DNA of 64,000 nucleotides, from positions 62,001 to 126,000 of the forward strand of contig NZ_JAAARM010000001.1 in assembly GCF_009908285.1 (NCBI RefSeq), given 5' to 3'. The stretch is from Pseudomonas sp. Fl4BN1. Its GTDB lineage: Bacteria > Pseudomonadota > Gammaproteobacteria > Pseudomonadales > Pseudomonadaceae. The notes under the pieces are model-generated. The model was not told the DNA's origin, searched no databases, and worked only from the letters and a program-made list of their open reading frames with translations. Positions 1-64,000 of this stretch are shown here, piece after piece; the first letter of the stretch is position 1; every line of letters begins with the position of its first letter. Made by a program: the position numbers and the translations under genes.

Positions 1-443
1 ACATAGATCGCGGCAAACGCGTCGATGGCCTCGAACGCCGGCTGTGGCGAACCTGGCGGCACCTTGAGGAAGAACCGATAGCGATCCGTCTCTCGAGTCA
101 GGGCCAGTTCCAGGGCGTCGCTGACCACTTGGTGATAGCGCACGATGCGCTCGAACACTTCCCGCAGGCTGCCGCTGGCCACCAGGGCGTAGCCCAGGGC
201 ATGGAAGGTGGTGGGGCTGACAAAGCGCGACACCCGCAAGCCAATGGCCGGATCGCCGCTCGCCTGTACCGCCAGGTGCCACAGGCGGGTAGTGGCCGAC
301 AGCGGATAGCGGGCGTTGGGGTCGTCCATCAATTGCGGGTCGAGCCCGGCTTCACGGCACAGCGCGCCGCTGTCGAGGTCGAGGGCATCCAGTTGTTTGC
401 GCAAGGCGCGGGTCCAACTGGCGAGGGAAGTGGCTTCAGTCAT
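1..443 (-). CDS. AraC-family transcriptional regulator, N-terminal part (cut by window start)
   Basis: Reading from an ATG at 443 leftwards gives 147 residues with no stop before the window edge. The segment resembles the N-terminal sensor domain of OruR/GbuR-type AraC regulators: an opening helix, then AREA-like stretches such as GLDPQLMDDPNARYPLS, GDPAIGLRVSRF and HALGYALVASGSLREVF, where R-Y-P-L and the conserved F-H-A-L-G-Y are typical of that family. The DNA-binding double HTH would lie upstream of base 1 and is not visible. The gene is divergent from the membrane desaturase that starts at 544, so it probably controls that gene (inference). The ribosome-binding site is weak, so the start is approximate. 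Confidence 0.7.
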   Translation of the reverse strand, partial: MTEATSLASWTRALRKQLDALDLDSGALCREAGLDPQLMDDPNARYPLSATTRLWHLAVQASGDPAIGLRVSRFVSPTTFHALGYALVASGSLREVFERIVRYHQVVSDALELALTRETDRYRFFLKVPPGSPQPAFEAIDAFAAIY

Positions 444-543
444 GCGATTTGGCGCGTCCGGTCAACAGGTTGGCGTTTACGGCTAGCGCCCGGAGCCAGG
501 GCTCGGGGCAGGATGCACAGATCACTGAACAGAGGATGGAATC

Positions 544-1617
544 ATGCAAGGTACTTGCGCAAGCCCCGAGGAGATGAATACACAGCAACGCGCCGCGCAT
601 GTTCGCCAAGTGGTGCTGGCCCGGGGCGATGAATTGCGCAGACGCTACCCGTTACTAAAGCACCAGGATGCCCTGGGCGCAGGAATTCTGGCCTTCGCCC
701 TGGCCGCGATGGTCGGATCGGCAGTGCTCTACATCGAGGGTTACCTGGCCTGGTGGGGGTGTCTGCTGCTCAATGCGTTCTTCGCCTCGCTGACCCACGA
801 GCTGGAGCACGACCTGATCCACAGCCAGTATTTTCGCAAGCGGCGGTTGCCCCACAATCTGATGCTGGCATTGGTCTGGCTGGCGCGGCCGAGCACCATC
901 AACCCCTGGATACGGCGCCATCTTCACCTCAATCACCACAAAGTCTCGGGCAGTGAGGCCGATATCGAAGAGCGGGCCATCACCAATGGCGAACCCTGGG
1001 GCTTCACCCGGCTGCTGATGGTGGGCGACAACATGATGGCGGCCTTGATCCGCCTGCTGCGCGCGCCAGGCGCCAGGCGCAAGCTGGGCATCCTCGTGCG
1101 CACCCTGGCCGTGTACGCGCCGCTGGCCCTGCTGCACTGGGGCGCCTGGTATGTATTCCTGGGCTTTCACGGGGCCAACGGCGTTGCCGCCCTGCTGGGG
1201 AGTCCGATCCCGTGGTCCCAGGACACCCTGTGGCTGATGCACCTGATCGACATCGCGGTGGTGGTGATCATCGGCCCCAACGTGCTGCGCACCTTCTGCC
1301 TGCACTTTGTCAGTTCCAACATGCACTACTACGGCGATATCGAGCCGGGCAACGTGGTCCAGCAGACCCAGGTGCTCAACCCCTGGTGGCTGTGGCCGTT
1401 GCAGGCCTTCTGCTGCAATTTCGGCAGCACCCACGGCATCCACCATTTCGTGGTCAAGGAGCCCTTCTACATTCGCCAGATGACGGCGCCGGTGGCGCAC
1501 AGGGTGATGGCTGAGATGGGGGTGCGTTTCAACGACTTCGGCACCTTTGCCCGGGCCAATCGGTTTCATCCCGTGGAGCAGGCGCAGGAGGATGCAGGCG
1601 CTGGTGTGCGGGCCTAA
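544..1617 (+). CDS. Membrane fatty acid desaturase / AlkB-like di-iron hydroxylase
   Basis: 357 residues with the histidine clusters of membrane di-iron desaturases and alkane hydroxylases (PF00487): HELEHD near residue 86, HLHLNHH near 123, and a late box NMHYYGD / GIHHF around 260-300. Hydrophobic helices occur at about residues 45-80, 180-205 and 230-255. The enzyme would act in the inner membrane on acyl chains or a hydrophobic substrate; the substrate cannot be read from the sequence. The ATG at 544 is preceded by AGAGG at good spacing; an internal ATG at 574 directly abuts GAGGAG and is less likely. The divergent AraC gene is a plausible regulator. The gene is followed within 10 bp by a REP pair. 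Confidence 0.8.
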   Translation: MQGTCASPEEMNTQQRAAHVRQVVLARGDELRRRYPLLKHQDALGAGILAFALAAMVGSAVLYIEGYLAWWGCLLLNAFFASLTHELEHDLIHSQYFRKRRLPHNLMLALVWLARPSTINPWIRRHLHLNHHKVSGSEADIEERAITNGEPWGFTRLLMVGDNMMAALIRLLRAPGARRKLGILVRTLAVYAPLALLHWGAWYVFLGFHGANGVAALLGSPIPWSQDTLWLMHLIDIAVVVIIGPNVLRTFCLHFVSSNMHYYGDIEPGNVVQQTQVLNPWWLWPLQAFCCNFGSTHGIHHFVVKEPFYIRQMTAPVAHRVMAEMGVRFNDFGTFARANRFHPVEQAQEDAGAGVRA

Positions 1618-1621
1618 GCCT

Positions 1622-1703
1622 GTAGGAGCCGGCTTGCCGGCGAAAGGGCCCTGGCGTCTTGCATCGCCCCGGAGGACGCCTTCGCTGGCAAGCCAGCTCC
1701 TAC
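1622..1703. repeat. REP doublet
   Basis: Two inverted REP arms, GTAGGAGCCGGCTTGCCGGC and GCTGGCAAGCCAGCTCCTAC, face each other across about 40 bp. It lies between the convergent desaturase and atsA genes. Confidence 0.95.
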
Positions 1704-1745
1704 ACGTGCAGCGGCCGGTTCATGAGCGGGCCAGCGTTTGTGCTG

Positions 1746-4182
<2,437 letters not shown>

Positions 4183-4186
<4 letters not shown>

Positions 4187-5778
4187 GCGTGTCTCCAGCG
4201 AGTGGCGCGAATTTCCAGGCGTTGGCCAATCAGGTTCAGCAGGGCGCCAGTGAGGCCCACCAAGAGCATGCCGGCCATGATCAGGTCCATGCGCAGCAGC
4301 TGTTGGGCGCTGATCATTTGGCTACCGATACCGCCGTTGGACGGCATGAAATATTCGGCGCCGATGGTGCCCAGCCAGGCGTAGATCAGGCTGATGCGCA
4401 GGCCGGCGAAAATCCCCGCAGCGGCGCCGGGCAGCACCAGCCGTCGCAGCCGCTGCCAGAGGTTGAGGCGCAGTACCTGGGCGGCTTCCGCCAGTTGTGG
4501 TGACAGTTGCGCGACGCTGCGCTGGGTGGCGATGAACAGTGGGAAGAAGGCTGCCAGGGCGACGAACACCCACTTGGCCAATTCGCCAAGGCCGAACCAG
4601 GCGGTGAGCAGCGGCACCCAGGCGAAGATGGCGATCTGGCGGATAGCGGCCAGGGTCGGCCCCAGCAGACGTTCACTGAACCGCGACAGGCCCAGCAGCA
4701 GGCCAAAGGCAAAGCCCAGGCCGCCACCCAGGAGCAGCCCACCGAGGGTGCGGCCCAGGCTCAGGCCCATGCCCCCCAGCAGGCTGCCGTCCAGCAGGCC
4801 GTCGAAGGTAGTGGCGAGCACCTGCAGCGGGCTTGCCAGGATGTTCGCGTCGACCCACTGCTGATCGCTTGCCAGTTGCCACAGGGCCAGCAAGGCCAGG
4901 GGCAGCAGCCAGGGTTGCAGGCGTTGCCAGCCCTCATAGCGTGGACCACGGCGGAATTCGGCAGTGGCCGGGTGTGGCCAGTGCACCAGCCGGCGGTCCA
5001 GCCAGCCGATACCACGGTCCATGAACACTCCCAGCAGGCCGATCACCAGGATGCAGACAAATACGATGTCCAGCATGAACAGCTGGCGCGCCCAGACCAT
5101 CAGGTAGCCGATGCCTTCGCTGGAGGCCAGCAGTTCCACTGCCAGCAACGAGGTCCAGCCGGTGGCCAGGGCCAGGCGCACCCCGGCCATGAACGCCGGC
5201 AGCGCGGCGGGCAGCACCAGGCGGCGAATCAGTAGCCGCGGCGGCAGGCGCAGCACGGCGGCGGCTTCGCGCAACTTGGGTTGTGCATCCCGCACGCCCA
5301 CCAGGGTGTGCAGGGTCACGGGCACCACGATGGCCTTGATCAGCACCACCAGCTTGAGCACTTCACCGATGCCGAAAAACACCATGAACAGTGGAATCCA
5401 GGCCAGGGTCGGAATCTGCGCCAGGGCGCCGAAGGTCGGAAAGACCAAGCGCTCCAGGCGTTGGCTGAAACCCAGGGCGCCGCCCAGCAGGGCACCGGCG
5501 GTGATACCCGCCAGCAAGCCCCAGAACAGCCGTTGCAGGCTGATCGCCAGGTGGCTCCACAGTTCGCCGTGAGCCAGTTCCAGGGCGCTGCTCCAGACCA
5601 GCGCCGGGGACGGCAGGATCTGCTCGCTCATCCATTGATTACGACTGGCCAGCCACCACAGGCTGAACAGTCCCAGGGGCAGCAGCCAGGGCAGCAGGCG
5701 CTGACTGACCAGGGGCCAGCCCGGGCGTCCGTTGGACGGCGCCGCCAGGGGCAGGCTGAGCAGGGAAACACGGGCCAT
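4183..5778 (-). CDS. atsB: Sulfate ester ABC transporter permease AtsB, fused double-domain
   Basis: 531 residues made of two BPD_transp_1 permease domains in tandem, roughly residues 25-265 and 290-525. Each ends in the EAA-type loop: REAAAVLRLPPRLLIRRLVLP in the first half is matched by AEAAQVLRLNLWQRLRRLVLP in the second (each quoted in part). About a dozen hydrophobic segments are present. Fusion of both permease halves in one polypeptide is unusual for sulfonate-type importers, which normally use a homodimer. The start at 5778 has GGAGGT upstream; a longer frame to 5892 only reads into a REP sequence. Divergent from the binding protein gene atsR, with which it should form the importer. 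Confidence 0.92.
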
Positions 5779-5822
5779 GGATGACCTCCGTTGTCGGGTA
5801 CTGCATGGCGTTGGTCGATGCC

Positions 5823-5903
5823 GTAGGAGCTGGCATGCCAGCGAAACAGCCCTTGAGAGCGCTGCAGGGTCTGTGGGCCTCTTAGCCGGCAAGTCGGCCC
5901 TGC
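5823..5903. repeat. Degenerate REP doublet
   Basis: Left arm GTAGGAGCTGGCATGCCAGC is nearly standard. The right arm AGCCGGCAAGTCGGCCCTGC is mutated. It sits just upstream of atsB. Confidence 0.8.
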
Positions 5904-6163
5904 TTTATATTCGTTTATGGTCTATTAAAATTCTTATCGATTCTTTTTAGGGATAAGAGCAGCCATTTAAGGCTTCTCGCCAACCGGCATCCAATGCATT
6001 TGAAGAATATTTTTCATGCATTTCATGCATGTCCCCGGGGACGCCCGTGGCAGCTGGTTTATTCAATATGGTTATTAAAATGTGAATTTATAGTATTTAA
6101 ATGTTGATCAATTCCGTGCCTACCTTCTGCTCCTCACAGCCTTTGCCACCAGGAGCCGCACCC
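5904..6163. promoter_or_regulatory. Divergent atsB / atsR promoter region
   Basis: AT-rich stretch much lower in GC than its flanks, separating the divergent transporter genes. It contains an inverted CTTATC ... GATAAG pair at about 5933-5957 and three ATGCAT copies between 5993 and 6031. No single promoter can be assigned. Sulfur-starvation control by a LysR regulator (CysB or SftR type) is expected from the gene family, not shown here. Confidence 0.5.
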
Positions 6164-7186
6164 ATGAACCTTCCCTTCAAACGCGTGATCAGCCTGTTCG
6201 CCGCACCGGCCCTGGCGGGACTGCTGGGCTACCTGCCGCTGCTGGCCCAGGCTGGCGAGCTCAAGGAAATCCGGATTGCCGTGCCCGACCTCAGTGCCGG
6301 CACCCAGCACAGCGGCGGCGGGGTGGTGGATGTGCTGCGCCAGCAACAGATCTTCGAAAAGGCCTTCGCTGACCAGGGCATCAAGATCCAGTGGAATTTC
6401 TTCAAGGGTGCGGGGCCGGTGATCAACGAGGCCTTTGCCAACGGCCAGGTGGACCTGGCCTACCTGGGGGACTTGGCGGCCATCATCGGCAAGTCCAACG
6501 GCCTGGACACGCGCCTGCTCAGTGCCTCGGCGCGTGGGGTCAAACACTACTTGGGAGTGGTTCCGGGTTCCGGGATCAAGACCCTGGAAGACCTCAAGGG
6601 CAAGCGTGTGGCGGTGTTCCGTGGCACCGCCACCCAGCTGTCCTTTGATGCGGCCCTGGCCAGCCGAGGCCTGAGCGAGAAGGACCTGAAGGTGGTCAAT
6701 CTCGATTTCAACGCGGCGGTGGCAGCCTTGGCGGCCAAGCAGATCGACGCCTCATGGGGCAGCACCGGGCTTTCGGCTCTGCGTAGCAAAGGGCTGGCCG
6801 AGCTGCCGTTGAGCACCAAGGATCTGGGCGGCGCCGGCAGCGTGCAGAGCGTGCTGGTGGGCGCGGGCAAGTTTGTCGACGAGCATCCAGAGGCGGTGGA
6901 GAAGTTGCTCAAGGCTCAACAGCAGGCCGTGCAATGGCTGACCCAGGACAGCAACAAGGACGCCTACATCCAGCTGGTGTCCGGCTTGGCCAGCTACCCG
7001 CCGGTGATCTTGCAGGATGACCTCAAGGACCAGCGCCTGAGCGAGATCTTCCCCTCGACCCTGGACCCGGTATTTCTCGGCAAACTGCAGGACTCGGTAG
7101 ACCTGGCGGCCAAGGAACGGTTGATCCGCAAGCCGTTCAAGGTGGACGCCTGGGTTGCGCCGCAATTGGCGGCTGCCGGTCTTTGA
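6164..7186 (+). CDS. atsR: Sulfate ester ABC transporter substrate-binding protein AtsR
   Basis: 340-residue periplasmic binding protein of the SsuA/NMT1 type. A signal peptide (basic MNLPFKR, hydrophobic core, cleavage after AQA near residue 29) precedes the mature start GELKEIRIAVPDL. Later landmarks are FKGAGPVINEAFANGQVDLAYLGD, here given only in part, and DLKGKRVAVFRGTATQ. The ATG at 6164 is chosen because AGGAG precedes it; an upstream ATG at 6101 has no such site. It would hand sulfate esters to AtsB/AtsC, encoded divergently. The specific substrate (aryl or alkyl ester) cannot be told from the sequence. Confidence 0.92.
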   Translation: MNLPFKRVISLFAAPALAGLLGYLPLLAQAGELKEIRIAVPDLSAGTQHSGGGVVDVLRQQQIFEKAFADQGIKIQWNFFKGAGPVINEAFANGQVDLAYLGDLAAIIGKSNGLDTRLLSASARGVKHYLGVVPGSGIKTLEDLKGKRVAVFRGTATQLSFDAALASRGLSEKDLKVVNLDFNAAVAALAAKQIDASWGSTGLSALRSKGLAELPLSTKDLGGAGSVQSVLVGAGKFVDEHPEAVEKLLKAQQQAVQWLTQDSNKDAYIQLVSGLASYPPVILQDDLKDQRLSEIFPSTLDPVFLGKLQDSVDLAAKERLIRKPFKVDAWVAPQLAAAGL

Positions 7187-7196
7187 GGTCGACGCC

Positions 7197-7341
7197 ATTC
7201 GCCGGCAAGCCGGCTCCTACGTAACCCTGGAGCCGGCTTGTCGGCGAGGGCGGTCTTGAGGGCCTCTTCGCTGGCAAGCCAGCTCCTACGGTCGGTGGGG
7301 ATATCGTGCGGGATCTTGTAGGAGCCGGCTTGCCGGCGAAG
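7197..7341. repeat. REP cluster between atsR and the LysR gene
   Basis: Two complete inverted pairs plus extra half arms: GCCGGCAAGCCGGCTCCTAC at about 7201, a reversed arm at about 7231, GCTGGCAAGCCAGCTCCTAC near 7270, and a final GTAGGAGCCGGCTTGCCGGC at 7318. It separates convergent genes. Confidence 0.9.
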
Positions 7342-7346
7342 CTGTG

Positions 7347-8267
7347 CTAGACGGCGATGGCGTGGTTCTGCTGATCCACCGCCACCAGCACCTCGATCAT
7401 CTTGCGCGCCGCCGGTGACAGGCGGAATCCGCTGCGGCTGACGATGCCGCAGCGGGCGTTCAGGCTGTCGATATTCTGCGGCAGGTTGCGCCAGTGCAGC
7501 AGCACCAGCGAACCCTGCTCGATGTCTTCGGCAAAGGCTTCGGCGGTGCCCACGCCAATCGCGTTGGACTGGCGGACAATCTTCACCAGGGCCGGAAAAT
7601 GCTCGGTCTCGATGCTCGGCGAAAAATCGATGCGCCCACTCAGGTTGGCCAGCAGCTTGCGGATGCCCGGGGGGATCAGGGTGGTGGCCAGGGGGTAGTC
7701 GAACATGTCGTTGGTGGACAGGCTTTCCTTGGCCAGCAACGGGTGCCCCGGGCGGCAGAAGAACACCCCGCGCTTGGGCGTCAGGGCCTGGGTCTGGTAG
7801 TTCGGGTCGGCCTCGAAATGACGGATGTCGGCGATAAAGAATTCGATCTCCTCGCGGTTCAGGCTGCGGCTGAGTTTTTCCCAGTTATCCACGGCAAAAC
7901 AGGTGCGCACTTTCGGGTGTGCACTGGTGAATTGCGCCACGGCGTCGGGCACCAGTTTCACCGCCGGCGCCGGGCCGCAACCGAAGCGTAATTCGCCGGC
8001 GTCGAGCTTGGTCATCCGTGTCACTTCACTGCTCAGCAACGCTGCGCCCTGGACCAGGCTCAAGGCGTGCTGCAGCACCACCTGGCCTTCCGGCGTGGGG
8101 CGCAGATCCTTGTGCGCACGGTCCACCAGCACGCAACCGAACTCCTGTTCCAGGCCCTGGATACTGCGGCTAAAGGCCGGCTGGGTGATGCCCATGGCGT
8201 CGGCGGCGCGGACAAAACTGCGGTGCTCGTTGAGGGCGATGAAGTAACGCAATTGGCGAAGATCCAT
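7347..8267 (-). CDS. LysR-family regulator divergent from atsK
   Basis: 306-residue LysR regulator. The winged HTH occupies residues 1-60 (MDLRQLRYFIALNEHRSF, then ITQPAFSRSIQGLE). The effector domain contains GELRFGCGPAPA and FFIADIRHFEADP, both shared almost exactly with the second LysR protein at 11731-12675. It is divergent from the alkylsulfatase gene atsK, and so likely controls it and perhaps the ats genes. SftR of P. putida is a LysR activator of this type of locus; which of the two paralogues is the true SftR orthologue cannot be decided here. A start 5 codons upstream at 8282 is possible but has no ribosome-binding site. Confidence 0.88.
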   Translation of the reverse strand: MDLRQLRYFIALNEHRSFVRAADAMGITQPAFSRSIQGLEQEFGCVLVDRAHKDLRPTPEGQVVLQHALSLVQGAALLSSEVTRMTKLDAGELRFGCGPAPAVKLVPDAVAQFTSAHPKVRTCFAVDNWEKLSRSLNREEIEFFIADIRHFEADPNYQTQALTPKRGVFFCRPGHPLLAKESLSTNDMFDYPLATTLIPPGIRKLLANLSGRIDFSPSIETEHFPALVKIVRQSNAIGVGTAEAFAEDIEQGSLVLLHWRNLPQNIDSLNARCGIVSRSGFRLSPAARKMIEVLVAVDQQNHAIAV

Positions 8268-8341
8268 ATGCTTTCCCGGCATCCGAAAAATAGCTCGAAG
8301 GCATTTGCGACGAGTAAGGAATGAGGTTTTAAATGCAAGCT

Positions 8342-8358
8342 CTTATTCCGTCAACGAA
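8342..8358. promoter_or_regulatory. TATTCC-type AT-rich motif upstream of atsK
   Basis: CTTATTCCGTCAACGAA about 95 bp before the atsK start. It closely matches CTTATTCCTTAACGAA at 28505-28520, upstream of another suspected sulfur-starvation gene. Function as an activator site is inferred. Confidence 0.4.
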
Positions 8359-8451
8359 GCATGTGATTATCTATTAGACCTAAATAGAATATAGATAGAG
8401 CGTTGTTTCGCTGCGGCTCCAACCGCAAGCAGTCAGATGAGGGTGTCCCCG

Positions 8452-9357
8452 ATGAGCAATGCCGCATTAGCCGTTAAACCCGCTGTCCATGCCCTTGAGA
8501 TCCACCCAGTGGCCGGTCGTATCGGCGCCGAGATCCGTGGCGTGCAACTCTCTGGCGAACTCGACGCCGCCACCGTGGAAGCCATCCAGCAAGCGCTGGT
8601 GCAGTACAAGGTGATCTTCTTCCGTGGCCAGGCCCACCTCGATGACCAGAGTCAGGAAGCCTTCTCCCACCTGTTGGGCGAGCCGATAGCCCACCCCACG
8701 GTGCCGGTGCGCGATGGCACCCGCTACCTGCTGGAACTGGACGGCGCCCAAGGCCAGCGGGCCAACTCCTGGCACACCGACGTGACCTTCGTCGACGCCT
8801 ACCCGAAAGCTTCGATCTTGCGTTCAGTGGTGGCCCCGACCTTCGGTGGTGACACGGTCTGGGCCAATACCGCCACGGCCTATAACGAACTGTCGGTGGA
8901 ACTGCGGGAACTGGCGGACAAGCTCTGGGCGGTGCACAGCAACGAATACGACTATGCCGGGGCCAAGCCGGATGTCTCGGCGGAAAAGCTCGAGCGTTAC
9001 CGCAAGATCTTCACCTCCACGGTCTTCGAGACCGAGCACCCGATCGTTCGCGTGCACCCGGAGAGTGGGGAGAAGAGCCTGGTGCTGGGGCATTTCGTGA
9101 AGCGCATCAAGGGTTATTCCCAGGCCGATTCGGCGCACCTGTTCAACCTCCTGCAAAGCCACGTCACGCGCCTGGAAAACACCGTGCGCTGGCGCTGGAC
9201 CGCCGGTGACGTGGCGATCTGGGACAACCGCTCGACCCAGCATTACGCGGTCGATGACTACGGCACCCAGGACCGCATCGTGCGCCGCGTGACCCTCAAG
9301 GGCGATGTGCCGGTGGGCGTGCATGGCCAGCGCAGCCAGACCACCAAGGGCCTCTGA
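8452..9357 (+). CDS. atsK: Alpha-ketoglutarate-dependent sulfate ester dioxygenase AtsK
   Basis: 301-residue TauD-family enzyme that oxidatively cleaves alkyl sulfate esters to aldehyde and sulfate with release of succinate and CO2. With the ATG at 8452 the iron facial triad falls at H108, D110 (SWHTD) and H264 (STQHYAV), with R275 and R279 for alpha-ketoglutarate. These are the residue numbers I recall for P. putida AtsK, also 301 residues, which supports both identity and start. A longer frame from 8437 lacks a better ribosome-binding site. It is divergent from a LysR regulator and flanked downstream by a REP array. Confidence 0.95.
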   Translation: MSNAALAVKPAVHALEIHPVAGRIGAEIRGVQLSGELDAATVEAIQQALVQYKVIFFRGQAHLDDQSQEAFSHLLGEPIAHPTVPVRDGTRYLLELDGAQGQRANSWHTDVTFVDAYPKASILRSVVAPTFGGDTVWANTATAYNELSVELRELADKLWAVHSNEYDYAGAKPDVSAEKLERYRKIFTSTVFETEHPIVRVHPESGEKSLVLGHFVKRIKGYSQADSAHLFNLLQSHVTRLENTVRWRWTAGDVAIWDNRSTQHYAVDDYGTQDRIVRRVTLKGDVPVGVHGQRSQTTKGL

Positions 9358-9402
9358 GCGCCCCAACCCCCTACCGCATGAAAGGTGCACATCGGGCCTG
9401 CC

Positions 9403-9814
9403 GTAGGAGCTGGCTTGCCAGCGAAAGCGCCCCCGAGAGCGATGCAAGATTCAAGGGCCTCTTCGCCGGCAAGCCGGCTCCTACGAGAATTCATGCGATG
9501 AACCTGCCCGCCGTAGGAGCTGGCTTGCCAGCGAAAGCGCCCCCGAGAGCGATGCAAGATTCAAGGGCCTCTTCGCCGGCAAGCCGGCTCCTACGATAAT
9601 TCATGCGATGAACCTGCCCGCTGTAGGAGCTGGCTTGCCAGCGAAAGCGCCCCTGAGAGCGATGCAAGATTCAAGGGCCTCTTCGCCGGCAAGCCGGCTC
9701 CTACGAGAATTCATGGGATGAACCTGCCCGCTGTAGGAGCTGGCTTGCCAGCGAAGGCGCCCCCGAGAGCGATGCAAGATTCAAGGGCCTCTTCGCCGGC
9801 AAGCCGGCTCCTAC
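9403..9814. repeat. REP doublet array A, 4 tandem units
   Basis: Four head-to-tail doublets begin at 9403, 9513, 9623 and 9733, a period of 110 bp. Each unit has the left arm GTAGGAGCTGGCTTGCCAGC, a near-identical middle and the right arm GCCGGCAAGCCGGCTCCTAC. The spacer TTCATGCGATGAACCTGCCC is shared by the copies and found in no other array of the window. It fills the whole gap between atsK and the convergent sulfatase. Confidence 0.97.
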
Positions 9815-9834
9815 AGGATGGAAGGTGGCCGGGG

Positions 9835-11451
9835 TTACCACACGCCGATCTGCACCAGCTTTTCGCTGTGCGGTTCGCCGTAGCGAAAACGCTGGCCGCG
9901 CAGGTCGATCTCTTCATGGCTGATGGTGGTGCGGCGTTTCAGGCCCCGCAGCCATTGCAGCAAATACCCCAGGTGTTCTTCGCGCACCGCGGCATAGGCC
10001 GGGTCGGCCCCCAGGTCATTCAACTCCTGGGGGTCGTTGTGCAGGTCAAACAGCTGCGGGCGGAAGCCGTCATAAGCCAGGTATTTCCAGCGTTCGCTGC
10101 GCACCATGGTCATGCGGCAGCGGTCGATGGGCTGGCCCAGGCGTTCCCGCGCCGGGGCCTGGAAGGCGTAGTCGTATTCGCTGATGGCGTAGCGGCGCCA
10201 GTCGGGTGCCGCGCCGTGCAGCAATGCAATCAATGAGCGTCCTTCCAAGCGATGTTCGGCCCCTGGCAGGCCCAGGGCATCGAGAAAGGTCGGCAGGGCG
10301 TCGATGGTTTCCACCAGGCGTTCATCCACGCTGCCGCGGCTGATGTCCGCCGCCGCGCGCGGGTCGCGGACAATCAGCGGTACGCCCACCGCCGGTTCCA
10401 GCAGGAACTCCTTTTCCCCCAGGTAATGGTCGCCGAGAAAGTCGCCGTGGTCGCTGGTGAAGACGATCAGGGTGTCGTCCCAGCGGCCGTTGCTCTGCAG
10501 GAAATCAAACAGCCGGCCAAGCTGGTCGTCCACTTGCTTGATCAGGCCCATGTAGGTGGGCACCACGTTCAGGCGCACCTCATCCCGGGAGAAATTCAGG
10601 CTTTCTTCATGCTGGCGAAAGGCGTGATAGACCGGGTGGTCGCTGAGCTGCCCAGGCTCGGCGCGCACGGCTGGGATGACCTGCTGCGGGCCATACAGGG
10701 CGTGGTACGGAGCCGGCGCGATATAGGGCCAGTGGGGCTTGATGTAGGACAGGTGCAGGCACCAGGGCTGCTCGCCCTGTTCCTGGATGAAGTCGATGGC
10801 GCGGTCGGTTGTGTAGACGGTTTCCGAATGTTTTTCAGCGACCCGGGCCGGCAGGTGGGCGTTGCGCATCTTCCAGCCGCTGCGGATTTCCCCCTGCTCG
10901 CCGGCGCCGGCGTTGGCCCAGTCGTGCCAGGGGTTGCGCCCGTCGTAGCCGAGGTCGCGCAGGTAGTGGGTGTAGGGCGCCGACTCGCGCTTGTCGTCGA
11001 ACACCGGGTCGTCGGGGTAGATGCCGTCATGGCGGAAATAGGGCTCGAAGCCGACTTCGTTGAGCGCCTCGGCCTGTTGGCTGTCGGGGTTGATGGCCAG
11101 GCGTTGCAGGGCGTCGAGGTTGGGCGTGGCGTGGGTCTTGCCTACCAGCGCGGTGCGGATGCCGTGGGGCCGCAGGTAGTCCCCCAGGGTCAGTTCTTCC
11201 AGGGGCAGGGGCACGGCGTTCCAGGCCACCTGGTGGCTGCTGACGTAGCGTCCGGTGTAGGCCGACATCCGCGACGGACCGCAGATGGTGCCCTGGGTAT
11301 AGGCGCGGCTGAAGCGCACCCCGGCGGCGGCCAGGCGGTCGATGTTGGGGGTATGCAGGTGTGGGTAGCCGTAGCACGACAGGTAATCCCGGCGCAGTTG
11401 GTCGCACATGATGTAGAGCACGTTGCGCACGGGTTTGGGGGTATTGGACAT
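9835..11451 (-). CDS. Second formylglycine-dependent sulfatase (phosphonate monoester hydrolase-like)
   Basis: 538 residues of the alkaline phosphatase superfamily. The activation motif CGPSR places the would-be formylglycine at Cys57, with metal ligands in MCDQLRRDY (D17, Q18) and a late TSDHGDFLGDHYL. The D-Q pair and Cys57 resemble phosphonate monoester hydrolases/type I sulfatases more than AtsA, which has D-D and Cys51. Choline-sulfatase-like activity is another possibility. No signal peptide is visible. The start at 11451 follows GGTGAG; a frame reaching 11547 is rejected because its extra residues are arginine-rich read-through. Its place between atsK and the SftR/SftP pair suggests sulfate ester use. 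Confidence 0.85.
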   Translation of the reverse strand: MSNTPKPVRNVLYIMCDQLRRDYLSCYGYPHLHTPNIDRLAAAGVRFSRAYTQGTICGPSRMSAYTGRYVSSHQVAWNAVPLPLEELTLGDYLRPHGIRTALVGKTHATPNLDALQRLAINPDSQQAEALNEVGFEPYFRHDGIYPDDPVFDDKRESAPYTHYLRDLGYDGRNPWHDWANAGAGEQGEIRSGWKMRNAHLPARVAEKHSETVYTTDRAIDFIQEQGEQPWCLHLSYIKPHWPYIAPAPYHALYGPQQVIPAVRAEPGQLSDHPVYHAFRQHEESLNFSRDEVRLNVVPTYMGLIKQVDDQLGRLFDFLQSNGRWDDTLIVFTSDHGDFLGDHYLGEKEFLLEPAVGVPLIVRDPRAAADISRGSVDERLVETIDALPTFLDALGLPGAEHRLEGRSLIALLHGAAPDWRRYAISEYDYAFQAPARERLGQPIDRCRMTMVRSERWKYLAYDGFRPQLFDLHNDPQELNDLGADPAYAAVREEHLGYLLQWLRGLKRRTTISHEEIDLRGQRFRYGEPHSEKLVQIGVW

Positions 11452-11577
11452 GGGGCTCACCGAAGACAGGACAGGCGAGGTTTTTCGCCTTCGGCGGGGG
11501 CTTCCGGCAAGCGCATTTGCCGAATAGTTTCGATGCGTTTCATGCAATGCGAAGGCCCCCGCGGTCCTATGGTGCCT

Positions 11578-11720
11578 GTAGGAGCTGGCTTGCCAGCGAA
11601 GGCGGCCACGCGGGCGGTGCAGAGCTTGAGGGCCGCTTCGCCGGCAAGCCGGCTCCTACGGTGGGAGGCGGCCACGCGGGCGGTGCAGGGCTTGGGGGCC
11701 TGTTCGCCGGCAAGCCGGCG
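11578..11720. repeat. REP doublet plus one extra half
   Basis: A complete doublet at 11578-11659 is followed by a partial copy of the middle segment (CACGCGGGCGGTGCAGGGCTT) and one more right arm ending at 11720. It lies between two minus-strand genes. Confidence 0.93.
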
Positions 11721-11730
11721 GGCGGGCAGT

Positions 11731-12675
11731 TCACACGGCGAGGTTGTCCAGGTTGCATACCTCTTCGTCCTGTTCGTCGATGCGCTTGATCTCGTCGATC
11801 ATCGCCGCGGCCAGGGGCGACAGGCGATAGCCGGCGCGGCTGACGATGCCGTAGCGGGTGTAGAGCTCTTCCAGGTCATCGGCCAGGCCGTCGATCCTCA
11901 GGCACACCAGTTCGCCCTTGGCGTGGTGCAGGGCGTCGCTGTAGGAGCCGACGATGCCGATGGCGTCCGAGCGCAGCACCACCCCCAGCAGGCTGTAGCT
12001 GTTTTCGCATTCCACGTTGGGGGTGAAGTCCGCCTTGCCGCTCAGGTCGACAATCACCTTGCGCAGGTTCGGCGGGCGGATGGTTACCGCCAGCGGGTAG
12101 CTCATCAGTTCCCCGGCGCTGACGCTTTCGCGCTGGGCCAGGGGGTGCCCGGCGCGGCAGCAGAAATGCCATTTGCGCGGGCGCAGGCGCTGGGTCAGGT
12201 AGTCCGGGTCGGCTTCGAAGTGGCGGGTGTCGGCGACGAAAAATTCGAACTCTTCGCTCAGCAGGCGTTTGCTCAGGCTTTGCCAGTCATCCACCTGGAA
12301 CTGCACCCGGGCCTTGGGGTAGCGCCCGATAAAACTGCCGATGGCCCGGGGGATCAGCCCCGCGGCCGGCGCCGGGCCACAGCCGAAACGCAACTCCCCC
12401 GCCTCCAGGCCATTGAACTGGCTGATCTCGTTGGCCATCTGCTGGGCGCCGCTGACCAGCCGGCGCGCGTGCTCCAGCAACAGCTGGCCCTGTTTGGTCG
12501 GCGCCAGGTCCTTGCGCCCGCGATCCACCAACTGGCAGCCGACGCTGTGTTCCAGGGCCTGGATGCTGCGGCTGAAGGCCGATTGCGAGAGGTTCACCGC
12601 CGTCGCGGCCGCGACAAAGCTGCGCTGTTCGGCGAGGGCGATGAAGTGACGGAGCTGGCGCAGGTCGATATGCAT
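11731..12675 (-). CDS. sftR: LysR-family regulator, SftR-like
   Basis: 314 residues: HTH at residues 1-62 (IDLRQLRHFIALAEQRSF, LSQSAFSRSIQALE) and an effector-binding domain with GELRFGCGPAPA, FFVADTRHFEADP and YGIVSRAGYRLSP, all echoed in the LysR protein at 7347-8267. It is divergent from a TonB-dependent receptor gene. In P. putida S-313 the LysR protein SftR controls atsRBC, atsK and the receptor gene sftP, so this is the better SftR candidate by position. The ATG has only a weak GTGAAAA ahead of it. The symbol is by context and not proven. Confidence 0.8.
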   Translation of the reverse strand: MHIDLRQLRHFIALAEQRSFVAAATAVNLSQSAFSRSIQALEHSVGCQLVDRGRKDLAPTKQGQLLLEHARRLVSGAQQMANEISQFNGLEAGELRFGCGPAPAAGLIPRAIGSFIGRYPKARVQFQVDDWQSLSKRLLSEEFEFFVADTRHFEADPDYLTQRLRPRKWHFCCRAGHPLAQRESVSAGELMSYPLAVTIRPPNLRKVIVDLSGKADFTPNVECENSYSLLGVVLRSDAIGIVGSYSDALHHAKGELVCLRIDGLADDLEELYTRYGIVSRAGYRLSPLAAAMIDEIKRIDEQDEEVCNLDNLAV

Positions 12676-12779
12676 TTTTCACATAAAAAATATCGGGGAA
12701 ATGCATTGGCTATGCATTAGGTCGACTCCTTATAAAGGCAATCTCTTATGCAGTAAATCTTTGTAAAAACATAAATAAA

Positions 12780-12798
12780 TAACTTTAAGGAATATACG
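12780..12798. promoter_or_regulatory. GGAATA-type AT-rich motif in the sftR / sftP intergenic region
   Basis: TAACTTTAAGGAATATACG, preceded by a run of AATAAATAA. It is almost identical to TAACTTTTAGGAATATCA at 50506-50523, upstream of the tandem sfnB genes. It lies about 32 bp before the receptor start, so it may overlap the promoter. Confidence 0.45.
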
Positions 12799-12829
12799 AG
12801 GCTGTATATTTTCTGACCAGGAGCCGCCC

Positions 12830-15202
12830 ATGAGTCCGTTTTCCACTGCGTCACCCCTCTCCCCCCGGCGGCTCCAGCGCTTGCCGCTGGCACTGTTGCT
12901 GGCCGGCAGCGCCAGTTGGACGCCGAGCTGGGCCGAGGACGCCCCGGCGGCTCCAGCACCGCCGGCCAAGAGCAGCGCGAACAAAACCAAGGCCGACGAC
13001 GGCCAGTTGCAGACGGTGACCGTCACCGCGCGCCGGCGCGAAGAAAGTTCGCAGAACGTGCCCACGCCGATGAGTGTGATCGGTGGCCAGGCTCTGGAAA
13101 GCCAGCGGGTCTATCGTATCCAGGACCTGCAGCAGCTGGTGCCCAGCGTCAACGTCGCCTATATGCATGCGCGCCAGTCCAGCGTGTCGATCCGTGGCCT
13201 GGGCAACAACCCGGCCAGCGATGGCCTGGAAGGCAGCGTCGGGTTGTACATCGACAACGTCTACCTGGGGCGGCCGGGAATGGCGGTGTTCGACCTGATG
13301 GACATCGAGCAGCTGGAAGTGCTGCGTGGTCCCCAGGGCACGTTGTTCGGCAAGAACACCACCGCCGGGGTGATCAACATCAGCACCCGGGCGCCGAGTT
13401 TCACCCCGGAGCGCAGCATTGAGACTTCCCTGGGCGAGGATGGTTATTTCCAGACCAAGGGCACCATTTCCGGGCCGTTGAGCGATGAGCTGGCCGGGCG
13501 CTTCTCGGCCTACCGGACCCGCAGCGACGGCGACATCAAGAACGAATACGACGGCCACGACCTCAATGGCGGATCGCGCCAGGGCTTTCGCGGGCAACTG
13601 CTGTACAAGCCCAACGACAGCTTCAACCTGCGCTGGATCGGCGACTACAACGAAGAGGATTCCAGTGCCGGCACCCGGGTGCTGTACAGCACCGGGCCGA
13701 CCATCAACGGCACCAACATCTATGAGTCGCGGGCCGCGGCCGCCGGGGCGACCCTGGTCAACGGTTCGCACCGCAAGGTCAACCTCGACAGCGACCAGCA
13801 TGTGACGGTGTTCCAGGGCGGCACTTCGCTGGAGGCCAATTGGACCCTGCCCAGCGACTTCACCCTGACCTCGGTCAGCGCCTACCGCTGGTGGAATTTC
13901 ACCCCGCGCAACGACGATGGCCTCAACGTTCCGGCCAGCTACAACGCCGGGGTCTCGGTGGAAGATAAACAGTGGTCCCAGGAATTTCGCCTGGCCTCGC
14001 CCACCGGCGGCTTCTTCGACTACGTGCTGGGCGCCTACTACTTCGGCTCCGACCTGGACAACAAGTCCTTCGCCTATTACGGGCCCAAGGCGGACATCTG
14101 GAACGGCACGCCCAATGGCGCCTTGAGCAATGTCACCAGCATCGGCAACGGGCACATCCAGACCAACAGTTTTGCGCTGTTCGCCCAAGGCACCTGGCAC
14201 CTCACCGACCGCTTGGATTTCACCGCCGGACTGCGTGGCACCTATGAAGAGAAAAGCGCCTGGGTCACCCGCAATGCGCCGCTTGGTGGAGCGACGGTCA
14301 GCGGCGCCGCCGCCAACGCGCGGCGTGGGCGCAGCGGCGCCTATGATTCCGGCGATTTGAACCAGTACAGCACCAGCCCCTCGGGCCTGCTCAACCTCAG
14401 CTACCGCTTCACCGATGATTTGCTGGGCTACGCCACCTTGTCCCACGGTGAGAAGTCTGGTGGGGTCAACCTGGCCGTGGGCTCGGCACCCACCGCCGGA
14501 GCCGACTCGCTGTTGATCGGCACCGAACGCGCCAACAACGCCGAACTGGGTTTCAAGAGCACCCTGTGGGACAAGCGCCTGCAACTCAACGCCAACCTGT
14601 TCTGGACCCAGGTCAACGGCTACCAGACCAACGCCTACGACTATGGCAACCGCGTGCAGTACCTGACCAACGCCGGTTCGGTGCGCTCGCGCGGGGTGGA
14701 AGTGGAAAGCACCCTGGTGCCGATTCGCGGCCTGACCCTGAACCTCAACGGCTCCTATAACGACGTGCGCTACCTGTCTTACAAGGATGCGCCGTGCCCG
14801 CCGGAAGTCAGCCTGCGTCCTGGCGCCCCGGCCTCCTGCGACCTCAGCGGCCACCAGGTGGTGGGCGCCTCGAAATGGATCGGCAACGCCAACGGCGAGT
14901 ACAAGTGGAACCTCGACAACGGCCTGGAAGAGTACGTCACCGCCAGTTACGCGTTCCGTTCCAAGGCGGTGGGCACCGTGGAGGATTCCGAGTACGGGCA
15001 GATCCCCAGCTACGCCGTGGTCAACCTTTCTACCGGCCTGCGCGGCAACTACGAACAAGGTCAGTGGGACGTTTCGCTGTGGCTGAAAAACGCCTTCGAC
15101 AAGACCTACTACACCACCCTCTGGACCGGCGGCAACGGCGGCTATGAGGGGCTGTTGGGCACACCGCGAACCTTGGGCGTGACTGGTCGCTACGATTTCT
15201 GA
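12830..15202 (+). CDS. sftP: TonB-dependent outer membrane receptor, SftP-like
   Basis: 790 residues. A signal peptide ends near WAEDAPA. A plug domain spans about residues 65-185 (TVTVTARRREESS as TonB box region, then VSIRGLGNN and VEVLRGPQGTLFGKNTTAGVI in part), followed by a beta-barrel that ends in the aromatic GRYDF expected for outer membrane insertion. It has AGGAG 6 bp before the ATG. The divergent SftR-like gene and the downstream arylsulfotransferase gene argue for a sulfate-ester ligand; receptors of this shape otherwise carry siderophores, and the sequence alone does not exclude that. Energy would come from a TonB-ExbB-ExbD system such as that at 26240-28239. Confidence 0.88.
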   Translation: MSPFSTASPLSPRRLQRLPLALLLAGSASWTPSWAEDAPAAPAPPAKSSANKTKADDGQLQTVTVTARRREESSQNVPTPMSVIGGQALESQRVYRIQDLQQLVPSVNVAYMHARQSSVSIRGLGNNPASDGLEGSVGLYIDNVYLGRPGMAVFDLMDIEQLEVLRGPQGTLFGKNTTAGVINISTRAPSFTPERSIETSLGEDGYFQTKGTISGPLSDELAGRFSAYRTRSDGDIKNEYDGHDLNGGSRQGFRGQLLYKPNDSFNLRWIGDYNEEDSSAGTRVLYSTGPTINGTNIYESRAAAAGATLVNGSHRKVNLDSDQHVTVFQGGTSLEANWTLPSDFTLTSVSAYRWWNFTPRNDDGLNVPASYNAGVSVEDKQWSQEFRLASPTGGFFDYVLGAYYFGSDLDNKSFAYYGPKADIWNGTPNGALSNVTSIGNGHIQTNSFALFAQGTWHLTDRLDFTAGLRGTYEEKSAWVTRNAPLGGATVSGAAANARRGRSGAYDSGDLNQYSTSPSGLLNLSYRFTDDLLGYATLSHGEKSGGVNLAVGSAPTAGADSLLIGTERANNAELGFKSTLWDKRLQLNANLFWTQVNGYQTNAYDYGNRVQYLTNAGSVRSRGVEVESTLVPIRGLTLNLNGSYNDVRYLSYKDAPCPPEVSLRPGAPASCDLSGHQVVGASKWIGNANGEYKWNLDNGLEEYVTASYAFRSKAVGTVEDSEYGQIPSYAVVNLSTGLRGNYEQGQWDVSLWLKNAFDKTYYTTLWTGGNGGYEGLLGTPRTLGVTGRYDF

Positions 15203-15268
15203 CACCTGGCTTTACGCACCTCGCGCCGGGTTTGCCGGCGCGCTTCGACCTGAACAGGAGTACTTGTC

Positions 15269-16618
15269 ATGCTGCGCGTCAACACCGCTTTGCCCCTGCT
15301 GCTGTCCGCCACCTTGCTGGCCTCGGCGGTGCAGGCCGCCCCCAGCGTCTATCCCACGGGGGTGACCCGCTACGACCCGGACAAGGCCTATAACCAGTAC
15401 GTGATTTTCAGTGGTGCCGATAAACAGACCCACCTGATCGACATGAACGGCAACGAGGTCAAGAACTGGCCGCAAGCGGGTTTTCCCTCGGCGATCATCG
15501 ACCCGCAACTGGTGGGCGGCGAGCGTGGTCGGGTGCTGTTGCAGCTCAAGGACAAGGAGCCGGGCCCGCTCGGCTCGGCGGGCAATGGCCTGGGCAACCA
15601 GAGCGTCGGCGAGCTCGACTGGAACGGCAAGGTGCTCTGGCAATGGGGCGACCAGGCGCCAGGCGGTGCGGCCCAGCAGCATCATGACCAGCGTCGCCTG
15701 AGCAACGGCAACACCCTGGTGCTGGCCAACAAGGTGCACAAGGTAGCCGGGTTCAAGGTGCCCCAGGTGATCGACGACGCGATATATGAAGTCAGCCCCC
15801 AAGGCCAGGTGCAATGGCAGTGGCTGGCGTCGGCACATCTCAAGGAATTCGGCTTTACCCCGGCACAGTTGAAGCTGGTGTATGGCACCGACAACCCGGA
15901 CTACCTGCACATCAACAACCTCAGTGTGGTGGGGCCGAACCGTTGGTTCGATGCCGGTGATAAACGCTTCGCCCCGGACAACCTGCTGATCGATTCACGC
16001 AACGCCAACTTCATCGCCATCCTCGACAAACACAGTGGCAAGGTGGTCTGGCGCCTGGGGCCGAACCTGGCGCCGAGCAACCCCAAGACCGCGAACAAGG
16101 TGCCGCGTCCGGTGGATCAGTTCGTCGGCCAGCACGACGCCCACATCATTCCCGCCGGCTTGCCGGGGGCCGGGCATTTACTGGTGTTCGACAATCAGGG
16201 CACGGCGGGTTACCCCTCGGTGCCTCTGGGGCTGATCGCCGGGTCGCGGGTGCTGGAGATCGACCCGATCAAGAATGAAATCGTCTGGCAGTACAGCGCC
16301 GCCAGTTCCAAACAACCGGGCTGGGCCTTCTACAGCTCGTTCATCAGCAGCGCGCGGCGCTTGCCCAACGGCAACACCCTGATCGACGAAGGCATGAACG
16401 GGCGTTTCTTCCAGGTCACCGCGGCTGGCGAGATCGTTTGGGAATACGTCAGCCCTTACCTGGGCAAGGCCCCAGGCAGCGAGGCCATCAGCAACTGGGT
16501 GTATCGCGCGTTGCCGGTGAGCTACGACTGGGTGCCCAAGGACACGCCACGCTCGGAAACCGCCGTGAGCGTGCCGGAGTCGGGGTTGAAACAGGCCAGC
16601 GCAACGCCCGGAATCTGA
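15269..16618 (+). CDS. Arylsulfotransferase (ASST) family protein, exported
   Basis: 449 residues with a signal peptide ending in VQAAP. The body carries repeated beta-propeller-like motifs: LSNGNTLVLAN, LPNGNTLIDEG, HDAHIIPAG and LLVFDNQGT, characteristic of the arylsulfotransferase families (PF05935/PF14269). Members transfer a sulfuryl group from an aryl sulfate to a phenolic acceptor in the periplasm without needing PAPS. It is shorter than the E. coli-type enzyme (about 600), so donor range may differ. It sits 67 bp after the receptor gene with AGGAGT before its ATG and is probably co-transcribed. A role in remodelling incoming aryl sulfates is inferred. Confidence 0.82.
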   Translation: MLRVNTALPLLLSATLLASAVQAAPSVYPTGVTRYDPDKAYNQYVIFSGADKQTHLIDMNGNEVKNWPQAGFPSAIIDPQLVGGERGRVLLQLKDKEPGPLGSAGNGLGNQSVGELDWNGKVLWQWGDQAPGGAAQQHHDQRRLSNGNTLVLANKVHKVAGFKVPQVIDDAIYEVSPQGQVQWQWLASAHLKEFGFTPAQLKLVYGTDNPDYLHINNLSVVGPNRWFDAGDKRFAPDNLLIDSRNANFIAILDKHSGKVVWRLGPNLAPSNPKTANKVPRPVDQFVGQHDAHIIPAGLPGAGHLLVFDNQGTAGYPSVPLGLIAGSRVLEIDPIKNEIVWQYSAASSKQPGWAFYSSFISSARRLPNGNTLIDEGMNGRFFQVTAAGEIVWEYVSPYLGKAPGSEAISNWVYRALPVSYDWVPKDTPRSETAVSVPESGLKQASATPGI

Positions 16619-16648
16619 GGGCTGTGCCTGAGGGCGTGGACACGGCGC

Positions 16649-16990
16649 TCAGAAGTAAAAGAACAGCCCGGTGTCCTGTGCCAGAGCCAGTTGATTGAGC
16701 GCGATCAGCCTGTGGATAACTCCATCCCCGGGCATCGCGGCCTCCGTCAGGATCGAAAGGGTCATGGCCAGGGCTTCCCGGCCCTGGATGGAGGCGTCCT
16801 CGTAGTCGTCGATCAGGGTTCCCAGGGCGTGGTTCAAGCGTGGCAGGAGGTTGCTGCGGCACAGGGCGGACCATTGCTCTGCGCACAGGGCCAATTCCTC
16901 CAGGTCGCCCGGCAGGCATTGGTCCAGATCCAGGCGCTGCATGGCGGCTTTGCTGGTGGGCACGACTATCCATTTCAGCGGCGCGTTCAT
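16649..16990 (-). CDS. Small hypothetical protein, partner of the SMI1/KNR4 gene
   Basis: 113 residues, acidic and largely helical in appearance (LDQCLPGDLEELALCAEQW, LPRLNHALGTLIDDYEDAS), ending in the aromatic tail LFFYF. I recognise no family. Its ATG at 16990 overlaps the stop of the SMI1/KNR4 gene by four bases (ATGA), so the two are translated together. Small acidic proteins next to SMI1/KNR4 genes are often immunity proteins for polymorphic toxins; that is a context guess only. No toxin gene is seen nearby. Confidence 0.65.
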   Translation of the reverse strand: MNAPLKWIVVPTSKAAMQRLDLDQCLPGDLEELALCAEQWSALCRSNLLPRLNHALGTLIDDYEDASIQGREALAMTLSILTEAAMPGDGVIHRLIALNQLALAQDTGLFFYF

Positions 16991-17415
16991 GGCTGCCACA
17001 ACTCGACGAAGGCCTTGAAGTCGGGAGCGACCGGGTAGCGGCTGGCGCTGTCGGGATCGAAGACTTCCACCGCCACGCTCGGGCTGTTGAAGTCCAGGCA
17101 GATCAGCAGGCCACCGGCATCCCGGGCAATCGGCAGGCAACCTTTGGCCAACCCTGGCACGCGGCCGGCGCTGGCGTACCAGAGCAGGGTCCAGGGTTCG
17201 TTGCCCAGGGAGAAGTCAAAGAACTCACTGATGCAGGCGTAGCCGCTGCCATGGGGGAAGGTGCCGACCCCCGGTGTGGCGGCTTCGGCGTACCTGACCA
17301 GATCCAGATACAGCGCTGGAAACTCGACCCCGATGCGTTGCTGCACCTGGCTGATGATCTGCTCATCGACCGCTGATCCGGGCTCTATTTCCCAGGCACT
17401 CCAGTCCATGCTCAT
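16987..17415 (-). CDS. SMI1/KNR4 family protein (possible immunity protein)
   Basis: 142 residues. The N-terminal half has the SMI1/KNR4 pattern: helix VDEQIISQVQQRIGVEFP, ALYLDLVRYAEA, then a glycine-rich strand region and FFDFSLGNEPW; the C-terminal half has LPIARDAGGLLICLDF and VEVFDPDSA. Proteins of this superfamily commonly neutralise contact-dependent or T6SS toxins. A GTG at 17424 is an alternative start; the ATG at 17415 is preferred as its upstream AAGAGTG is better spaced. It overlaps the next small gene by 4 bp. Confidence 0.75.
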   Translation of the reverse strand: MSMDWSAWEIEPGSAVDEQIISQVQQRIGVEFPALYLDLVRYAEAATPGVGTFPHGSGYACISEFFDFSLGNEPWTLLWYASAGRVPGLAKGCLPIARDAGGLLICLDFNSPSVAVEVFDPDSASRYPVAPDFKAFVELWQP

Positions 17416-17531
17416 GGTCGGCACTCTTGTTCCCGTTGGTGGGTTGCGCCTGCTCGGTGGGTGATCGAACAGGCGCCGGGGGCCGATTGTAGGCGTGCCG
17501 CCAAGGGCTGTGCAAAGCCGGCGGTAGCGGG

Positions 17532-18197
17532 CTATTTACAGCTGTGGCCTTCGGGCAGGGTGACGGTGTATTTGCGTTGCACCCGGTTGCGAAAATCCAG
17601 GTTGTCCAGGCTTTCCTGCACCAGGAAATCCTCGACCTTGGCGTCCTGGCAGTCTTCGTTGTAGGACGAGGCCCGCAGCAGGAACACCGTGCGCCGACTC
17701 AGCTCATCCTTGGCCTTGATATTGAAGGTCGAGAGGGTGGTATAGCCGGTGCGCTCCGAGCTGCCGATCGCGCCGTAGGACATCGTTGGGGTGCTGGTGC
17801 ACACGGTCTGCTGCTTCTTGCCGGGAATGCACGTGGTTTTGGTGCTGCTGGGCACCTGGCCGTAGTCGGTGGCGGTGTAGCGGTAGCTGGTCTTTTCACT
17901 GCCCACGTCGAGGGTGAAGTTCATGCGCAACGGCGGGTGGTTCTTTGGCAGCGACGTTTCCGTGTAGACCTGCTTGAAGCCCATGCCGTGGAGGGCGGCG
18001 ACCATGTCGCGCAGGTAGTAGGTGGCGTTGAGGCCGTGGGCATCGTTGGCGCCGTTGACGGTCACCAGCACGGGAGCCTTTGGGTCGAAGTAGTAGTCGG
18101 GGGCGGGAGTGGCGGCGATCGCCACTTCGAGTTTATTGGCGCAGCCGGTCAAAAAACAGGCAAGCAAAAGCAGCGGGCAGAGCAGGTAGCGAGTCAT
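17532..18197 (-). CDS. Hypothetical lipoprotein
   Basis: 221 residues with a lipoprotein signal: MTRYLLCPLLLLACFLTGC, lipobox L-T-G-C with Cys19, followed by ANK, which predicts outer membrane sorting. The mature part is rich in Thr, Ser and Tyr with a YYFDPKAPVLVTVNGAND opening and four further cysteines (CIPG, VCTS, DCQD, HSCK) that may form disulfides. I know no function. A TTG start at 18215 would add six residues and spoil the signal peptide, so the ATG is used. Confidence 0.75.
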   Translation of the reverse strand: MTRYLLCPLLLLACFLTGCANKLEVAIAATPAPDYYFDPKAPVLVTVNGANDAHGLNATYYLRDMVAALHGMGFKQVYTETSLPKNHPPLRMNFTLDVGSEKTSYRYTATDYGQVPSSTKTTCIPGKKQQTVCTSTPTMSYGAIGSSERTGYTTLSTFNIKAKDELSRRTVFLLRASSYNEDCQDAKVEDFLVQESLDNLDFRNRVQRKYTVTLPEGHSCK

Positions 18198-18273
18198 GAA
18201 TAAGCCAACGTGCAACGTGATGAATGGATAAGGCTTTAACGAACGGGACTCGGATCAAACAAACGCGGGGGCG

Positions 18274-18489
18274 TTACGCGGGCTCGCTCGCCTGGTATTC
18301 CAGGAGGTCGCCGGGTTGGCAGTCGAGTGCGGCGCAGAGTTTGTCGAGGGTCTCGATTTTCATCCCCTTGACCTTGCCATTTTTCAGCAACGACAGATTC
18401 GCCTCGGTAATGCCCAGGATGGCGGCGAGCTCTTTCGAGCGAATCTTGTTTTTAGCCATGACAACGTCAAGCCGAACGATAATGGTCAT
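18274..18489 (-). CDS. Short HTH (Cro/C1, YozG-like) regulator
   Basis: 71 residues that are almost entirely one XRE-type HTH: SKELAAILGITEANLSLLKNG as recognition region (quoted in part), then IETLDKLCAALDCQPGDLLEY, the hallmark of the HTH_26/YozG group. It lies 9 bp downstream of a DUF2975 membrane protein gene, the usual partner of this regulator type. The pair probably forms one unit in which the regulator controls its own operon; the physiological role is unknown. Confidence 0.85.
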   Translation of the reverse strand: MTIIVRLDVVMAKNKIRSKELAAILGITEANLSLLKNGKVKGMKIETLDKLCAALDCQPGDLLEYQASEPA

Positions 18490-18498
18490 CTCATTGTT

Positions 18499-19077
18499 CT
18501 ATATGTAGTGACTGTGCTCATCACTGAGGACTTTGGCGTCGCGCATGATAATGGAAAATGAGCAGAGCAAGATTCCTTTGACCACCTCATAGGCGGCGTA
18601 GGACGAGAAACCGGCGGAAATCTGCAGGATGCGTTGGCCCGGGGGCAGGTCGAAGGACAGTGCCAGGCCTTGCAGGGTCTCCACCATGGGGAACGTCGCG
18701 GGTGCGATGATCCATAGCATGCCGACGCGCCAGAGGATGCTGATGTTGCGATCGCTCCAGGTTTCACCTCGGGACAGGCGCAGGAAGAATACGCCGGTCA
18801 GCCAGAGGGCGAAGCTCGATACCAGCAGCGGCAGGAAGTCGAGGATCACCAATAGGGTGAAGCTCAGGGAGGAGAGTTTGAAGTCGGCTTCCATCAGGCG
18901 CGGCGAGTGTTCGGCGAATACGCTGAGCAGGGCACCCAGGACCTGGTCCTTGCTGTAGATCCAGAGGCCGGCGTTGCCGCCCAGCTCCACCACGCCCATG
19001 ACCCAGGCCAGGATCGCGGCCAGCAGGCCGACCCTTCGTAAGCGGTATTGGGCTGAGCCATTTATTTGGAGGTTCAT
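18499..19077 (-). CDS. DUF2975-type four-helix membrane protein
   Basis: 192 residues with about four transmembrane helices at roughly residues 15-40, 70-95, 115-135 and 155-178. The short stretch FFLRLSRGETWSDRNI between helices 2 and 3 is typical of DUF2975. It is first of a two-gene unit with the YozG-like regulator. Function is not known; such pairs recur in many bacteria. Confidence 0.8.
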   Translation of the reverse strand: MNLQINGSAQYRLRRVGLLAAILAWVMGVVELGGNAGLWIYSKDQVLGALLSVFAEHSPRLMEADFKLSSLSFTLLVILDFLPLLVSSFALWLTGVFFLRLSRGETWSDRNISILWRVGMLWIIAPATFPMVETLQGLALSFDLPPGQRILQISAGFSSYAAYEVVKGILLCSFSIIMRDAKVLSDEHSHYI

Positions 19078-19187
19078 GCGTCATTCCTTGCAAAACTTGG
19101 GGGGTGGCGAATTATTGATAAGTAATTATCGAATTACAATAATTTATTTCTCTGGGATTGTGTTCGGCTAATAGCCCGGAATGATGT

Positions 19188-19220
19188 TGTGGCGAGGGAG
19201 CTTGCTCCCGCTCGGGCGGC
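19188..19220. repeat. Single REP of a second type
   Basis: GTGGCGAGGGAGCTTGCTCC followed by CGCTCGGGCGGC, a palindrome common in fluorescent pseudomonads and distinct from the main REP here. It stands alone in the gap before hipB. Confidence 0.75.
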
Positions 19221-19324
19221 TTTGGTTTTTGCCCTCCCGGTCAACCCTGGGAGCAGCGTCTCTTTGATTTTCTGCAATGTCTGCTATACGTTACATTCAA
19301 TCAATTTTGTTGCGTATACAGAAC

Positions 19325-19576
19325 ATGGACTACTTTCTGATCACCGTGCGCCTTGGCGAGCAGGTTCGCCAGCGTCGTCTGCATCGTGGCCAGACCCAGG
19401 CCAGCCTGGCCGCCTTGGCCGGCGTGACCCGGCAGAAGGTCATCGCCATCGAGCGGGGCGACTTGTCGGTGGGCATGGCGGCCTATGCGCGAGTGCTGGG
19501 CGCCCTGGACTGTGAATTCACCCTGGTGCCTGCTGCCATGCCTACATTGGACGAGATCCAGGGAGTATTCGACTGA
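19325..19576 (+). CDS. hipB: HipB-like antitoxin, XRE family
   Basis: 83 residues from ATG 19325, with the HTH LGEQVRQRRLHRGQTQ ... LAALAGVTRQKVIAIERG and a C-terminal tail LDCEFTLVPAAMPTLDEIQ. It is directly coupled to the hipA gene: its TGA stop and the hipA ATG share a base (TGATG). It would bind the promoter and the HipA kinase. No clear ribosome-binding site is visible; an upstream start at 19277 is an alternative. Symbol by context. Confidence 0.8.
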   Translation: MDYFLITVRLGEQVRQRRLHRGQTQASLAALAGVTRQKVIAIERGDLSVGMAAYARVLGALDCEFTLVPAAMPTLDEIQGVFD

Positions 19577-20772
19577 TGACCGCGGTACTGCAGGTCGCAA
19601 CCCCTGCCGGTGAGAGTGGGAGAATCCACCGTGGCGCTGGCGATTATCTGTTTCGCTACCACGATGACGCCCGGGCACAGGCAGCGATCAGTTTGCTGAT
19701 GCCCGTGCGTCTGGATGAATACCGTTATCGGGAGTTGCACCCGATCTTCCAGATGAACCTGCCCGAAGGCTATGTCCTGGAGCAACTGCGCAACCGCCTG
19801 GCCAAGGTGGTGAAGGTCGACCCGATGTTGCTGCTGGCGCTGTCCGGCAGCAGCGCGCCTATCGGGCGGGTCGCGGTGAGTTCGCCGCAAGTCGATGGGC
19901 TGTTGCAACGACAGCGGTTCCCCGGGGAGAAACTGCAAGAAATCCTTGCGTGGGATGGCACCGAGGACATCTTTGCCGACCTGGTGGACCGCTACATCCT
20001 GCGTGCGGGGATATCCGGCGTGCAGCCCAAGGTGATGGTGCCGGAGCGGCATGACGCCGCGTTGCAGCGTTTTACCTCGAACACCTCGGAGTTGATCATC
20101 AAGAGCGGCCGGGACGAGTTTCCGGGGTTGGCGATCAACGAGTTTCTATGCATGTCGGTGGCCAGGGAGTCGGGGATTGCGGTGCCCGAGTTCTACCTGT
20201 CCGATAACGCCAAGCTGTTCGTCATGCGCCGCTTCGACCGGGACGAGCAGCTCGATTGCCTGGGGTTTGAAGACATGGCGGCGTTGATGGGGCTGGGTGC
20301 GGAGCAGAAATACAGCAAGAGCTATTCGGCCATTGCCAAGGCCGTCCGGCTGTTCTGTCCGCCTGAGCATGTGCCGGGTTCACTGGCGCAGTTGTTTGCC
20401 ATGGTGAGCTTGAGCTGCATCGTGGGTAATGGCGATGCCCACCTGAAGAACTTCGGGCTGTTGTATTCCGACCCTGGCCAGCGCGATGCGCGGCTGGCGC
20501 CGGCCTACGACATCGTCAACACCACGGCGTACATCCCGCAGGACGTGCTGGCCCTGGATCTGCTGGGCAACAAGTCTCTGTTTGCTTCGCGGCAGGGGTT
20601 GCTGGAGTTTGCCAAGGTTTGTGATGTGGCTCGTCCGCAGGAGGTTATTCGTGGGCAGTTGCAAGCACTGGAAAGGGTGTTGAGCCGATCGGCTGAATGG
20701 GGCGAACGGGCACCGCATGTCGTCGCGGCGATCCGGCAATGTGCCGAGCCCTTTATGAAAACCTTTGGCTAG
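19576..20772 (+). CDS. hipA: HipA-family serine/threonine kinase toxin
   Basis: 398 residues. Landmarks of the HipA fold: ILRAGISGVQPKV (phosphate loop, near residue 140), ELIIKSG (ATP lysine), the catalytic GNGDAHLKNFG near 280 and metal-binding LAPAYDIVNT near 310. Known HipA proteins phosphorylate tRNA synthetases and induce persistence, and are neutralised by HipB. The N-terminal subdomain is divergent from E. coli HipA. The gene overlaps hipB by one base. Whether it targets GltX or another protein cannot be seen. Confidence 0.85.
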   Translation: MTAVLQVATPAGESGRIHRGAGDYLFRYHDDARAQAAISLLMPVRLDEYRYRELHPIFQMNLPEGYVLEQLRNRLAKVVKVDPMLLLALSGSSAPIGRVAVSSPQVDGLLQRQRFPGEKLQEILAWDGTEDIFADLVDRYILRAGISGVQPKVMVPERHDAALQRFTSNTSELIIKSGRDEFPGLAINEFLCMSVARESGIAVPEFYLSDNAKLFVMRRFDRDEQLDCLGFEDMAALMGLGAEQKYSKSYSAIAKAVRLFCPPEHVPGSLAQLFAMVSLSCIVGNGDAHLKNFGLLYSDPGQRDARLAPAYDIVNTTAYIPQDVLALDLLGNKSLFASRQGLLEFAKVCDVARPQEVIRGQLQALERVLSRSAEWGERAPHVVAAIRQCAEPFMKTFG

Positions 20773-21190
20773 TACCCGCCTGTACGCTGCGTCGGAGTGC
20801 CGCCCAACTTGTTCTGGGCTTTCGGCAACTCCTGTAAAGAGCTCAAGCCACGATTTTTCTGATCCTTTGACGGTGACGAGGGAACTTGCCTCGCTGGGGC
20901 GCGTGCGATCCTGAATCATCTGTAGGGGGGCATATCCGTTGCTGCGGTTACGGCGGCGGGCGGTTTCGCCCTTACGGCGAGTCACTTTGGAAAGAGCCCA
21001 AAGTAACCAAAGGCTCTTGCCCCTCCACTCGGTGCCTCGCCTAGGCTCGGCATGCCCGAACTCCGGCATTGATCCGTGGGCCGCCGCCACAGGCCATCCA
21101 TGGCCTGGGGCGGCTAACCCGGCATCCTTGCCGGGTTACCCACGGCTCAATGCCTGCGTTCGGCCATCGTGGTTAAGGGGGCAGGAAGAT
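20773..21190. repeat. Non-coding gap with a dispersed Pseudomonas repeat
   Basis: No gene. From about 20915 the sequence CACTTTGGAAAGAGCCCAAA, then CCTCGCCTAGGCTCGGCATG and CCCGGCATCCTTGCCGGGTT look like the long dispersed element often found between genes of fluorescent pseudomonads and often misannotated as a protein. It includes several short hairpins, such as the GGCATCCTTGCC stem. Copies elsewhere cannot be checked here. A degenerate REP is at about 20876-20905. Confidence 0.55.
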
Positions 21191-21258
21191 CAAGATCAAA
21201 AGCCAAAGCAAGACGGCGGCCTTGCGGCCGGCCTGAGGATGGGGTCGGCGTACTCCCT

Positions 21259-21399
21259 GTAGGAGCTGCCGAAGGCTGCGAACGGGTTGGGCGGCACTCC
21301 GACAGGGCTCACGGCCAGAAGCCGCGGTGTAGCAGGCCAAACATGGGCGCAGGTTTTGCGGCTGCTTCGCAGCCGTTCGCAGCCTGCGGCAGCTCCTAC
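21259..21399. repeat. Long imperfect palindrome, third REP type
   Basis: GTAGGAGCTGCCGAAGGCTGCG at the left (20 bases: GTAGGAGCTGCCGAAGGCTG) is mirrored by CAGCCTGCGGCAGCTCCTAC at the right. The inner arm TTTTGCGGCTGCTTCGCAGC gives further pairing. It is a REP doublet of a different sequence class from the main one in this window. Confidence 0.8.
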
Positions 21400-21415
21400 G
21401 AGAAGCCAGAGCCGG

Positions 21416-21892
21416 TCAGTCGCGTATCGGTTCGAGCAAGGTGAATGACAGGTTTTTAATCCGCATGTCGGTGCTGTAGCTGAAACCGACCCGGGCCTTG
21501 GGATGCAGATTGGCGGGCAAGCGATAGCTCTCCCAGGCGTTGAGCATGCGTTGCCCATCCGCTGATGGCCTGCGCTCCTCCGATTGCAGGGGCGTGCCCA
21601 GCAGGGCGCGAATGTCTGCGCGGCTCATGGTGCGTGAGAAGGGCGCCGGCAATTCACCGGTATAGAACCTGCGTCCCTCTTCAAGTGGCAGCACATCGAT
21701 AATCACCTTCTCCAGCACCAGGTTGTCTTCCCAGAAGTCCAGTACCAGGCCGGGCTCGACGAACACGGTGAGCCATTCGAATTCGTCGTAGATCTTGTCC
21801 GTCGGGCGCTCGATGCTGGCGCCTTGGGCGAGCAGTTGTTCGTAGGTGAGGCCCATGCCCTGTACCAGGCGGCTGATGGTTGCGGCGTCCAT
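21416..21892 (-). CDS. Hypothetical protein, DUF6392-like (possible immunity protein)
   Basis: 158 residues starting MDAATISRLVQGMGLTYEQL. The body contains VEPGLVLDFWEDN, GELPAPFSRTMSRADIRALLG (in part), LGTPLQSEERR, AWESYRLPANLHPKARVGF and the closing LSFTLLEPIRD. This layout matches my memory of DUF6392 proteins from Pseudomonas, some of which sit next to bacteriocin or toxin genes. I cannot verify the family. A much longer open frame continues upstream to 22633, but that is antisense-frame overlap with the MFS gene. Neighbours give no toxin. Confidence 0.65.
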   Translation of the reverse strand: MDAATISRLVQGMGLTYEQLLAQGASIERPTDKIYDEFEWLTVFVEPGLVLDFWEDNLVLEKVIIDVLPLEEGRRFYTGELPAPFSRTMSRADIRALLGTPLQSEERRPSADGQRMLNAWESYRLPANLHPKARVGFSYSTDMRIKNLSFTLLEPIRD

Positions 21893-21942
21893 TGGTGCTG
21901 CGTGTCCTTGATTGAGTGTGCGCTGTTTGTCGCGAGGGGATT

Positions 21943-23184
21943 CTACGTGGCGCCGGGGCGAAACTCTCCAGGAGCTGTCGGTGATGAGTCGGCGACAGGT
22001 CCGGGTCTCAACCCGGTCTGATAGCTGGCGGGGCTGAAGATTCGGGTCAACAGCAGCATCGCCAGGACGCCGACGATCAGCACCCACCAGGCGCTGACAA
22101 AGCTGCCGGTGACTTGCCGCAGCCAGCCGCTCAGCCACGGCGAGACGGCGTTGATCAGAAAGCCCACGCCCTGGACAAAGGCCGCCAGTTGCCCGGCTTC
22201 CCGAGGGTCGCGGCGGTGATCCAGGGTCAGGATCAGGCTCAGGGCAAAACACGCCCCCAGGCCGAAGCCGATCAGCGCCACCCACAGGTGCGGGCTCTGC
22301 AATGGCCACAGCACCAGCCCGAGAAAACCCACGGCCTGGGCCGTGAGGCTGATGCCCAGTAGTGGTCGGCGGTCGCTGCTGCGCTGGGCCAGGGCCGGCA
22401 TCAGCAGGGCGGCGGTCACTTGGAAAAGGGTCATGAAGGCCAGCAGCGAGCCGCTCTGGGTGGCGCTCCAGCCCATCTGCAGGTAGTAGGCCGGTAGCCA
22501 GGCCACCATGCTCATGTAGCCGCAGTTCACCAGGCCGAAATACAACGCCAGCAGCCAGGCGCGACGGTTGCTCCAGAGCCCGGTCGTGGAGGTCAGCTTG
22601 CCATGGCGACGCCCGGCACCCAGGGGCAGGCATACCCAGAGCAGCAGCGCGGCCATGGCCGGCAACAGCCAGATACCCAGCCCCACTTGCCAGTTGGCGA
22701 AGTGGTTGGCCACTTGCGGGCTGAGCAGGGCGGCAATGCCACCACCGCCCATCAGCGCAGCCGAGTAGACGCCCATGGCCAGGGCCACACGCTGCTGGAA
22801 TTGGCGTTTGATCAACGCCGGTAGCAAGGCTTGGATCAGCGCCACGCCGGCACCACCCAATAAAGCCGTGGCCAATAATGCTGCTGCTTGGCCGAAGAAC
22901 AGCCGCATCAGGCAGGCCAGCAGTACCAGCAACAGTCCCAGGGAGACGCCGCGTCGTTCACCCAGTCGCGCTTCGATCCGTACGCCCAGCAACGCCACCA
23001 GGCCCATGCAGATCACCGGCAGGCTGGTGAGCCAGGCGCTGCTCTGGAAGCTCAAGCCGGTGGCGCCACGAATCTCGTTGAGCAGCGGGCTGACCGAGCT
23101 GAGGATCGGTCGCAGGTTGAGGCCCAGGCACACCAGCAAGGCCCAGCCGGCCCAGCGCTGGAACGGAGATTCAGTTCGCTGCAT
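21943..23184 (-). CDS. MFS transporter, CynX/NimT-like
   Basis: 413 residues with 12 predicted membrane helices. The opening LGLNLRPILSSVSPLL is a signature of the CynX (cyanate) / NimT (2-nitroimidazole) subfamily. A basic loop EARLGERRG follows helix 2. It overlaps the upstream deaminase gene by 14 bp and has GGAG ahead of the ATG. Since it travels with a nucleobase/nucleoside-type deaminase, the substrate might be a purine, pyrimidine or small nitrogen compound (inference). Confidence 0.85.
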   Translation of the reverse strand: MQRTESPFQRWAGWALLVCLGLNLRPILSSVSPLLNEIRGATGLSFQSSAWLTSLPVICMGLVALLGVRIEARLGERRGVSLGLLLVLLACLMRLFFGQAAALLATALLGGAGVALIQALLPALIKRQFQQRVALAMGVYSAALMGGGGIAALLSPQVANHFANWQVGLGIWLLPAMAALLLWVCLPLGAGRRHGKLTSTTGLWSNRRAWLLALYFGLVNCGYMSMVAWLPAYYLQMGWSATQSGSLLAFMTLFQVTAALLMPALAQRSSDRRPLLGISLTAQAVGFLGLVLWPLQSPHLWVALIGFGLGACFALSLILTLDHRRDPREAGQLAAFVQGVGFLINAVSPWLSGWLRQVTGSFVSAWWVLIVGVLAMLLLTRIFSPASYQTGLRPGPVADSSPTAPGEFRPGAT

Positions 23185-23632
23185 GGCGCTCCTGCCAATC
23201 CTGATAGAGGGCGGTCATTGCTGCCTGGGGCAGGTGCAGCACTGGCAGGCGCTGGGCTTCCAGGGGCTTGCTCAGTTGCTGGTAGATGGCTGCGGTGGAC
23301 AGGCCGAAAGGCTGCGCCTGTTGATTGCTGGCGGCGAACACTGCGCGGGATACGCCGCACAGGTACATGGCGGCCAGGCACATGGGGCAGGGCTGGCCGC
23401 TGGCGTAGATCACGCAGTCGTCCAGGCGTGGCCCCAGGTGCTGGCTGGCGCTGCGGATGGCGAGCATCTCGGCGTGGGCGGTGGGGTCCTGGCTGAGGTG
23501 GATTTCATTCACCGCCTCGGCCAGCACTTGACCGTTGCGCACCAGCAGCGCGCCGAACGGGCGACCGCCCTGTTCGACATTGCGCCGGGCCAGGGCCACG
23601 GCCTGTTGCAGGAAGTGTTGGTCGTCGTTCAT
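23171..23632 (-). CDS. CMP/dCMP-type zinc deaminase (guanine or nucleoside deaminase-like)
   Basis: 153 residues of the cytidine deaminase fold. The zinc site is visible as HAEM (His-Ala-Glu, near residue 54) and PCPMC (near 83). The sequence RRNVEQGGRPFGALLV is typical of the GuaD/TadA-like branch rather than true cytidine deaminases. GGAG precedes the ATG. It is the middle gene of a minus-strand unit with the ankyrin protein upstream and the CynX-like transporter downstream, suggesting import and deamination of a base analogue. Confidence 0.88.
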   Translation of the reverse strand: MNDDQHFLQQAVALARRNVEQGGRPFGALLVRNGQVLAEAVNEIHLSQDPTAHAEMLAIRSASQHLGPRLDDCVIYASGQPCPMCLAAMYLCGVSRAVFAASNQQAQPFGLSTAAIYQQLSKPLEAQRLPVLHLPQAAMTALYQDWQERHAAN

Positions 23633-23659
23633 GAAGGACTCCGTTAGGGGCTGGGGATA

Positions 23660-24322
23660 TCAGGAGGCTCCGGCGTCCCGCAGCAGTTTGGCGATGGCCT
23701 CTTGGCCTCGTTGGCGAGCTTGCTGCAGCGGGCTGATTCCGGCGCGGTCCGGCAGGTTGAGGTCGGCCCCGGCGGTGATCAGCCGGCTGACGATCTGCTG
23801 GTGCGCAGGGCCGCCGTCGGACAGCACAATGGCTTCCATCAGGCAGGTCCAGCCCAGGCGGTTGACGTGATTCAACTCGACCCCGGCCTTGATCAGCAGG
23901 TCCACGGTTTCTACATGGCCGCGCTCGCAGGCGGGGATCAAGGCGGTGCCGCCGTAGCGGTTGGTGCTCTTGAGGTCGGCGCCGTGGGCCAGGGTCAACT
24001 TGAGGATTTCGTTGTGGCCGCTGGCACCGGCCAGCAGGTAGGGGCTGTCCTGGATCAGGTTCTTCTGGTTCACATTGGCTCCGGCTTCGATCAGCGCCCG
24101 GGCGATCTCGATCCGGTTGTCCCGGGTGGCCAGGAGCAGCGCACTGCTGCCATCCAGGCCGCGATCGTCGATGGCCGCGCCTTGCTGGATCAGTTGCTCA
24201 ACCTGCTGCAACTGCCCTTTGCGCACCGCGTCCAGCAGTGAGTTGTCGCTGGCCATCACGACTCCCGCGGTGAGCAGTCCGAGGGCGATCAGGCCGCGCT
24301 TGAAGGACAACTTGAGCGTCAT
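23660..24322 (-). CDS. Exported ankyrin-repeat protein
   Basis: 220 residues. A signal-like N-terminus (MTLKLSFKRGLIALGLLTAG ... VVMAS) is followed by about five ankyrin repeats, e.g. LLDAVRKGQLQQVEQLIQQG, GSSALLLATRDNRIEIARAL and GGTALIPACERGHVETVDLL. Periplasmic ankyrin proteins of this size (AnkB type) occur in Pseudomonas and are linked to catalase or oxidative stress, but no such neighbour is here. The start at 24322 follows GGGAGG; a frame to 24397 is rejected. First gene of the ankyrin-deaminase-MFS unit. Confidence 0.85.
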   Translation of the reverse strand: MTLKLSFKRGLIALGLLTAGVVMASDNSLLDAVRKGQLQQVEQLIQQGAAIDDRGLDGSSALLLATRDNRIEIARALIEAGANVNQKNLIQDSPYLLAGASGHNEILKLTLAHGADLKSTNRYGGTALIPACERGHVETVDLLIKAGVELNHVNRLGWTCLMEAIVLSDGGPAHQQIVSRLITAGADLNLPDRAGISPLQQARQRGQEAIAKLLRDAGAS

Positions 24323-24430
24323 GGAAACCTCCCGTTCCGATTGATGAAAGGGGAGTATGGTGAGGTGCCTGTGTATTCTGAAATTAAATATAATCATGCC
24401 AATCAGTGGCTATAAGGATGGTTAGGCCGG

Positions 24431-25285
24431 ATGCTCGATCCCGTGTTGTTGCGCAGTTTTGTCGCGGTTGCCGACTGCCAGAATTTCACCCGTGCCGCTG
24501 AGCGGCTGCACCTGACTCAGTCCACCGTGAGCCAGCAAGTGCGACGCCTGGAGGAAAGCCTGGGCTGCCAGTTGCTGGACCGCGATCAGCGCCAGGTAGT
24601 GGCCACGGTGGAGGGCGAGCGCCTGCTGGCTTATGCCCGGCGCATCCTGGCCCTGCATGAAGAGGCCAGCGATGTGCTGATCAACCAGCGCAGCGAAGAG
24701 GTGCTGCGTCTCGGGGTACCGGAAGACTTTGCCGCCGAGCGCCTGATGCCGCTGCTCTCGCGTTTTGGCCGCGATTACCCAACGGTGCGCCTGGAGGTCG
24801 CCAGCGGCCTGGGGCCGGAGTTGCTGCGCCAGTATCGACGTGGCGAGTTCGACCTGCTGCTGGTCAAGCAGATGGGGCATAGCGATGACTGTCTGGACTC
24901 CTGGCCCGAACCCTTGTGCTGGGTCGACAGCCATCGGCAGCCGGCCTTTGGTCGAGATCCGTTGCCCCTGGTGGCGTTTCCGGTCGGTGGTCTGTACCGC
25001 CAGGAAATGCTCCATCACTTGGAAGTTGGTGGCTGGCCTTGGCGCATCGCCTATTCCAGCGCCAGCCTGGCCAGTGTCTGTTCGGCGGTGGCGGCGGGAT
25101 TGGGCATCAGCCTGTTGCCGGTGCGGGTGCTGGGCAAGGGGCACCGGATTCTCGATGGGCACAGCGGCTTGCCGGATATCCAGGGCGTGCGCCTGGCGCT
25201 GTACGCCGGCAGTGGCTTGAGCCGGGCCGGCAAGGAATTGCAAGAGCAGTTAAGAACAGTGGCAAGCGGAAAACTGCAGGTTTGA
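24431..25285 (+). CDS. LysR-family regulator
   Basis: 284 residues: HTH at 1-60 (LLRSFVAVADCQNFTRAAER, LTQSTVSQQVRRLEE) and a substrate domain with LRLGVPEDFAAERLMPLL and SVCSAVAAGLGISLLPVRVL. It is divergent from the ankyrin/deaminase/MFS unit with about 108 bp between, so it probably regulates that unit. The effector is unknown. Confidence 0.9.
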   Translation: MLDPVLLRSFVAVADCQNFTRAAERLHLTQSTVSQQVRRLEESLGCQLLDRDQRQVVATVEGERLLAYARRILALHEEASDVLINQRSEEVLRLGVPEDFAAERLMPLLSRFGRDYPTVRLEVASGLGPELLRQYRRGEFDLLLVKQMGHSDDCLDSWPEPLCWVDSHRQPAFGRDPLPLVAFPVGGLYRQEMLHHLEVGGWPWRIAYSSASLASVCSAVAAGLGISLLPVRVLGKGHRILDGHSGLPDIQGVRLALYAGSGLSRAGKELQEQLRTVASGKLQV

Positions 25286-25482
25286 ACGTTTGGGTAGTTA
25301 TAAGTTCTTTTACTTTGGACATAAGTTATAGAGGCTGGATTGCCAGCTATAGCTATTTAGTTAGTTGTTCTGCAGGTTTATTTTGGACAGGGTTGTAAAT
25401 GCCAACCATGCTGGGTTTGTGAGTTCCAGGAGGAACTTGCTTCATTGGACGAAACATTCAACCGCATAAGGAAACCCGCATC

Positions 25483-25806
25483 ATGTCGAGCATCAATGGA
25501 ACCTATGTAAACTCCAACGCTGACGCCCGTCTGGTCGTGACCGACGGCAACGACTCCAACGGTTCGTTCAGCGGTGAGTTGACCCAGGCCGGGGTCAAGT
25601 ACGGCGTTACCGGCCATTACCACTTCCAGAACAGCACCGGCCAGCCGACCATCATCAATGTCTCGGGCTACAACGACGGCTATGGCTATCAGGCCTGGGC
25701 GCTGTTCTCTCCCGACCACAACTACTCCCGACTGCGTGCCTCCGGTGCACGCAGCAACTTCAGCGGCGATGTGGTCGGCCTGAGTGGTGAGTTCGTCAAG
25801 CAGTAA
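25483..25806 (+). CDS. Small beta-rich protein, possibly avidin-like
   Basis: 107 residues with no signal peptide, no cysteine, and alternating beta-strand sequence: GTYVNSNADARLVVTDG, GSFSGELTQ, YGVTGHYHFQN, TIINVSGYND, YQAWALFSPD and SGDVVGLSGEF. The order G-T-Y/W-x-N, then LxVT, then GxFSGxLT, then YxVTGxY recalls strands 1-4 of the avidin/streptavidin barrel, and YQAWALF may supply the tryptophan. This is a pattern resemblance only. AAGGAAA stands 9 bp before the ATG. It is a single-gene unit with AT-rich flanks, unlike the GC-rich neighbours, which hints at acquisition or high expression. Confidence 0.6.
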   Translation: MSSINGTYVNSNADARLVVTDGNDSNGSFSGELTQAGVKYGVTGHYHFQNSTGQPTIINVSGYNDGYGYQAWALFSPDHNYSRLRASGARSNFSGDVVGLSGEFVKQ

Positions 25807-25823
25807 CAAGTTCGATAAATACC

Positions 25824-25876
25824 AGCCGCTGAATACTCGCTGTTTTATTTAAAGGCAGTGCGGTATTTCAGCGGCT
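25824..25876 (+). terminator. Inverted repeat after the small beta-rich gene
   Basis: AGCCGCTGAATAC at 25824-25836 pairs with GTATTTCAGCGGCT at 25863-25876 (one bulged base). There is no clear T-run after it, so it could be a Rho-dependent end signal or 3' stabiliser. Confidence 0.5.
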
Positions 25877-25990
25877 TTGTCGTGCTCGTCAGTAAATCAC
25901 TGTTGAATGTTAAGTGTTGATGATTAGTTGTGATTTTTTGTCTGGTTGTAATAGGAGATATGTTGTTTTCTCCATCTGACAGGCTTGTTT

Positions 25991-26037
25991 CCATGCTTTA
26001 AGGGAATATTTTCAATGCCTGTAAAGCATGGTTTTTT
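25991..26037 (+). terminator. Intrinsic terminator with no coding gene directly upstream
   Basis: Perfect 10-bp stem CCATGCTTTA (25991-26000) / TAAAGCATGG (26022-26031) followed by TTTTTT. It lies 185 bp beyond the nearest stop codon and 200 bp before tonB. It may end the preceding transcript, a small RNA, or act as a leader attenuator. Confidence 0.65.
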
Positions 26038-26239
26038 CCGCTCTTGGTTGCAGCCCTTGATTCACGGGGGCTGGGACGATTCTTGCGGATCAAGTATTCC
26101 ATTTTGATCTATGTATAACTTGAAAGATTACTTTCAGAGATAAGCACGGCGCGCTGATCATTGGCCCCGCGGCACCGATGTGTGGGGGCAGTTGATACGC
26201 CGGTGCCGGGTTATTCAAAAGATCGTAGGGAGTAAATCC

Positions 26240-27055
26240 ATGGGCAATGTCCAGACCGCCGCCGGTGCACACGAGGTGCTGTGGCGCCAGGCACCGAGCG
26301 GCGAGTTGGTCGACCTCGGCCGGCCTCACCGCTTGCCGTTGGGCCAATCACGTCTGCAACGCACGCCCAAGGGCATATTGCGCCGTCGTGAGGCGATCCT
26401 CCTGGGGGTTGTTGCCCTGGTACTGCACGGTGCGGTGCTCTACTGGCTGAGCCAGAAGCCGACCCCGGTGCTGCCGATCGTGCCGCCGGAAATTCCGCCC
26501 ATGACCATCGAATTCTCGCGTCCGGCGCCACCCGTGGTCGAGCCGCCTCCACCGCAGCCGGTCCAGCCGGTGGTGGAGCCGCCGCCTCCAGTGGAGGACG
26601 AGTTGGCGGTGAAGCCGCCACCGCCCAAACCGGTGCCTAAACCCAAGCCCAAGCCGGTACCCAAGCCTGAGCCGAAACCGGCGCCCAAGCCGGTTCAGCA
26701 AACGCCCGCACCGTCAGTACCCGCCGCTCCGGTAGCGGCTCCAACAGCGCCTGCGCCACCGGCCCCGGCTCCGGTGACCCCGGCGTCCGCCAGCGCGGCG
26801 TACCTGAAGAACCCGGCGCCGGAATACCCGTCCCTGGCCCAGCGCCGAGGCTGGGAGGGCACGGTGCTGTTGCGGGTGCATGTGTTGGCCAGCGGCAAGC
26901 CGGGCGAGATCCAGATCCAGAAAAGCAGTGGTCGCCAGCAGCTTGATGATGCGGCCCTGGCCGCGGTCAAGCGCTGGAGTTTCGTACCGGCCAAGCAGGG
27001 TGACGTGGCCCAGGACGGCTGGGTCAGCGTACCCATCGATTTCAAGATTCATTGA
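26240..27055 (+). CDS. tonB: TonB energy transducer
   Basis: 271 residues. A cytoplasmic N-terminus of about 55 residues precedes one membrane helix (ILLGVVALVLHGAVLYWL), then a long Pro/Lys spacer with PPPPKPVPKPKPKP-type repeats, then the TonB C-terminal domain (PAPEYPSLAQRRGWEGTVLL in part, DDAALAAVKRWSFVPA). The extended N-terminus resembles P. aeruginosa TonB2 (tonB2-exbB1-exbD1). AGGGAG precedes the ATG at 26240; 26180 is an unsupported earlier start. It couples the proton gradient to receptors such as the SftP-like one. Confidence 0.93.
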   Translation: MGNVQTAAGAHEVLWRQAPSGELVDLGRPHRLPLGQSRLQRTPKGILRRREAILLGVVALVLHGAVLYWLSQKPTPVLPIVPPEIPPMTIEFSRPAPPVVEPPPPQPVQPVVEPPPPVEDELAVKPPPPKPVPKPKPKPVPKPEPKPAPKPVQQTPAPSVPAAPVAAPTAPAPPAPAPVTPASASAAYLKNPAPEYPSLAQRRGWEGTVLLRVHVLASGKPGEIQIQKSSGRQQLDDAALAAVKRWSFVPAKQGDVAQDGWVSVPIDFKIH

Positions 27056-27110
27056 GCCGCAAGGCCGATCAAATAACGCGCGCTAAACGCTTACACAGAG
27101 GGAACACATC

Positions 27111-27836
27111 ATGACGTTACTGGCATCTCCACTGGAATCCATCGAAAGCGCGGTGATCTGGCTGTTAGTGGTCTTCTCCGTCGCCACCTGGGGCCTGGCC
27201 CTGGTCAAGGGCGTGCAGTTCGCTCGCCTCAAGGTCCAGGATCGCAAGTTCCACAATCAGTTCTGGGCGGCCTCGAGTCTCGACTCTGCGGCCGCCTTGA
27301 GTGAAACCCAGCCTGGCGCAGCGGCGCGGGTGGCCCAGGCCGGCTACGCGGCGATCCAGGTGGGTGAAGCGCCCCAGGCGGCGGACCTGAGTCAGGCGAT
27401 CAACCACCAGGACCGTCTTGAACGTGCCCTGCGCCAACAGATCGTGCGTGAGCGTCGCTCCCTGGAAACCGGCTTGGCGGTGGTCGCCAGTATTGGCAGC
27501 ACCTCGCCCTTCATCGGCCTGTTCGGCACCGTGTGGGGGATCATGGAAGCCTTGAAAGGCATCAGCGCCGCAGGTTCGGCGAGCCTGGAAACCGTGGCCG
27601 GCCCGATTGGCGCAGCCCTGGTGGCTACCGGTGTGGGGATCGCCGTCGCGGTGCCTGCGGTGCTGGTTTACAACTACTTTTTACGCCGCCTGAAACTCAC
27701 CGTTGCCGACCTCGATGACTTTGCCCATGACTTCTACAGCCTGGCGCAGAAGAGCTCGTTCCGCGTGCTGATCCACCCGAGCGCGCACAAGGTTGCGGCC
27801 CAGGGCAGCGTGCAGAAAGTCAAGGAGGCGTCCTGA
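27111..27836 (+). CDS. exbB: TonB-system proton channel subunit ExbB
   Basis: 241 residues of the MotA/TolQ/ExbB family with three membrane helices at about 12-34, 125-150 and 165-190. The pore-lining signature is SIGSTSPFIGLFGTVWGIME. GAGGGAA lies before the ATG. Second gene of tonB-exbB-exbD; its stop is 1 bp from the exbD start. Confidence 0.95.
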   Translation: MTLLASPLESIESAVIWLLVVFSVATWGLALVKGVQFARLKVQDRKFHNQFWAASSLDSAAALSETQPGAAARVAQAGYAAIQVGEAPQAADLSQAINHQDRLERALRQQIVRERRSLETGLAVVASIGSTSPFIGLFGTVWGIMEALKGISAAGSASLETVAGPIGAALVATGVGIAVAVPAVLVYNYFLRRLKLTVADLDDFAHDFYSLAQKSSFRVLIHPSAHKVAAQGSVQKVKEAS

Positions 27837-27837
27837 T

Positions 27838-28239
27838 ATGGCCTTTTCAACCCAGGACAGCGATGAGGTGCTGAGCGAGATCAACGTCACGCCGCTGGTG
27901 GACGTGATGCTGGTGCTGCTGGTGGTGTTTATCGTCACCGCGCCGCTGCTGACCAACGCGATTCCGATCAACCTGCCCAAGACCGAGGCCGTGGCCCCGG
28001 TGGAGCAGAAGGATCCGCTGGTGGTGAGCATCGACGGTGCCGGCAAACTGTTTATCAACAAGGACGAGATCCAGCCGGACCTGCTGGAAACCAACTTGCA
28101 AGCGGCCAAGGCCAAGGACCCCGAAGTGCGGGTCCAGCTGCAGGCCGATGATGGGGTCAACTACGGGGAAGTGGCCCGGGCCATGGCGTCCATCGAGCGT
28201 GCGGGCATCACCAAACTGTCGGTGATCACCGCCCGCTGA
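27838..28239 (+). CDS. exbD: TonB-system subunit ExbD
   Basis: 133 residues with one N-terminal membrane helix bearing the essential aspartate: INVTPLVDVMLVLLVVFIV (Asp about residue 22). A periplasmic domain follows. AAGGAGG in the end of exbB serves as ribosome-binding site for the ATG at 27838. Together with ExbB it drives TonB. Confidence 0.95.
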   Translation: MAFSTQDSDEVLSEINVTPLVDVMLVLLVVFIVTAPLLTNAIPINLPKTEAVAPVEQKDPLVVSIDGAGKLFINKDEIQPDLLETNLQAAKAKDPEVRVQLQADDGVNYGEVARAMASIERAGITKLSVITAR

Positions 28240-28266
28240 CAACGAGCAACAAAGCCACGACTTTTC

Positions 28267-28301
28267 AGGCCGTCTCCTTGGCAGGGTGCGGCCTTTTTTT
28301 T
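28267..28301 (+). terminator. Intrinsic terminator after exbD
   Basis: AGGCCG (28267-28272) pairs with CGGCCT (28289-28294), followed by eight T residues. Confidence 0.85.
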
Positions 28302-28377
28302 GCCTGACGAAAACCCACCTGCAAAGCCCCAGCGAAATTGCGCCAGCTCATGCAAAAAACTCCACTGCGCTCACCTC

Positions 28378-28458
28378 GTAGGAGCTGGCTTGCCAGCGAA
28401 GGCGTCCTCAAGGTTGCACAAGAGCTGATGGCCCTTTCGCCGGCAAGCCGGCTCCTAC
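28378..28458. repeat. REP doublet
   Basis: GTAGGAGCTGGCTTGCCAGC and GCCGGCAAGCCGGCTCCTAC facing each other, between exbD and the hydrolase promoter. The rest of the 28240-28576 gap holds the terminator and an AT-rich promoter stretch. Confidence 0.95.
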
Positions 28459-28504
28459 GAAGAGGGGATGTTTGATATTCATTTAAGGCATTAACAAATA
28501 GCTT

Positions 28505-28520
28505 CTTATTCCTTAACGAA
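28505..28520. promoter_or_regulatory. TATTCC-type AT-rich motif upstream of the serine hydrolase
   Basis: CTTATTCCTTAACGAA, about 56 bp before the start codon. It is a near copy of the motif upstream of atsK (8342-8358). Confidence 0.45.
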
Positions 28521-28576
28521 TATAACTCCCCTCCCTATACTCGTTCGGGAACAGACACGCAGCAGGAGGGTTCCCC

Positions 28577-29158
28577 ATGCGCAACGCATCCATTCGCTAC
28601 TTGATTGTGCCGGGCTGGCAAGGATCGCCAGAAGATCATTGGCAAACCCACTGGCAGAACAGCCTGCCCAACAGTGCGCGGGTGGAGCAGGCCGACTGGC
28701 TGACGCCGCGCCGTGAAGACTGGGTGGCGGCCCTGGCCGAAGCCATCGCCGCCGATGACACGCCGGTGATCCTGATTGCCCACAGCCTGGGCTGCGTCAC
28801 CGTGGCCCATTGGGCGGCTCGCGCGCCCGTGGCAGCGTTGCGCCAGGTGCGCGGTGCCTTGCTGGTGGCGCCGGCGGATGTCGAGCGTGCGGCCTGTGCG
28901 CCGGCGCTGCGCAACTTCGCACCGATCCCCCGGGACTTGCTGCCCTTTCCCAGCCAGGTGGTCAGCTCCGATAACGACAGCGCCGTGAGCGCGCCACGGG
29001 CCATGGAGCTGGCCCGTGATTGGGGCGCTGAAGCGGGGATTCTGGCGGGCGCCGGGCACATCAACGTCAAGTCTGGCCACCATCGCTGGGAACAGGGTTT
29101 CGCCTATCTCTATCGTCTGCAGAACCGCATGGAACAACACGCCCTGCGCCGTGCCTGA
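28577..29158 (+). CDS. RBBP9/YdeN-type alpha/beta serine hydrolase
   Basis: 193 residues. YLIVPGWQGSPEDHWQTHW at the N-terminus and the nucleophile elbow AHSLGC (Ser near residue 75) mark the Ser_hydrolase family (PF06821); later acid and base are probably in SDNDSAVS and GHINVKSG. The substrate is unknown. AGGAGGG gives a strong start at 28577. The next gene is a sigma-54 activator-like protein 57 bp away. The upstream TATTCC motif suggests sulfur-starvation expression (inference). Confidence 0.88.
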   Translation: MRNASIRYLIVPGWQGSPEDHWQTHWQNSLPNSARVEQADWLTPRREDWVAALAEAIAADDTPVILIAHSLGCVTVAHWAARAPVAALRQVRGALLVAPADVERAACAPALRNFAPIPRDLLPFPSQVVSSDNDSAVSAPRAMELARDWGAEAGILAGAGHINVKSGHHRWEQGFAYLYRLQNRMEQHALRRA

Positions 29159-29215
29159 TGACCTTTTTTCTGTTTAAACGCCCCGCCCCCAGGCGGGCTG
29201 GGGCGGGAGTCTGCC

Positions 29216-30148
29216 ATGAGCCCTCATACCCCTTTCGGTCAGCCGTTGCTGACCTTTCCCGATGCCGAGAAAAGCCCCCTGAGCATCCGTGCCAAGGCAC
29301 TGGTGTTCGTCGACCCGCGTTCACGGCAACTGCGTGAAGAGCTGGAACAACTGGCGCCGCGCTCGATCTCGGTGCTGATCCGCGGCGAAACCGGCACCGG
29401 CAAGGAACTGCTGGCGCGGCATATCCACCGTGCCAGCGACCGCGGCGGGTTATTTGTCTCGGTCAACTGCGGCGCCATCAGCCCGACCTACGCCGACGCC
29501 GAGCTGTTCGGTTATGCCGCCGGCAGTTTCAGCGGCTCCGCCAGCAGCCGCGCCGGCTGGTTCGGTTCGGCCAATGGCGGGACCCTGTACCTGGACGAAA
29601 TCGGCGACCTGCCGCTGCCGATCCAGACCAAGTTGCTGGCGGCCCTGGAGAACCATGAAGTGACCCGGGTTGGTGCCCAGCAACCGAGCCCGGTGGACGT
29701 GCGCCTGGTGGCAGCCACCAGCATCGACCTGGCCCAGGCGGTGGCGGCGGGCAAGTTTCATCAGCGCCTGTACCGCTATCTCAGCGAAGGCCAGCTGGAG
29801 TTGCCGGCGCTGCGTGAGCGGGTGGGCGACATCGAGTCGTTGGCCGAGTACTTCCTGGGCATCTACAGCCAGCGCCTGGAACTGCCGGTGCCGCTGATCA
29901 GCGAAGCTGCGCAGCAGGCCCTGGATCGCCACAGTTGGCCGGGCAACACCCGGGAGCTGGAGAACGTCATTCACTTTGCCCTGCTGGTCAGTAGTGGCGA
30001 GGAGATCCTGCCGGAGCACCTCAACCTGCCGCCGACCCCTTCGCCGCTGGAGCAGATTCAGCAATTGCTGGAGCAGATTGTCCAGAGTGGTTCGGCGGGG
30101 GAGCGCCATGCCCTGCAACAACTGCTGCAGCGCACCGGCTTGTCCTGA
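29216..30148 (+). CDS. Degenerate sigma-54 activator-like AAA+ protein lacking a DNA-binding domain
   Basis: 310 residues, almost only an AAA+ domain of the enhancer-binding protein family (closest in feel to SfnR). Walker A GETGTGKE (near residue 60) and Walker B GGTLYLDEIGDLPLP are intact. But the sigma-54 contact motif GAFTGA reads GSFSGS, and the arginine-finger segment, normally FRxDLxxRL, reads FHQRLYRYL, so both usual arginines are displaced. There is no N-terminal sensor domain. The C-terminus ends ALQQLLQRTGLS without the Fis-type HTH. It may be a modulator or a decaying gene. It lies just before an eight-unit REP array. Confidence 0.8.
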   Translation: MSPHTPFGQPLLTFPDAEKSPLSIRAKALVFVDPRSRQLREELEQLAPRSISVLIRGETGTGKELLARHIHRASDRGGLFVSVNCGAISPTYADAELFGYAAGSFSGSASSRAGWFGSANGGTLYLDEIGDLPLPIQTKLLAALENHEVTRVGAQQPSPVDVRLVAATSIDLAQAVAAGKFHQRLYRYLSEGQLELPALRERVGDIESLAEYFLGIYSQRLELPVPLISEAAQQALDRHSWPGNTRELENVIHFALLVSSGEEILPEHLNLPPTPSPLEQIQQLLEQIVQSGSAGERHALQQLLQRTGLS

Positions 30149-30188
30149 CCCCACCTCCTCCTACACACGACCATTTCAGATCCGGCCC

Positions 30189-31011
30189 GTAGGAGCTGGC
30201 TTGCCAGCGAAGGCGCGCGTGGGGGCGATGCAAGGCCTGAGGGCCTCTTCGCCGGCAAGCCGGCTCCTACACATGACCATTTCAGATCTGGCCCGTAGGA
30301 GCTGGCTTGCCAGCGAAGGCGTTCGTGAGGGCGATGCAGGGCTTGAGGGCCTCTTCGCCGGCAAGCCGGCTCCTACACACGACCATTTCAGATCCGGCCC
30401 GTAGGAGCTGGCTTGCCAGCGAAGGCATTCGTGAGGGGCGATGCAGGGCTTGAGGGCCTCTTCGCCGGCAAGCCGGCTCCTACACACGACCATTTCAGAT
30501 CCGGCCCGTAGGAGCTGGCTTGCCAGCGAAGGCATTCGTGAGGGCGATGCAGGGCTTGAGGGCCTCTTCGCCGGCAAGCCGGCTCCTACACATGACCATT
30601 TCAGATCCGGCCCGTAGGAGCTGGCTTGCCAGCGAAGGCATTCGTGAGGGCGATGCAGGGCTTGAGGGCCTCTTCGCCGGCAAGCCGGCTCCTACACACA
30701 ACCATTTCAGATCCGGCCCGTAGGAGCTGGCTTGCCAGCGAAGGCGTTCGTGAGGGCGATGCAGGGCTTGAGGGCCTCTTCGCCGGCAAGCCGGCTCCTA
30801 CACACGACCATTTCAGATCCGGCCCGTAGGAGCTGGCTTGCCAGCGAAGGCGTTCGTGGGGGCGATGCAAGGCCTGAGGGCCTCTTCGCCGGCAAGCCGG
30901 CTCCTACACATGACCATTTCAGATCCGGTCCGTAGGAGCTGGCTTGCCAGCGAAGGCGTTCGTGAGGGCGATGCAGGGCTTGAGGGCCTCTTCGCCGGCA
31001 AGCCGGCTCCT
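30189..31011. repeat. REP doublet array C, 8 tandem units
   Basis: Units start at 30189, 30295, 30401, 30508, 30614, 30720, 30826 and 30932, a period of 106 bp. Every unit has both arms and the same spacer, CGACCATTTCAGATCCGGCC, with few substitutions. The last unit ends in GGCTCCTGG instead of GGCTCCTAC. The array occupies nearly the entire gap between the AAA+ gene and the MetQ-like gene; the remaining 200 bp are AT-rich promoter sequence. Confidence 0.97.
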
Positions 31012-31096
31012 GGAAAAAAGCTGGCGGGCGCGGGTTAGAGCGTTGGGATGCTGTATGAACAAAATGGAATATGAAAGTGAATAAAAGATATTGTTC

Positions 31097-31104
31097 GGGA
31101 ATAA
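31097..31104. promoter_or_regulatory. GGGAATAA motif upstream of the metQ-like gene
   Basis: GGGAATAA in an AT-rich stretch, the reverse of the TTATTCC core seen before other sulfur genes. Single short match, so weak. Confidence 0.3.
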
Positions 31105-31209
31105 AAAATCTCGGTATTGTCCGCTTCACGCCAGCAGTGGCACATCACTGGCACCCTGATAAGCACCTCATTTGAAGCCGTCGTCGATTCCGACACTTAA
31201 GGACCTTGC

Positions 31210-31992
31210 ATGAAAAAAGTTCTGTTGTTCACCGCACTGGCGGCAGCTCTGAGCGCCGGCATCGCCCAAGCCGGCGAGAAGCTGGTGGTCGCCGCGACCC
31301 CGGTGCCCCACGCCGAGATCCTTGAGCTGATCAAGCCAACCCTGGCCAAGGAAGGCGTGGACCTGGAAATCAAGGTCTTCACCGACTACGTGCAACCCAA
31401 CGTACAGGTCGACCAGAAGCGTCTGGATGCCAACTACTTCCAGACCCTGCCGTACCTCAAGAGCTTCAACGAAGGCAAAGGCACTCACTTGGTGACCGTG
31501 ATCGGCGTGCACGTCGAACCCTTCGGCGGCTACTCGAAGAAAGTCAAAACCCTGGCCGAGCTGAAAGACGGCGCGACCATTGCCATCCCCAACGAAGGCA
31601 GCAACAGCGGCCGTGCCCTGATCCTGTTGCAGAAGGCAGGCCTGATCGAGCTCAAGGACCCGAAGAACGCCGTCGCCACGCCCAAGGACATCGCCAAGAA
31701 CCCGCACAACTTCAAGTTCAAGGAACTTGAGTCGGCCATGCTGCCACGGGTCCTGGACCAGGTTGACCTGGACATGATCAACACCAACTACGCCCTGGAA
31801 GCCGGTCTGAACCCGGCGAAGGATGCGCTGATCATCGAAGGTTCCGATTCGCCTTACGTGAACTACCTGGTGGCCCGTCCGGACAACAAGGACAGCCCGG
31901 CGATCCAGAAGCTGGCGAAGGCCTTGACCAGCCCTGAGGTGAAAGCCTTCATCGAGAAAAAGTACAGCGGTGCGGTACTGCCAGCGTTTTGA
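31210..31992 (+). CDS. MetQ/NlpA-family substrate-binding protein (orphan)
   Basis: 260 residues. A signal peptide MKKVLLFTALAAALSAGIAQ-A is cleaved before GEKLVVAATPVPH; there is no lipobox cysteine, unlike classical MetQ lipoproteins. Family marks include KPTLAKEGVDLEIKVFTDYV (in part), IAIPNEGSNSGRALILLQ and DMINTNYALEAGL. It would bind D/L-methionine or a related organosulfur compound. AAGGA precedes the ATG. No MetN/MetI gene adjoins it; the nearest set is at 43834-46403. An intrinsic terminator closes the single-gene unit. Confidence 0.9.
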   Translation: MKKVLLFTALAAALSAGIAQAGEKLVVAATPVPHAEILELIKPTLAKEGVDLEIKVFTDYVQPNVQVDQKRLDANYFQTLPYLKSFNEGKGTHLVTVIGVHVEPFGGYSKKVKTLAELKDGATIAIPNEGSNSGRALILLQKAGLIELKDPKNAVATPKDIAKNPHNFKFKELESAMLPRVLDQVDLDMINTNYALEAGLNPAKDALIIEGSDSPYVNYLVARPDNKDSPAIQKLAKALTSPEVKAFIEKKYSGAVLPAF

Positions 31993-32032
31993 TGAACTAG
32001 GCTACTGACGCACTAAACCCCTTCAAGGTTTG

Positions 32033-32066
32033 AACGCCGACGGCTATGACAGCGTCGGCGTTTTTT
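32033..32066 (+). terminator. Intrinsic terminator after the metQ-like gene
   Basis: AACGCCGACG pairs perfectly with CGTCGGCGTT around a 10-base loop, followed by T-rich sequence. Confidence 0.92.
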
Positions 32067-32148
32067 ATTGCGCCCGCGAAAGCCGCAGGAGCCCGGCGAG
32101 GCGAGCTTGGGGGATGCATCGCTTTTTGGACGCCATCGCTCAGTCACG

Positions 32149-32230
32149 GTAGGAGCCGGCTTGCCGGCGAAGAGGCCTTCGAGATTTGTATCGCTCTTAC
32201 GGGCGCCTTCGCTGGCAAGCCAGCTCCTAC
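32149..32230. repeat. REP doublet, inverted order
   Basis: GTAGGAGCCGGCTTGCCGGC is first and GCTGGCAAGCCAGCTCCTAC second. It separates the terminator from the small reading frame on the minus strand. Confidence 0.94.
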
Positions 32231-32258
32231 ACAAGCCCGCTCCTGCACAAGCCAACTG

Positions 32259-32366
32259 CTACAGCGGAGCGCTCTTGGCCGTGGGTTGGGTGGCCCGGCG
32301 CAACGCCGTCAGCCACTTCATCAGTTCGTGGGGGTCCAGCGGTTGCGGGGTCTTTGCATCAGCCAT
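32259..32366 (-). CDS. Possible small protein of 35 residues
   Basis: ATG at 32366, stop TAG at 32259. AAGGA stands 8 bp before the ATG, a good ribosome-binding site. The product begins MADAKTPQPLDPHELMKWLT and ends PTAKSAPL; it has an amphipathic middle (ELMKWLTALRRAT), no membrane helix and no signal. It is divergent from the amino acid ABC operon that starts at 32624. I recognise no family. Codon usage is like that of the neighbours, which favours a real gene, but the frame is short. Confidence 0.5.
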   Translation of the reverse strand: MADAKTPQPLDPHELMKWLTALRRATQPTAKSAPL

Positions 32367-32623
32367 GGCAATCGTCCTTGAGAGGTGCAGCGTCCGGTAG
32401 GGCTGTACGAGCGCGAAAGAACCCGGCAGGCCCGACGGAAAAGGTAGTAGCTGGGCGCCAGCCCGGCAAATCCGCGGGTTAGGTTTTTGGGTGATATCAA
32501 TATGCTTTAACGGTATTTAAATTCTGCTTTTTATAGCTATAAAGTCGTAACAGCCGGGCGATTACCCATCGCCCCATGGACTGCACCACCGCCGCTGTAC
32601 CCCAGCGGCGTCCAGGACTCTCA

Positions 32624-33289
32624 ATGACCCTCGATTACGCTTTTATCCTCAGCACCCTGCCGGCGTTTCTCAAAGCCGTGGGGGTAACCCTGCAGGTCGG
32701 CCTGATTGCCATCGGCACTTCCTTGCTGGTGGCCTTGATCAACGCCACGCTCCTGGTGTTTCGCACCCCCTACCTGCACCGGCTGATCGGCCTGTACGTG
32801 GAACTGGCGCGCAATACCCCACTGTTGATCCAGCTGTTTTTCGTCTACTTCGCCTTGCCGGCCCTGGGCATCAAGGTTTCGGGGTTTACCGCAGCGATCA
32901 TCACCATGACCTTTCTTGGCGGTGCCTATCTCACGGAAGTGCTGCGCGCTGGCGTCGAGGCGGTGCCCCAGGCGCAGCTGGAGTCGGGACGTTCCATCGG
33001 CTTGTCCCAATGGCAGTTGCTGCGCTACGTGATCCTGCCCCAGGCCGGAATCCTCAGCCTGCCGTCGTTGTTTGCCAACTTCATTTTCCTGCTCAAGGAA
33101 ACCACCGTGGTCTCGGCGGTGGCGGTGCCGGAAATCCTCTACACCACCAAGAGCTACATCGCCCTGTACTACAAGACCTACGAGATGCTGGCGGTGCTGA
33201 CGCTGATCTGCGTCTTGCTGTTCCTGCCACTGTCGCTGTTGCTCAGCCGTCTGGAAAGGAGGCTTCAGCATGGCCAGTTCGGGTCTTGA
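32624..33289 (+). CDS. Polar amino acid ABC transporter permease 1
   Basis: 221 residues, HisM/GlnP-type permease (3-TM motif and BPD_transp_1). It shows FRTPYLHRLIGLYVELARNT (in part), TPLLIQLFFVYF, and the cytoplasmic loop ESGRSIGLSQWQLLRYVILP. About five membrane helices. The ATG at 32624 follows AGGAC; an upstream ATG at 32576 has no site. First gene of a four-gene unit: permease, permease, ATPase, lipoprotein. Substrate is likely cystine or another sulfur amino acid by neighbourhood, not by sequence. Confidence 0.88.
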   Translation: MTLDYAFILSTLPAFLKAVGVTLQVGLIAIGTSLLVALINATLLVFRTPYLHRLIGLYVELARNTPLLIQLFFVYFALPALGIKVSGFTAAIITMTFLGGAYLTEVLRAGVEAVPQAQLESGRSIGLSQWQLLRYVILPQAGILSLPSLFANFIFLLKETTVVSAVAVPEILYTTKSYIALYYKTYEMLAVLTLICVLLFLPLSLLLSRLERRLQHGQFGS

Positions 33290-33929
33290 GTTGCTGCTGG
33301 TGTCCCTGCCGCAATTGGCCCGGGGTGCTGCGCAAACCTTGTCGATTTCTTTGCTGAGCATTGTCTTCAGCACCTTGGGCGGCGCGCTCTACGGCGTGCT
33401 GCGCAGCCTGCAGCGCAAGGTCCTGGAGGTACCACTGAGGATCTACCTGGAACTGTTCCGGGCGATCCCGGTGCTGGTCTGGCTGTACCTGCTGTTTTTC
33501 GGCTTCCCGATCTTTTTCGGCATCAGCATTCCCAGCTTCACCTGCGCGGTGCTGGTGCTGTCGCTGTGGGGCGCCAGCGAGGTCGGCGAGGTGGTGCGCG
33601 GGGCCCTGCAATCGCTGCCCCGGGGCCAGCGCGAAGCGGGCTTGTCGATTGGCCTGTCGAGTGCCCAGCTGTACGGCTACGTGCTGTTGCCCCAGGCGCT
33701 GAAACGCATGACGCCACCGACCATCAATGTCTACACGCGGATCATCAAGACCAGTTCCCTGGCGGTGCTGATCGGCGTGGTGGACGTGATCAAGGTTGGC
33801 CAGCAGATCATCGAGCGTACCTACGAATCGGTGCTGATCTACGGCGTTTTGTTCCTGTTTTTCTTTTTCATCTGCTACCCGCTGTCGGCCGCCTCCCGCG
33901 TGCTGGAGCGGCGCTGGACGCAAGCATGA
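33270..33929 (+). CDS. Polar amino acid ABC transporter permease 2
   Basis: 219 residues, second HisM-type permease: [19 protein letters not shown] and the loop [21 protein letters not shown] (in part). It overlaps permease 1 by 20 bp and has AAGGAGG before its ATG. Two unequal permeases form the membrane pair of the importer. Confidence 0.88.
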
Positions 33930-34708
33930 GCGCATTGATCGAGTTCAAGGGTTTCAACAAGTTCTTCGGCCCGCAGCAGGTGCTCAAGGAGGTCGACCTC
34001 AGCGTTGCGGCCGGGGAGGTGATCGTCATCCTCGGCCCCAGCGGTTGCGGCAAGAGCACTTTGCTGCGCTGCCTCAATGGCCTGGAAAGTGCCCATAGCG
34101 GACATCTGCGCTTCGCCGGGCGCGAATTGCTGGACCCGGCCACCGACTGGCGGCAGGTACGCCAGCAGATCGGCATGGTGTTCCAGAGCTATCACCTGTT
34201 CCCGCACATGAAGGTGCTGGACAACATCCTGCTTGGCCCGCTGAAGGTGCAGAAGCGCCAGCGCCGTGAAGCCCAGGCCCAGGCCGAAGCGCTGTTGGAA
34301 CGGGTCGGCCTGTTGGACAAGCGCGAGGCGTTTCCCCGACAACTGTCAGGTGGCCAGCAGCAACGCATCGCCATTGTTCGTTCACTGTGCATGAACCCCC
34401 AGGTGATGCTGTTCGACGAGGTCACCGCGGCCCTTGATCCGGAGATGGTCAAGGAGGTACTGCAAGTGATCCAGGGCCTGGCCCGGGACGGCATGACCCT
34501 GTTGATCGTTACCCATGAGATGGCCTTTGCCCGGGCCGTGGCTGACCGCGTGGTGTTCATGGACGGCGGCCGCATCGTGGAACAGAACACCCCCGAGGCA
34601 TTCTTCACGAACCCGCAGAGCGCACGCGCGCAGCAGTTCCTGGAGAAGTTCTCGTTTGTTGAAGCACTGCCCAAGAAAGCCCCTAAAAAGGAACTGGAGC
34701 TCTTATGA
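33926..34708 (+). CDS. Polar amino acid ABC transporter ATP-binding protein
   Basis: 260 residues: Walker [10 protein letters not shown] (about 37-45), Q-loop FQSYHLFPH, signature LSGGQQQR, Walker [16 protein letters not shown]-loop THEM. The GlnQ/HisP group. The ATG at 33926 overlaps the previous stop (ATGA) and its own stop overlaps the next ATG in the same way. A longer in-frame extension upstream runs through the permease gene and is not used. Confidence 0.93.
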
Positions 34709-35589
34709 AAACTGCCAAGTCTTCGCTGTTGTTACTGCCACTGTTCGGTCTGGCCCTGCTGGCCGGCTGCGATAAAGCCAATGATCCGCCCAAGCCGGCG
34801 GCCAGCACTGCCAGCGCCGCGCCGGCGGCTGGCTACCTGGACAAGATCAAGGCCCGTGACAAGCTGATCGTCGGCGTGTTCACCGACAAGCCGCCGTTTG
34901 GTTTCGTCGATGAGGCTGGGCGCTACGTGGGTTTCGATACTGACATCGGCCGCCAATTCGCCAAGGACCTGCTGGGCGACGAGAACAAGGTGGAGTTCGT
35001 CGCGGTGGAACCGGCCAGCCGCATTCCCTTCCTGCAGAGCGACAAGGTCGACCTGATCCTGGCCAACATGACCGTGACCCCGGAGCGCAAGGAAGCGGTG
35101 GAATTCACCAATCCCAACCTCAAGGTGGCGGTCCAGGCCCTGGTGCCCGAAGGCAGCGAAGTGAAGAGCCTGGATGACCTGGCGAGCCGCACCACCATTG
35201 TCACCACCGGCACTACTGCGGATATCTGGCTGACCCAGAACCATCCGGACTGGAAACTGCTGAAGTTCGAAAAGAACACCGAGTCCCTGCAGGCCCTGGC
35301 CAATGGCCGTGGCGATGCCTATGCCCAGGACAACCTGATCCTGTTCAGCTGGTCCAAGCAGAACCCGGGCTACCGTGTGCTGCCGCAGACCCTGGGCGAG
35401 CAGGCGCCGATTGCCCCGGCGGTGAAGAAAGGCAACATCGAACTGCGTGACTGGGTGAATGCCGAACTGGCCAAGCTGGGCGAAGAGAAATACCTGCTCA
35501 AGCTGTATGACCAGTACGTGCGTAAAGAGCTGAGCGATGACACCGCGCCCGACAGCGTGATTGTCGAAGGCGGCAAATGGCAGGGCTGA
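34705..35589 (+). CDS. Amino acid ABC transporter substrate-binding lipoprotein
   Basis: 294 residues. Lipoprotein signal [15 protein letters not shown] with Cys22, then an Ala/Pro-rich linker and the SBP_bac_3 fold starting [38 protein letters not shown] and [19 protein letters not shown] (each in part) are the family motifs. The ligand is unresolved; cystine, cysteine or a sulfur-containing amino acid is plausible. Last gene of the four-gene unit, followed by a REP array. Confidence 0.9.
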
Positions 35590-35602
35590 CCCTCCGCGAC
35601 CT

Positions 35603-36218
35603 GTAGGAGCTGGCTTGCCAGCGAAGGCGTCCGCGAGGGCGATGCAGGGCTGAGGGCCTCTTCGCCAGCAAGCTGGCTCCTACGGTGGGCGTATTGCGCT
35701 TGAGCCATGTAGGAGCTGGCTTGCCAGCGAAGGCGTCCGCGAGGGCGATGTAGGGCCTGAGGGCCTCTTCGCCAGCAAGCTGGCTCCTACGGTGGGTGTA
35801 TTGCGCTTGAGCCGTGTAGGAGCTGGCTTGCCAGCGAAGGCGTCCGCGAGGGCGATGCAGGGCTTGAGGGCCTCTTCGCCAGCAAGCTGGCTCCTACGGT
35901 GGGCGTATTGCGTTTGAGCCGTGTAGGAGCTGGCTTGCCAGCGAAGGCGCCCGTGAGGGCGATGCAGGGCTGGGGCCTTTTCGCCAGCAAGCTGGCTCCT
36001 ACGGTGGGCGTATTGCGTTTGAGCCGTGTAGGAGCTGGCTTGCCAGCGAAGGCGTCCGTGAGGGCGATGCAGGGTCTGAGGGCCTCTTCGCCAGCAAGCT
36101 GGCTCCTACGGTGGGCGTATTGCGTTTGAGCCGTGTAGGAGCTGGCTTGCCAGCGAAGGCGTCCGTGAGGGCGATGCAGGGCTTGAGGGCCTCTTCGCCA
36201 GCAAGCTGGCTCCTACGG
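35603..36218. repeat. REP doublet array D, 6 tandem units with altered right arm
   Basis: Units start at 35603, 35709, 35816, 35923, 36028 and 36135. The right arm in all six is GCCAGCAAGCTGGCTCCTAC instead of GCCGGCAAGCCGGCTCCTAC: both sides of the hairpin changed together, keeping base-pairing. The spacer GGTGGGCGTATTGCGTTTGA is private to this array. It fills the gap between the ABC lipoprotein gene and the convergent ATPase gene. Confidence 0.97.
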
Positions 36219-36251
36219 TGGAGGCATGGCAATCGGGGCTGGCGGGGATGG

Positions 36252-37412
36252 TTAATCCGGCCAGTACCACGCCGGTTCGTCGAGCATGCGCTGACCGACG
36301 ATGCCGGTCTGGCCCAGCTCTTTCTCCAGCACGATACAGTTGCATTCGGGGTCTTCCTGCAAGGCTGCGATCAGGCGCCGGGCGTGGGACACCACCCACA
36401 CCTGGCACTGCATTGAGGCCCCGATGATCAAGCGCGCCAGGGCCGGCAACAGGTCCGGGTGCAGGCTGGTTTCCGGTTCGTTGAGCACCATCAGGCTCGG
36501 CGGGCGCGGGGTCAGCAACGCCGCCACCAGCAACAGGTAGCGCAAGGTGCCGTCCGATAACTCCGCTGCCGACAACGGCCGCAGCAATCCTTCCTGATAG
36601 AACTCGATGGCGAAACGTCCACCCGGTAGCGGAGCGATATTCAGTCGTGCGCCAGGAAAGGCGTCGCTGATGGCCGCCTGCAAGGCCTCGGGGTCGCCGA
36701 TCTCGCGGATGGTCTGCAACGCCGCAGCCAGGTCGCGGCCGTCGTGGTGCAGCACCGGCGTCCGGGTGCCCAGTTGCGGTTGGCGTACCGGGGCTTCACT
36801 GTCGCTGCGAAAGTGATCGTAGAAGCGCCAGCGGCGGATGAACTCGCGCATTTGCAGCACTTCCGGCGAGCTGCGCAGGCTGCCGACCTGATCGAACAGG
36901 CTGTCGAAGTTCGGCGTGTGCTGGGCCAGCACCTCCCAGCTGCGACCCTGGCGGGCGCGAATCAGCGGGCCGTGGCGATCCACCAGCAGGCTGGCCGGAC
37001 GGTAGAACGGTCCGGACCAGATGCATTCCTTCTTGATTTCCGGGTCCAGGGAGAATTCCGACGTGCTGGGTTCCGGCAGGCCCAGGGCAATCGCGTAGCT
37101 GAAGTCCTCGCCGGCAAACCCCAGGCGCAGGCGCTTGCTCGACGAGCGCACGCTGGCCTGGACGGGCACTTCGCCGTTGCGCATGCGCCGGCTGATTTTC
37201 TCCGGCCCGGCCCAGAAGGTCGAATCCAGCCCGCCTTCCCGGGCCAGGGCATTGACCACGCCGCCCTGGGCGGTTTCCGCCAGCAGGCGCAGGGCCCGGT
37301 ACAGGTTGGACTTGCCGCTGCCGTTGGGCCCGGTGATCAGGTTCAGCCGGCCAAGGGGAATCAGCAGGGAGTTGATGGAGCGGTAATTGGCCACCGCCAG
37401 GGTCTTGAGCAT
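36252..37412 (-). CDS. RecF/OLD-like AAA ATPase (AAA_21)
   Basis: 386 residues. Walker A GPNGSGKS (near residue 31) directly follows LGRLNLIT, the pattern of SMC/RecF-like ATPases; the ABC-type half is completed by LSDGTLRYLLLVAALL, Walker B LMVLNEPETSLHPDLL and the switch VVSHARRLI. There is no coiled-coil of SMC length and no TOPRIM domain, so it is not a full OLD nuclease. Similar stand-alone ATPases are common in pseudomonads, with unknown function. The start at 37412 follows AGGAG. A defence role is possible but no partner gene is present. Confidence 0.82.
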   Translation of the reverse strand: MLKTLAVANYRSINSLLIPLGRLNLITGPNGSGKSNLYRALRLLAETAQGGVVNALAREGGLDSTFWAGPEKISRRMRNGEVPVQASVRSSSKRLRLGFAGEDFSYAIALGLPEPSTSEFSLDPEIKKECIWSGPFYRPASLLVDRHGPLIRARQGRSWEVLAQHTPNFDSLFDQVGSLRSSPEVLQMREFIRRWRFYDHFRSDSEAPVRQPQLGTRTPVLHHDGRDLAAALQTIREIGDPEALQAAISDAFPGARLNIAPLPGGRFAIEFYQEGLLRPLSAAELSDGTLRYLLLVAALLTPRPPSLMVLNEPETSLHPDLLPALARLIIGASMQCQVWVVSHARRLIAALQEDPECNCIVLEKELGQTGIVGQRMLDEPAWYWPD

Positions 37413-37705
37413 GCCGGGTCTCCTGTTGCGTGCTGGGCAGTGTGCCGAATTCGCGGTGTCTTTGTCGCTGGGTGTCGGCCCTGCCGCAGGCTGCAATATA
37501 CCCCGAGGGACCTTCGCGGAGGCTCAAGAACGGTGTCTCCAGCGCCACCCTCGGCAGCCTTGCAGACGGCTGCGTGGAGGCGTTGCCGCGGCTCGAATCC
37601 AGGCGCTCACAGCCATCGACAGCGACGACAGTGCAACGCGTGAACCCTGTTCTAAGCTCACAGTCGTAACGTCACTGGCGCGACGATCAAGCACAAGGAG
37701 CCTGC
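37413..37705. other. Gap of 293 bp without a gene
   Basis: Separates divergent genes for the ATPase and the RND pump. No REP, no clear repeat and no recognisable operator. It presumably contains both promoters. Confidence 0.5.
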
Positions 37706-38800
37706 ATGGCTGGTCTCAATTCGAAATGGATAGTGGGGCTGAGCCTGCTGGCTCTGCTCTGCGGCTGCGGGGCGGAAAAGCCCACGGAAAAGGAGCGCCC
37801 GCGGGTGCGCGTCCAGGAAGTGCAAAGCAGCGATTTTGCGCCTTCGGTAACCCTCACCGGTGATGTGCAGGCACGGGTGCAGACCGAGTTGTCGTTCCGC
37901 GTCGGCGGTAAGATCATCCAGCGCATGGTGGACATCGGCGACCGGGTCTCGGCCCAGCAAGTGCTGGCCAAGCTCGATCCCAAGGACCTGCAGACCAATG
38001 TCGATACCGCTGCCGCCTCGGTGTTCGCCGAGCAGGCCCGGGTCAAGCAGACCAGCGCCGCCTTCGTCCGCCAGCAGAAACTGTTGCCCAAGGGCTATAC
38101 CAGCCAGAGCGAATACGATTCGGCCCAGGCCGCCTTGCGCAGCAGCCAGAGCGCCCTGAGCGCGGCCCAGGCGCAGTTGGCCAATGCCCGGGAGCAATTG
38201 AGCTACACCGAACTGATGGCCGAGGCGCCGGGGGTGATCACCGCGCGCCAGGCCGAAGTGGGCCAGGTGGTGCAAGCGACGATGCCGATCTTCAGCCTGG
38301 CCAGGGACGGTGAGCGCGATGCGGTATTCAACGTCTACGAGTCACTGCTGATGGAGCCCCCGGGCCAGGAAACCATCCACATCAGCCTGCTGGACAATCC
38401 CCAGGTGAAGACCACCGGTAAGGTCCGCGAAATCACCCCGGTGGTTTCGGCCCAGAGCGGCACGGTGCAGGTCAAGGTGATGCTTGACTCACTGCCTGCC
38501 GGCATGGACCTGGGGTCAGTGGTCAGCGCCACGGCTCGGGCCAATGGCAAGGCCAGCGTGATGCTGCCCTGGTCGGCGCTGACCAAGGACCTCAGCGAGC
38601 CGGCGGTGTGGTTGGTGGGCGAGGACGGCAAGACCGCGCTGCACACGGTCAAGGTCGGGCGCTACCTGACCGGCAAGGTGCTCATCAGTGATGGCCTCAA
38701 GGGCGGCGAGAAAGTCGTGGTGGCCGGCGGGCAGCTGTTGCACCCGGGGATGCTCGTCGAGATCGTCGAACCGACCAAGAACCCTGGAGCCAAGCCATGA
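37706..38800 (+). CDS. triA: RND efflux periplasmic adaptor 1, TriA-like
   Basis: 364 residues. Lipoprotein signal ending LLCGC (Cys20). Adaptor features: lipoyl half RVGGKIIQRMVDIGDRVSAQ (in part), an alpha-hairpin of about residues 95-165 rich in Ala and Gln (QAALRSSQSALSAAQAQLA), second lipoyl half LMAEAPGVITARQAEVGQVV, then a beta-barrel. The next gene is a second adaptor and the third is an RND pump, an arrangement known from TriABC of P. aeruginosa, where both adaptors are required for triclosan efflux. Stop overlaps the next start. Confidence 0.87.
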   Translation: MAGLNSKWIVGLSLLALLCGCGAEKPTEKERPRVRVQEVQSSDFAPSVTLTGDVQARVQTELSFRVGGKIIQRMVDIGDRVSAQQVLAKLDPKDLQTNVDTAAASVFAEQARVKQTSAAFVRQQKLLPKGYTSQSEYDSAQAALRSSQSALSAAQAQLANAREQLSYTELMAEAPGVITARQAEVGQVVQATMPIFSLARDGERDAVFNVYESLLMEPPGQETIHISLLDNPQVKTTGKVREITPVVSAQSGTVQVKVMLDSLPAGMDLGSVVSATARANGKASVMLPWSALTKDLSEPAVWLVGEDGKTALHTVKVGRYLTGKVLISDGLKGGEKVVVAGGQLLHPGMLVEIVEPTKNPGAKP

Positions 38801-39867
38801 AGCGCCTGCCGCTGCTGCTGTGTGCCAGTGCCTTGCTGCTGGGCTGCTCCAAGGAGGCGCCGGCGCCTGCGCCGGTGCGTCCAGTGCTGTCGATCGAGGC
38901 CAGCCCGCAATCCCAGGAGAGCCTGGGACGTTTTGCCGGCAACATCCAGGCCCGCTATGAAACCAACCTGGGGTTCCGGGTGCCGGGGCGGATTGCCAAT
39001 CGCAGTGTCGATGTAGGGGCTGAAGTGGGGCCGGGCGCGTTGCTTGCGACCCTCGATCCCACCGACCAGCAGAACCAGTTGCGCGCCGCCCAGGGTGATC
39101 TGGCCAAGGTCGAGGCGCAGTGGATCAATGCCCAGGCCAATGCCCGACGCCAGCAGGAACTGTTCGACCGTGGAGTGGGTGCCCAGGCGCAACTGGACAT
39201 CGCCCAGACTGACCTGAAAACCACCGGAGCGTCCCTGGCGCAGGCCAAGGCGGCGGTGCGCCAGGCCCAGGACCAGCTGACCTACAGCGAGCTGCGCAGC
39301 GATCATGGCGGGGTGATCACTGCCTGGAATGCCGAGGCCGGGCAAGTGGTGACCGCCGGCCAGCAGGTCGTGACCCTGGCCCGGCCGGAAATCAAGGAAG
39401 CGGTAATCGATCTGCCGGCGAACCTGGTGGACCAGTTGCCGGCGGATGTGGTGTTCAAGGTTGCGGCGCAACTGGACCCGAGCATCAGCACCACTGCCAC
39501 CGTGCGCGAGATCGAACCCCAGGCCCAGAGTGCCACCCGCACCCGGCGCGCGCGCCTGACCCTCAAGGACACCCCGCAGGCCTTTCGCCTGGGCACCGCC
39601 ATCAGCGTGACCCTGAGCTCGGCCATCGAGCCACGCACCGAACTGCCGCTGAGTGCCTTGCAGGAAGTGGATGGCAAGACCCGGGTCTGGGTCATCGACA
39701 GACAGAGCCAGACAGTCGCCCCGCGTGAGGTCACGGTGCTCAGCCGCGACAGCGATTCGGCGCTGATCGGCCAGGGTATCAAGCCCGGTGAGCGGATCGT
39801 CAGCGCCGGTGTGAACAGCCTCAAGCCGGGGCAAAAAGTCAAAATCGACGAGGACCGCGTACCATGA
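38797..39867 (+). CDS. triB: RND efflux periplasmic adaptor 2, TriB-like
   Basis: 356 residues with lipobox LLLGC (Cys16). It shares the adaptor layout with the first: FRVPGRIANRSVDVGAEV, hairpin with AQAKAAVRQAQDQLTYSEL, and GVITAWNAEAGQVVTAGQQV (in part). It overlaps both neighbours by four bases (ATGA). Two different adaptors per pump suggest a hetero-hexamer around TriC. Confidence 0.87.
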   Translation: MKRLPLLLCASALLLGCSKEAPAPAPVRPVLSIEASPQSQESLGRFAGNIQARYETNLGFRVPGRIANRSVDVGAEVGPGALLATLDPTDQQNQLRAAQGDLAKVEAQWINAQANARRQQELFDRGVGAQAQLDIAQTDLKTTGASLAQAKAAVRQAQDQLTYSELRSDHGGVITAWNAEAGQVVTAGQQVVTLARPEIKEAVIDLPANLVDQLPADVVFKVAAQLDPSISTTATVREIEPQAQSATRTRRARLTLKDTPQAFRLGTAISVTLSSAIEPRTELPLSALQEVDGKTRVWVIDRQSQTVAPREVTVLSRDSDSALIGQGIKPGERIVSAGVNSLKPGQKVKIDEDRVP

Positions 39868-42800
39868 CGCCTGCCACGAAAGGGAGCTTCAATTTATCCG
39901 AGTGGGCGATCAAGCATCAGTCGTTCGTCTGGTACCTGATGTTCATCGCGCTGCTGATGGGCGTGTTCTCCTATCTGAACCTGGGACGTGAGGAAGACCC
40001 TTCGTTCACCATCAAGACCATGGTCATCCAGACCCGTTGGCCGGGTGCGACCCAGGAGGAAACCCTCAAGCAGGTCACTGACCGCATCGAGAAAAAGCTC
40101 GAAGAGCTGGATTCCCTCGATTACGTGAAGAGCTATACGCGCCCCGGCGAGTCGACGGTGTTCGTCAACCTGCGTGATACCACCAGTGCCAAGGACATCC
40201 CGCAGATCTGGTACCAGGTGCGCAAGAAGATCGATGACATCCGTGGCGACTTCCCCCAGGGTTTGCAGGGGCCGGGCTTCAACGATGAGTTCGGCGATGT
40301 GTACGGTTCCATCTACGCCTTTACCGCCGACGGCCTGACCATGCGCCAACTGCGCGACTACGTGGAGCAGGCGCGCGCCGAGATCCGCGAGGTGCCGAAC
40401 CTGGGCAAGGTGGAGATGATCGGCGCACAGGATGAGGTCATCTACCTGAACGTCTCCACGCGCAAGCTGGCGGCCCTGGGCATTGACCAGCGCGACGTCC
40501 TGCAAAGCCTGCAGTCGCAGAATGCGGTGATCCCGGCCGGGGTGATCGAGGCCGGGCCGGAACGGATTTCCGTGCGCACCTCGGGGCAGTTCGCGTCGGA
40601 GAAGGACCTGGCGAACGTCAACCTGCGACTCAATGACCGCTTCTATCGGCTGGCGGATATCGCCGAGATCAGCCGCGGTTATGTCGACCCACCGAGCACC
40701 CAGTTCCGTTTCAATGGCCAGCCCGCCATCGGCCTGGCGATTGCCATGAAGGCCGGCGGCAATATCCAGGCGTTCGGCAAGGCGTTGCATGCGCGGATGA
40801 CCGAGTTGACCGCCGACCTGCCAGTGGGGGTCGGTGTGCACAATGTCTCGGACCAGGCCGAAGTGGTGGCGGAGGCGGTCGGCGGGTTCACCAGTGCCTT
40901 GTTCGAGGCGGTGGTGATTGTGTTGCTGGTGAGCTTCGTCAGCCTCGGGGTGCGTCCCGGGTTGGTGGTGGCCTTGACCATCCCGCTGGTGCTGGCGCTG
41001 GTCTTCGTGTTCATGGAATACAGCGGCATTACCATGCAGCGGATCTCCCTTGGCGCATTGATCATTTCTCTGGGGTTGATGGTGGACGATGCCATGATCA
41101 CCGTGGAGATGATGGTCACGCGCCTGGAGCTGGGAGAGACCAAGGAGCAGGCGGCGACCTTTGCCTACACCTCGACGGCTTTCCCGATGCTCACCGGGAC
41201 CCTGGTGACGGTCGCCGGTTTCGTGCCCATTGGCCTCAACGCCAGTTCTGCCGGCGAATACACCTTCACCCTGTTTGCGGTGATCGCGGTGGCGATGCTG
41301 GTGTCCTGGCTGGTGGCGGTGGTGTTTGCGCCGGTGATCGGCCTGCACATTCTCAGTGCCAAGGTGAAACCCCATTCCGAAGAACCCGGGCGCATTGGCC
41401 GTGCTTTCAACGCTGGCCTGCTGTGGTGCATGCGCTACCGCTGGTGGGCGATCGGCATCACGGTGTTGCTGTTCGTGCTCTCGGTGTTTGGCATGCGGTT
41501 TGTGCAGAACCAGTTCTTCCCGTCCTCGGACCGCCCGGAGATCCTCGTTGACCTCAACCTGCCGCAGAACGCCTCGATCAGCGAGACACGGCTGGCGGTG
41601 GACCGTCTGGAAGCCACGCTCAAGGACGATCCGTCCATCGAGCGTTGGAGCACCTACATCGGCGAGGGCGCGATTCGCTTCTACCTGCCCCTGGACCAGC
41701 AACTGCAGAACCCCTACTACGCCCAGCTGGTGATTGTCAGCAAGGGCCTGAAGGAGCGCTCGGCGTTGATCAAGACCTTGCAGAAACGCCTGCGAGAAGA
41801 CTTCGTCGGAATTGGCGGTTATGTGCAGGCTCTGGAAATGGGCCCGCCGGTAGGGCGTCCGATCCAGTACCGAGTCAGCGGCAAGGACATCGATCTGGTG
41901 CGCAAGCACGCCATTGAACTGGCCAGCGAACTCGACAAGAACTCGCACATCGGCGAGATCATTTACGACTGGAACGAGCCGGGCAAGGTCCTGCGTATCG
42001 ACATCGCCCAGGACAAGGCCCGGCAATTGGGCCTGTCCTCCGAAGACGTGGCGCGGCTGATGAACAGCATTGTCAGCGGTGCGACCGTGACCCAGGTGGA
42101 TGACGATATCTACCTGATCAATGTGGTCAGCCGCGCCGTCGACAGTGAGCGCGGCACGCCGGAAACCCTGCAGAACCTGCAGATACTCTCGCCCAACGGC
42201 ATTTCGATCCCACTCCTGGCCTTCGCCACGATCCGCTACGAACTGGAGCAGCCACTGGTTTGGCGGCGTGACCGCAAGCCGACCATCACCATCAAGGCCG
42301 CGGTGCGTGATGAAATCCAGCCCACGGACCTGGTCGAGGACCTCAAGCCGGTCATCGAGCGCTTCGCTGCCAGCTTGCCGGCCGGTTACTCGGTGGCCAC
42401 CGGCGGGACCGTGGAGGAGAGCGGCAAGGCCCAGGGGCCGATTGCCAAGGTAGTGCCGCTGATGCTGTTCCTGATGGCAACCTTCCTGATGATCCAGTTG
42501 CACAGCGTGCAGAAGCTGTTCCTGGTGGTCAGTGTGGCGCCGTTGGGGCTGATCGGTGTGGTCCTGGCCCTGGTGCCCACGGGCACGCCCATGGGGTTTG
42601 TGGCGATCCTCGGGATTCTCGCGTTGATCGGCATCATCATCCGCAACTCGGTGATCCTGGTGACCCAGATCGATTCACACGAGAAGGAGGGTTATCACCC
42701 CTGGGACGCAGTACTGGAAGCCACTCACCACCGTCGCCGGCCGATCCTGTTGACCGCCGCGGCGGCCAGTCTGGGGATGATCCCGATTGCCCGGGAGGTG

Positions 42801-42941
42801 TTCTGGGGGCCGATGGCCTACGCGATGATCGGCGGCATCATCGTCGCCACCTTGCTGACCCTGCTGTTCCTGCCGGCGCTGTACGTGGCCTGGTACAAGA
42901 TCAAGGAGCCGAGCAACGACACCGCCCCCCCCGCCTCGTAG
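39864..42941 (+). CDS. triC: RND efflux pump, TriC-like
   Basis: 1025 residues, 12 membrane helices, two large periplasmic loops after helices 1 and 7. Proton relay region GLMVDDAMITVEMMV (Asp pair in helix 4) and the second-half GILALIGIIIRNSVILV are typical. The substrate-binding porter loop lies at about residues 45-330. By gene order it is the pump of a TriABC-type system, which uses a TolC-like outer channel (OpmH in P. aeruginosa) encoded elsewhere. The stop codon TAG is the TAG of an adjoining REP (GTAGGAGC). Confidence 0.9.
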   Translation: MTPATKGSFNLSEWAIKHQSFVWYLMFIALLMGVFSYLNLGREEDPSFTIKTMVIQTRWPGATQEETLKQVTDRIEKKLEELDSLDYVKSYTRPGESTVFVNLRDTTSAKDIPQIWYQVRKKIDDIRGDFPQGLQGPGFNDEFGDVYGSIYAFTADGLTMRQLRDYVEQARAEIREVPNLGKVEMIGAQDEVIYLNVSTRKLAALGIDQRDVLQSLQSQNAVIPAGVIEAGPERISVRTSGQFASEKDLANVNLRLNDRFYRLADIAEISRGYVDPPSTQFRFNGQPAIGLAIAMKAGGNIQAFGKALHARMTELTADLPVGVGVHNVSDQAEVVAEAVGGFTSALFEAVVIVLLVSFVSLGVRPGLVVALTIPLVLALVFVFMEYSGITMQRISLGALIISLGLMVDDAMITVEMMVTRLELGETKEQAATFAYTSTAFPMLTGTLVTVAGFVPIGLNASSAGEYTFTLFAVIAVAMLVSWLVAVVFAPVIGLHILSAKVKPHSEEPGRIGRAFNAGLLWCMRYRWWAIGITVLLFVLSVFGMRFVQNQFFPSSDRPEILVDLNLPQNASISETRLAVDRLEATLKDDPSIERWSTYIGEGAIRFYLPLDQQLQNPYYAQLVIVSKGLKERSALIKTLQKRLREDFVGIGGYVQALEMGPPVGRPIQYRVSGKDIDLVRKHAIELASELDKNSHIGEIIYDWNEPGKVLRIDIAQDKARQLGLSSEDVARLMNSIVSGATVTQVDDDIYLINVVSRAVDSERGTPETLQNLQILSPNGISIPLLAFATIRYELEQPLVWRRDRKPTITIKAAVRDEIQPTDLVEDLKPVIERFAASLPAGYSVATGGTVEESGKAQGPIAKVVPLMLFLMATFLMIQLHSVQKLFLVVSVAPLGLIGVVLALVPTGTPMGFVAILGILALIGIIIRNSVILVTQIDSHEKEGYHPWDAVLEATHHRRRPILLTAAAASLGMIPIAREVFWGPMAYAMIGGIIVATLLTLLFLPALYVAWYKIKEPSNDTAPPAS

Positions 42942-43019
42942 GAGCTGGCTTGCCAGCGAAGAGGCCCGTAAGGCAGGCGCTTGATCCGCAATCGCCTTCG
43001 CCGGCAAGCCGGCTCCTAC
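42938..43019. repeat. REP doublet overlapping the triC stop codon
   Basis: Begins GTAGGAGCTGGCTTGCCAGC; its bases 2-4 are the triC stop codon. Right arm GCCGGCAAGCCGGCTCCTAC. Confidence 0.95.
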
Positions 43020-43052
43020 GGAGGATCTGTGCAGTGCCTACGGGGGGCGGGA

Positions 43053-43679
43053 TCAGGCCTTGCGCCAGACGCTGGCCAGCCACGGTTGTTGTTTCCGTGG
43101 CAGGCCAGCGGGGCGGTAATAGTGCTCCAGCTCGACAAACCCGGCGTCAGTCAATAGCGCCTGCCACGCCGCCAGGTCGTGGTAGGAACCGTAGCGCGGG
43201 CCGTTCCAGCCTTCCTGGTTGTCGCCCCGGGGGTTGGAGCTGAACAGCACGCCACCTTCCTTGAGGCTGGCATGCAGCTGCTTGAGCACTCGCGGCAGCT
43301 CCTGGCGGGGAATGTGGAACAGCACCGCGTTGGCGAAGATCCCATCAAAACGCCCAGCGGGCAGTTCGAGCTTGAGGAAGTCCTGCTGCCAGACCTCGCA
43401 CCCGCTGTCTTCCCGGGCCATCTGCGCGAAGCGTTCGGAACCGTCGAGGCCGACGGCGACATGGCCCAGGTGGGTGAAGGCTTGCAGGTCGCGGCCGGGG
43501 CCGCAGCCGAAATCCAGCACGGTGAATGGCGCCGGGCCCTGGATATGCCGCAGCAGCGCCTCGATGTTCTGGCTCACATCGTGGTCGCGAGTGCCCTCGC
43601 GAAAGCCTTCGGCCACCTGGTTGTAGTGGCCGAGAGTGGTTGCGGTGATGGTTTCGAGATCGTCGGGGGCGAGTTTCAT
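43053..43679 (-). CDS. SAM-dependent methyltransferase
   Basis: 208 residues. Motif I VLDFGCGPGRDL near residue 60, VGLDGSERFAQMAR for motif II, DGIFANAVLFHIPRQELPRV for motif IV/V. Class I methyltransferase of the ubiquinone/UbiE-like sort with unknown substrate. The C-terminal part has HYYRPAGLPRKQQPWLASVW. No strong ribosome-binding site; the ATG at 43679 is the only plausible one. Flanked by different REP types. Confidence 0.88.
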   Translation of the reverse strand: MKLAPDDLETITATTLGHYNQVAEGFREGTRDHDVSQNIEALLRHIQGPAPFTVLDFGCGPGRDLQAFTHLGHVAVGLDGSERFAQMAREDSGCEVWQQDFLKLELPAGRFDGIFANAVLFHIPRQELPRVLKQLHASLKEGGVLFSSNPRGDNQEGWNGPRYGSYHDLAAWQALLTDAGFVELEHYYRPAGLPRKQQPWLASVWRKA

Positions 43680-43744
43680 GGCGGGCTACGGGCGTTGAGG
43701 GCGGGGTGGCCAATATAACGCCAATGGTGGTCTTGAGGGCCCTG

Positions 43745-43808
43745 TCGCGAGCAAGCTCGCTCCTACGGCGGGCGGTGATCGACCCGTAGGAGCGAGCTTG
43801 CTCGCGAA
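43745..43808. repeat. REP doublet of another family
   Basis: TCGCGAGCAAGCTCGCTCCTAC-type arm (first 20: TCGCGAGCAAGCTCGCTCCT) and the reversed GTAGGAGCGAGCTTGCTCGC, related to but distinct from the main REP in its hairpin sequence. Confidence 0.92.
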
Positions 43809-43833
43809 GGCGCCCGAACCGCCACCACAGCCC

Positions 43834-44478
43834 TCAACGCTTGTTCAGCACCCGTGCCAGACGGTCGCCACCCAGCTGGATCGCCGCCACCAGAATCACC
43901 AGCAACACGATCACCGTGAGCATGATCTGGCTGTCGAAACGCTGGTAACCGTAGCGGTAGGCAATGTCCCCCAGCCCACCCGCGCCAATCGCTCCGGCCA
44001 TGGCCGAGGAGTTGATCATGGTCACCAGGGTGATAGTGAAACCACCGACGATCCCCGGCAACGCCTCCGGCAGCAGCACGTGCCAGACGATGTGCCAGCG
44101 CCGGCAGCCCATGGCCTGGGCCGCTTCGATCAGGCCGTGGTCGACTTCCCGCAGGCTCACCTCGGCGATCCGTGCAAAGAACGGCGTGGCGGCGATGGTC
44201 AGCGGCACCACCGCCGCCCAGACGCCGTAGGTGGTGCCGACGATCAGTCGGGTAAAGGGGATCAGCGCCACCATCAGGATCAGGAACGGGATCGAGCGGA
44301 ACAGGTTGACGAATGCCCCGAGGGCGCGGTTCAGGTTCGGCGCTTCATAGATCCCGCCCTTGCCGCTGGTGACCAGGATCACTGCCAGGGGAATCCCCGC
44401 CAGCAGGGCGATCAGCGAAGACACGCCGACCATCAGCAGGGTGTCGAGAATGCCCTGCAACAAACGCTCAAACCACAT
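43834..44478 (-). CDS. metI: Methionine-type ABC transporter permease MetI
   Basis: 214 residues, MetI family: five membrane helices with [20 protein letters not shown] (in part), [20 protein letters not shown] and the loop [26 protein letters not shown] is 8 bp before the ATG at 44478. It overlaps the end of metN by 11 bp. It forms the channel of an importer for methionine or related sulfur compounds. Confidence 0.92.
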
Positions 44479-45592
44479 AGCCCAGTACCTCCACCTGTTG
44501 TGCCCAGTGCTCGGCCCGCTGGCGCAGTTCCGCCGTGCCCAGGGACGAGCCCTGGACGGCCAGGAGCAATTGTCCCAGGGCATGCCCCTGGATGCGTTCG
44601 ACGCCGCCCTGGAGCAACCGCACGCGCCCGCCGAGGGCACTGAACAATGCCGCCAGGTCTGGTTCGTCGCGGCTGTTGCCAGTGAAACGCAGGCTCAGCA
44701 CCACCGCGGCATCGGACGACTGGGGATGATCGCGCAAACGGTTTTGCAGTTCTTCGGGCAAGCCGTGCTGCAACGGCGCCAGTAGAGTCTTGCTGACCTC
44801 ATGCTGCGGGTTGCCGAAGACCTCCCAAACCGGCCCCTGCTCGACAATGCGGCCGTGTTCCAGCACCACCACCCGGTCGCAGATATCGCGGATCACCGCC
44901 ATTTCATGGGTGATCAGAATGATGGTCAGGCCCAGGCGCTGGTTGATCTCTTTCAGCAGGCCAAGGATCGATTGGGTGGTTTCCGGGTCGAGGGCCGAGG
45001 TGGCTTCGTCGCACAGCAGGATCTCGGGGTCGTGGACCAGCGCCCGGGCTATCCCCACGCGCTGCTTCTGGCCGCCGGACAGCTGTGCCGGGTAGGCCTG
45101 GTGCTTGTCCTTGAGGCCCACCAGTTCCAGCAGTTCGCCGACCTTGCGCTGGCGCTCGGCCTTGGGCACCCCGGCCACCTTCAGTGGCAGCTCAACGTTG
45201 TGCCACACGGTCTTGGCCGACATCAGGTTGAAGTGCTGGAAGATCATGCCGATGCGTCGGCGCAGGGCCACCAGGCGGTCCTCGTCGAAGTCGCCGATGT
45301 CCACCTGGTCAATCAGCACTCGGCCGCTGCTGGGTTGTTCCAGGCGATTGATGGTGCGGATCAGCGACGACTTGCCGGCGCCGCTGCGGCCGATGATGCC
45401 GAACACTTCACCGCGCTGGATCGCCAGGTCGATGCCGTGCAGCGCCTGCACCGGGCCCTGCCGACCCTGGTAGGTCTTGCCCAGGCCGATAAAACGCACC
45501 TGGGCGCGGTTCAGGTCCGGGTGCAGTTGGGTCTGTTCGGCGCTGTGGGGCGCCGGCTCGGGCCGTGTGCGCTGGAGCGTCGAGGCACTCAT
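44468..45592 (-). CDS. metN: Methionine-type ABC transporter ATP-binding protein MetN
   Basis: 374 residues: Walker [10 protein letters not shown] (near 68), signature LSGGQKQR, Walker [15 protein letters not shown], then a C-terminal NIL domain from about residue 290 ([20 protein letters not shown]) that senses methionine in E. coli MetN. An N-terminal extension of about 30 residues is longer than usual. The ATG lies 1 bp beyond the stop of metQ with GGGAAGG as binding site. Confidence 0.92.
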
Positions 45593-45593
45593 T

Positions 45594-46403
45594 TCAACCT
45601 TCCCAGCCGGCTTGGTAGAGCTTGCCGTGAGCCTGGTCCAGGGCGGCGCGCACGGCCGGCGAATGCTGGTAGATATCGACGAACTTGATCAGCCGCGGGT
45701 CGTTCTTGCTCTTGGGCTGGATCACGAACTGGATCACGTATTCCTTGTGGTCCAGGCCGTCGAACAGCAAGGCTGAACCGGCATCGAAGGTCTTGGCCAG
45801 GCGGATGTAGGCCGGGTAGCCCTGGACCAGGTCGGCGTCGTCATAGGCGCGTACCAGTTGCACGGCTTCCACTTGGAGGATCTTGATCTTCTTCGGGTTG
45901 GCGACGATGTCTTCTTCGGTGGCCTTGTAGCCGACCCCGGGCTTGAGGGTGATCAGCCCGGCCTTGGCCAGCAGTTGCAGGCCGCGCCCGCTGTTGATCG
46001 GGTCGTTGGCGATGGCCACGCTGGCGCCGACTGGCAGCTCGTCGAAACTTTTGTATTTCTTCGAGTACAGGCCGACGTTGTTGATGATGCCCGGGGCGAA
46101 GGGCACCAGGTCGAAACCGGCGGCGGCCTTGGCGTTTTCCAGGAAGGGAATGTGCTGGAAGTAGTTCACGTCGATGTCGCCGGCGGCCAGGCTGACGTTG
46201 GGCGCGATCCAGTCGGTGAACTCCACCAGCTCGACCTTCAGGCCCTGTTTACCGGCTTCGACGACGGCGGCTTCCAGGGGGATGGCGAAGGCCGCGGTGG
46301 TGCCGACCTTGAGCGGCGCATCGGCGGCGAAGACGGCGCTGCTGAACAGGCCGAGGGCGAGGGCCAGGGCTTTGACCGGGTGGCGCAGGCGTGTGGTTTT
46401 CAT
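45594..46403 (-). CDS. metQ: Methionine-type ABC substrate-binding protein MetQ
   Basis: 269 residues. Signal peptide [20 protein letters not shown] ending [10 protein letters not shown]; no lipobox. NlpA/MetQ marks: [20 protein letters not shown] (in part), [20 protein letters not shown] and [15 protein letters not shown]. First gene of metQ-metN-metI and directly downstream of the flavin monooxygenase gene, with REP halves between. In sulfur loci such importers often take up sulfonates, sulfones or methionine derivatives; ligand unproven. A frame to 46466 reads into a REP and is rejected. Confidence 0.9.
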
Positions 46404-46455
46404 GTGGGTCAGGGTCCAGGTCGGGGCGAGGGAATGGGCAGGTTGTGCTGGCCTC

Positions 46456-46510
46456 TTCGCTGGCAAGCCAGCGCCTACAGGAGCGTGTAGGAGCCGGCTT
46501 GCCGGCGAAG
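46456..46510. repeat. REP doublet, compact
   Basis: GCTGGCAAGCCAGCGCCTAC and GTAGGAGCCGGCTTGCCGGC back to back with about 7 bp between, in the reverse order to most doublets here. Confidence 0.9.
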
Positions 46511-46513
46511 CTG

Positions 46514-47869
46514 TTAGCGGCGGTAAGCCGCTCCGGTGTGTTGTTCGGGCAGCTTGCGGTCCTGGCGAAAGAGCTTTTCGCGCAGGGTGCCCTGGTCGTA
46601 GGCGGTCTTGTACGAGCCCCGGCGTTGCAGCTCCGGGATCACCAGATCGATGAAGTCGACATAGCTTTCCGGGGTGACGATGCGGGTCAGGTTGAAGCCG
46701 TCCAGGCCGGTTTCGGCAATCCAGGATTCCAGCTCATCGGCCACCTGTTGCGGTGATCCGACCACGGTGAAGTAGCGGCCGCCCAGGGCGTGCTGGTCCA
46801 GCAGCTTGCGCCGGGTCCAGTCGTTGTTCTGCAGGTTCTTGGTGGCCGATTGGATCGCGTTGCTCTTCACGTACTGGATCGGCTCGTCGATCTCGTACTG
46901 GGCGAAATCGATCCCGGTGGAGGCGGAGAAATGCGCCACACCGGCTTCGGCGCTGGCATGACTGCGATACTCGGCGTGTTTCTTCCAGGCCAGCTCCTCG
47001 GTCGCGGCGACGATCACGTTGAGCCCCATGAACACCTTGATGTCCTCAGGGTTGCGCCCGGCGGCCACGGCGCTGGCGCGGACCTTGTCCACCTGGGCCT
47101 TGGTCGCGGCCTTGTTCTGCCCGCTGATGAACACGCACTCGGCGTGGCGCCCGGCGAACACCAGGCCGCGGTCCGAGCTGCCGGCCTGGAACAGCACCGG
47201 GGTGCGTTGCGGCGACGGCTCGCACAGGTGATAACCGCTGACCTGGTAGAACTCGCCCTGGTGCTCGACCTTGTGCACCTTGTCCGGTTGGGCGTAGATG
47301 CGCTGCTCGCGGTCGTTGATCACCGCGTCGTCTTCCCAGCTGCCTTCCCAGAGTTTGTACAGCACCTCCAGGTACTCGTCGGCCTGGTCGTAGCGGCGGT
47401 CGTGTTCGATCTGCTGCTTGAGGCCCATGGCCTGGGCGGCGCTGTCCAGGTAGCCGGTGACGATGTTCCAGCCGACCCGGCCACGGCTCAGGTGATCGAG
47501 GGTGGAGAGGCGTCGGGCGAACAGGTACGGCGCTTCGTAAGTGAGGTTGGCGGTCAGGCCGAAGCCGAGGTTCCTGGTCACCGCGGCCATGGCCGAGACC
47601 AGCAGCAGCGGGTCGTTGACCGGTAGTTGGATCGACTCCTTGAGCGTCACGTCCAGGGAGTTCTGGTAGACGTCGTAGACCCCGACGATGTCGGCGATGA
47701 ACAGCCCGTCGAACAGCCCGCGTTCCAGCAACTGGGCCAGCTCGGTCCAGTATTCGATGGTCTGGTACTGGGTCGAGGTGTCCCGTGGGTGAGTCCACAG
47801 GCCGTGGTTGATATGACCGACGCAGTTCATGTTGAAGGCGTTGAGCAGGATCTTCTTTTTCGCGGCCAT
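46514..47869 (-). CDS. FMN-dependent monooxygenase, NtaA/SnaA/DszA family
   Basis: 451 residues. Two-component luciferase-like monooxygenase: KILLNAFNMNCVGHINHGLW at the start, LARRLSTLDHLSRGRVGWNIVTG as flavin-binding core (in part: LDHLSRGRVGWNIV), VLFQAGSSDRGLVFA and the C-terminal RRGSYKTAYDQGTLREKLF. Related enzymes oxidise sulfones, DMS or nitrilotriacetate using FMNH2 from a separate reductase, which is not encoded nearby. Start at 47869 shares bases with the stop of the upstream sfnB gene (TGATG). A likely C-S bond-cleaving step in sulfur acquisition. Confidence 0.9.
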   Translation of the reverse strand: MAAKKKILLNAFNMNCVGHINHGLWTHPRDTSTQYQTIEYWTELAQLLERGLFDGLFIADIVGVYDVYQNSLDVTLKESIQLPVNDPLLLVSAMAAVTRNLGFGLTANLTYEAPYLFARRLSTLDHLSRGRVGWNIVTGYLDSAAQAMGLKQQIEHDRRYDQADEYLEVLYKLWEGSWEDDAVINDREQRIYAQPDKVHKVEHQGEFYQVSGYHLCEPSPQRTPVLFQAGSSDRGLVFAGRHAECVFISGQNKAATKAQVDKVRASAVAAGRNPEDIKVFMGLNVIVAATEELAWKKHAEYRSHASAEAGVAHFSASTGIDFAQYEIDEPIQYVKSNAIQSATKNLQNNDWTRRKLLDQHALGGRYFTVVGSPQQVADELESWIAETGLDGFNLTRIVTPESYVDFIDLVIPELQRRGSYKTAYDQGTLREKLFRQDRKLPEQHTGAAYRR

Positions 47870-49062
47870 CAAATAGTCCCCCGCAACGGCGGGTTGGTCT
47901 GGTTCAGGTAGTAGTTGCCCACCGCGTGGTACTTCCAGCGCACCGGGTCGTGCAGGGTGTGTACCCGGGCGTTGCGCCAGTGGCGGTCCAGGCCGTGCTC
48001 GGCCAGGGTCGCCTGGCTGCCCGCCAGTTCGAACAGGGTGCTGCCGGCGGCCAGGGAAATTTCCGTGCTCAGGGCGCGGACTTCGGCCACGGCGATGGAG
48101 GCGGCGGCCACGGTGTCGGCGTTGCTGTCGGCTTGGGCTGCGTCGAGGAATTCACCGGCGCGTTCCAGCAGCGCTTCGGTGGCGTGCAGGCGGATGCTCA
48201 GGTGGCCGAAGCTCTTGATCGTCAGCGGGTCGGCGGTGGCCTGCTCCAGGCCGGAGTCGATCCAGGGCCGGGTCTTGGTGCGCACAAAGTGCAGGGCGTC
48301 CTCGTAGGCGGCGCGGGCAATGCCGGTGTCGATGGCCGCGTGAAGGATCTGCGCCAGGGGGCCAACCGTGGTCGGGCGCTCGAAGGCGCTCTGGAACGGC
48401 ACCACGTCGTCGGCGTCCACCCACACATTTTCGAACAGCACCGAGCCGCTGCCGGTGGTGCGCTGGCCGAAGCCGCTCCAGTCGTCGATCACGCTCAGGC
48501 CCTGGCTGTCCGCGGGGACGAAGGCCAGTTGCAGCACGCCGTATTCATCCACCACCGATGTCGGGATGCGTTGGGCGTAGATCGCTCCGGTGGCGTAGAA
48601 CTTGCGCCCGTCGATGCGGTAGCCATCGCCGTCACGGCTCAGGCGGGTGGTGCGGTCGTGGGCGGTCTTGGTGCCCAGCTCGGCCAGGGCGTTGCCGAAG
48701 CGCCGGCCGGCGAGGACTTCGGCGTACAGGCGTTGTTTCTGCTGCGGGCTGCCATTCACCCGCAGTACTTCGAGGGCATAGAAATGGTTCTGCGGGATCT
48801 GCCCCAGGGAGGCGTCGGCCTGGGCGATCAGGGCGATGACCTTGGCCAGGGTGACATTGGAGACACCGGCGCCGCCGTATTCCCTGGGCACGCTGATGCC
48901 CCACAGGCCGGAGCGCGAGAAGGCTTCCAGTTCCGGGTGTGGCAGGCGCCGCTCGCGGTCGCGCAGGGCACTGTCGCGTTGGAAATCTTCCGCCAGGTCG
49001 CTGGCGACAATCAGGGCTTGTTCATCGCTGGTGATGACCGCGACGTGTTGAGAAAGGCTCAT
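47869..49062 (-). CDS. sfnB: SfnB-family sulfur acquisition oxidoreductase, copy 1
   Basis: 397 residues, acyl-CoA dehydrogenase fold of the DszC/SfnB branch. GLWGISVPREYGGAGVSNVT, DDWSGFGQRTTGSGSVLFEN and the C-terminal DRHWRNARVHTLHDPVRWKY are hallmarks; the last one replaces the usual acyl-CoA dehydrogenase ending. Probably uses reduced flavin and oxygen. GGAG before ATG. Paralogous to the next gene upstream (49087-50328) along the whole length, so a tandem duplication. Confidence 0.9.
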   Translation of the reverse strand: MSLSQHVAVITSDEQALIVASDLAEDFQRDSALRDRERRLPHPELEAFSRSGLWGISVPREYGGAGVSNVTLAKVIALIAQADASLGQIPQNHFYALEVLRVNGSPQQKQRLYAEVLAGRRFGNALAELGTKTAHDRTTRLSRDGDGYRIDGRKFYATGAIYAQRIPTSVVDEYGVLQLAFVPADSQGLSVIDDWSGFGQRTTGSGSVLFENVWVDADDVVPFQSAFERPTTVGPLAQILHAAIDTGIARAAYEDALHFVRTKTRPWIDSGLEQATADPLTIKSFGHLSIRLHATEALLERAGEFLDAAQADSNADTVAAASIAVAEVRALSTEISLAAGSTLFELAGSQATLAEHGLDRHWRNARVHTLHDPVRWKYHAVGNYYLNQTNPPLRGTI

Positions 49063-49086
49063 GTGTTTCTCCAGAGGTCTGGTCGG

Positions 49087-50328
49087 TTAAATCCAGGAAT
49101 GACGAGCAGGCAAAGTGCCGTTCAGGTGATAGGCGCCGACGGCGTGGTACTTCCAGCGCACTGGATCGTGCAGCGTATGCACCCGGGCGTTGCGCCAGTG
49201 TCGGTCGAGGTTGAATTCGGCGAGGGTGGCGCGGCTGCCGGCCAGCTCGAAGAGTTTTTCGCTGGCCAGCAGCGAGATCTCGGTGGTCAGCACCTTGGCT
49301 TCGGCCACGGCGATGGAGGCGCGGGCCGCGGACTCGGCGGTGATCGGCGCTGAGCTGACCTGGTCCAGCACCTGGCCAGCCTTGCGCAGCAGGGCCTCGG
49401 CGGCGTGCAGTTCGATCTGCAGCTTGCCGATGTCGGCGATCACATACAGGTCGTCGCTGGCCCGCTCGACGTTGGCATCGATCCACGGCCGGGCGCGTTC
49501 CCGGACAAAGGCGATGGCGTCGGCCACGGCTTCCCGGGCGATGCCGGCGTCGATGGCGGCCTGGATCAGTTGCGACACGGCGCCCTGGATATTCGGCGTG
49601 TCGTTGATCCGCCAGTTATCCAGCACCAGCTCGGACTCGACCCGCACACTGTTGAGCAGGATGGTGCCGCTGGCGGTGGTGCGCTGGCCGAAGCCCGACC
49701 AGTCATCGACGATGCGTAAACCCTGGGTGCCGCGGCGGACGAAGGCCAGCACCTGGCGGCCGTCATCGTTGAGTGCCTTGACCGCTACCCAGTGGGCGAA
49801 CAGGGCGCCGGTGGAGTAGAACTTCTGGCCATTGATCACATGGCCCTCGGCGTCGGCGGTGATCCGCGCCTTGAGTTCCAGGGTGTTCTTGGTGCCGCGT
49901 TCCGGGCCGGCATTGCCGATGCGCCAGCCTTCCAGCACGCTCTGCAACAGTTGTTTTTTCTGCCGCTCGGTGCCGCAGCCGAGAATCAGGCCGAGGATAC
50001 CGAACTGGTTCTGCGGGATCTGGCCCAGGGCTGGGTCCGCCGCGGAAATGATCGCGAAGACTTCGGCCAGGGTGACGAAGGAAACCTGTGGCCCGCCGTA
50101 GGCGCGGGGAATGGAAATACTGCCTAGGCCGCTGCGGGTGAACTGTTCGATCTGCGCCCACGGCAGCTTGCGCTGACGGTCACGTTGGGCGGCTTGCTGG
50201 CGAGCAACGTCCGCCAGTTCATGGGCGGCCTGAAGGGCTTCGGCGTCGTTGCGCAGAACCCGTGCGGGCAACAAAAGGGGAGCAATATCCAGGTCACTCT
50301 GGACCTGAGCTTCGACCAGACTGGACAT
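49087..50328 (-). CDS. sfnB: SfnB-family sulfur acquisition oxidoreductase, copy 2
   Basis: 413 residues, same family as the adjacent copy: GLGSISIPRAYGGPQVSFVT, DDWSGFGQRTTASGTILLNS and DRHWRNARVHTLHDPVRWKY. It has about 15 extra N-terminal residues. The start at 50328 has AAGGAG 8 bp away. It is first in a run of six minus-strand genes (sfnB, sfnB, monooxygenase, metQ, metN, metI), and a shared sulfur-controlled promoter upstream is likely (motif at 50506). Confidence 0.9.
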   Translation of the reverse strand: MSSLVEAQVQSDLDIAPLLLPARVLRNDAEALQAAHELADVARQQAAQRDRQRKLPWAQIEQFTRSGLGSISIPRAYGGPQVSFVTLAEVFAIISAADPALGQIPQNQFGILGLILGCGTERQKKQLLQSVLEGWRIGNAGPERGTKNTLELKARITADAEGHVINGQKFYSTGALFAHWVAVKALNDDGRQVLAFVRRGTQGLRIVDDWSGFGQRTTASGTILLNSVRVESELVLDNWRINDTPNIQGAVSQLIQAAIDAGIAREAVADAIAFVRERARPWIDANVERASDDLYVIADIGKLQIELHAAEALLRKAGQVLDQVSSAPITAESAARASIAVAEAKVLTTEISLLASEKLFELAGSRATLAEFNLDRHWRNARVHTLHDPVRWKYHAVGAYHLNGTLPARHSWI

Positions 50329-50505
50329 CAGCGCCACTCCTTGGCTGCACGCAATGCCCTGGCGATCTGCACTGGGGTGATTGTGTTCCGGACCATACCT
50401 ACCTCACATCTCATGGATATGCCGCGTTCGTGCGGCGAAATCAGAATCAAGAATGTCCGGTGGTCCGGTGCATATACCCTATGCGCGTATAAAAATTAAA
50501 TAAAC

Positions 50506-50523
50506 TAACTTTTAGGAATATCA
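50506..50523. promoter_or_regulatory. GGAATA-type AT-rich motif upstream of the sfnB operon
   Basis: TAACTTTTAGGAATATCA, closely matching the site in the sftR/sftP gap (12780-12798). It sits about 180 bp before the first sfnB start, in a run of AT-rich sequence (50485-50525). Confidence 0.45.
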
Positions 50524-50628
50524 ATAGAAGGGTTGAATTGGAGCCCGCAGGCGTTATGGATCAAGGCCTTAGGTGGCTTGAGCGGGCACTGATTGAGTGA
50601 CGAACGCCCCTGGCATTTCGTTGGTCGG

Positions 50629-51059
50629 GTAGGAGCTGGCTTGCCAGCGAAGACGTCCGTGAGGGCGATGCAAGGCTTGCGGCCTCTTCGCCGGCAAGCC
50701 GGCTCCTACGGGGGGGTGGTGTGGCGAAGGGAGGAACATCAGCTGATGTAGGAGCTGGCTTGCCAGCGAAGGCGTCCGTGAGGGCGATGCAAGGCTTGCA
50801 GGCCTCTTCGCCGGCAAGCCGGCTCCTACGGGGGTGTGGTGTGGCGAAGGGAGGAACATCAGCTGTTGTAGGAGCTGGCTTGCCAGCGAAGACGGCCGTG
50901 AGGGCGATGCAAGGCTTGCAGGCCTTTTCGCCGGCAAGCCGGCTCCTACGGGGGGGGCGAAGGGAGGAACATCAGCTGTAGGAGCTGGCTTGCCAGCGAA
51001 GACGGCCGTGAGGGCGATGCAAGGCTTGCAGGCCTCTTCGCCGGCCAGCCGGCTCCTAC
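50629..51059. repeat. REP doublet array E, 4 tandem units
   Basis: Units start at 50629, 50748, 50868 and 50978 (periods 119, 120 and 110). The spacer GAAGGGAGGAACATCAGCTG is private to this array. The last right arm ends on the tcyN stop codon. Confidence 0.96.
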
Positions 51060-51814
51060 AAGGCGTGGCCGGGGTGGAGAAACTTGCTCAGGAACTGTCG
51101 CGTGCGCTCTTGCTGAGGGTTGGCGAACAGCGCCTTGGCTTCGCCCTGTTCGACGATCACCCCCTTGTCGAAGAAGATCACCCGGTTGGCCACGTCCCGG
51201 GCGAAGCTCATCTCGTGGGTGACGATGACCATGGTGCGTTTCTCTTCGGCCAGGCTGCGGATGGTGGCCAGCACTTCACCCACTAGCTCGGGGTCGAGGG
51301 CCGAGGTGGGTTCGTCGAACAGGATCACCCCAGGCTCCATGGCCAGGGCCCGGGCAATCGCCACCCGCTGTTGCTGGCCACCGGACAGGCGCCTCGGGTA
51401 GGCGTCTTCCTTGCCCGCCAGGCCGACCTTGGCCAGCAGCGCGCGACCCAGGGCGATGGCTTGTTCGCGTGGGGTTTTCTTCACCACCAGCGGGCCTTCG
51501 ATGACGTTCTCCAGGGCGGTGCGGTGGGGGAACAGGTTGAAGTTCTGGAACACGAAACCCACTTGCTGGCGCAACTGGCGTATCCGGCTTTGTTGCTGGT
51601 TGAGGGGGATGCTGCTGTCGATGGCAATGTCGCCGATCCTGATCCGCCCGCTGGTAGGTTCTTCCAGAAAGTTGAGGCAACGCAGGAAGGTGGTCTTGCC
51701 CGAGCCGCTGGGGCCGATGATGGCAACCACTTCGCCTTCCTTGACCTCCAGGTCGATGCCGTTGAGTACGGTCTGGCCCTTGAACTGCTTGGTCAGTTTT
51801 TCCACCACAATCAT
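51056..51814 (-). CDS. tcyN: L-cystine ABC transporter ATP-binding protein TcyN
   Basis: 252 residues: Walker [10 protein letters not shown], signature LSGGQQQR, Walker [19 protein letters not shown] switch. GlnQ-like group used by cystine importers (YecC/TcyN). The ATG at 51814 follows AGGAG in the end of the permease gene; 51835 is a less likely start. Its stop codon TAG is provided by the first arm (in reverse) of the adjoining REP array. Confidence 0.9.
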
Positions 51815-51818
51815 GGCT

Positions 51819-52484
51819 TCAAGACTCCTGGTCATGCCGATTGACCCGCTCTTCCAGACGGTTCTGCAGGTGCGCGAGCACGCTGGCGAGAATCCAGTAG
51901 ATCAGCGCGGCGGCAAGATACATGGTGAAGATTTCGAAGGTGCGCGCGGTGATCAGCTGCGCTTGGCGGAACAGTTCCGGTACCTGGATCGTGGCGGCCA
52001 GGGCCGTGTCCTTGACCAGTGAAATGAAGCTGTTGCCCAGCGGCGGCAGAGCGGTGCGCATGGCTTGTGGCAGGATCGCCCGGCGCAGGGTCTGGGCTCG
52101 GGTCATGCCGATGCTGGCGGCGGCTTCCCATTGGCCGCGCTCGATGGAACCGATGGCGGCCCTGAGGATTTCACAGGCGTAGGCCGCCATGTTCAGGGAA
52201 AAGCCGATCAGCGCTGCGGGCAACGGGTCCAGTTCCAGCCCCAGTTGCGGCAGGCCGTAGTAGATCACGAAGAGTTGCACCAGCAGCGGCGTGCCGCGAA
52301 AGAACGACACGTAGACCCGGGCAATCCAGCTCACCAGCCTCAGGTGCGACAGGCGCATCAAGGCCAGGCCGAAGCCCAGCAGCAGTCCGAAGAACATGCC
52401 GCCAAGGCTGAGGATGACCGTGTAATACGCGCCCTTGAGGAGAAATGGCGCTGAATCCAGCGCCAGTTGCAGGCCTGCTTCCAT
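51819..52484 (-). CDS. tcyL: L-cystine ABC transporter permease TcyL
   Basis: 221 residues, HisM-type permease with five helices: YVSFFRGTPLLVQLFVIYYG, QWEAAASIGMTRAQTLRRAI and the loop PQAMRTALPPLGNSFISLVK. Its start overlaps the tcyJ stop (TAATG). Middle gene of tcyJ-tcyL-tcyN. Confidence 0.9.
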   Translation of the reverse strand: MEAGLQLALDSAPFLLKGAYYTVILSLGGMFFGLLLGFGLALMRLSHLRLVSWIARVYVSFFRGTPLLVQLFVIYYGLPQLGLELDPLPAALIGFSLNMAAYACEILRAAIGSIERGQWEAAASIGMTRAQTLRRAILPQAMRTALPPLGNSFISLVKDTALAATIQVPELFRQAQLITARTFEIFTMYLAAALIYWILASVLAHLQNRLEERVNRHDQES

Positions 52485-53281
52485 TACTGGGTGACGTCAG
52501 CGTTGAAGTATTTCTCCGAGAGCTTTTTCAGCGTGCCGTCGGCCCGCAGTTCCTCGATCGCTTTGTTCACCGCGGCCAGCAGTTCAGGTTCGCCCTTGCG
52601 CAGGGCCACACCGGCTTCCTGGCGGGAGAAGGGTTCGCCGGATACCACCAGGGTGTCCTTGGTCTTCTTGATCAGCTCGAAGGCTGCCAGGCGGTCCACC
52701 AGGATCGCGTCGATACGGCCTACGCGCAGGTCCTGGTACTTGGTCGGATCATCGTCGTAGGTCTTGATGATGGCGCTGGGGACGTTGTCCTTGAGCCATT
52801 GCTCGTAGTTGGTGCCCAGGCCGACACCGACCTTGTGGCCACCCAGGTCGGCGGCAGTCTTGAACTTGCCGTCATCCTTCTTCTGGGTCAGGGCCTGGAT
52901 CCCGGAGACGGTGTAGGGGATGGAGAAATCGTACTTTTTCTTGCGCTCTTCAGAGATGGTCACCTGGTTGACGACCGCGTCCAGGCGCTTGGACTCCAGG
53001 GCTGCGAGAATGCCGTCCCACTTGGTCGGTTGCAGCTTGACCTTGACCCCGAGCTTGTTCGCCAGGGCTTCTGAGAACTCCACTTCGAAGCCGGCCAGCT
53101 TGCCGTTTTCATCGACGAAGCTGAACGGTGGATAGGTGCCTTCCAGGCCAACGTTGATCACTCCCGCATCCTTGATTTTCTGCAGTTGCTCGCCGGCAAC
53201 CGCTTGCCCCATCAATCCGGCACCGAGGGCCAGGCCCAGTGTGCCGATCAGCAGATTTCGACGCAGTACGGAAAAATTCAT
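52484..53281 (-). CDS. tcyJ: L-cystine-binding protein TcyJ (FliY)
   Basis: 265 residues, SBP_bac_3 fold. Signal peptide MNFSVLRRNLLIGTLGLALG ending QAVAGEQ. Mature part: INVGLEGTYPPFSFVDENGK, VKLQPTKWDGILAALESKRLD (in part), VVNQVTISEERKKKYDFSIP and YQDLRVGRIDAILVDR, all as in E. coli FliY/TcyJ. The start at 53281 follows AGGGGC. Delivers cystine to TcyL/TcyN; the neighbouring D-cysteine desulfhydrase gene is the usual companion. Confidence 0.93.
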   Translation of the reverse strand: MNFSVLRRNLLIGTLGLALGAGLMGQAVAGEQLQKIKDAGVINVGLEGTYPPFSFVDENGKLAGFEVEFSEALANKLGVKVKLQPTKWDGILAALESKRLDAVVNQVTISEERKKKYDFSIPYTVSGIQALTQKKDDGKFKTAADLGGHKVGVGLGTNYEQWLKDNVPSAIIKTYDDDPTKYQDLRVGRIDAILVDRLAAFELIKKTKDTLVVSGEPFSRQEAGVALRKGEPELLAAVNKAIEELRADGTLKKLSEKYFNADVTQ

Positions 53282-53458
53282 GACAAGCCCCTGTGATTTC
53301 TTATGCACGATGCGGGTGGGAGATGCAGGCCAATCGGTGAGCCGAAAGTAACGCTTTATCCTGCCTTAAATGCAGCTTATGCGCCTCATGGCAAATGAGC
53401 CTGCGGCGCGACTATAAAGTGATGTTTATAGGTTTAAAAATAATATAAATTAACGTTG

Positions 53459-53465
53459 TTATTCC
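53459..53465. promoter_or_regulatory. TTATTCC core upstream of tcyJ
   Basis: TAACGTTGTTATTCCATTTG in an AT-rich stretch (53415-53475), the same core as before atsK. About 180 bp upstream of tcyJ. The remainder of the 53282-53631 gap holds only the REP doublet. Confidence 0.35.
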
Positions 53466-53525
53466 ATTTGGTTTGGTTGTCGCTGCGCCACTACCTCCTA
53501 CAAAAAACGCCACGGCACTCAACCC

Positions 53526-53607
53526 GTAGGAGCTGGCTTGCCAGCGAAGGCGTCCCCGAGAGCGATGCAGGACTTGCGGGCCTCTTCGCCGGCAAGCCGG
53601 CTCCTAC
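53526..53607. repeat. REP doublet between tcyJ and dcyD
   Basis: GTAGGAGCTGGCTTGCCAGC and GCCGGCAAGCCGGCTCCTAC around a CCCCGAGAGCGATGCAGGAC middle that recurs in array F. Confidence 0.95.
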
Positions 53608-53631
53608 ACAAAACTTCACGGCATTCACCTT

Positions 53632-54627
53632 CTACGAGAAGGCCCCGGCATAGGCGAACAGCGCTGGGGCGCCGCCGGTGTGCAGGAAGATGATCGGGCC
53701 ATCGTCGAAACGCTGGCGCCCGACGCCGTCCAGCAGGCCGGCCATGGCCTTGCCGGTGTACACCGGGTCCAGCAACAGGCCTTCCTGGCTGGCCAGCAAT
53801 TTGACTGCGGCCAGGGTGCCGGCATTGGGTTCGCCGTAACGGGGGGCGAAGTATTCGTCCCACAGTTGCACGTTGAACGCCGCCGGCAGATTCACCCCCA
53901 GCAGTTCGGCGGTGCGTTCGGCCAGGCCCTGGACCTTGGGCCGCTGGTCTTCTTCGCTGCGCGATACCGTGACGCCGATCACCGGCAGTTGCGGCAGCAC
54001 TTCGCTCAACGCCAGGGCCAGGCCGCTGTGGGTGCCGGCGCTGCCGGAGGCCAGCACCACCGCGGAAAAATGCAGGCCGCTGTCTTCGATCTGCTGCGCC
54101 AGCTCCAGGCCGGCGCGGACATAACCCAGGGCGCCCAGTGCATTGGAGCCGCCGATGGGCACCAGATAGGGTCTCTTGCCGTTGTTGCGCAGGCGCGCGG
54201 CCAGGGCCTGCAATTGCTCGTCGGCTTGATCCAGGTTTTCCACCAGTTCGACCTTGGCATCGAACAGATCCAGCAGCAGGCGGTTGCCGTTGTTCAGGTA
54301 GTTGGGGTCTTCGGTGCCGATGGGGTTTTCCAGCAGGGCCACGCAACCCAATCCCAGCCGGGCGGCCAGGGCCGCAGTCTGGCGCACGTGGTTGGACTGG
54401 ATGGCACCGGCGGTGATCAGGGTATCGGCACCCTGGGCCAGGGCGTCGGCGGCCAGGTATTCGAGCTTGCGCAGCTTATTGCCGCCCATGGCCAGGGGCG
54501 TGGTGTCATCGCGCTTGACGTAGACATCACGGCCGATCCAGGCCGACAGGCGTTCGAGTTTTTCCAGGGCAGTGGCGTGACCGAGCAGGTCGAGGCGGTC
54601 AAAGCGGGCAAGCTGTTGTTTGATCAT
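53632..54627 (-). CDS. dcyD: D-cysteine desulfhydrase
   Basis: 331 residues, PLP-dependent (ACC deaminase / D-cysteine desulfhydrase family). The cofactor lysine is in [11 protein letters not shown] (Lys near 51); [20 protein letters not shown] (in part), [15 protein letters not shown] and [15 protein letters not shown] bind the phosphate and substrate. It degrades D-cysteine to pyruvate, H2S and ammonia, and is commonly beside the cystine importer. ACC deaminase is an alternative, but the cystine context favours D-cysteine. Divergent from a serine acetyltransferase gene. The start has a weak binding site. Confidence 0.88.
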
Positions 54628-54816
54628 GAGTTCGCACGGAACAGGGAAGGTGCAAGGACTATAGGCAGCGATATTTGCCCGGGCAACCGCCAATCGCTTA
54701 TGCGAAAAAGTGCTTGGCGCTGAACAATTAGTTCTTAAAGCTGGCCCTGGCGGGGCGTAAAGTGATCGCCGTTTGTGCGGCCCGATTGTCCGGCCGCCCG
54801 AGTAAGGAGTCTTATC

Positions 54817-55743
54817 GTGAGCGAGCGTTCCAGCCATTGGCAATTGCAGACCATCGTCGGCCAACTGCGCGATGCCCGTGACCAGTGGCGTACCCGCAAC
54901 GGTCGGGTCAGCGGCGAGCAGGGCGGCCGTGAACTGCCGTCGCGGGCGGCCATGGCGGAGATACTTGAAGCCCTGTGCGGCGCGCTGTTTCCCATGCGCC
55001 TGGGGCCAGTGGACCTGCGCGAGGAAAGCGAGGACTTCTACGTTGGCCACACTCTGGATGCGGCGCTCAATGCCTTGCTGGCCCAGGCGCGCCTGGAGCT
55101 GCGTTACGTGGCCCGGCAAAACGGCGAGGCGGATGCCGAGGTGAACGCCCGGGCGATCCGCCTGATCCAGGACTTCGCCCTGGCCCTGCCGGGCCTGCGG
55201 GTGCTGCTGGATACTGACGTGCTGGCCGCCTATCACGGTGACCCGGCGGCGCGCAGCGTCGATGAGGTGCTGCTGTGCTACCCGGGCATCCTGGCGGTGA
55301 TTCATCACCGTCTGGCGCACCATTTGTATCGCGCCGGCCTACCGTTGCTGGCACGGATCAGTTCGGAAATCGCTCACTCGGCCACCGGCATCGACATTCA
55401 CCCGGGCGCGCAAATCGGCCGCAGTTTCTTCATCGATCACGGGACCGGCGTGGTGATCGGCGAGACCGCGATCATTGGCGAGCGGGTACGGATCTACCAG
55501 GCGGTGACCCTGGGGGCCAAGCGCTTCCCGGCGGACGAAGATGGTCAGTTGCAGAAGGGCCACCCACGTCACCCGATCGTCGAGGACGACGTAGTGATCT
55601 ATGCCGGCGCGACCATCCTGGGGCGCATCACCATCGGCCAGGGCTCGACGATCGGCGGCAACGTCTGGCTGACCCGCAGCGTGCCGGCCGGCTGCAACCT
55701 GACCCAGGCCAACCTGCAGCACGACGACGGCTCGCAAAAGTAG
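54817..55743 (+). CDS. epsC: Serine O-acetyltransferase, EpsC/CysE-type
   Basis: 308 residues from a GTG start at 54817 preceded by AAGGAGT. An all-helical N-terminal domain of about 190 residues is followed by left-handed parallel beta-helix repeats: [40 protein letters not shown] and [20 protein letters not shown]. The catalytic His-Asp set is in this region. It makes O-acetylserine, the acceptor for sulfide in cysteine synthesis, fitting the adjacent H2S-producing desulfhydrase. Length exceeds the housekeeping CysE (about 260), so it is a second, dedicated enzyme. Confidence 0.9.
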
Positions 55744-55754
55744 AGCTGGCTTGT

Positions 55755-56371
55755 GTAGGAGCTGGCTTGCCAGCGAAGGCGCCCCCGAGGGCGATACAGG
55801 ACTTGCGGGCCTCTTCGCCGGCAAGCCGGCTCCTACGGAAGAAGGTGTACGGCGGCCTGCTGTAGGAGCTGGCTTGCCAGCGAAGGCGTCCCCGAGAGCG
55901 ATGCAGGACTTGCGGGCCTCTTCGCCGGCAAGCCGGCTCCTACGGAAGAAGGTGTACGGCGGCCTGTTGTAGGAGCTGGCTTGCCAGCGAAGGCGTCCCC
56001 GAGGGCGATACAGAACCCGCGGGCCTCTTCGCCGGCAAGCCGGCTCCTACGGAAGAAGGTGCACGGCGGCCTGTTGTAGGAGCTGGCTTGCCAGCGAAGG
56101 CGTCCCCGAGGGCGATGCAGGACTTGCGGGCCTCTTCGCCGGCAAGCCGGCTCCTACGGAAGAAGGTGTACGGCGGCCTGCTGTAGGAGCTGGCTTGCCA
56201 GCGAAGGCGTCCCCGAGGGCGATGCAGGACTTGCGGGCCTCTTCGCCGGCAAGCCGGCTCCTACGGAAGAAGGTGTACGGTGGCCTGCTGTAGGAGCTGG
56301 CTTGCCAGCGAAGGCGTCCCTGAGGGTGATTCAGGACCCGCGGGCCTCTTCGCCGGCAAGCCGGCTCCCAC
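55755..56371. repeat. REP doublet array F, 6 tandem units
   Basis: Units start at 55755, 55862, 55969, 56076, 56183 and 56290, each 107 bp. The spacer GGAAGAAGGTGTACGGCGGC is private to this array. The last right arm is slightly degraded (GGCTCCCACG). Beyond it 56372-56619 contains the BetI-type operator and the betT leader. Confidence 0.97.
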
Positions 56372-56499
56372 GGGCGAGAGGCCGGTTCCGAGCAGGGGCG
56401 GGCTGAACGATTCCGTCCGACATCCGTCATACCCTTCCTTGAGCTAGCGTACGAGAGGTACCGCTGAGCCTTGCAATTAGTCCTGAGCCCCTATCCATG

Positions 56500-56527
56500 T
56501 TTAACTTGAACGCTCGTTCAAGTTAAA
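56500..56527. promoter_or_regulatory. BetI-type operator upstream of betT
   Basis: 13-bp arms TTTAACTTGAACG and CGTTCAAGTTAAA separated by CT form a 28-bp near-perfect palindrome. The core TTGAACGctCGTTCAA fits the choline-responsive BetI operator. It is 93 bp before the betT ATG. Confidence 0.75.
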
Positions 56528-56619
56528 CCGGTGGTTCGCTGCCCGCTCACAACAGGAGGCTTGCCTTTGCTGAGTCCGTACATTTCAGCCATGTTTCATC
56601 CCTTCGAGGTGCACCCTGC

Positions 56620-58620
56620 ATGAGTGCGCCATCCAGCTCCGCGAATAGCCTTATTCGCATGAACCCGCCGGTGTTCTACTTCGCCGCGAGCTTTATCCTG
56701 ATCTTCGGCCTGGTGGTGATTTCCATGCCGGAACAGGCCGGCGCCTGGCTCCTGGCGGCGCAAAACTGGGCGGCCAACACGGTCGGCTGGTACTACATGC
56801 TGGCGATGACCCTGTACCTGGTCTTCGTGGTGGTCACCGCCTTGTCCGGCTACGGCAAGATCAAGCTCGGTGCCGACCACGACGAACCCGAGTTCAGTTA
56901 CCTGTCCTGGGCCGGCATGCTGTTTGCTGCCGGGATCAGCATCACGCTGTTCTTCTTCTGTGTTTCCGAACCTTTGACCCACATGCTGCAACCGCCCCAG
57001 GGCGAGGCCGGTACCGCCGAGGCGGCGCGCCAGGGCATGCAGTTGCTGTTCCTGCACTGGGGCCTGCACGGTTGGGGTGTTTTCGCTTTCGTCGGCATGG
57101 CCCTGGCGTACTTCGCCTACCGGCATAACCTGCCGCTGGCCCTGCGCTCGGCGCTGTATCCACTGATCGGCAAGCGCATCAATGGCCCCATCGGCTACGC
57201 GGTGGATGGCTTCGGCATCATCGCTACGGTGTTCGGTCTCGGTGCCGACATGGGTTTTGGCGTGCTGCACCTCAACTCCGGCCTCGACTACCTGTTCGGC
57301 ATTGCCCACACGCAGTGGATCCAGGTCGGGTTGATCACCCTGATGATGGGCGCGGCGATCCTGGTCGCAATCGCCGGAGTCGACAAGGGCGTGCGGGTGA
57401 TGTCCGACATCAACATGTTGCTGGCAGTGGCGCTGCTGCTGTTCGTGCTGTTCGCCGGCCCCACCCAGCACCTGCTCAATACCTTGATCCAGAACCTCGG
57501 GGATTACCTGGGGGCCTTGCCGGTCAAGAGCTTTGATGTCTACGCCTACAACAAACCCAGCGACTGGCTGGGTGGCTGGACGGTGTTCTACTGGGCCTGG
57601 TGGATCGCCTGGTCGCCGTTCGTGGGCTTGTTCATCGCGCGGATTTCCCGTGGCCGGACCATCCGCGAGTTCGTCTTCGGCGTGCTCCTGATTCCGCTGG
57701 GTTTCACCCTGGCGTGGATGTCGATCTTCGGTAACAGCGCCATCGACCAGGTGCTCAACCACGGCATGAGCGCCCTGGGCATGTCGGCCATCGAAAACCC
57801 GTCGATGACCCTCTATCTGCTGCTGGAAACCTACCCGTGGAGTAAAACCGTCATCGCGGTGACGGTGTTCATCAGCTTCGTGTTCTTCGTCACCTCGGCG
57901 GACTCCGGCACGGTGGTGCTTTCGACCCTCTCGGCCAGGGGCGGCAATGCCGACGAGGACGGGCCGAAATGGCTGCGGGTGTTCTGGGGCGCGATGACCG
58001 CGCTGATCACCAGTGCCTTGCTGTTCGCCGGCAGCATCGATTCGCTGAAGTCGGCGGTGGTCCTGACCTCGTTGCCGTTCTCGCTGATCCTGCTGTTGAT
58101 GATGTGGGGGTTGCACAAGGCGTTCTACCTGGAATCGCAACGACGCATTGCCCAGTTGCATTCCCTGGCACCGGTGGCGCCGTCTCGTCGTGGCAAGGGC
58201 GGCTGGCGCCAGCGCTTGAGCCAGGCAGTGCATTTCCCCTCGCGGGACGAGGTGTATCGCTTCCTTGAGCAGACGGTGCGCCCGGCCATCGAAGAGGTGA
58301 CGGCGGTGTTCGTCGAGAAGGGCTTGAACGTGGTGACCCAGCCGGACCCGGTCAACGACAGCGTCAGCCTGGAGATCGGCCACGGCGATCAGCATCCGTT
58401 CATCTATCAGGTGCAGATGCGGGGTTACTTCACCCCGTCCTTCGCCCGTGGCGGCATGGGCCCGAAAGAGCTGCGCAACCGCCGTTACTACCGAGCCGAG
58501 GTGCATCTGGCTGAGGGCAGTCAGGATTACGATCTGATGGGCTACACCAAGGAGCAGATCATCAACGACATCCTCGACCAGTACGAACGCCATATGCAGT
58601 TCCTGCACTTGGTGCGCTGA
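56620..58620 (+). CDS. betT: Choline/betaine transporter BetT (BCCT family)
   Basis: 666 residues, 12 membrane helices. The BCCT signature is GADMGFGVLHLNSGLDYLF region and WTVFYWAWWIAWSPFVGLF, with the tryptophan-rich substrate site. A cytoplasmic C-terminal tail of about 140 residues (from LHKAFYLESQRRI) is typical of the long, osmotically regulated BetT proteins. It imports choline or a related quaternary amine by proton or sodium coupling. The upstream BetI-type palindrome supports choline control, though betIBA is not in this window. Confidence 0.92.
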   Translation: MSAPSSSANSLIRMNPPVFYFAASFILIFGLVVISMPEQAGAWLLAAQNWAANTVGWYYMLAMTLYLVFVVVTALSGYGKIKLGADHDEPEFSYLSWAGMLFAAGISITLFFFCVSEPLTHMLQPPQGEAGTAEAARQGMQLLFLHWGLHGWGVFAFVGMALAYFAYRHNLPLALRSALYPLIGKRINGPIGYAVDGFGIIATVFGLGADMGFGVLHLNSGLDYLFGIAHTQWIQVGLITLMMGAAILVAIAGVDKGVRVMSDINMLLAVALLLFVLFAGPTQHLLNTLIQNLGDYLGALPVKSFDVYAYNKPSDWLGGWTVFYWAWWIAWSPFVGLFIARISRGRTIREFVFGVLLIPLGFTLAWMSIFGNSAIDQVLNHGMSALGMSAIENPSMTLYLLLETYPWSKTVIAVTVFISFVFFVTSADSGTVVLSTLSARGGNADEDGPKWLRVFWGAMTALITSALLFAGSIDSLKSAVVLTSLPFSLILLLMMWGLHKAFYLESQRRIAQLHSLAPVAPSRRGKGGWRQRLSQAVHFPSRDEVYRFLEQTVRPAIEEVTAVFVEKGLNVVTQPDPVNDSVSLEIGHGDQHPFIYQVQMRGYFTPSFARGGMGPKELRNRRYYRAEVHLAEGSQDYDLMGYTKEQIINDILDQYERHMQFLHLVR

Positions 58621-58629
58621 GCCAGCCGC

Positions 58630-58887
58630 TCAAGCCTTGGTGAGCACCAAGTAGCACACCAGGGCCAGCACCGGCACGGCAAACACCAGGCTGCCGACCG
58701 CCAGCTCCTCACGCAGGGGCTGGTGGGCGGTGACCATGCCCACCGCACCGTTGATCACCGTCAGCGCCAGCCACAGCCCGATAAAGCCGTAGCTCAGGGC
58801 CTGGCGCCCGAAACCCAGGCGTTCGCCGATAAACAACACCAGGGCCAGCAGGATCAGGCCGAAGGTGATGATGATGGTGGTATGCAT
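58630..58887 (-). CDS. Small three-helix membrane protein
   Basis: 85 residues: helices at about 3-22 (TIIITFGLILLALVLFIGER), 28-48 and 60-80. Ends YLVLTKA. GGGGAGT precedes the ATG at 58887. It is convergent with betT, separated by 9 bp. No known family that I can name. Confidence 0.75.
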   Translation of the reverse strand: MHTTIIITFGLILLALVLFIGERLGFGRQALSYGFIGLWLALTVINGAVGMVTAHQPLREELAVGSLVFAVPVLALVCYLVLTKA

Positions 58888-58939
58888 GATGGGCACTCCC
58901 CGAGAGCCGGTTTGCCGGCGCATGTAACGAGCATAGGCG

Positions 58940-59239
58940 TCAAACCGCCCCGCCATTGGCCAGCAGGACCTGGCCGTTGACCCAGGCCGCCGCCGGGCTT
59001 GCCAGGAAGGCGATGATGCTGGCGATATCCTCTGGTTGTCCCAGGCGTTCCGGGGTCGGCATCCTGGCAAAGTTGTGGATCTGCTCCTCACTCCTGCCCT
59101 GCAGGAACAGCTCGGTGGCCACCGGTCCCGGCGCCACGGCTTGGCTGTCACGGGCCAGCTGGCGGGCAATCACCGTGCCGCTGCCTCGGGAGGCTCCGGT
59201 GACGATGGCGACTTTTGCCGTTTGAGTGATCGTGGTGAG
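58940..59239 (-). pseudogene. Remnant of a short-chain dehydrogenase (SDR) with internal deletion
   Basis: About 99 residues remain of a usual 245. The N-terminal cofactor motif VAIVTGASRGSG and the helix TVIARQLARDS are directly joined to the C-terminal segment AVAPGPVATELFLQG ... LGQPEDIASIIAFLASP. The middle, including the catalytic Tyr-x-x-x-Lys, is deleted in frame. No start codon precedes the first recognisable residues (LTTITQTAKV). Upstream is a degraded REP at about 59300-59363. Confidence 0.85.
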
Positions 59240-59411
59240 CGCCCTTCTACTGAGGATAAATGGCGTGCAGTTGGGCAAGGAACTCTGATCGTTCCTGGTC
59301 CGTAGGGGCCGGCTTGCCGGGGGGCATTCTTGAGAGCGCCTTCGCTGGCAGGCCCGCGTCTGTAGTGACCCTGCGGGTGTCTCTTTTGCAGCATGAAACA
59401 AGGAGTCATCC

Positions 59412-60318
59412 ATGTTTCGTACCACTCGCCAGATCAAGCTCGGCGCCTTTCTCATGGCCACCGATCACCACGTTGCCGCTTAGCGCCATCCGCATGTACC
59501 GGCCCAGGCAGGACTGGACTTTGCGGTCTATAAAGAACTGGCACAAGTCGCCGAGGCTGCTCGTTGCGACGCACTGTTTGTCGCTGACAGTCTGGCGGCC
59601 GCTACTGGCCCCATCGCCAGCCACATGGCCCGGTCTGATTACTTCGCGCCCATGACTTTGCTCTCTGCACTGGCGGCTGTGAGCGAGCGGATAGGGCTTA
59701 TTGCCACTGCCACTGCGAACTATAACGTACCGTGCCATGTGGTACGTAAATTCGCGTAATTGGACCCTTTTCTGCTGGGGGAGCCGGGTGGAATCTGGTG
59801 ACTTCCGACAATGCTGCCGAGGCGCGGAATTTTGCTCGCGACGAGTATTTCGGACATGCCGAACGTTATCGTCGGGCCCGGGAGTTCTATCCGGTGGTCG
59901 CCGGGCTTTGGGACAGCTGGCAGGACGATGCCTTTGTTCGGAACAAGGCCGGTGGCGAGTACTACACCCAAAATAAGCCGTATTTGCTGGGGAATTCCGG
60001 GGGACTCTTCCGGGTCAAAGGGCCATTAAGCGTTGCTCGGCCACCTCAGGGTCATCCGGTGACCGTCCAGGCTGGCTCTTCGGAGAGCGGGCGCGACCTC
60101 ACGGCGCACATGGCTGAAGTGGTGTTCACCGCGCAGTCTTTCCTGGCCAGTGCCCAAGATTTTTATGCTGACCTAAAAGGGCGCCTCGGGCAGTACGGAT
60201 GTAGTACGAAATTTTTGAAAAACATGTCCGGGGTGTTCGTAGTGGTCGGCGATAGCGAAAGTCAGTCCCGGGAGAAATTCGAATCCTTCCAGGAGCTGGT
60301 GGAACCTGAAGTGGGCGC
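59412..60318 (+). pseudogene. Broken FMN-dependent monooxygenase (NtaA/DszA family)
   Basis: Starts with AAGGAGTCATCC before ATG, then MFRTTRQIKLGAFLMATDHH. A TAG stop interrupts it at 59481, a TAA at 59757, and a frameshift at about 59765 restores homology in the next frame (SAGGAGWNLVTSDNAAEARN-like, then HAERYRRAREFYPVVAGLWD). Later landmarks VQAGSSESGRDL and GVFVVVGDSESQSREKFESF persist. Homology stops at LVEPEVG, where a degraded REP begins, so the C-terminal quarter is missing. It is a relative of the intact gene at 46514-47869. Confidence 0.9.
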
Positions 60319-60323
60319 GGGCT

Positions 60324-60409
60324 TGTGTGGGTGCTGGCTTGTCAGTGAAGGCGCCCGCTATGGTGCGGCAAGGCTCGAAGGCCTCTGCGCCGACAAGCCG
60401 GCTTCTGCA
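60324..60409. repeat. Degenerate REP doublet inside the broken monooxygenase
   Basis: TGTGGGTGCTGGCTTGTCAG and GCGCCGACAAGCCGGCTTCT are mutated versions of the two standard arms. Confidence 0.75.
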
Positions 60410-60492
60410 TGAATGTTTCTGCGAGCCAGGGCGGCCATGTGCAGGTGCCAACGTTGTGTGTTTCAGAGAGACCCTAACCAAGAGAGGATCCG

Positions 60493-61530
60493 ATGACTTA
60501 TATAGCTGCCGAAAATCGCTATGACGCCATGCCCTATCGTCGTGTCGGTCGCAGTGGCCTGGTGCTGCCGGCATTGTCCCTGGGGCTTTGGCACAACTTC
60601 GGCGACAGCACGCCGATTGATACCCAGCGCGCTTTGCTGCGCACGGCCTTCGACTTGGGGATCAATCACTTCGACCTGGCCAATAACTATGGCCCGCCCT
60701 ATGGCAGTGCTGAGATCAATTTCGGCCGTCTGTTGCGTGAGGACTTCAAGTCGTATCGCGACGAGCTGATCATTTCCAGCAAGGCCGGTTGGGACATGTG
60801 GCCCGGGCCTTATGGCCAGGGCGGGGGCTCGCGCAAGTATGTGCTGGCCAGCCTGGATCAGAGCCTACAGCGCCTGGGCCTGGATTATGTGGATATCTTC
60901 TATTCCCACCGTTTCGACCCCGATACGCCGCTGGAGGAAACCGCTAGCGCCCTGGCCAGTGCGGTGCAGCAGGGCAAGGCGTTGTACATCGGCATTTCTT
61001 CCTACTCGGGGCTCAAGACCCGGGAGATTGCCGGATTGCTCAAGGAGTGGAAGGTGCCGCTGCTGATTCATCAGCCGGCCTACAACATGCTCAACCGCTG
61101 GATCGAGAAGGACTTGCTGGACACCACCGAGGCGTTGGGTGCCGGGGTGATCGCCTTTACCCCGCTGGCCCAGGGCTTGCTCACCGATAAGTACCTCAAT
61201 GGCATTCCCAAGGATGCGCGGGTCAATCGTCCTGGTGGCGGATCGCTGCAGGCCGCGCATTTGTCCGAGGCCAATATCGCCCATGTGCGCGCCCTCAATG
61301 AGATCGCCAGGAATCGTGGCCAGAGCCTGGCGCAGTTGGCCCTGGCCTGGACCCTGCGGGATCCGCGAGTGACCTCGGCGTTGATTGGCGCGAGCCGGCC
61401 GGAGCAGATCATCGAGAACGTCGGTGCGTTGCAGAACCTGAGGTTCAGCGTGGAAGAGCTGGTGCAAATCGATCATTTCGCCAAAGAAGGGCAGATCAAT
61501 CTCTGGGAAAAACCCTCGATGGCAGAGTAA
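60493..61530 (+). CDS. Aldo/keto reductase, YghZ/MgrA-like
   Basis: 345 residues. MPYRRVGRSGLVLPALSLGLWHNFG start (in part), catalytic tetrad residues in HFDLANNYGPPYGSAEINFG (Asp and Tyr), IISSKAGWDMWPGPYG (Lys) and FYSHRFDPDTPLEETA (His). The family includes E. coli YghZ, which reduces L-glyceraldehyde 3-phosphate, and potassium-channel beta-like proteins. GAGAGG precedes the ATG. It lies after the broken monooxygenase and may be the last intact gene of a former operon. Confidence 0.9.
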   Translation: MTYIAAENRYDAMPYRRVGRSGLVLPALSLGLWHNFGDSTPIDTQRALLRTAFDLGINHFDLANNYGPPYGSAEINFGRLLREDFKSYRDELIISSKAGWDMWPGPYGQGGGSRKYVLASLDQSLQRLGLDYVDIFYSHRFDPDTPLEETASALASAVQQGKALYIGISSYSGLKTREIAGLLKEWKVPLLIHQPAYNMLNRWIEKDLLDTTEALGAGVIAFTPLAQGLLTDKYLNGIPKDARVNRPGGGSLQAAHLSEANIAHVRALNEIARNRGQSLAQLALAWTLRDPRVTSALIGASRPEQIIENVGALQNLRFSVEELVQIDHFAKEGQINLWEKPSMAE

Positions 61531-61553
61531 GGGCGTTGAGCCGTTCAGCCATT

Positions 61554-61585
61554 AAAAAACCCCCTGCAAAGTGAGGTGCAGGGGG
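61554..61585 (-). terminator. Intrinsic terminator for the emrA-like gene
   Basis: On the minus strand CCCCCTGCA pairs with TGCAGGGGG around a short loop and is followed by TTTTTT (complement of 61554-61559). Confidence 0.9.
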
Positions 61586-61634
61586 AGGGGGCCGCCTGGA
61601 GCAAGAGCGGCGGAAGGAGCGGTTGCTGATCCAG

Positions 61635-62840
61635 CTATTTCGTCGTGACGGATGTGTTGGCGCTGACCTTTAATGCGGGGTTGCGTGGGGTGCTGGCAAG
61701 GGTGCGCTCCTCTGAGTCATCGAGGTGGACTTTCGCGGTTACCGAGAGGCCTGGCCGCAGGCGTTCAAGGCCCGGTTGGTCGGCATCGAAGCGAATGCGT
61801 ACCGGAACCCGTTGCACGATCTTGGTGAAGTTGCCGGTGCCCGGTTCGAAGGGCAGGAGGGCAAAGGTCGAGCCCGAGCCTGGCGCCAAACTTTCCACGG
61901 TGCCGACAATGCTGACACCCGGCAGCGCATCGATCTTGATCCGGGTCGTTTGGCCGGGATACATGTGTTGGGTCTGGGTTTCCTTGAAGTTGGCCAGTAC
62001 ATACAGGTCGTGCAGCGGCACCAGGGTCAGCAGGCGTGAGCCCGGTTGCACGTAATCCCCCACCTGAATCTGCCGATTGCCAACGGTGCCGTCCATCGGC
62101 GCATAGATCGTGGCGTGACGCAGGTCTTGCTGAGCCAGCTCCAGCCTGGCCTTGGCGGTCACCACCTTGGCCTTGGCTATTTGCAGTTGTGCCTGCAGGC
62201 GCTGGCGTTGGGCAGACGTCACGGCCTGGTCGTTTTCCGCGACTTGCAACATGGCTTGGGCATAGGCGTGACCTTGTTCCGCAGAGATCGCCTGGGTGCT
62301 GTATTTCTCGACCTCGTTACGCGCTACGGCACCGGTGGTGACCAGAGTATCGAAGCGATTGCGCTCGGCCCCGGCGCGCTTGGATTCCGCCTGGGTGGTG
62401 CGAATCGAAGTGCGCGCCGCCAGCACTCTGGCACTGGCCAGGTGCTGTTCTGCATCCTGAATCGTCAAGGCTGCTTCAGCCAGGGCGACCTGGGCCTGGT
62501 TGTCGGCCAGATCGCCTTCGGCCAGGGCGACTCGGCTGTCGAACTCTTCGCTGTTGATGCGTACCAGTGGTTGCCCGGCGGTGACGGTCTGGTGGTCCTT
62601 GACCAGGACCTCGGTGACCAGGCCATGTACCCGTGGCGCGACGGAAGTGGCGTCGGCGGCGATATAGGCATCGTCCGTGGCCTCGGTTAACGGCGTCATC
62701 AGCACCCAGCCCACCCCGACGGCCACCAGTGTCAACGCGATTGCGCCAGCGATCAGCGGGCGTTTGGAGCGTCTACGCGGCTTTTCCGGCTCTTGAGCGG
62801 CTTGCAGGATGGCGTTTTGAGTCTGGGTGCTCTGCTCCAT
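61635..62840 (-). CDS. emrA: HlyD/EmrA-type membrane fusion protein
   Basis: 401 residues. Short cytoplasmic N-terminus with basic RRRSKR, one membrane helix (LIAGAIALTLVAVGVGWVLM), then a periplasmic arm: lipoyl half TSVAPRVHGLVTEVLVKDHQ, a long coiled-coil (about 95-215) and YAPMDGTVGNRQIQVGDYVQ. GGAGC precedes the ATG. It would link an inner-membrane DHA2 pump, encoded divergently, to an outer channel. Symbol by family. Confidence 0.88.
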   Translation of the reverse strand: MEQSTQTQNAILQAAQEPEKPRRRSKRPLIAGAIALTLVAVGVGWVLMTPLTEATDDAYIAADATSVAPRVHGLVTEVLVKDHQTVTAGQPLVRINSEEFDSRVALAEGDLADNQAQVALAEAALTIQDAEQHLASARVLAARTSIRTTQAESKRAGAERNRFDTLVTTGAVARNEVEKYSTQAISAEQGHAYAQAMLQVAENDQAVTSAQRQRLQAQLQIAKAKVVTAKARLELAQQDLRHATIYAPMDGTVGNRQIQVGDYVQPGSRLLTLVPLHDLYVLANFKETQTQHMYPGQTTRIKIDALPGVSIVGTVESLAPGSGSTFALLPFEPGTGNFTKIVQRVPVRIRFDADQPGLERLRPGLSVTAKVHLDDSEERTLASTPRNPALKVSANTSVTTK

Positions 62841-62863
62841 GTTGATGCTCCGTGCGGTTTTGA

Positions 62864-62897
62864 ATTACGATCATAATATTAATATGTCGGTCGCAAT
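62864..62897. promoter_or_regulatory. Imperfect palindrome between emrA and emrB genes
   Basis: Arms ATTACGA...ATATT and AATAT...TCGCAAT are mirrored around the centre 62880/62881 (core AATATTAATATG). It lies within the 77-bp divergent gap and could bind a TetR or MarR regulator controlling both genes. Confidence 0.5.
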
Positions 62898-62917
62898 ACT
62901 ACAGGGAAGTACCTACC

Positions 62918-64000
62918 GTGACGACAAGCGCATCTGACCTCCCTGACGTGGGCGCCCAGCCTGCTCAGCAGTCCACTCGACGAAAATTTCTGGTCTTCAC
63001 GATCATGGCTTTCGGCATGTTCATGGCCTTGATCGATATCCAGATCGTTGCAGCTTCGCTCAATGATGTGCAGGCCGGACTCAGTGCCGGTCCCGATGAA
63101 GTGAGTTGGGTGCAGACCGCCTATCTGATCGCCGAACTGATCATGATTCCTTTCTCGGCCTTCCTCGCCCAGGCGATTTCCACTCGCTGGCTGTTCTCCG
63201 CCAGCGCGGCGTTTTTTACCTTGTTCAGTATTGGCTGCGGCATGGCCTGGAACATTGAGTCGATGATTGTGCTGCGGGCGCTGCAGGGCTTTGCCGGTGG
63301 AGCCATGGTGCCCACGGTGTTTGCCGTGGGCTTCGTCCTGTTCGAAGGCAAGCAGCGGGCGATGGTTCCAGCCATTCTCGGGATGACGGCGGTACTGGCG
63401 CCGACCCTGGGGCCCACGGTGGGCGGGCTGGTGACCTTCTACCTGGACTGGCGCTGGATCTTTTTCATCAACGTGCTGCCTGGGTTGCTGATCTGCATTG
63501 GCGCTGCGCTGCTGATCGATGTGGATCGTCCCGACCTGTCCATGCTGCGGCGTATCGACTGGTTGCACTTTGCGGCCATGGCATTGGCGCTGGGATGTTT
63601 CGAATACGTGCTGGAAGAGGGACCGCGCAAGGACTGGTTCAGTGATGACGGCATTCTCATCGCGGCCTGGGTTTCCATCGTCTCCTTTGGTTTGTTTATC
63701 GAGCGCTCGCTGTATTCGAACAATCCGATTGTGTCGTTGGTGCCGTTTCGCAATCGGACCTTTTCCATCGCCTGCCTGCTGAACCTGGTGATCGGTTTCG
63801 GCCTGTACTCATCGACTTATCTGGTGCCGGTATTCCTCGGGCGAGTACGCGACTTCAACAGCCTGGAAATCGGTACCACCGTGTTTGTCGTGGGTATCGG
63901 GCAGTTGGTCAGTACGATCATTGCGGCGCGGGCTTCGGAGAAAGTTGATCGACGCCTGATCATTTCGGTGGGCTTCCTGGGGTTGGCGTTGAGCTTGTGG
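62918..64000 (+). CDS. emrB: DHA2-family multidrug MFS transporter, EmrB-type (cut by window end)
   Basis: 361 codons open to the window edge. GTG start at 62918 with AGGGAAG upstream. DHA2 (14-helix) marks: FGMFMALIDIQIVAASLNDV (in part), DEVSWVQTAYLIAELIMIPF, LRALQGFAGGAMVPTVFAVG and the proline-glycine motif VLAPTLGPTVGG. It works with an EmrA-like adaptor, encoded divergently rather than in the usual tandem order. The remaining roughly 150 residues lie outside. Confidence 0.9.
   Translation, partial: MTTSASDLPDVGAQPAQQSTRRKFLVFTIMAFGMFMALIDIQIVAASLNDVQAGLSAGPDEVSWVQTAYLIAELIMIPFSAFLAQAISTRWLFSASAAFFTLFSIGCGMAWNIESMIVLRALQGFAGGAMVPTVFAVGFVLFEGKQRAMVPAILGMTAVLAPTLGPTVGGLVTFYLDWRWIFFINVLPGLLICIGAALLIDVDRPDLSMLRRIDWLHFAAMALALGCFEYVLEEGPRKDWFSDDGILIAAWVSIVSFGLFIERSLYSNNPIVSLVPFRNRTFSIACLLNLVIGFGLYSSTYLVPVFLGRVRDFNSLEIGTTVFVVGIGQLVSTIIAARASEKVDRRLIISVGFLGLALSLW

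Follow-up and report, generated by a model that had tools for sequence, protein, structure and literature searches.

A conserved AAA+ protein of the sigma-54 activator fold without HTH or arginine fingers, encoded beside a serine hydrolase gene in Pseudomonas

Gene, domains and neighbours of P

The window analysed here is a stretch of 64,000 nucleotides (contig NZ_JAAARM010000001.1, positions 62,001 to 126,000) from the 7.33-Mb genome of Pseudomonas sp. Fl4BN1. At 29216..30148, its forward strand carries an open reading frame with an ATG start that encodes P, a 310-residue AAA+ protein of the sigma-54 activator fold, 94% identical to the protein of P. protegens FD6 and 93% identical to that of Pseudomonas sp. 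LD120 (both close). Pfam assigns residues 33-194 to the Sigma54_activat domain (PF00158, E 3.2e-55) and residues 200-270 to AAA_lid_14 (E 8.8e-20); no HTH family was found by Pfam in the window protein, and the stop codon lies 40 residues past the lid. Among 25 of the 29 NCBIfam families listed, no equivalog cut-off was reached. The predicted structure (pLDDT 85.3, pTM 0.77) matches the AAA+ domains of sigma-54 activators, best that of FlrC (6luf; Z 28.2, rmsd 2.2 over 243 residues), and such a match of a model speaks for the fold, not for function.

Near its N-terminus, P has an SfnR-type stretch (residues 11-32; 29246..29311), followed by an intact Walker A motif, GETGTGKE (residues 57-64; 29384..29407), and an intact Walker B motif, LYLDEI (residues 124-129; 29585..29602). 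Between them, the GAFTGA slot reads GSFSGS (residues 103-108; 29522..29539). In the sensor I region, ATS (residues 167-169; 29714..29722), a serine occupies the Asn/His position, and the arginine-finger region, FHQRLYRYL (residues 181-189; 29756..29782), has lost both fingers. The lid (29813..30025) keeps the sensor II residue Arg246. The tail (residues 271-310; 30026..30145) is without the recognition HTH: in alignment it corresponds to the linker and helix 1 of the Fis domain in SfnR and in a related group, S2, with no recognition helix, and it forms two predicted helices in the model. The anatomy given in the preliminary description of this gene, namely, an AAA-only protein with intact Walker motifs, altered GAFTGA and finger regions and no HTH, is confirmed.

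That description missed the partner gene of P and the sulfur setting of the locus. Directly 5' of P on the same strand (28577..29158) lies the gene for H, a 193-residue protein of the Ser_hydrolase family that is its constant upstream partner. H is preceded by TonB-ExbB-ExbD genes (26180..28239, forward strand), of which ExbD was named from sequence and position, and P is followed by a gene for a MetQ/NlpA lipoprotein (31210..31992, forward strand), a frequent downstream neighbour present in 77 of the 80 named loci. Sulfur-type genes within the window comprise sulfatase-like, TauD-like, SfnB, FMN monooxygenase, TcyN and MetQ genes. An organosulfur cluster occupies 45594-53308 on the reverse strand, with an NtaA/DmoA-type FMN monooxygenase, SfnB and TcyN and, as judged by eye, further MetQ/MetN-like and TcyJL-like genes. 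Between P and MetQ, a 106-base unit is repeated eight times in tandem (30158-31011; 96% matches), and it carries an intergenic repeat of the GTAGGAGCTGGCTTGCCAGC type.

Distribution, ancestry and selection

P is present in 135 of the 149 Pseudomonas genomes searched (134 in which P was located, plus G096, in which a contig end truncates it); the search scored part of the candidates per genome (e.g., 15 of 42), and two P-less genomes, G041 and G082, gave one weak match each (~1e-61). A family survey of 198 genomes added 69 further copies in 11 other genera. In an order-wide scan of 145 genomes at E <= 1e-90, four genomes matched, all of them Pseudomonadaceae, and no P was found outside this family. 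The protein set used below comprises 143 distinct sequences (148 rows minus five duplicates), including L094, truncated at the end of a contig. L031, the same as the window, and five HTH-bearing paralogues had been removed before deduplication.

The extracted P proteins are HTH-less throughout, with lengths of 268-329 residues (median 309; below 290 in 16 of the 143), whereas SfnR-like controls are longer (341-367 residues, n=33). Pfam found an HTH in none of 52 P orthologues; among five HTH-bearing relatives, four gave an HTH match at E <= 0.01, and one of those four exceeded the curated cut-off. Because this Pfam control is weak, length and alignment are the stronger evidence for HTH loss. 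The SfnR-like proteins (the genome's own L006, L181) share with P the N-terminal S-IRA-LVF-DP stretch, the absence of a receiver domain and the same AAA+ core; unlike P, they keep GAFTGA, both fingers, the sensor I Asn and a C-terminal extension, which in L181 gives a weak HTH match. The closest HTH-bearing relative is the S2 group (L163, L167, L183, L184), which is 51-58% identical to the window P over the best segment. In contrast to P, S2 proteins keep G[AS]FSGA, the equivalents of R162 and R168 and the C-terminal extension, with an HTH_8 match in three of the four, one of them above the curated cut-off. In L183, the S2 gene lies beside alkanesulfonate-monooxygenase-like genes.

In the tree, P forms one clade (support 100/100) that is sister to the S2 group (P plus S2, 100/95; P, S2 and SfnR together, 97/99). 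P is therefore not an SfnR orthologue: it is a separate clade next to S2, and SfnR is another branch. The root was placed at the midpoint for drawing only, and one badly cut slice, E_L018, forms a very long branch outside the compared groups. A single clade fits a single event for the loss of the HTH and the fingers; the one finger arginine found in P, in L170, lies deep inside the clade on a long branch. The proposed history is that an SfnR-type activator would have lost its HTH and both finger arginines early in the Pseudomonadaceae and kept a conserved nucleotide pocket. G222 has a second P copy (L174, G222:C1:2467066-2475875) that adjoins a TauD gene and is not near H; its grouping with L148 in the tree points to a transfer or an old duplicate.

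P is under purifying selection. Among loci below L141, 2500 pairs were drawn at random and the 909 with dS of 0.05-0.9 were used (Nei-Gojobori; L127, with its internal stop, left out), giving dN/dS values of 0.094 for the whole gene and 0.041 for the AAA core. In particular, residues 11-32 are the most constrained part (0.011) and the finger region, at 0.022, is by this measure conserved in its new form; the tail, at 0.409, is the loosest part given. The clean reading frame had been taken earlier as a sign of selection, and these ratios bear that out. Another earlier proposal was that the gene is decaying with its fold preserved. In favour of decay are L127, whose variable tail is broken by an in-frame stop (the AAA core ahead of it being intact), the nine H-bearing genomes without P near H and the high dN/dS of the tail; against it stand the ratios for the whole gene and the core and the fixation of identical derived residues in 142-143 of the 143 proteins, across 12 genera. 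Decay is rejected on these two grounds, and its probability is practically negligible. Nor do the orthologues keep GAFTGA and an HTH, or dN/dS lie near 1, either of which would have marked this copy as merely degraded: the extracted orthologues share the loss of HTH and fingers.

Nucleotide pocket, arginine fingers and GAFTGA slot

Residue numbers of P in the active-site region equal those of PspF plus 20 (E128 of P being E108), and the PspF names R162, N149, N64, F85 and T86 are used for the matching positions. PspF E108 and R168 are named in the available part of PMC7175178. The nucleotide pocket is conserved: Lys63 of Walker A, Glu128 of Walker B and Arg246 of sensor II occur in 143 of 143 P proteins and Asp127 in 142, and the switch Asn is kept in 125 and replaced by Ser in 18. 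The suggestion in the preliminary description that P acts as a nucleotide-dependent switch fits these conserved Walker motifs.

The arginine fingers, in contrast to the pocket, are gone. The R162 equivalent is His in 103 P proteins, Asn in 17, Asp in 15, Ser in five, Leu in two, Tyr in one and Arg in none; the R168 equivalent is Tyr in 142 and Arg in one, so that both arginines are absent in 142 of the 143 proteins and one is absent in the remaining protein. Arg/Arg is found in 37 of 37 controls (33 SfnR-like and four S2) and in every one of the 25 remaining full-strength PF00158 matches that this genome encodes; two SfnR-like proteins belong to both sets. The fixation of Tyr at R168 across the family is notable because PspF has been built as an R168A mutant (title of PDB 2bjv). 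The exception, L170, reads FNRDLFERL in this region, with Asn at the R162 position, an odd GAFTGA slot and a long branch inside P.

At sensor I, Ser169 is found in 143 of 143 P proteins versus Asn in 37 of 37 SfnR and S2 proteins; the evidence here is weaker, as the position varies among 23 other activators that this genome encodes (including His in 13, Asn in five, Lys in three and Ser in one). Eleven positions are fixed differently in P and in SfnR/S2, and for five of these (Gly117, Tyr125, Ile170, Tyr188 and Thr245) the P residue occurs in no other activator of this genome. P has also given up positions 92, 105, 125, 142, 182, 184 and 188, which SfnR and at least 80% of the remaining activators keep.

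The GAFTGA slot behaves differently. All substitutions that separate GSFSGS from GAFTGA are found in validated activators according to the available text of Francke et al. 2011 (PMC3162934), and the slot of the window P taken alone therefore does not prove that sigma-54 contact is lost. In the family, however, the slot is loose: 46 motifs occur in 143 P proteins versus three in 37 controls, Phe is replaced by His in 37 P proteins, and dN/dS of the slot is 0.216 versus 0.041 for the AAA core. It follows that the sigma-54 loop is under relaxed constraint, with the ATP pocket still conserved. Thus, the altered motif, which the preliminary description had taken as a mark of altered function, loses weight for this copy and gains weight for the family.

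These residues bear on the view that P is a working HTH-less sigma-54 activator that would act from solution in the way reported for FlgR, CtcC and FleT. Activators without an HTH, or without both outer domains, are listed in the part of PMC3162934 that was available. By the tolerance rules of the same source, likewise seen in excerpt, GSFSGS passes and so do the motifs of 84 of the 143 P proteins, with Gly103 kept in 138 and Gly107 in 134; contact of P with sigma-54 could therefore still occur. The other 59 motifs fall outside the rules, and the lack of Arg at the R162 position in every P protein and at the R168 position in all but one makes such an activator highly improbable. The likeness of P to FleT of Rhodobacter sphaeroides, a bEBP of type Ic, is one of domain make-up, that is, AAA+ only, with neither sensor domain nor HTH (PMC3162934, in the portion available); the fingers of P are gone. 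FleT acts with FleQ at sigma-54 promoters (PMC9542535, excerpt); no second activator adjoining P was noticed in the fetched loci, whose flanks were read by eye.

Alternatively, P might be a sigma-54-independent sensor of a nucleotide or second messenger, comparable to VpsR or TyrR, with no ATP turnover and no contact with H. The bEBP homologues TyrR, DhaR and HupR, whose GAFTGA is altered, work with sigma-70 according to the accessible sections of PMC3162934. VpsR is among the structural matches of the P model (Z 26.1), and the title of its PDB entry names c-di-GMP binding. Moreover, a GGDEF gene precedes P in six of 38 divergent loci. VpsR, TyrR, DhaR and HupR keep a DNA-binding domain. P, unlike these sensor-type proteins, is without one, and a sensor of this kind is considered rather improbable.

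The hydrolase partner, the sulfur setting and a possible role

H matches PF06821 at 2.3e-68 and the DUF1234 structure 3bdv at 1.4e-23; this relative is titled as uncharacterized in the PDB. We take H to be of the RBBP9/YdeN type. Ser70 (124 of 124 aligned), Asp134 and His161 (both 125 of 125) are conserved among 125 H rows and presumably form the catalytic triad. In all 135 copies located in the genus (134 genomes), P follows H immediately and in the same orientation, with a gap of 14-216 bases (median 70), and in the named loci H comes immediately before P in 80 of 80. H is present in 144 of the 149 Pseudomonas genomes, including all 135 with P (G096 among them). In the other nine H-bearing genomes, no P remnant was found in the fetched flanks of H. 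The five remaining P-less genomes have no H at >=60% identity, G082 having a distant match only. Because H is near-universal in the genus, co-occurrence with P is by itself weak evidence, and the adjacency of the two genes may be plain inheritance. No H match was found in the fetched flanks of S2, and the pairing with H also sets P apart from the SfnR-like proteins.

For the 69 P copies from other genera, the genome always contains H as well, and in 45 the two genes are adjacent. In genus g9, one of 24 P copies adjoins H, and in the five of these 24 loci that were fetched, P lies downstream of MetQ instead; linkage to H is therefore not needed everywhere. With H and P apart in g9, H follows MetQ-TonB-ExbB-ExbD (L229) or lies beside sulfate transporter genes (L230).

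A gene for sulfur uptake or assimilation was found in the fetched flank of 37 of 38 divergent P loci, a count without random-locus background; the exception is L162. These divergent loci (L141-L180) were hand-picked from the matches listed rather than drawn at random, and the fetched flanks span 2.5-4 kb. The flanks, in which example proteins were checked by Pfam and NCBIfam, show several arrangements: a divergent Sbp-CysT-CysW, CysW-CysA upstream, MetQ, SfnB-like/SsuA-like genes and TauD. In g9, the gene order is CydA-MetQ-(Cys/Met PLP enzyme)-P-(BCCT). It matches the order on the PAO1 map, cioAB-PA3931-PA3932-betT3, and PA3932 of P. aeruginosa is therefore probably the P orthologue; the H gene of that species would be PA0201. 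In a PA2504 mutant, PA3931 and PA3932 are down together with the sulphur regulon, as stated in the available part of PMC8466066. An excerpt of PMC10256816 names 'sfnR, AAA domain family protein' as down-regulated, which could be P or SfnR.

The chief rival to a role with H is heteromeric tuning of bEBPs: P would be inserted in the rings of intact activators that serve the sulfur regulon, such as SfnR or S2, where its site may borrow the fingers of one neighbour and give none onward, so that hydrolysis is tuned or blocked. SfnR is known in a sulfur setting from papers available in part. Hetero-oligomeric bEBPs are known (HrpR/HrpS, FleQ/FleT and VnfA1/VnfA3; PMC9542535 and PMC4145663, both in excerpt). 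HrpR/HrpS of Pseudomonas syringae, which like P is without an N-terminal domain, offers the model for P in such rings; unlike P, HrpR and HrpS keep HTH motifs and together form a functional activator (PMC4145663, same excerpt). The place of P within the SfnR group in the tree and its conserved nucleotide pocket also agree with heteromeric tuning.

Counts of SfnR point both ways. Of 91 SfnR-bearing genomes, 90 have P, and 13 of 14 P-less genomes are without SfnR (Fisher p 1.8e-5, uncorrected for relatedness). On the other hand, 45 of the 135 P genomes have no SfnR-like match at 1e-130 and, among the candidates scored, 34 of 135 have no other SfnR-type match at 1e-60, the count being repeated at this level because the 1e-130 cut-off lies near the scores of the L006 type. 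P therefore does not need SfnR, and SfnR is rarely without P. SfnR as an obligate target of P is not supported, and neither, as a general function, is the dominant modulator of SfnR envisaged earlier; of that interpretation as a whole, selection has stood, and decay and a general role on SfnR have not. Given the 90 of 91 SfnR-bearing genomes with P, P may still act on SfnR in some species. In addition, it is H and not a bEBP that constantly accompanies P within the genus. On balance, heteromeric tuning is judged unlikely.

The conserved nucleotide pocket, the absence of fingers and of DNA binding, the strong selection and the ties to H and sulfur genes together argue for P as a fixed pseudo-activator that works by protein contact, a nucleotide-dependent regulator acting with H in sulfur acquisition, a reading to which we give a probability of about 0.4. 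A P homo-oligomer would bind ATP and would not hydrolyse it by the usual trans mechanism, and P would be unlikely to remodel sigma-54 polymerase; the loss of ATPase activity is what we infer from the missing fingers. Contact with H is presumed, and control may run either way: P could serve H as an adaptor, an inhibitor or an allosteric switch, or might itself be acted on by H. A bolder and more doubtful proposal is that H and P form an undescribed sulfur-limitation module of the Pseudomonadaceae, in which the AAA+ motor of an activator might have been re-used as a nucleotide-gated hydrolase switch and a bEBP taken out of transcription. Neither the HTH-less, finger-less group nor the H-P pair is described in the literature found; the supplementary defective-GAFTGA list of PMC3162934, a source available in part, may hold an entry.

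Roughly nine in ten surveyed genomes of the genus carry P, which, going by its Pfam domain, would be called a sigma-54 activator. The anatomy of P argues against this label, probably also for PA3932. Should P work with neither ATP turnover nor DNA, it would be an example from nature of a bEBP that has become a pseudo-enzyme regulator, and it would offer an entry to the role of H in sulfur scavenging. P also provides a natural test for bEBP residues that are needed for binding nucleotide and for nothing else.

Sigma-54 sites were sought in the DNA around the pair. Before H, none was found in 79 loci at <=1 mismatch (~0.6 expected), which is neutral for the pseudo-activator reading. Before MetQ, a sigma-54-like site occurs in five of 79 loci versus ~0.4 expected; across the whole window, 81 matches were counted where 102 were expected. 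The window has a -24/-12-like site, TGGCAC-N5-TGGCA (31138-31153), 72 bases before MetQ, and L061, L062 and L075 have it as well. Among the matches listed, the window and these three loci, close relatives, make up four of the five, and the pre-MetQ site is at best lineage-specific. The GGDEF genes mentioned above lie on the same strand as H-P, ahead of the pair, in L146, L153, L154 (PAS-GGDEF), L158, L162 and L172.
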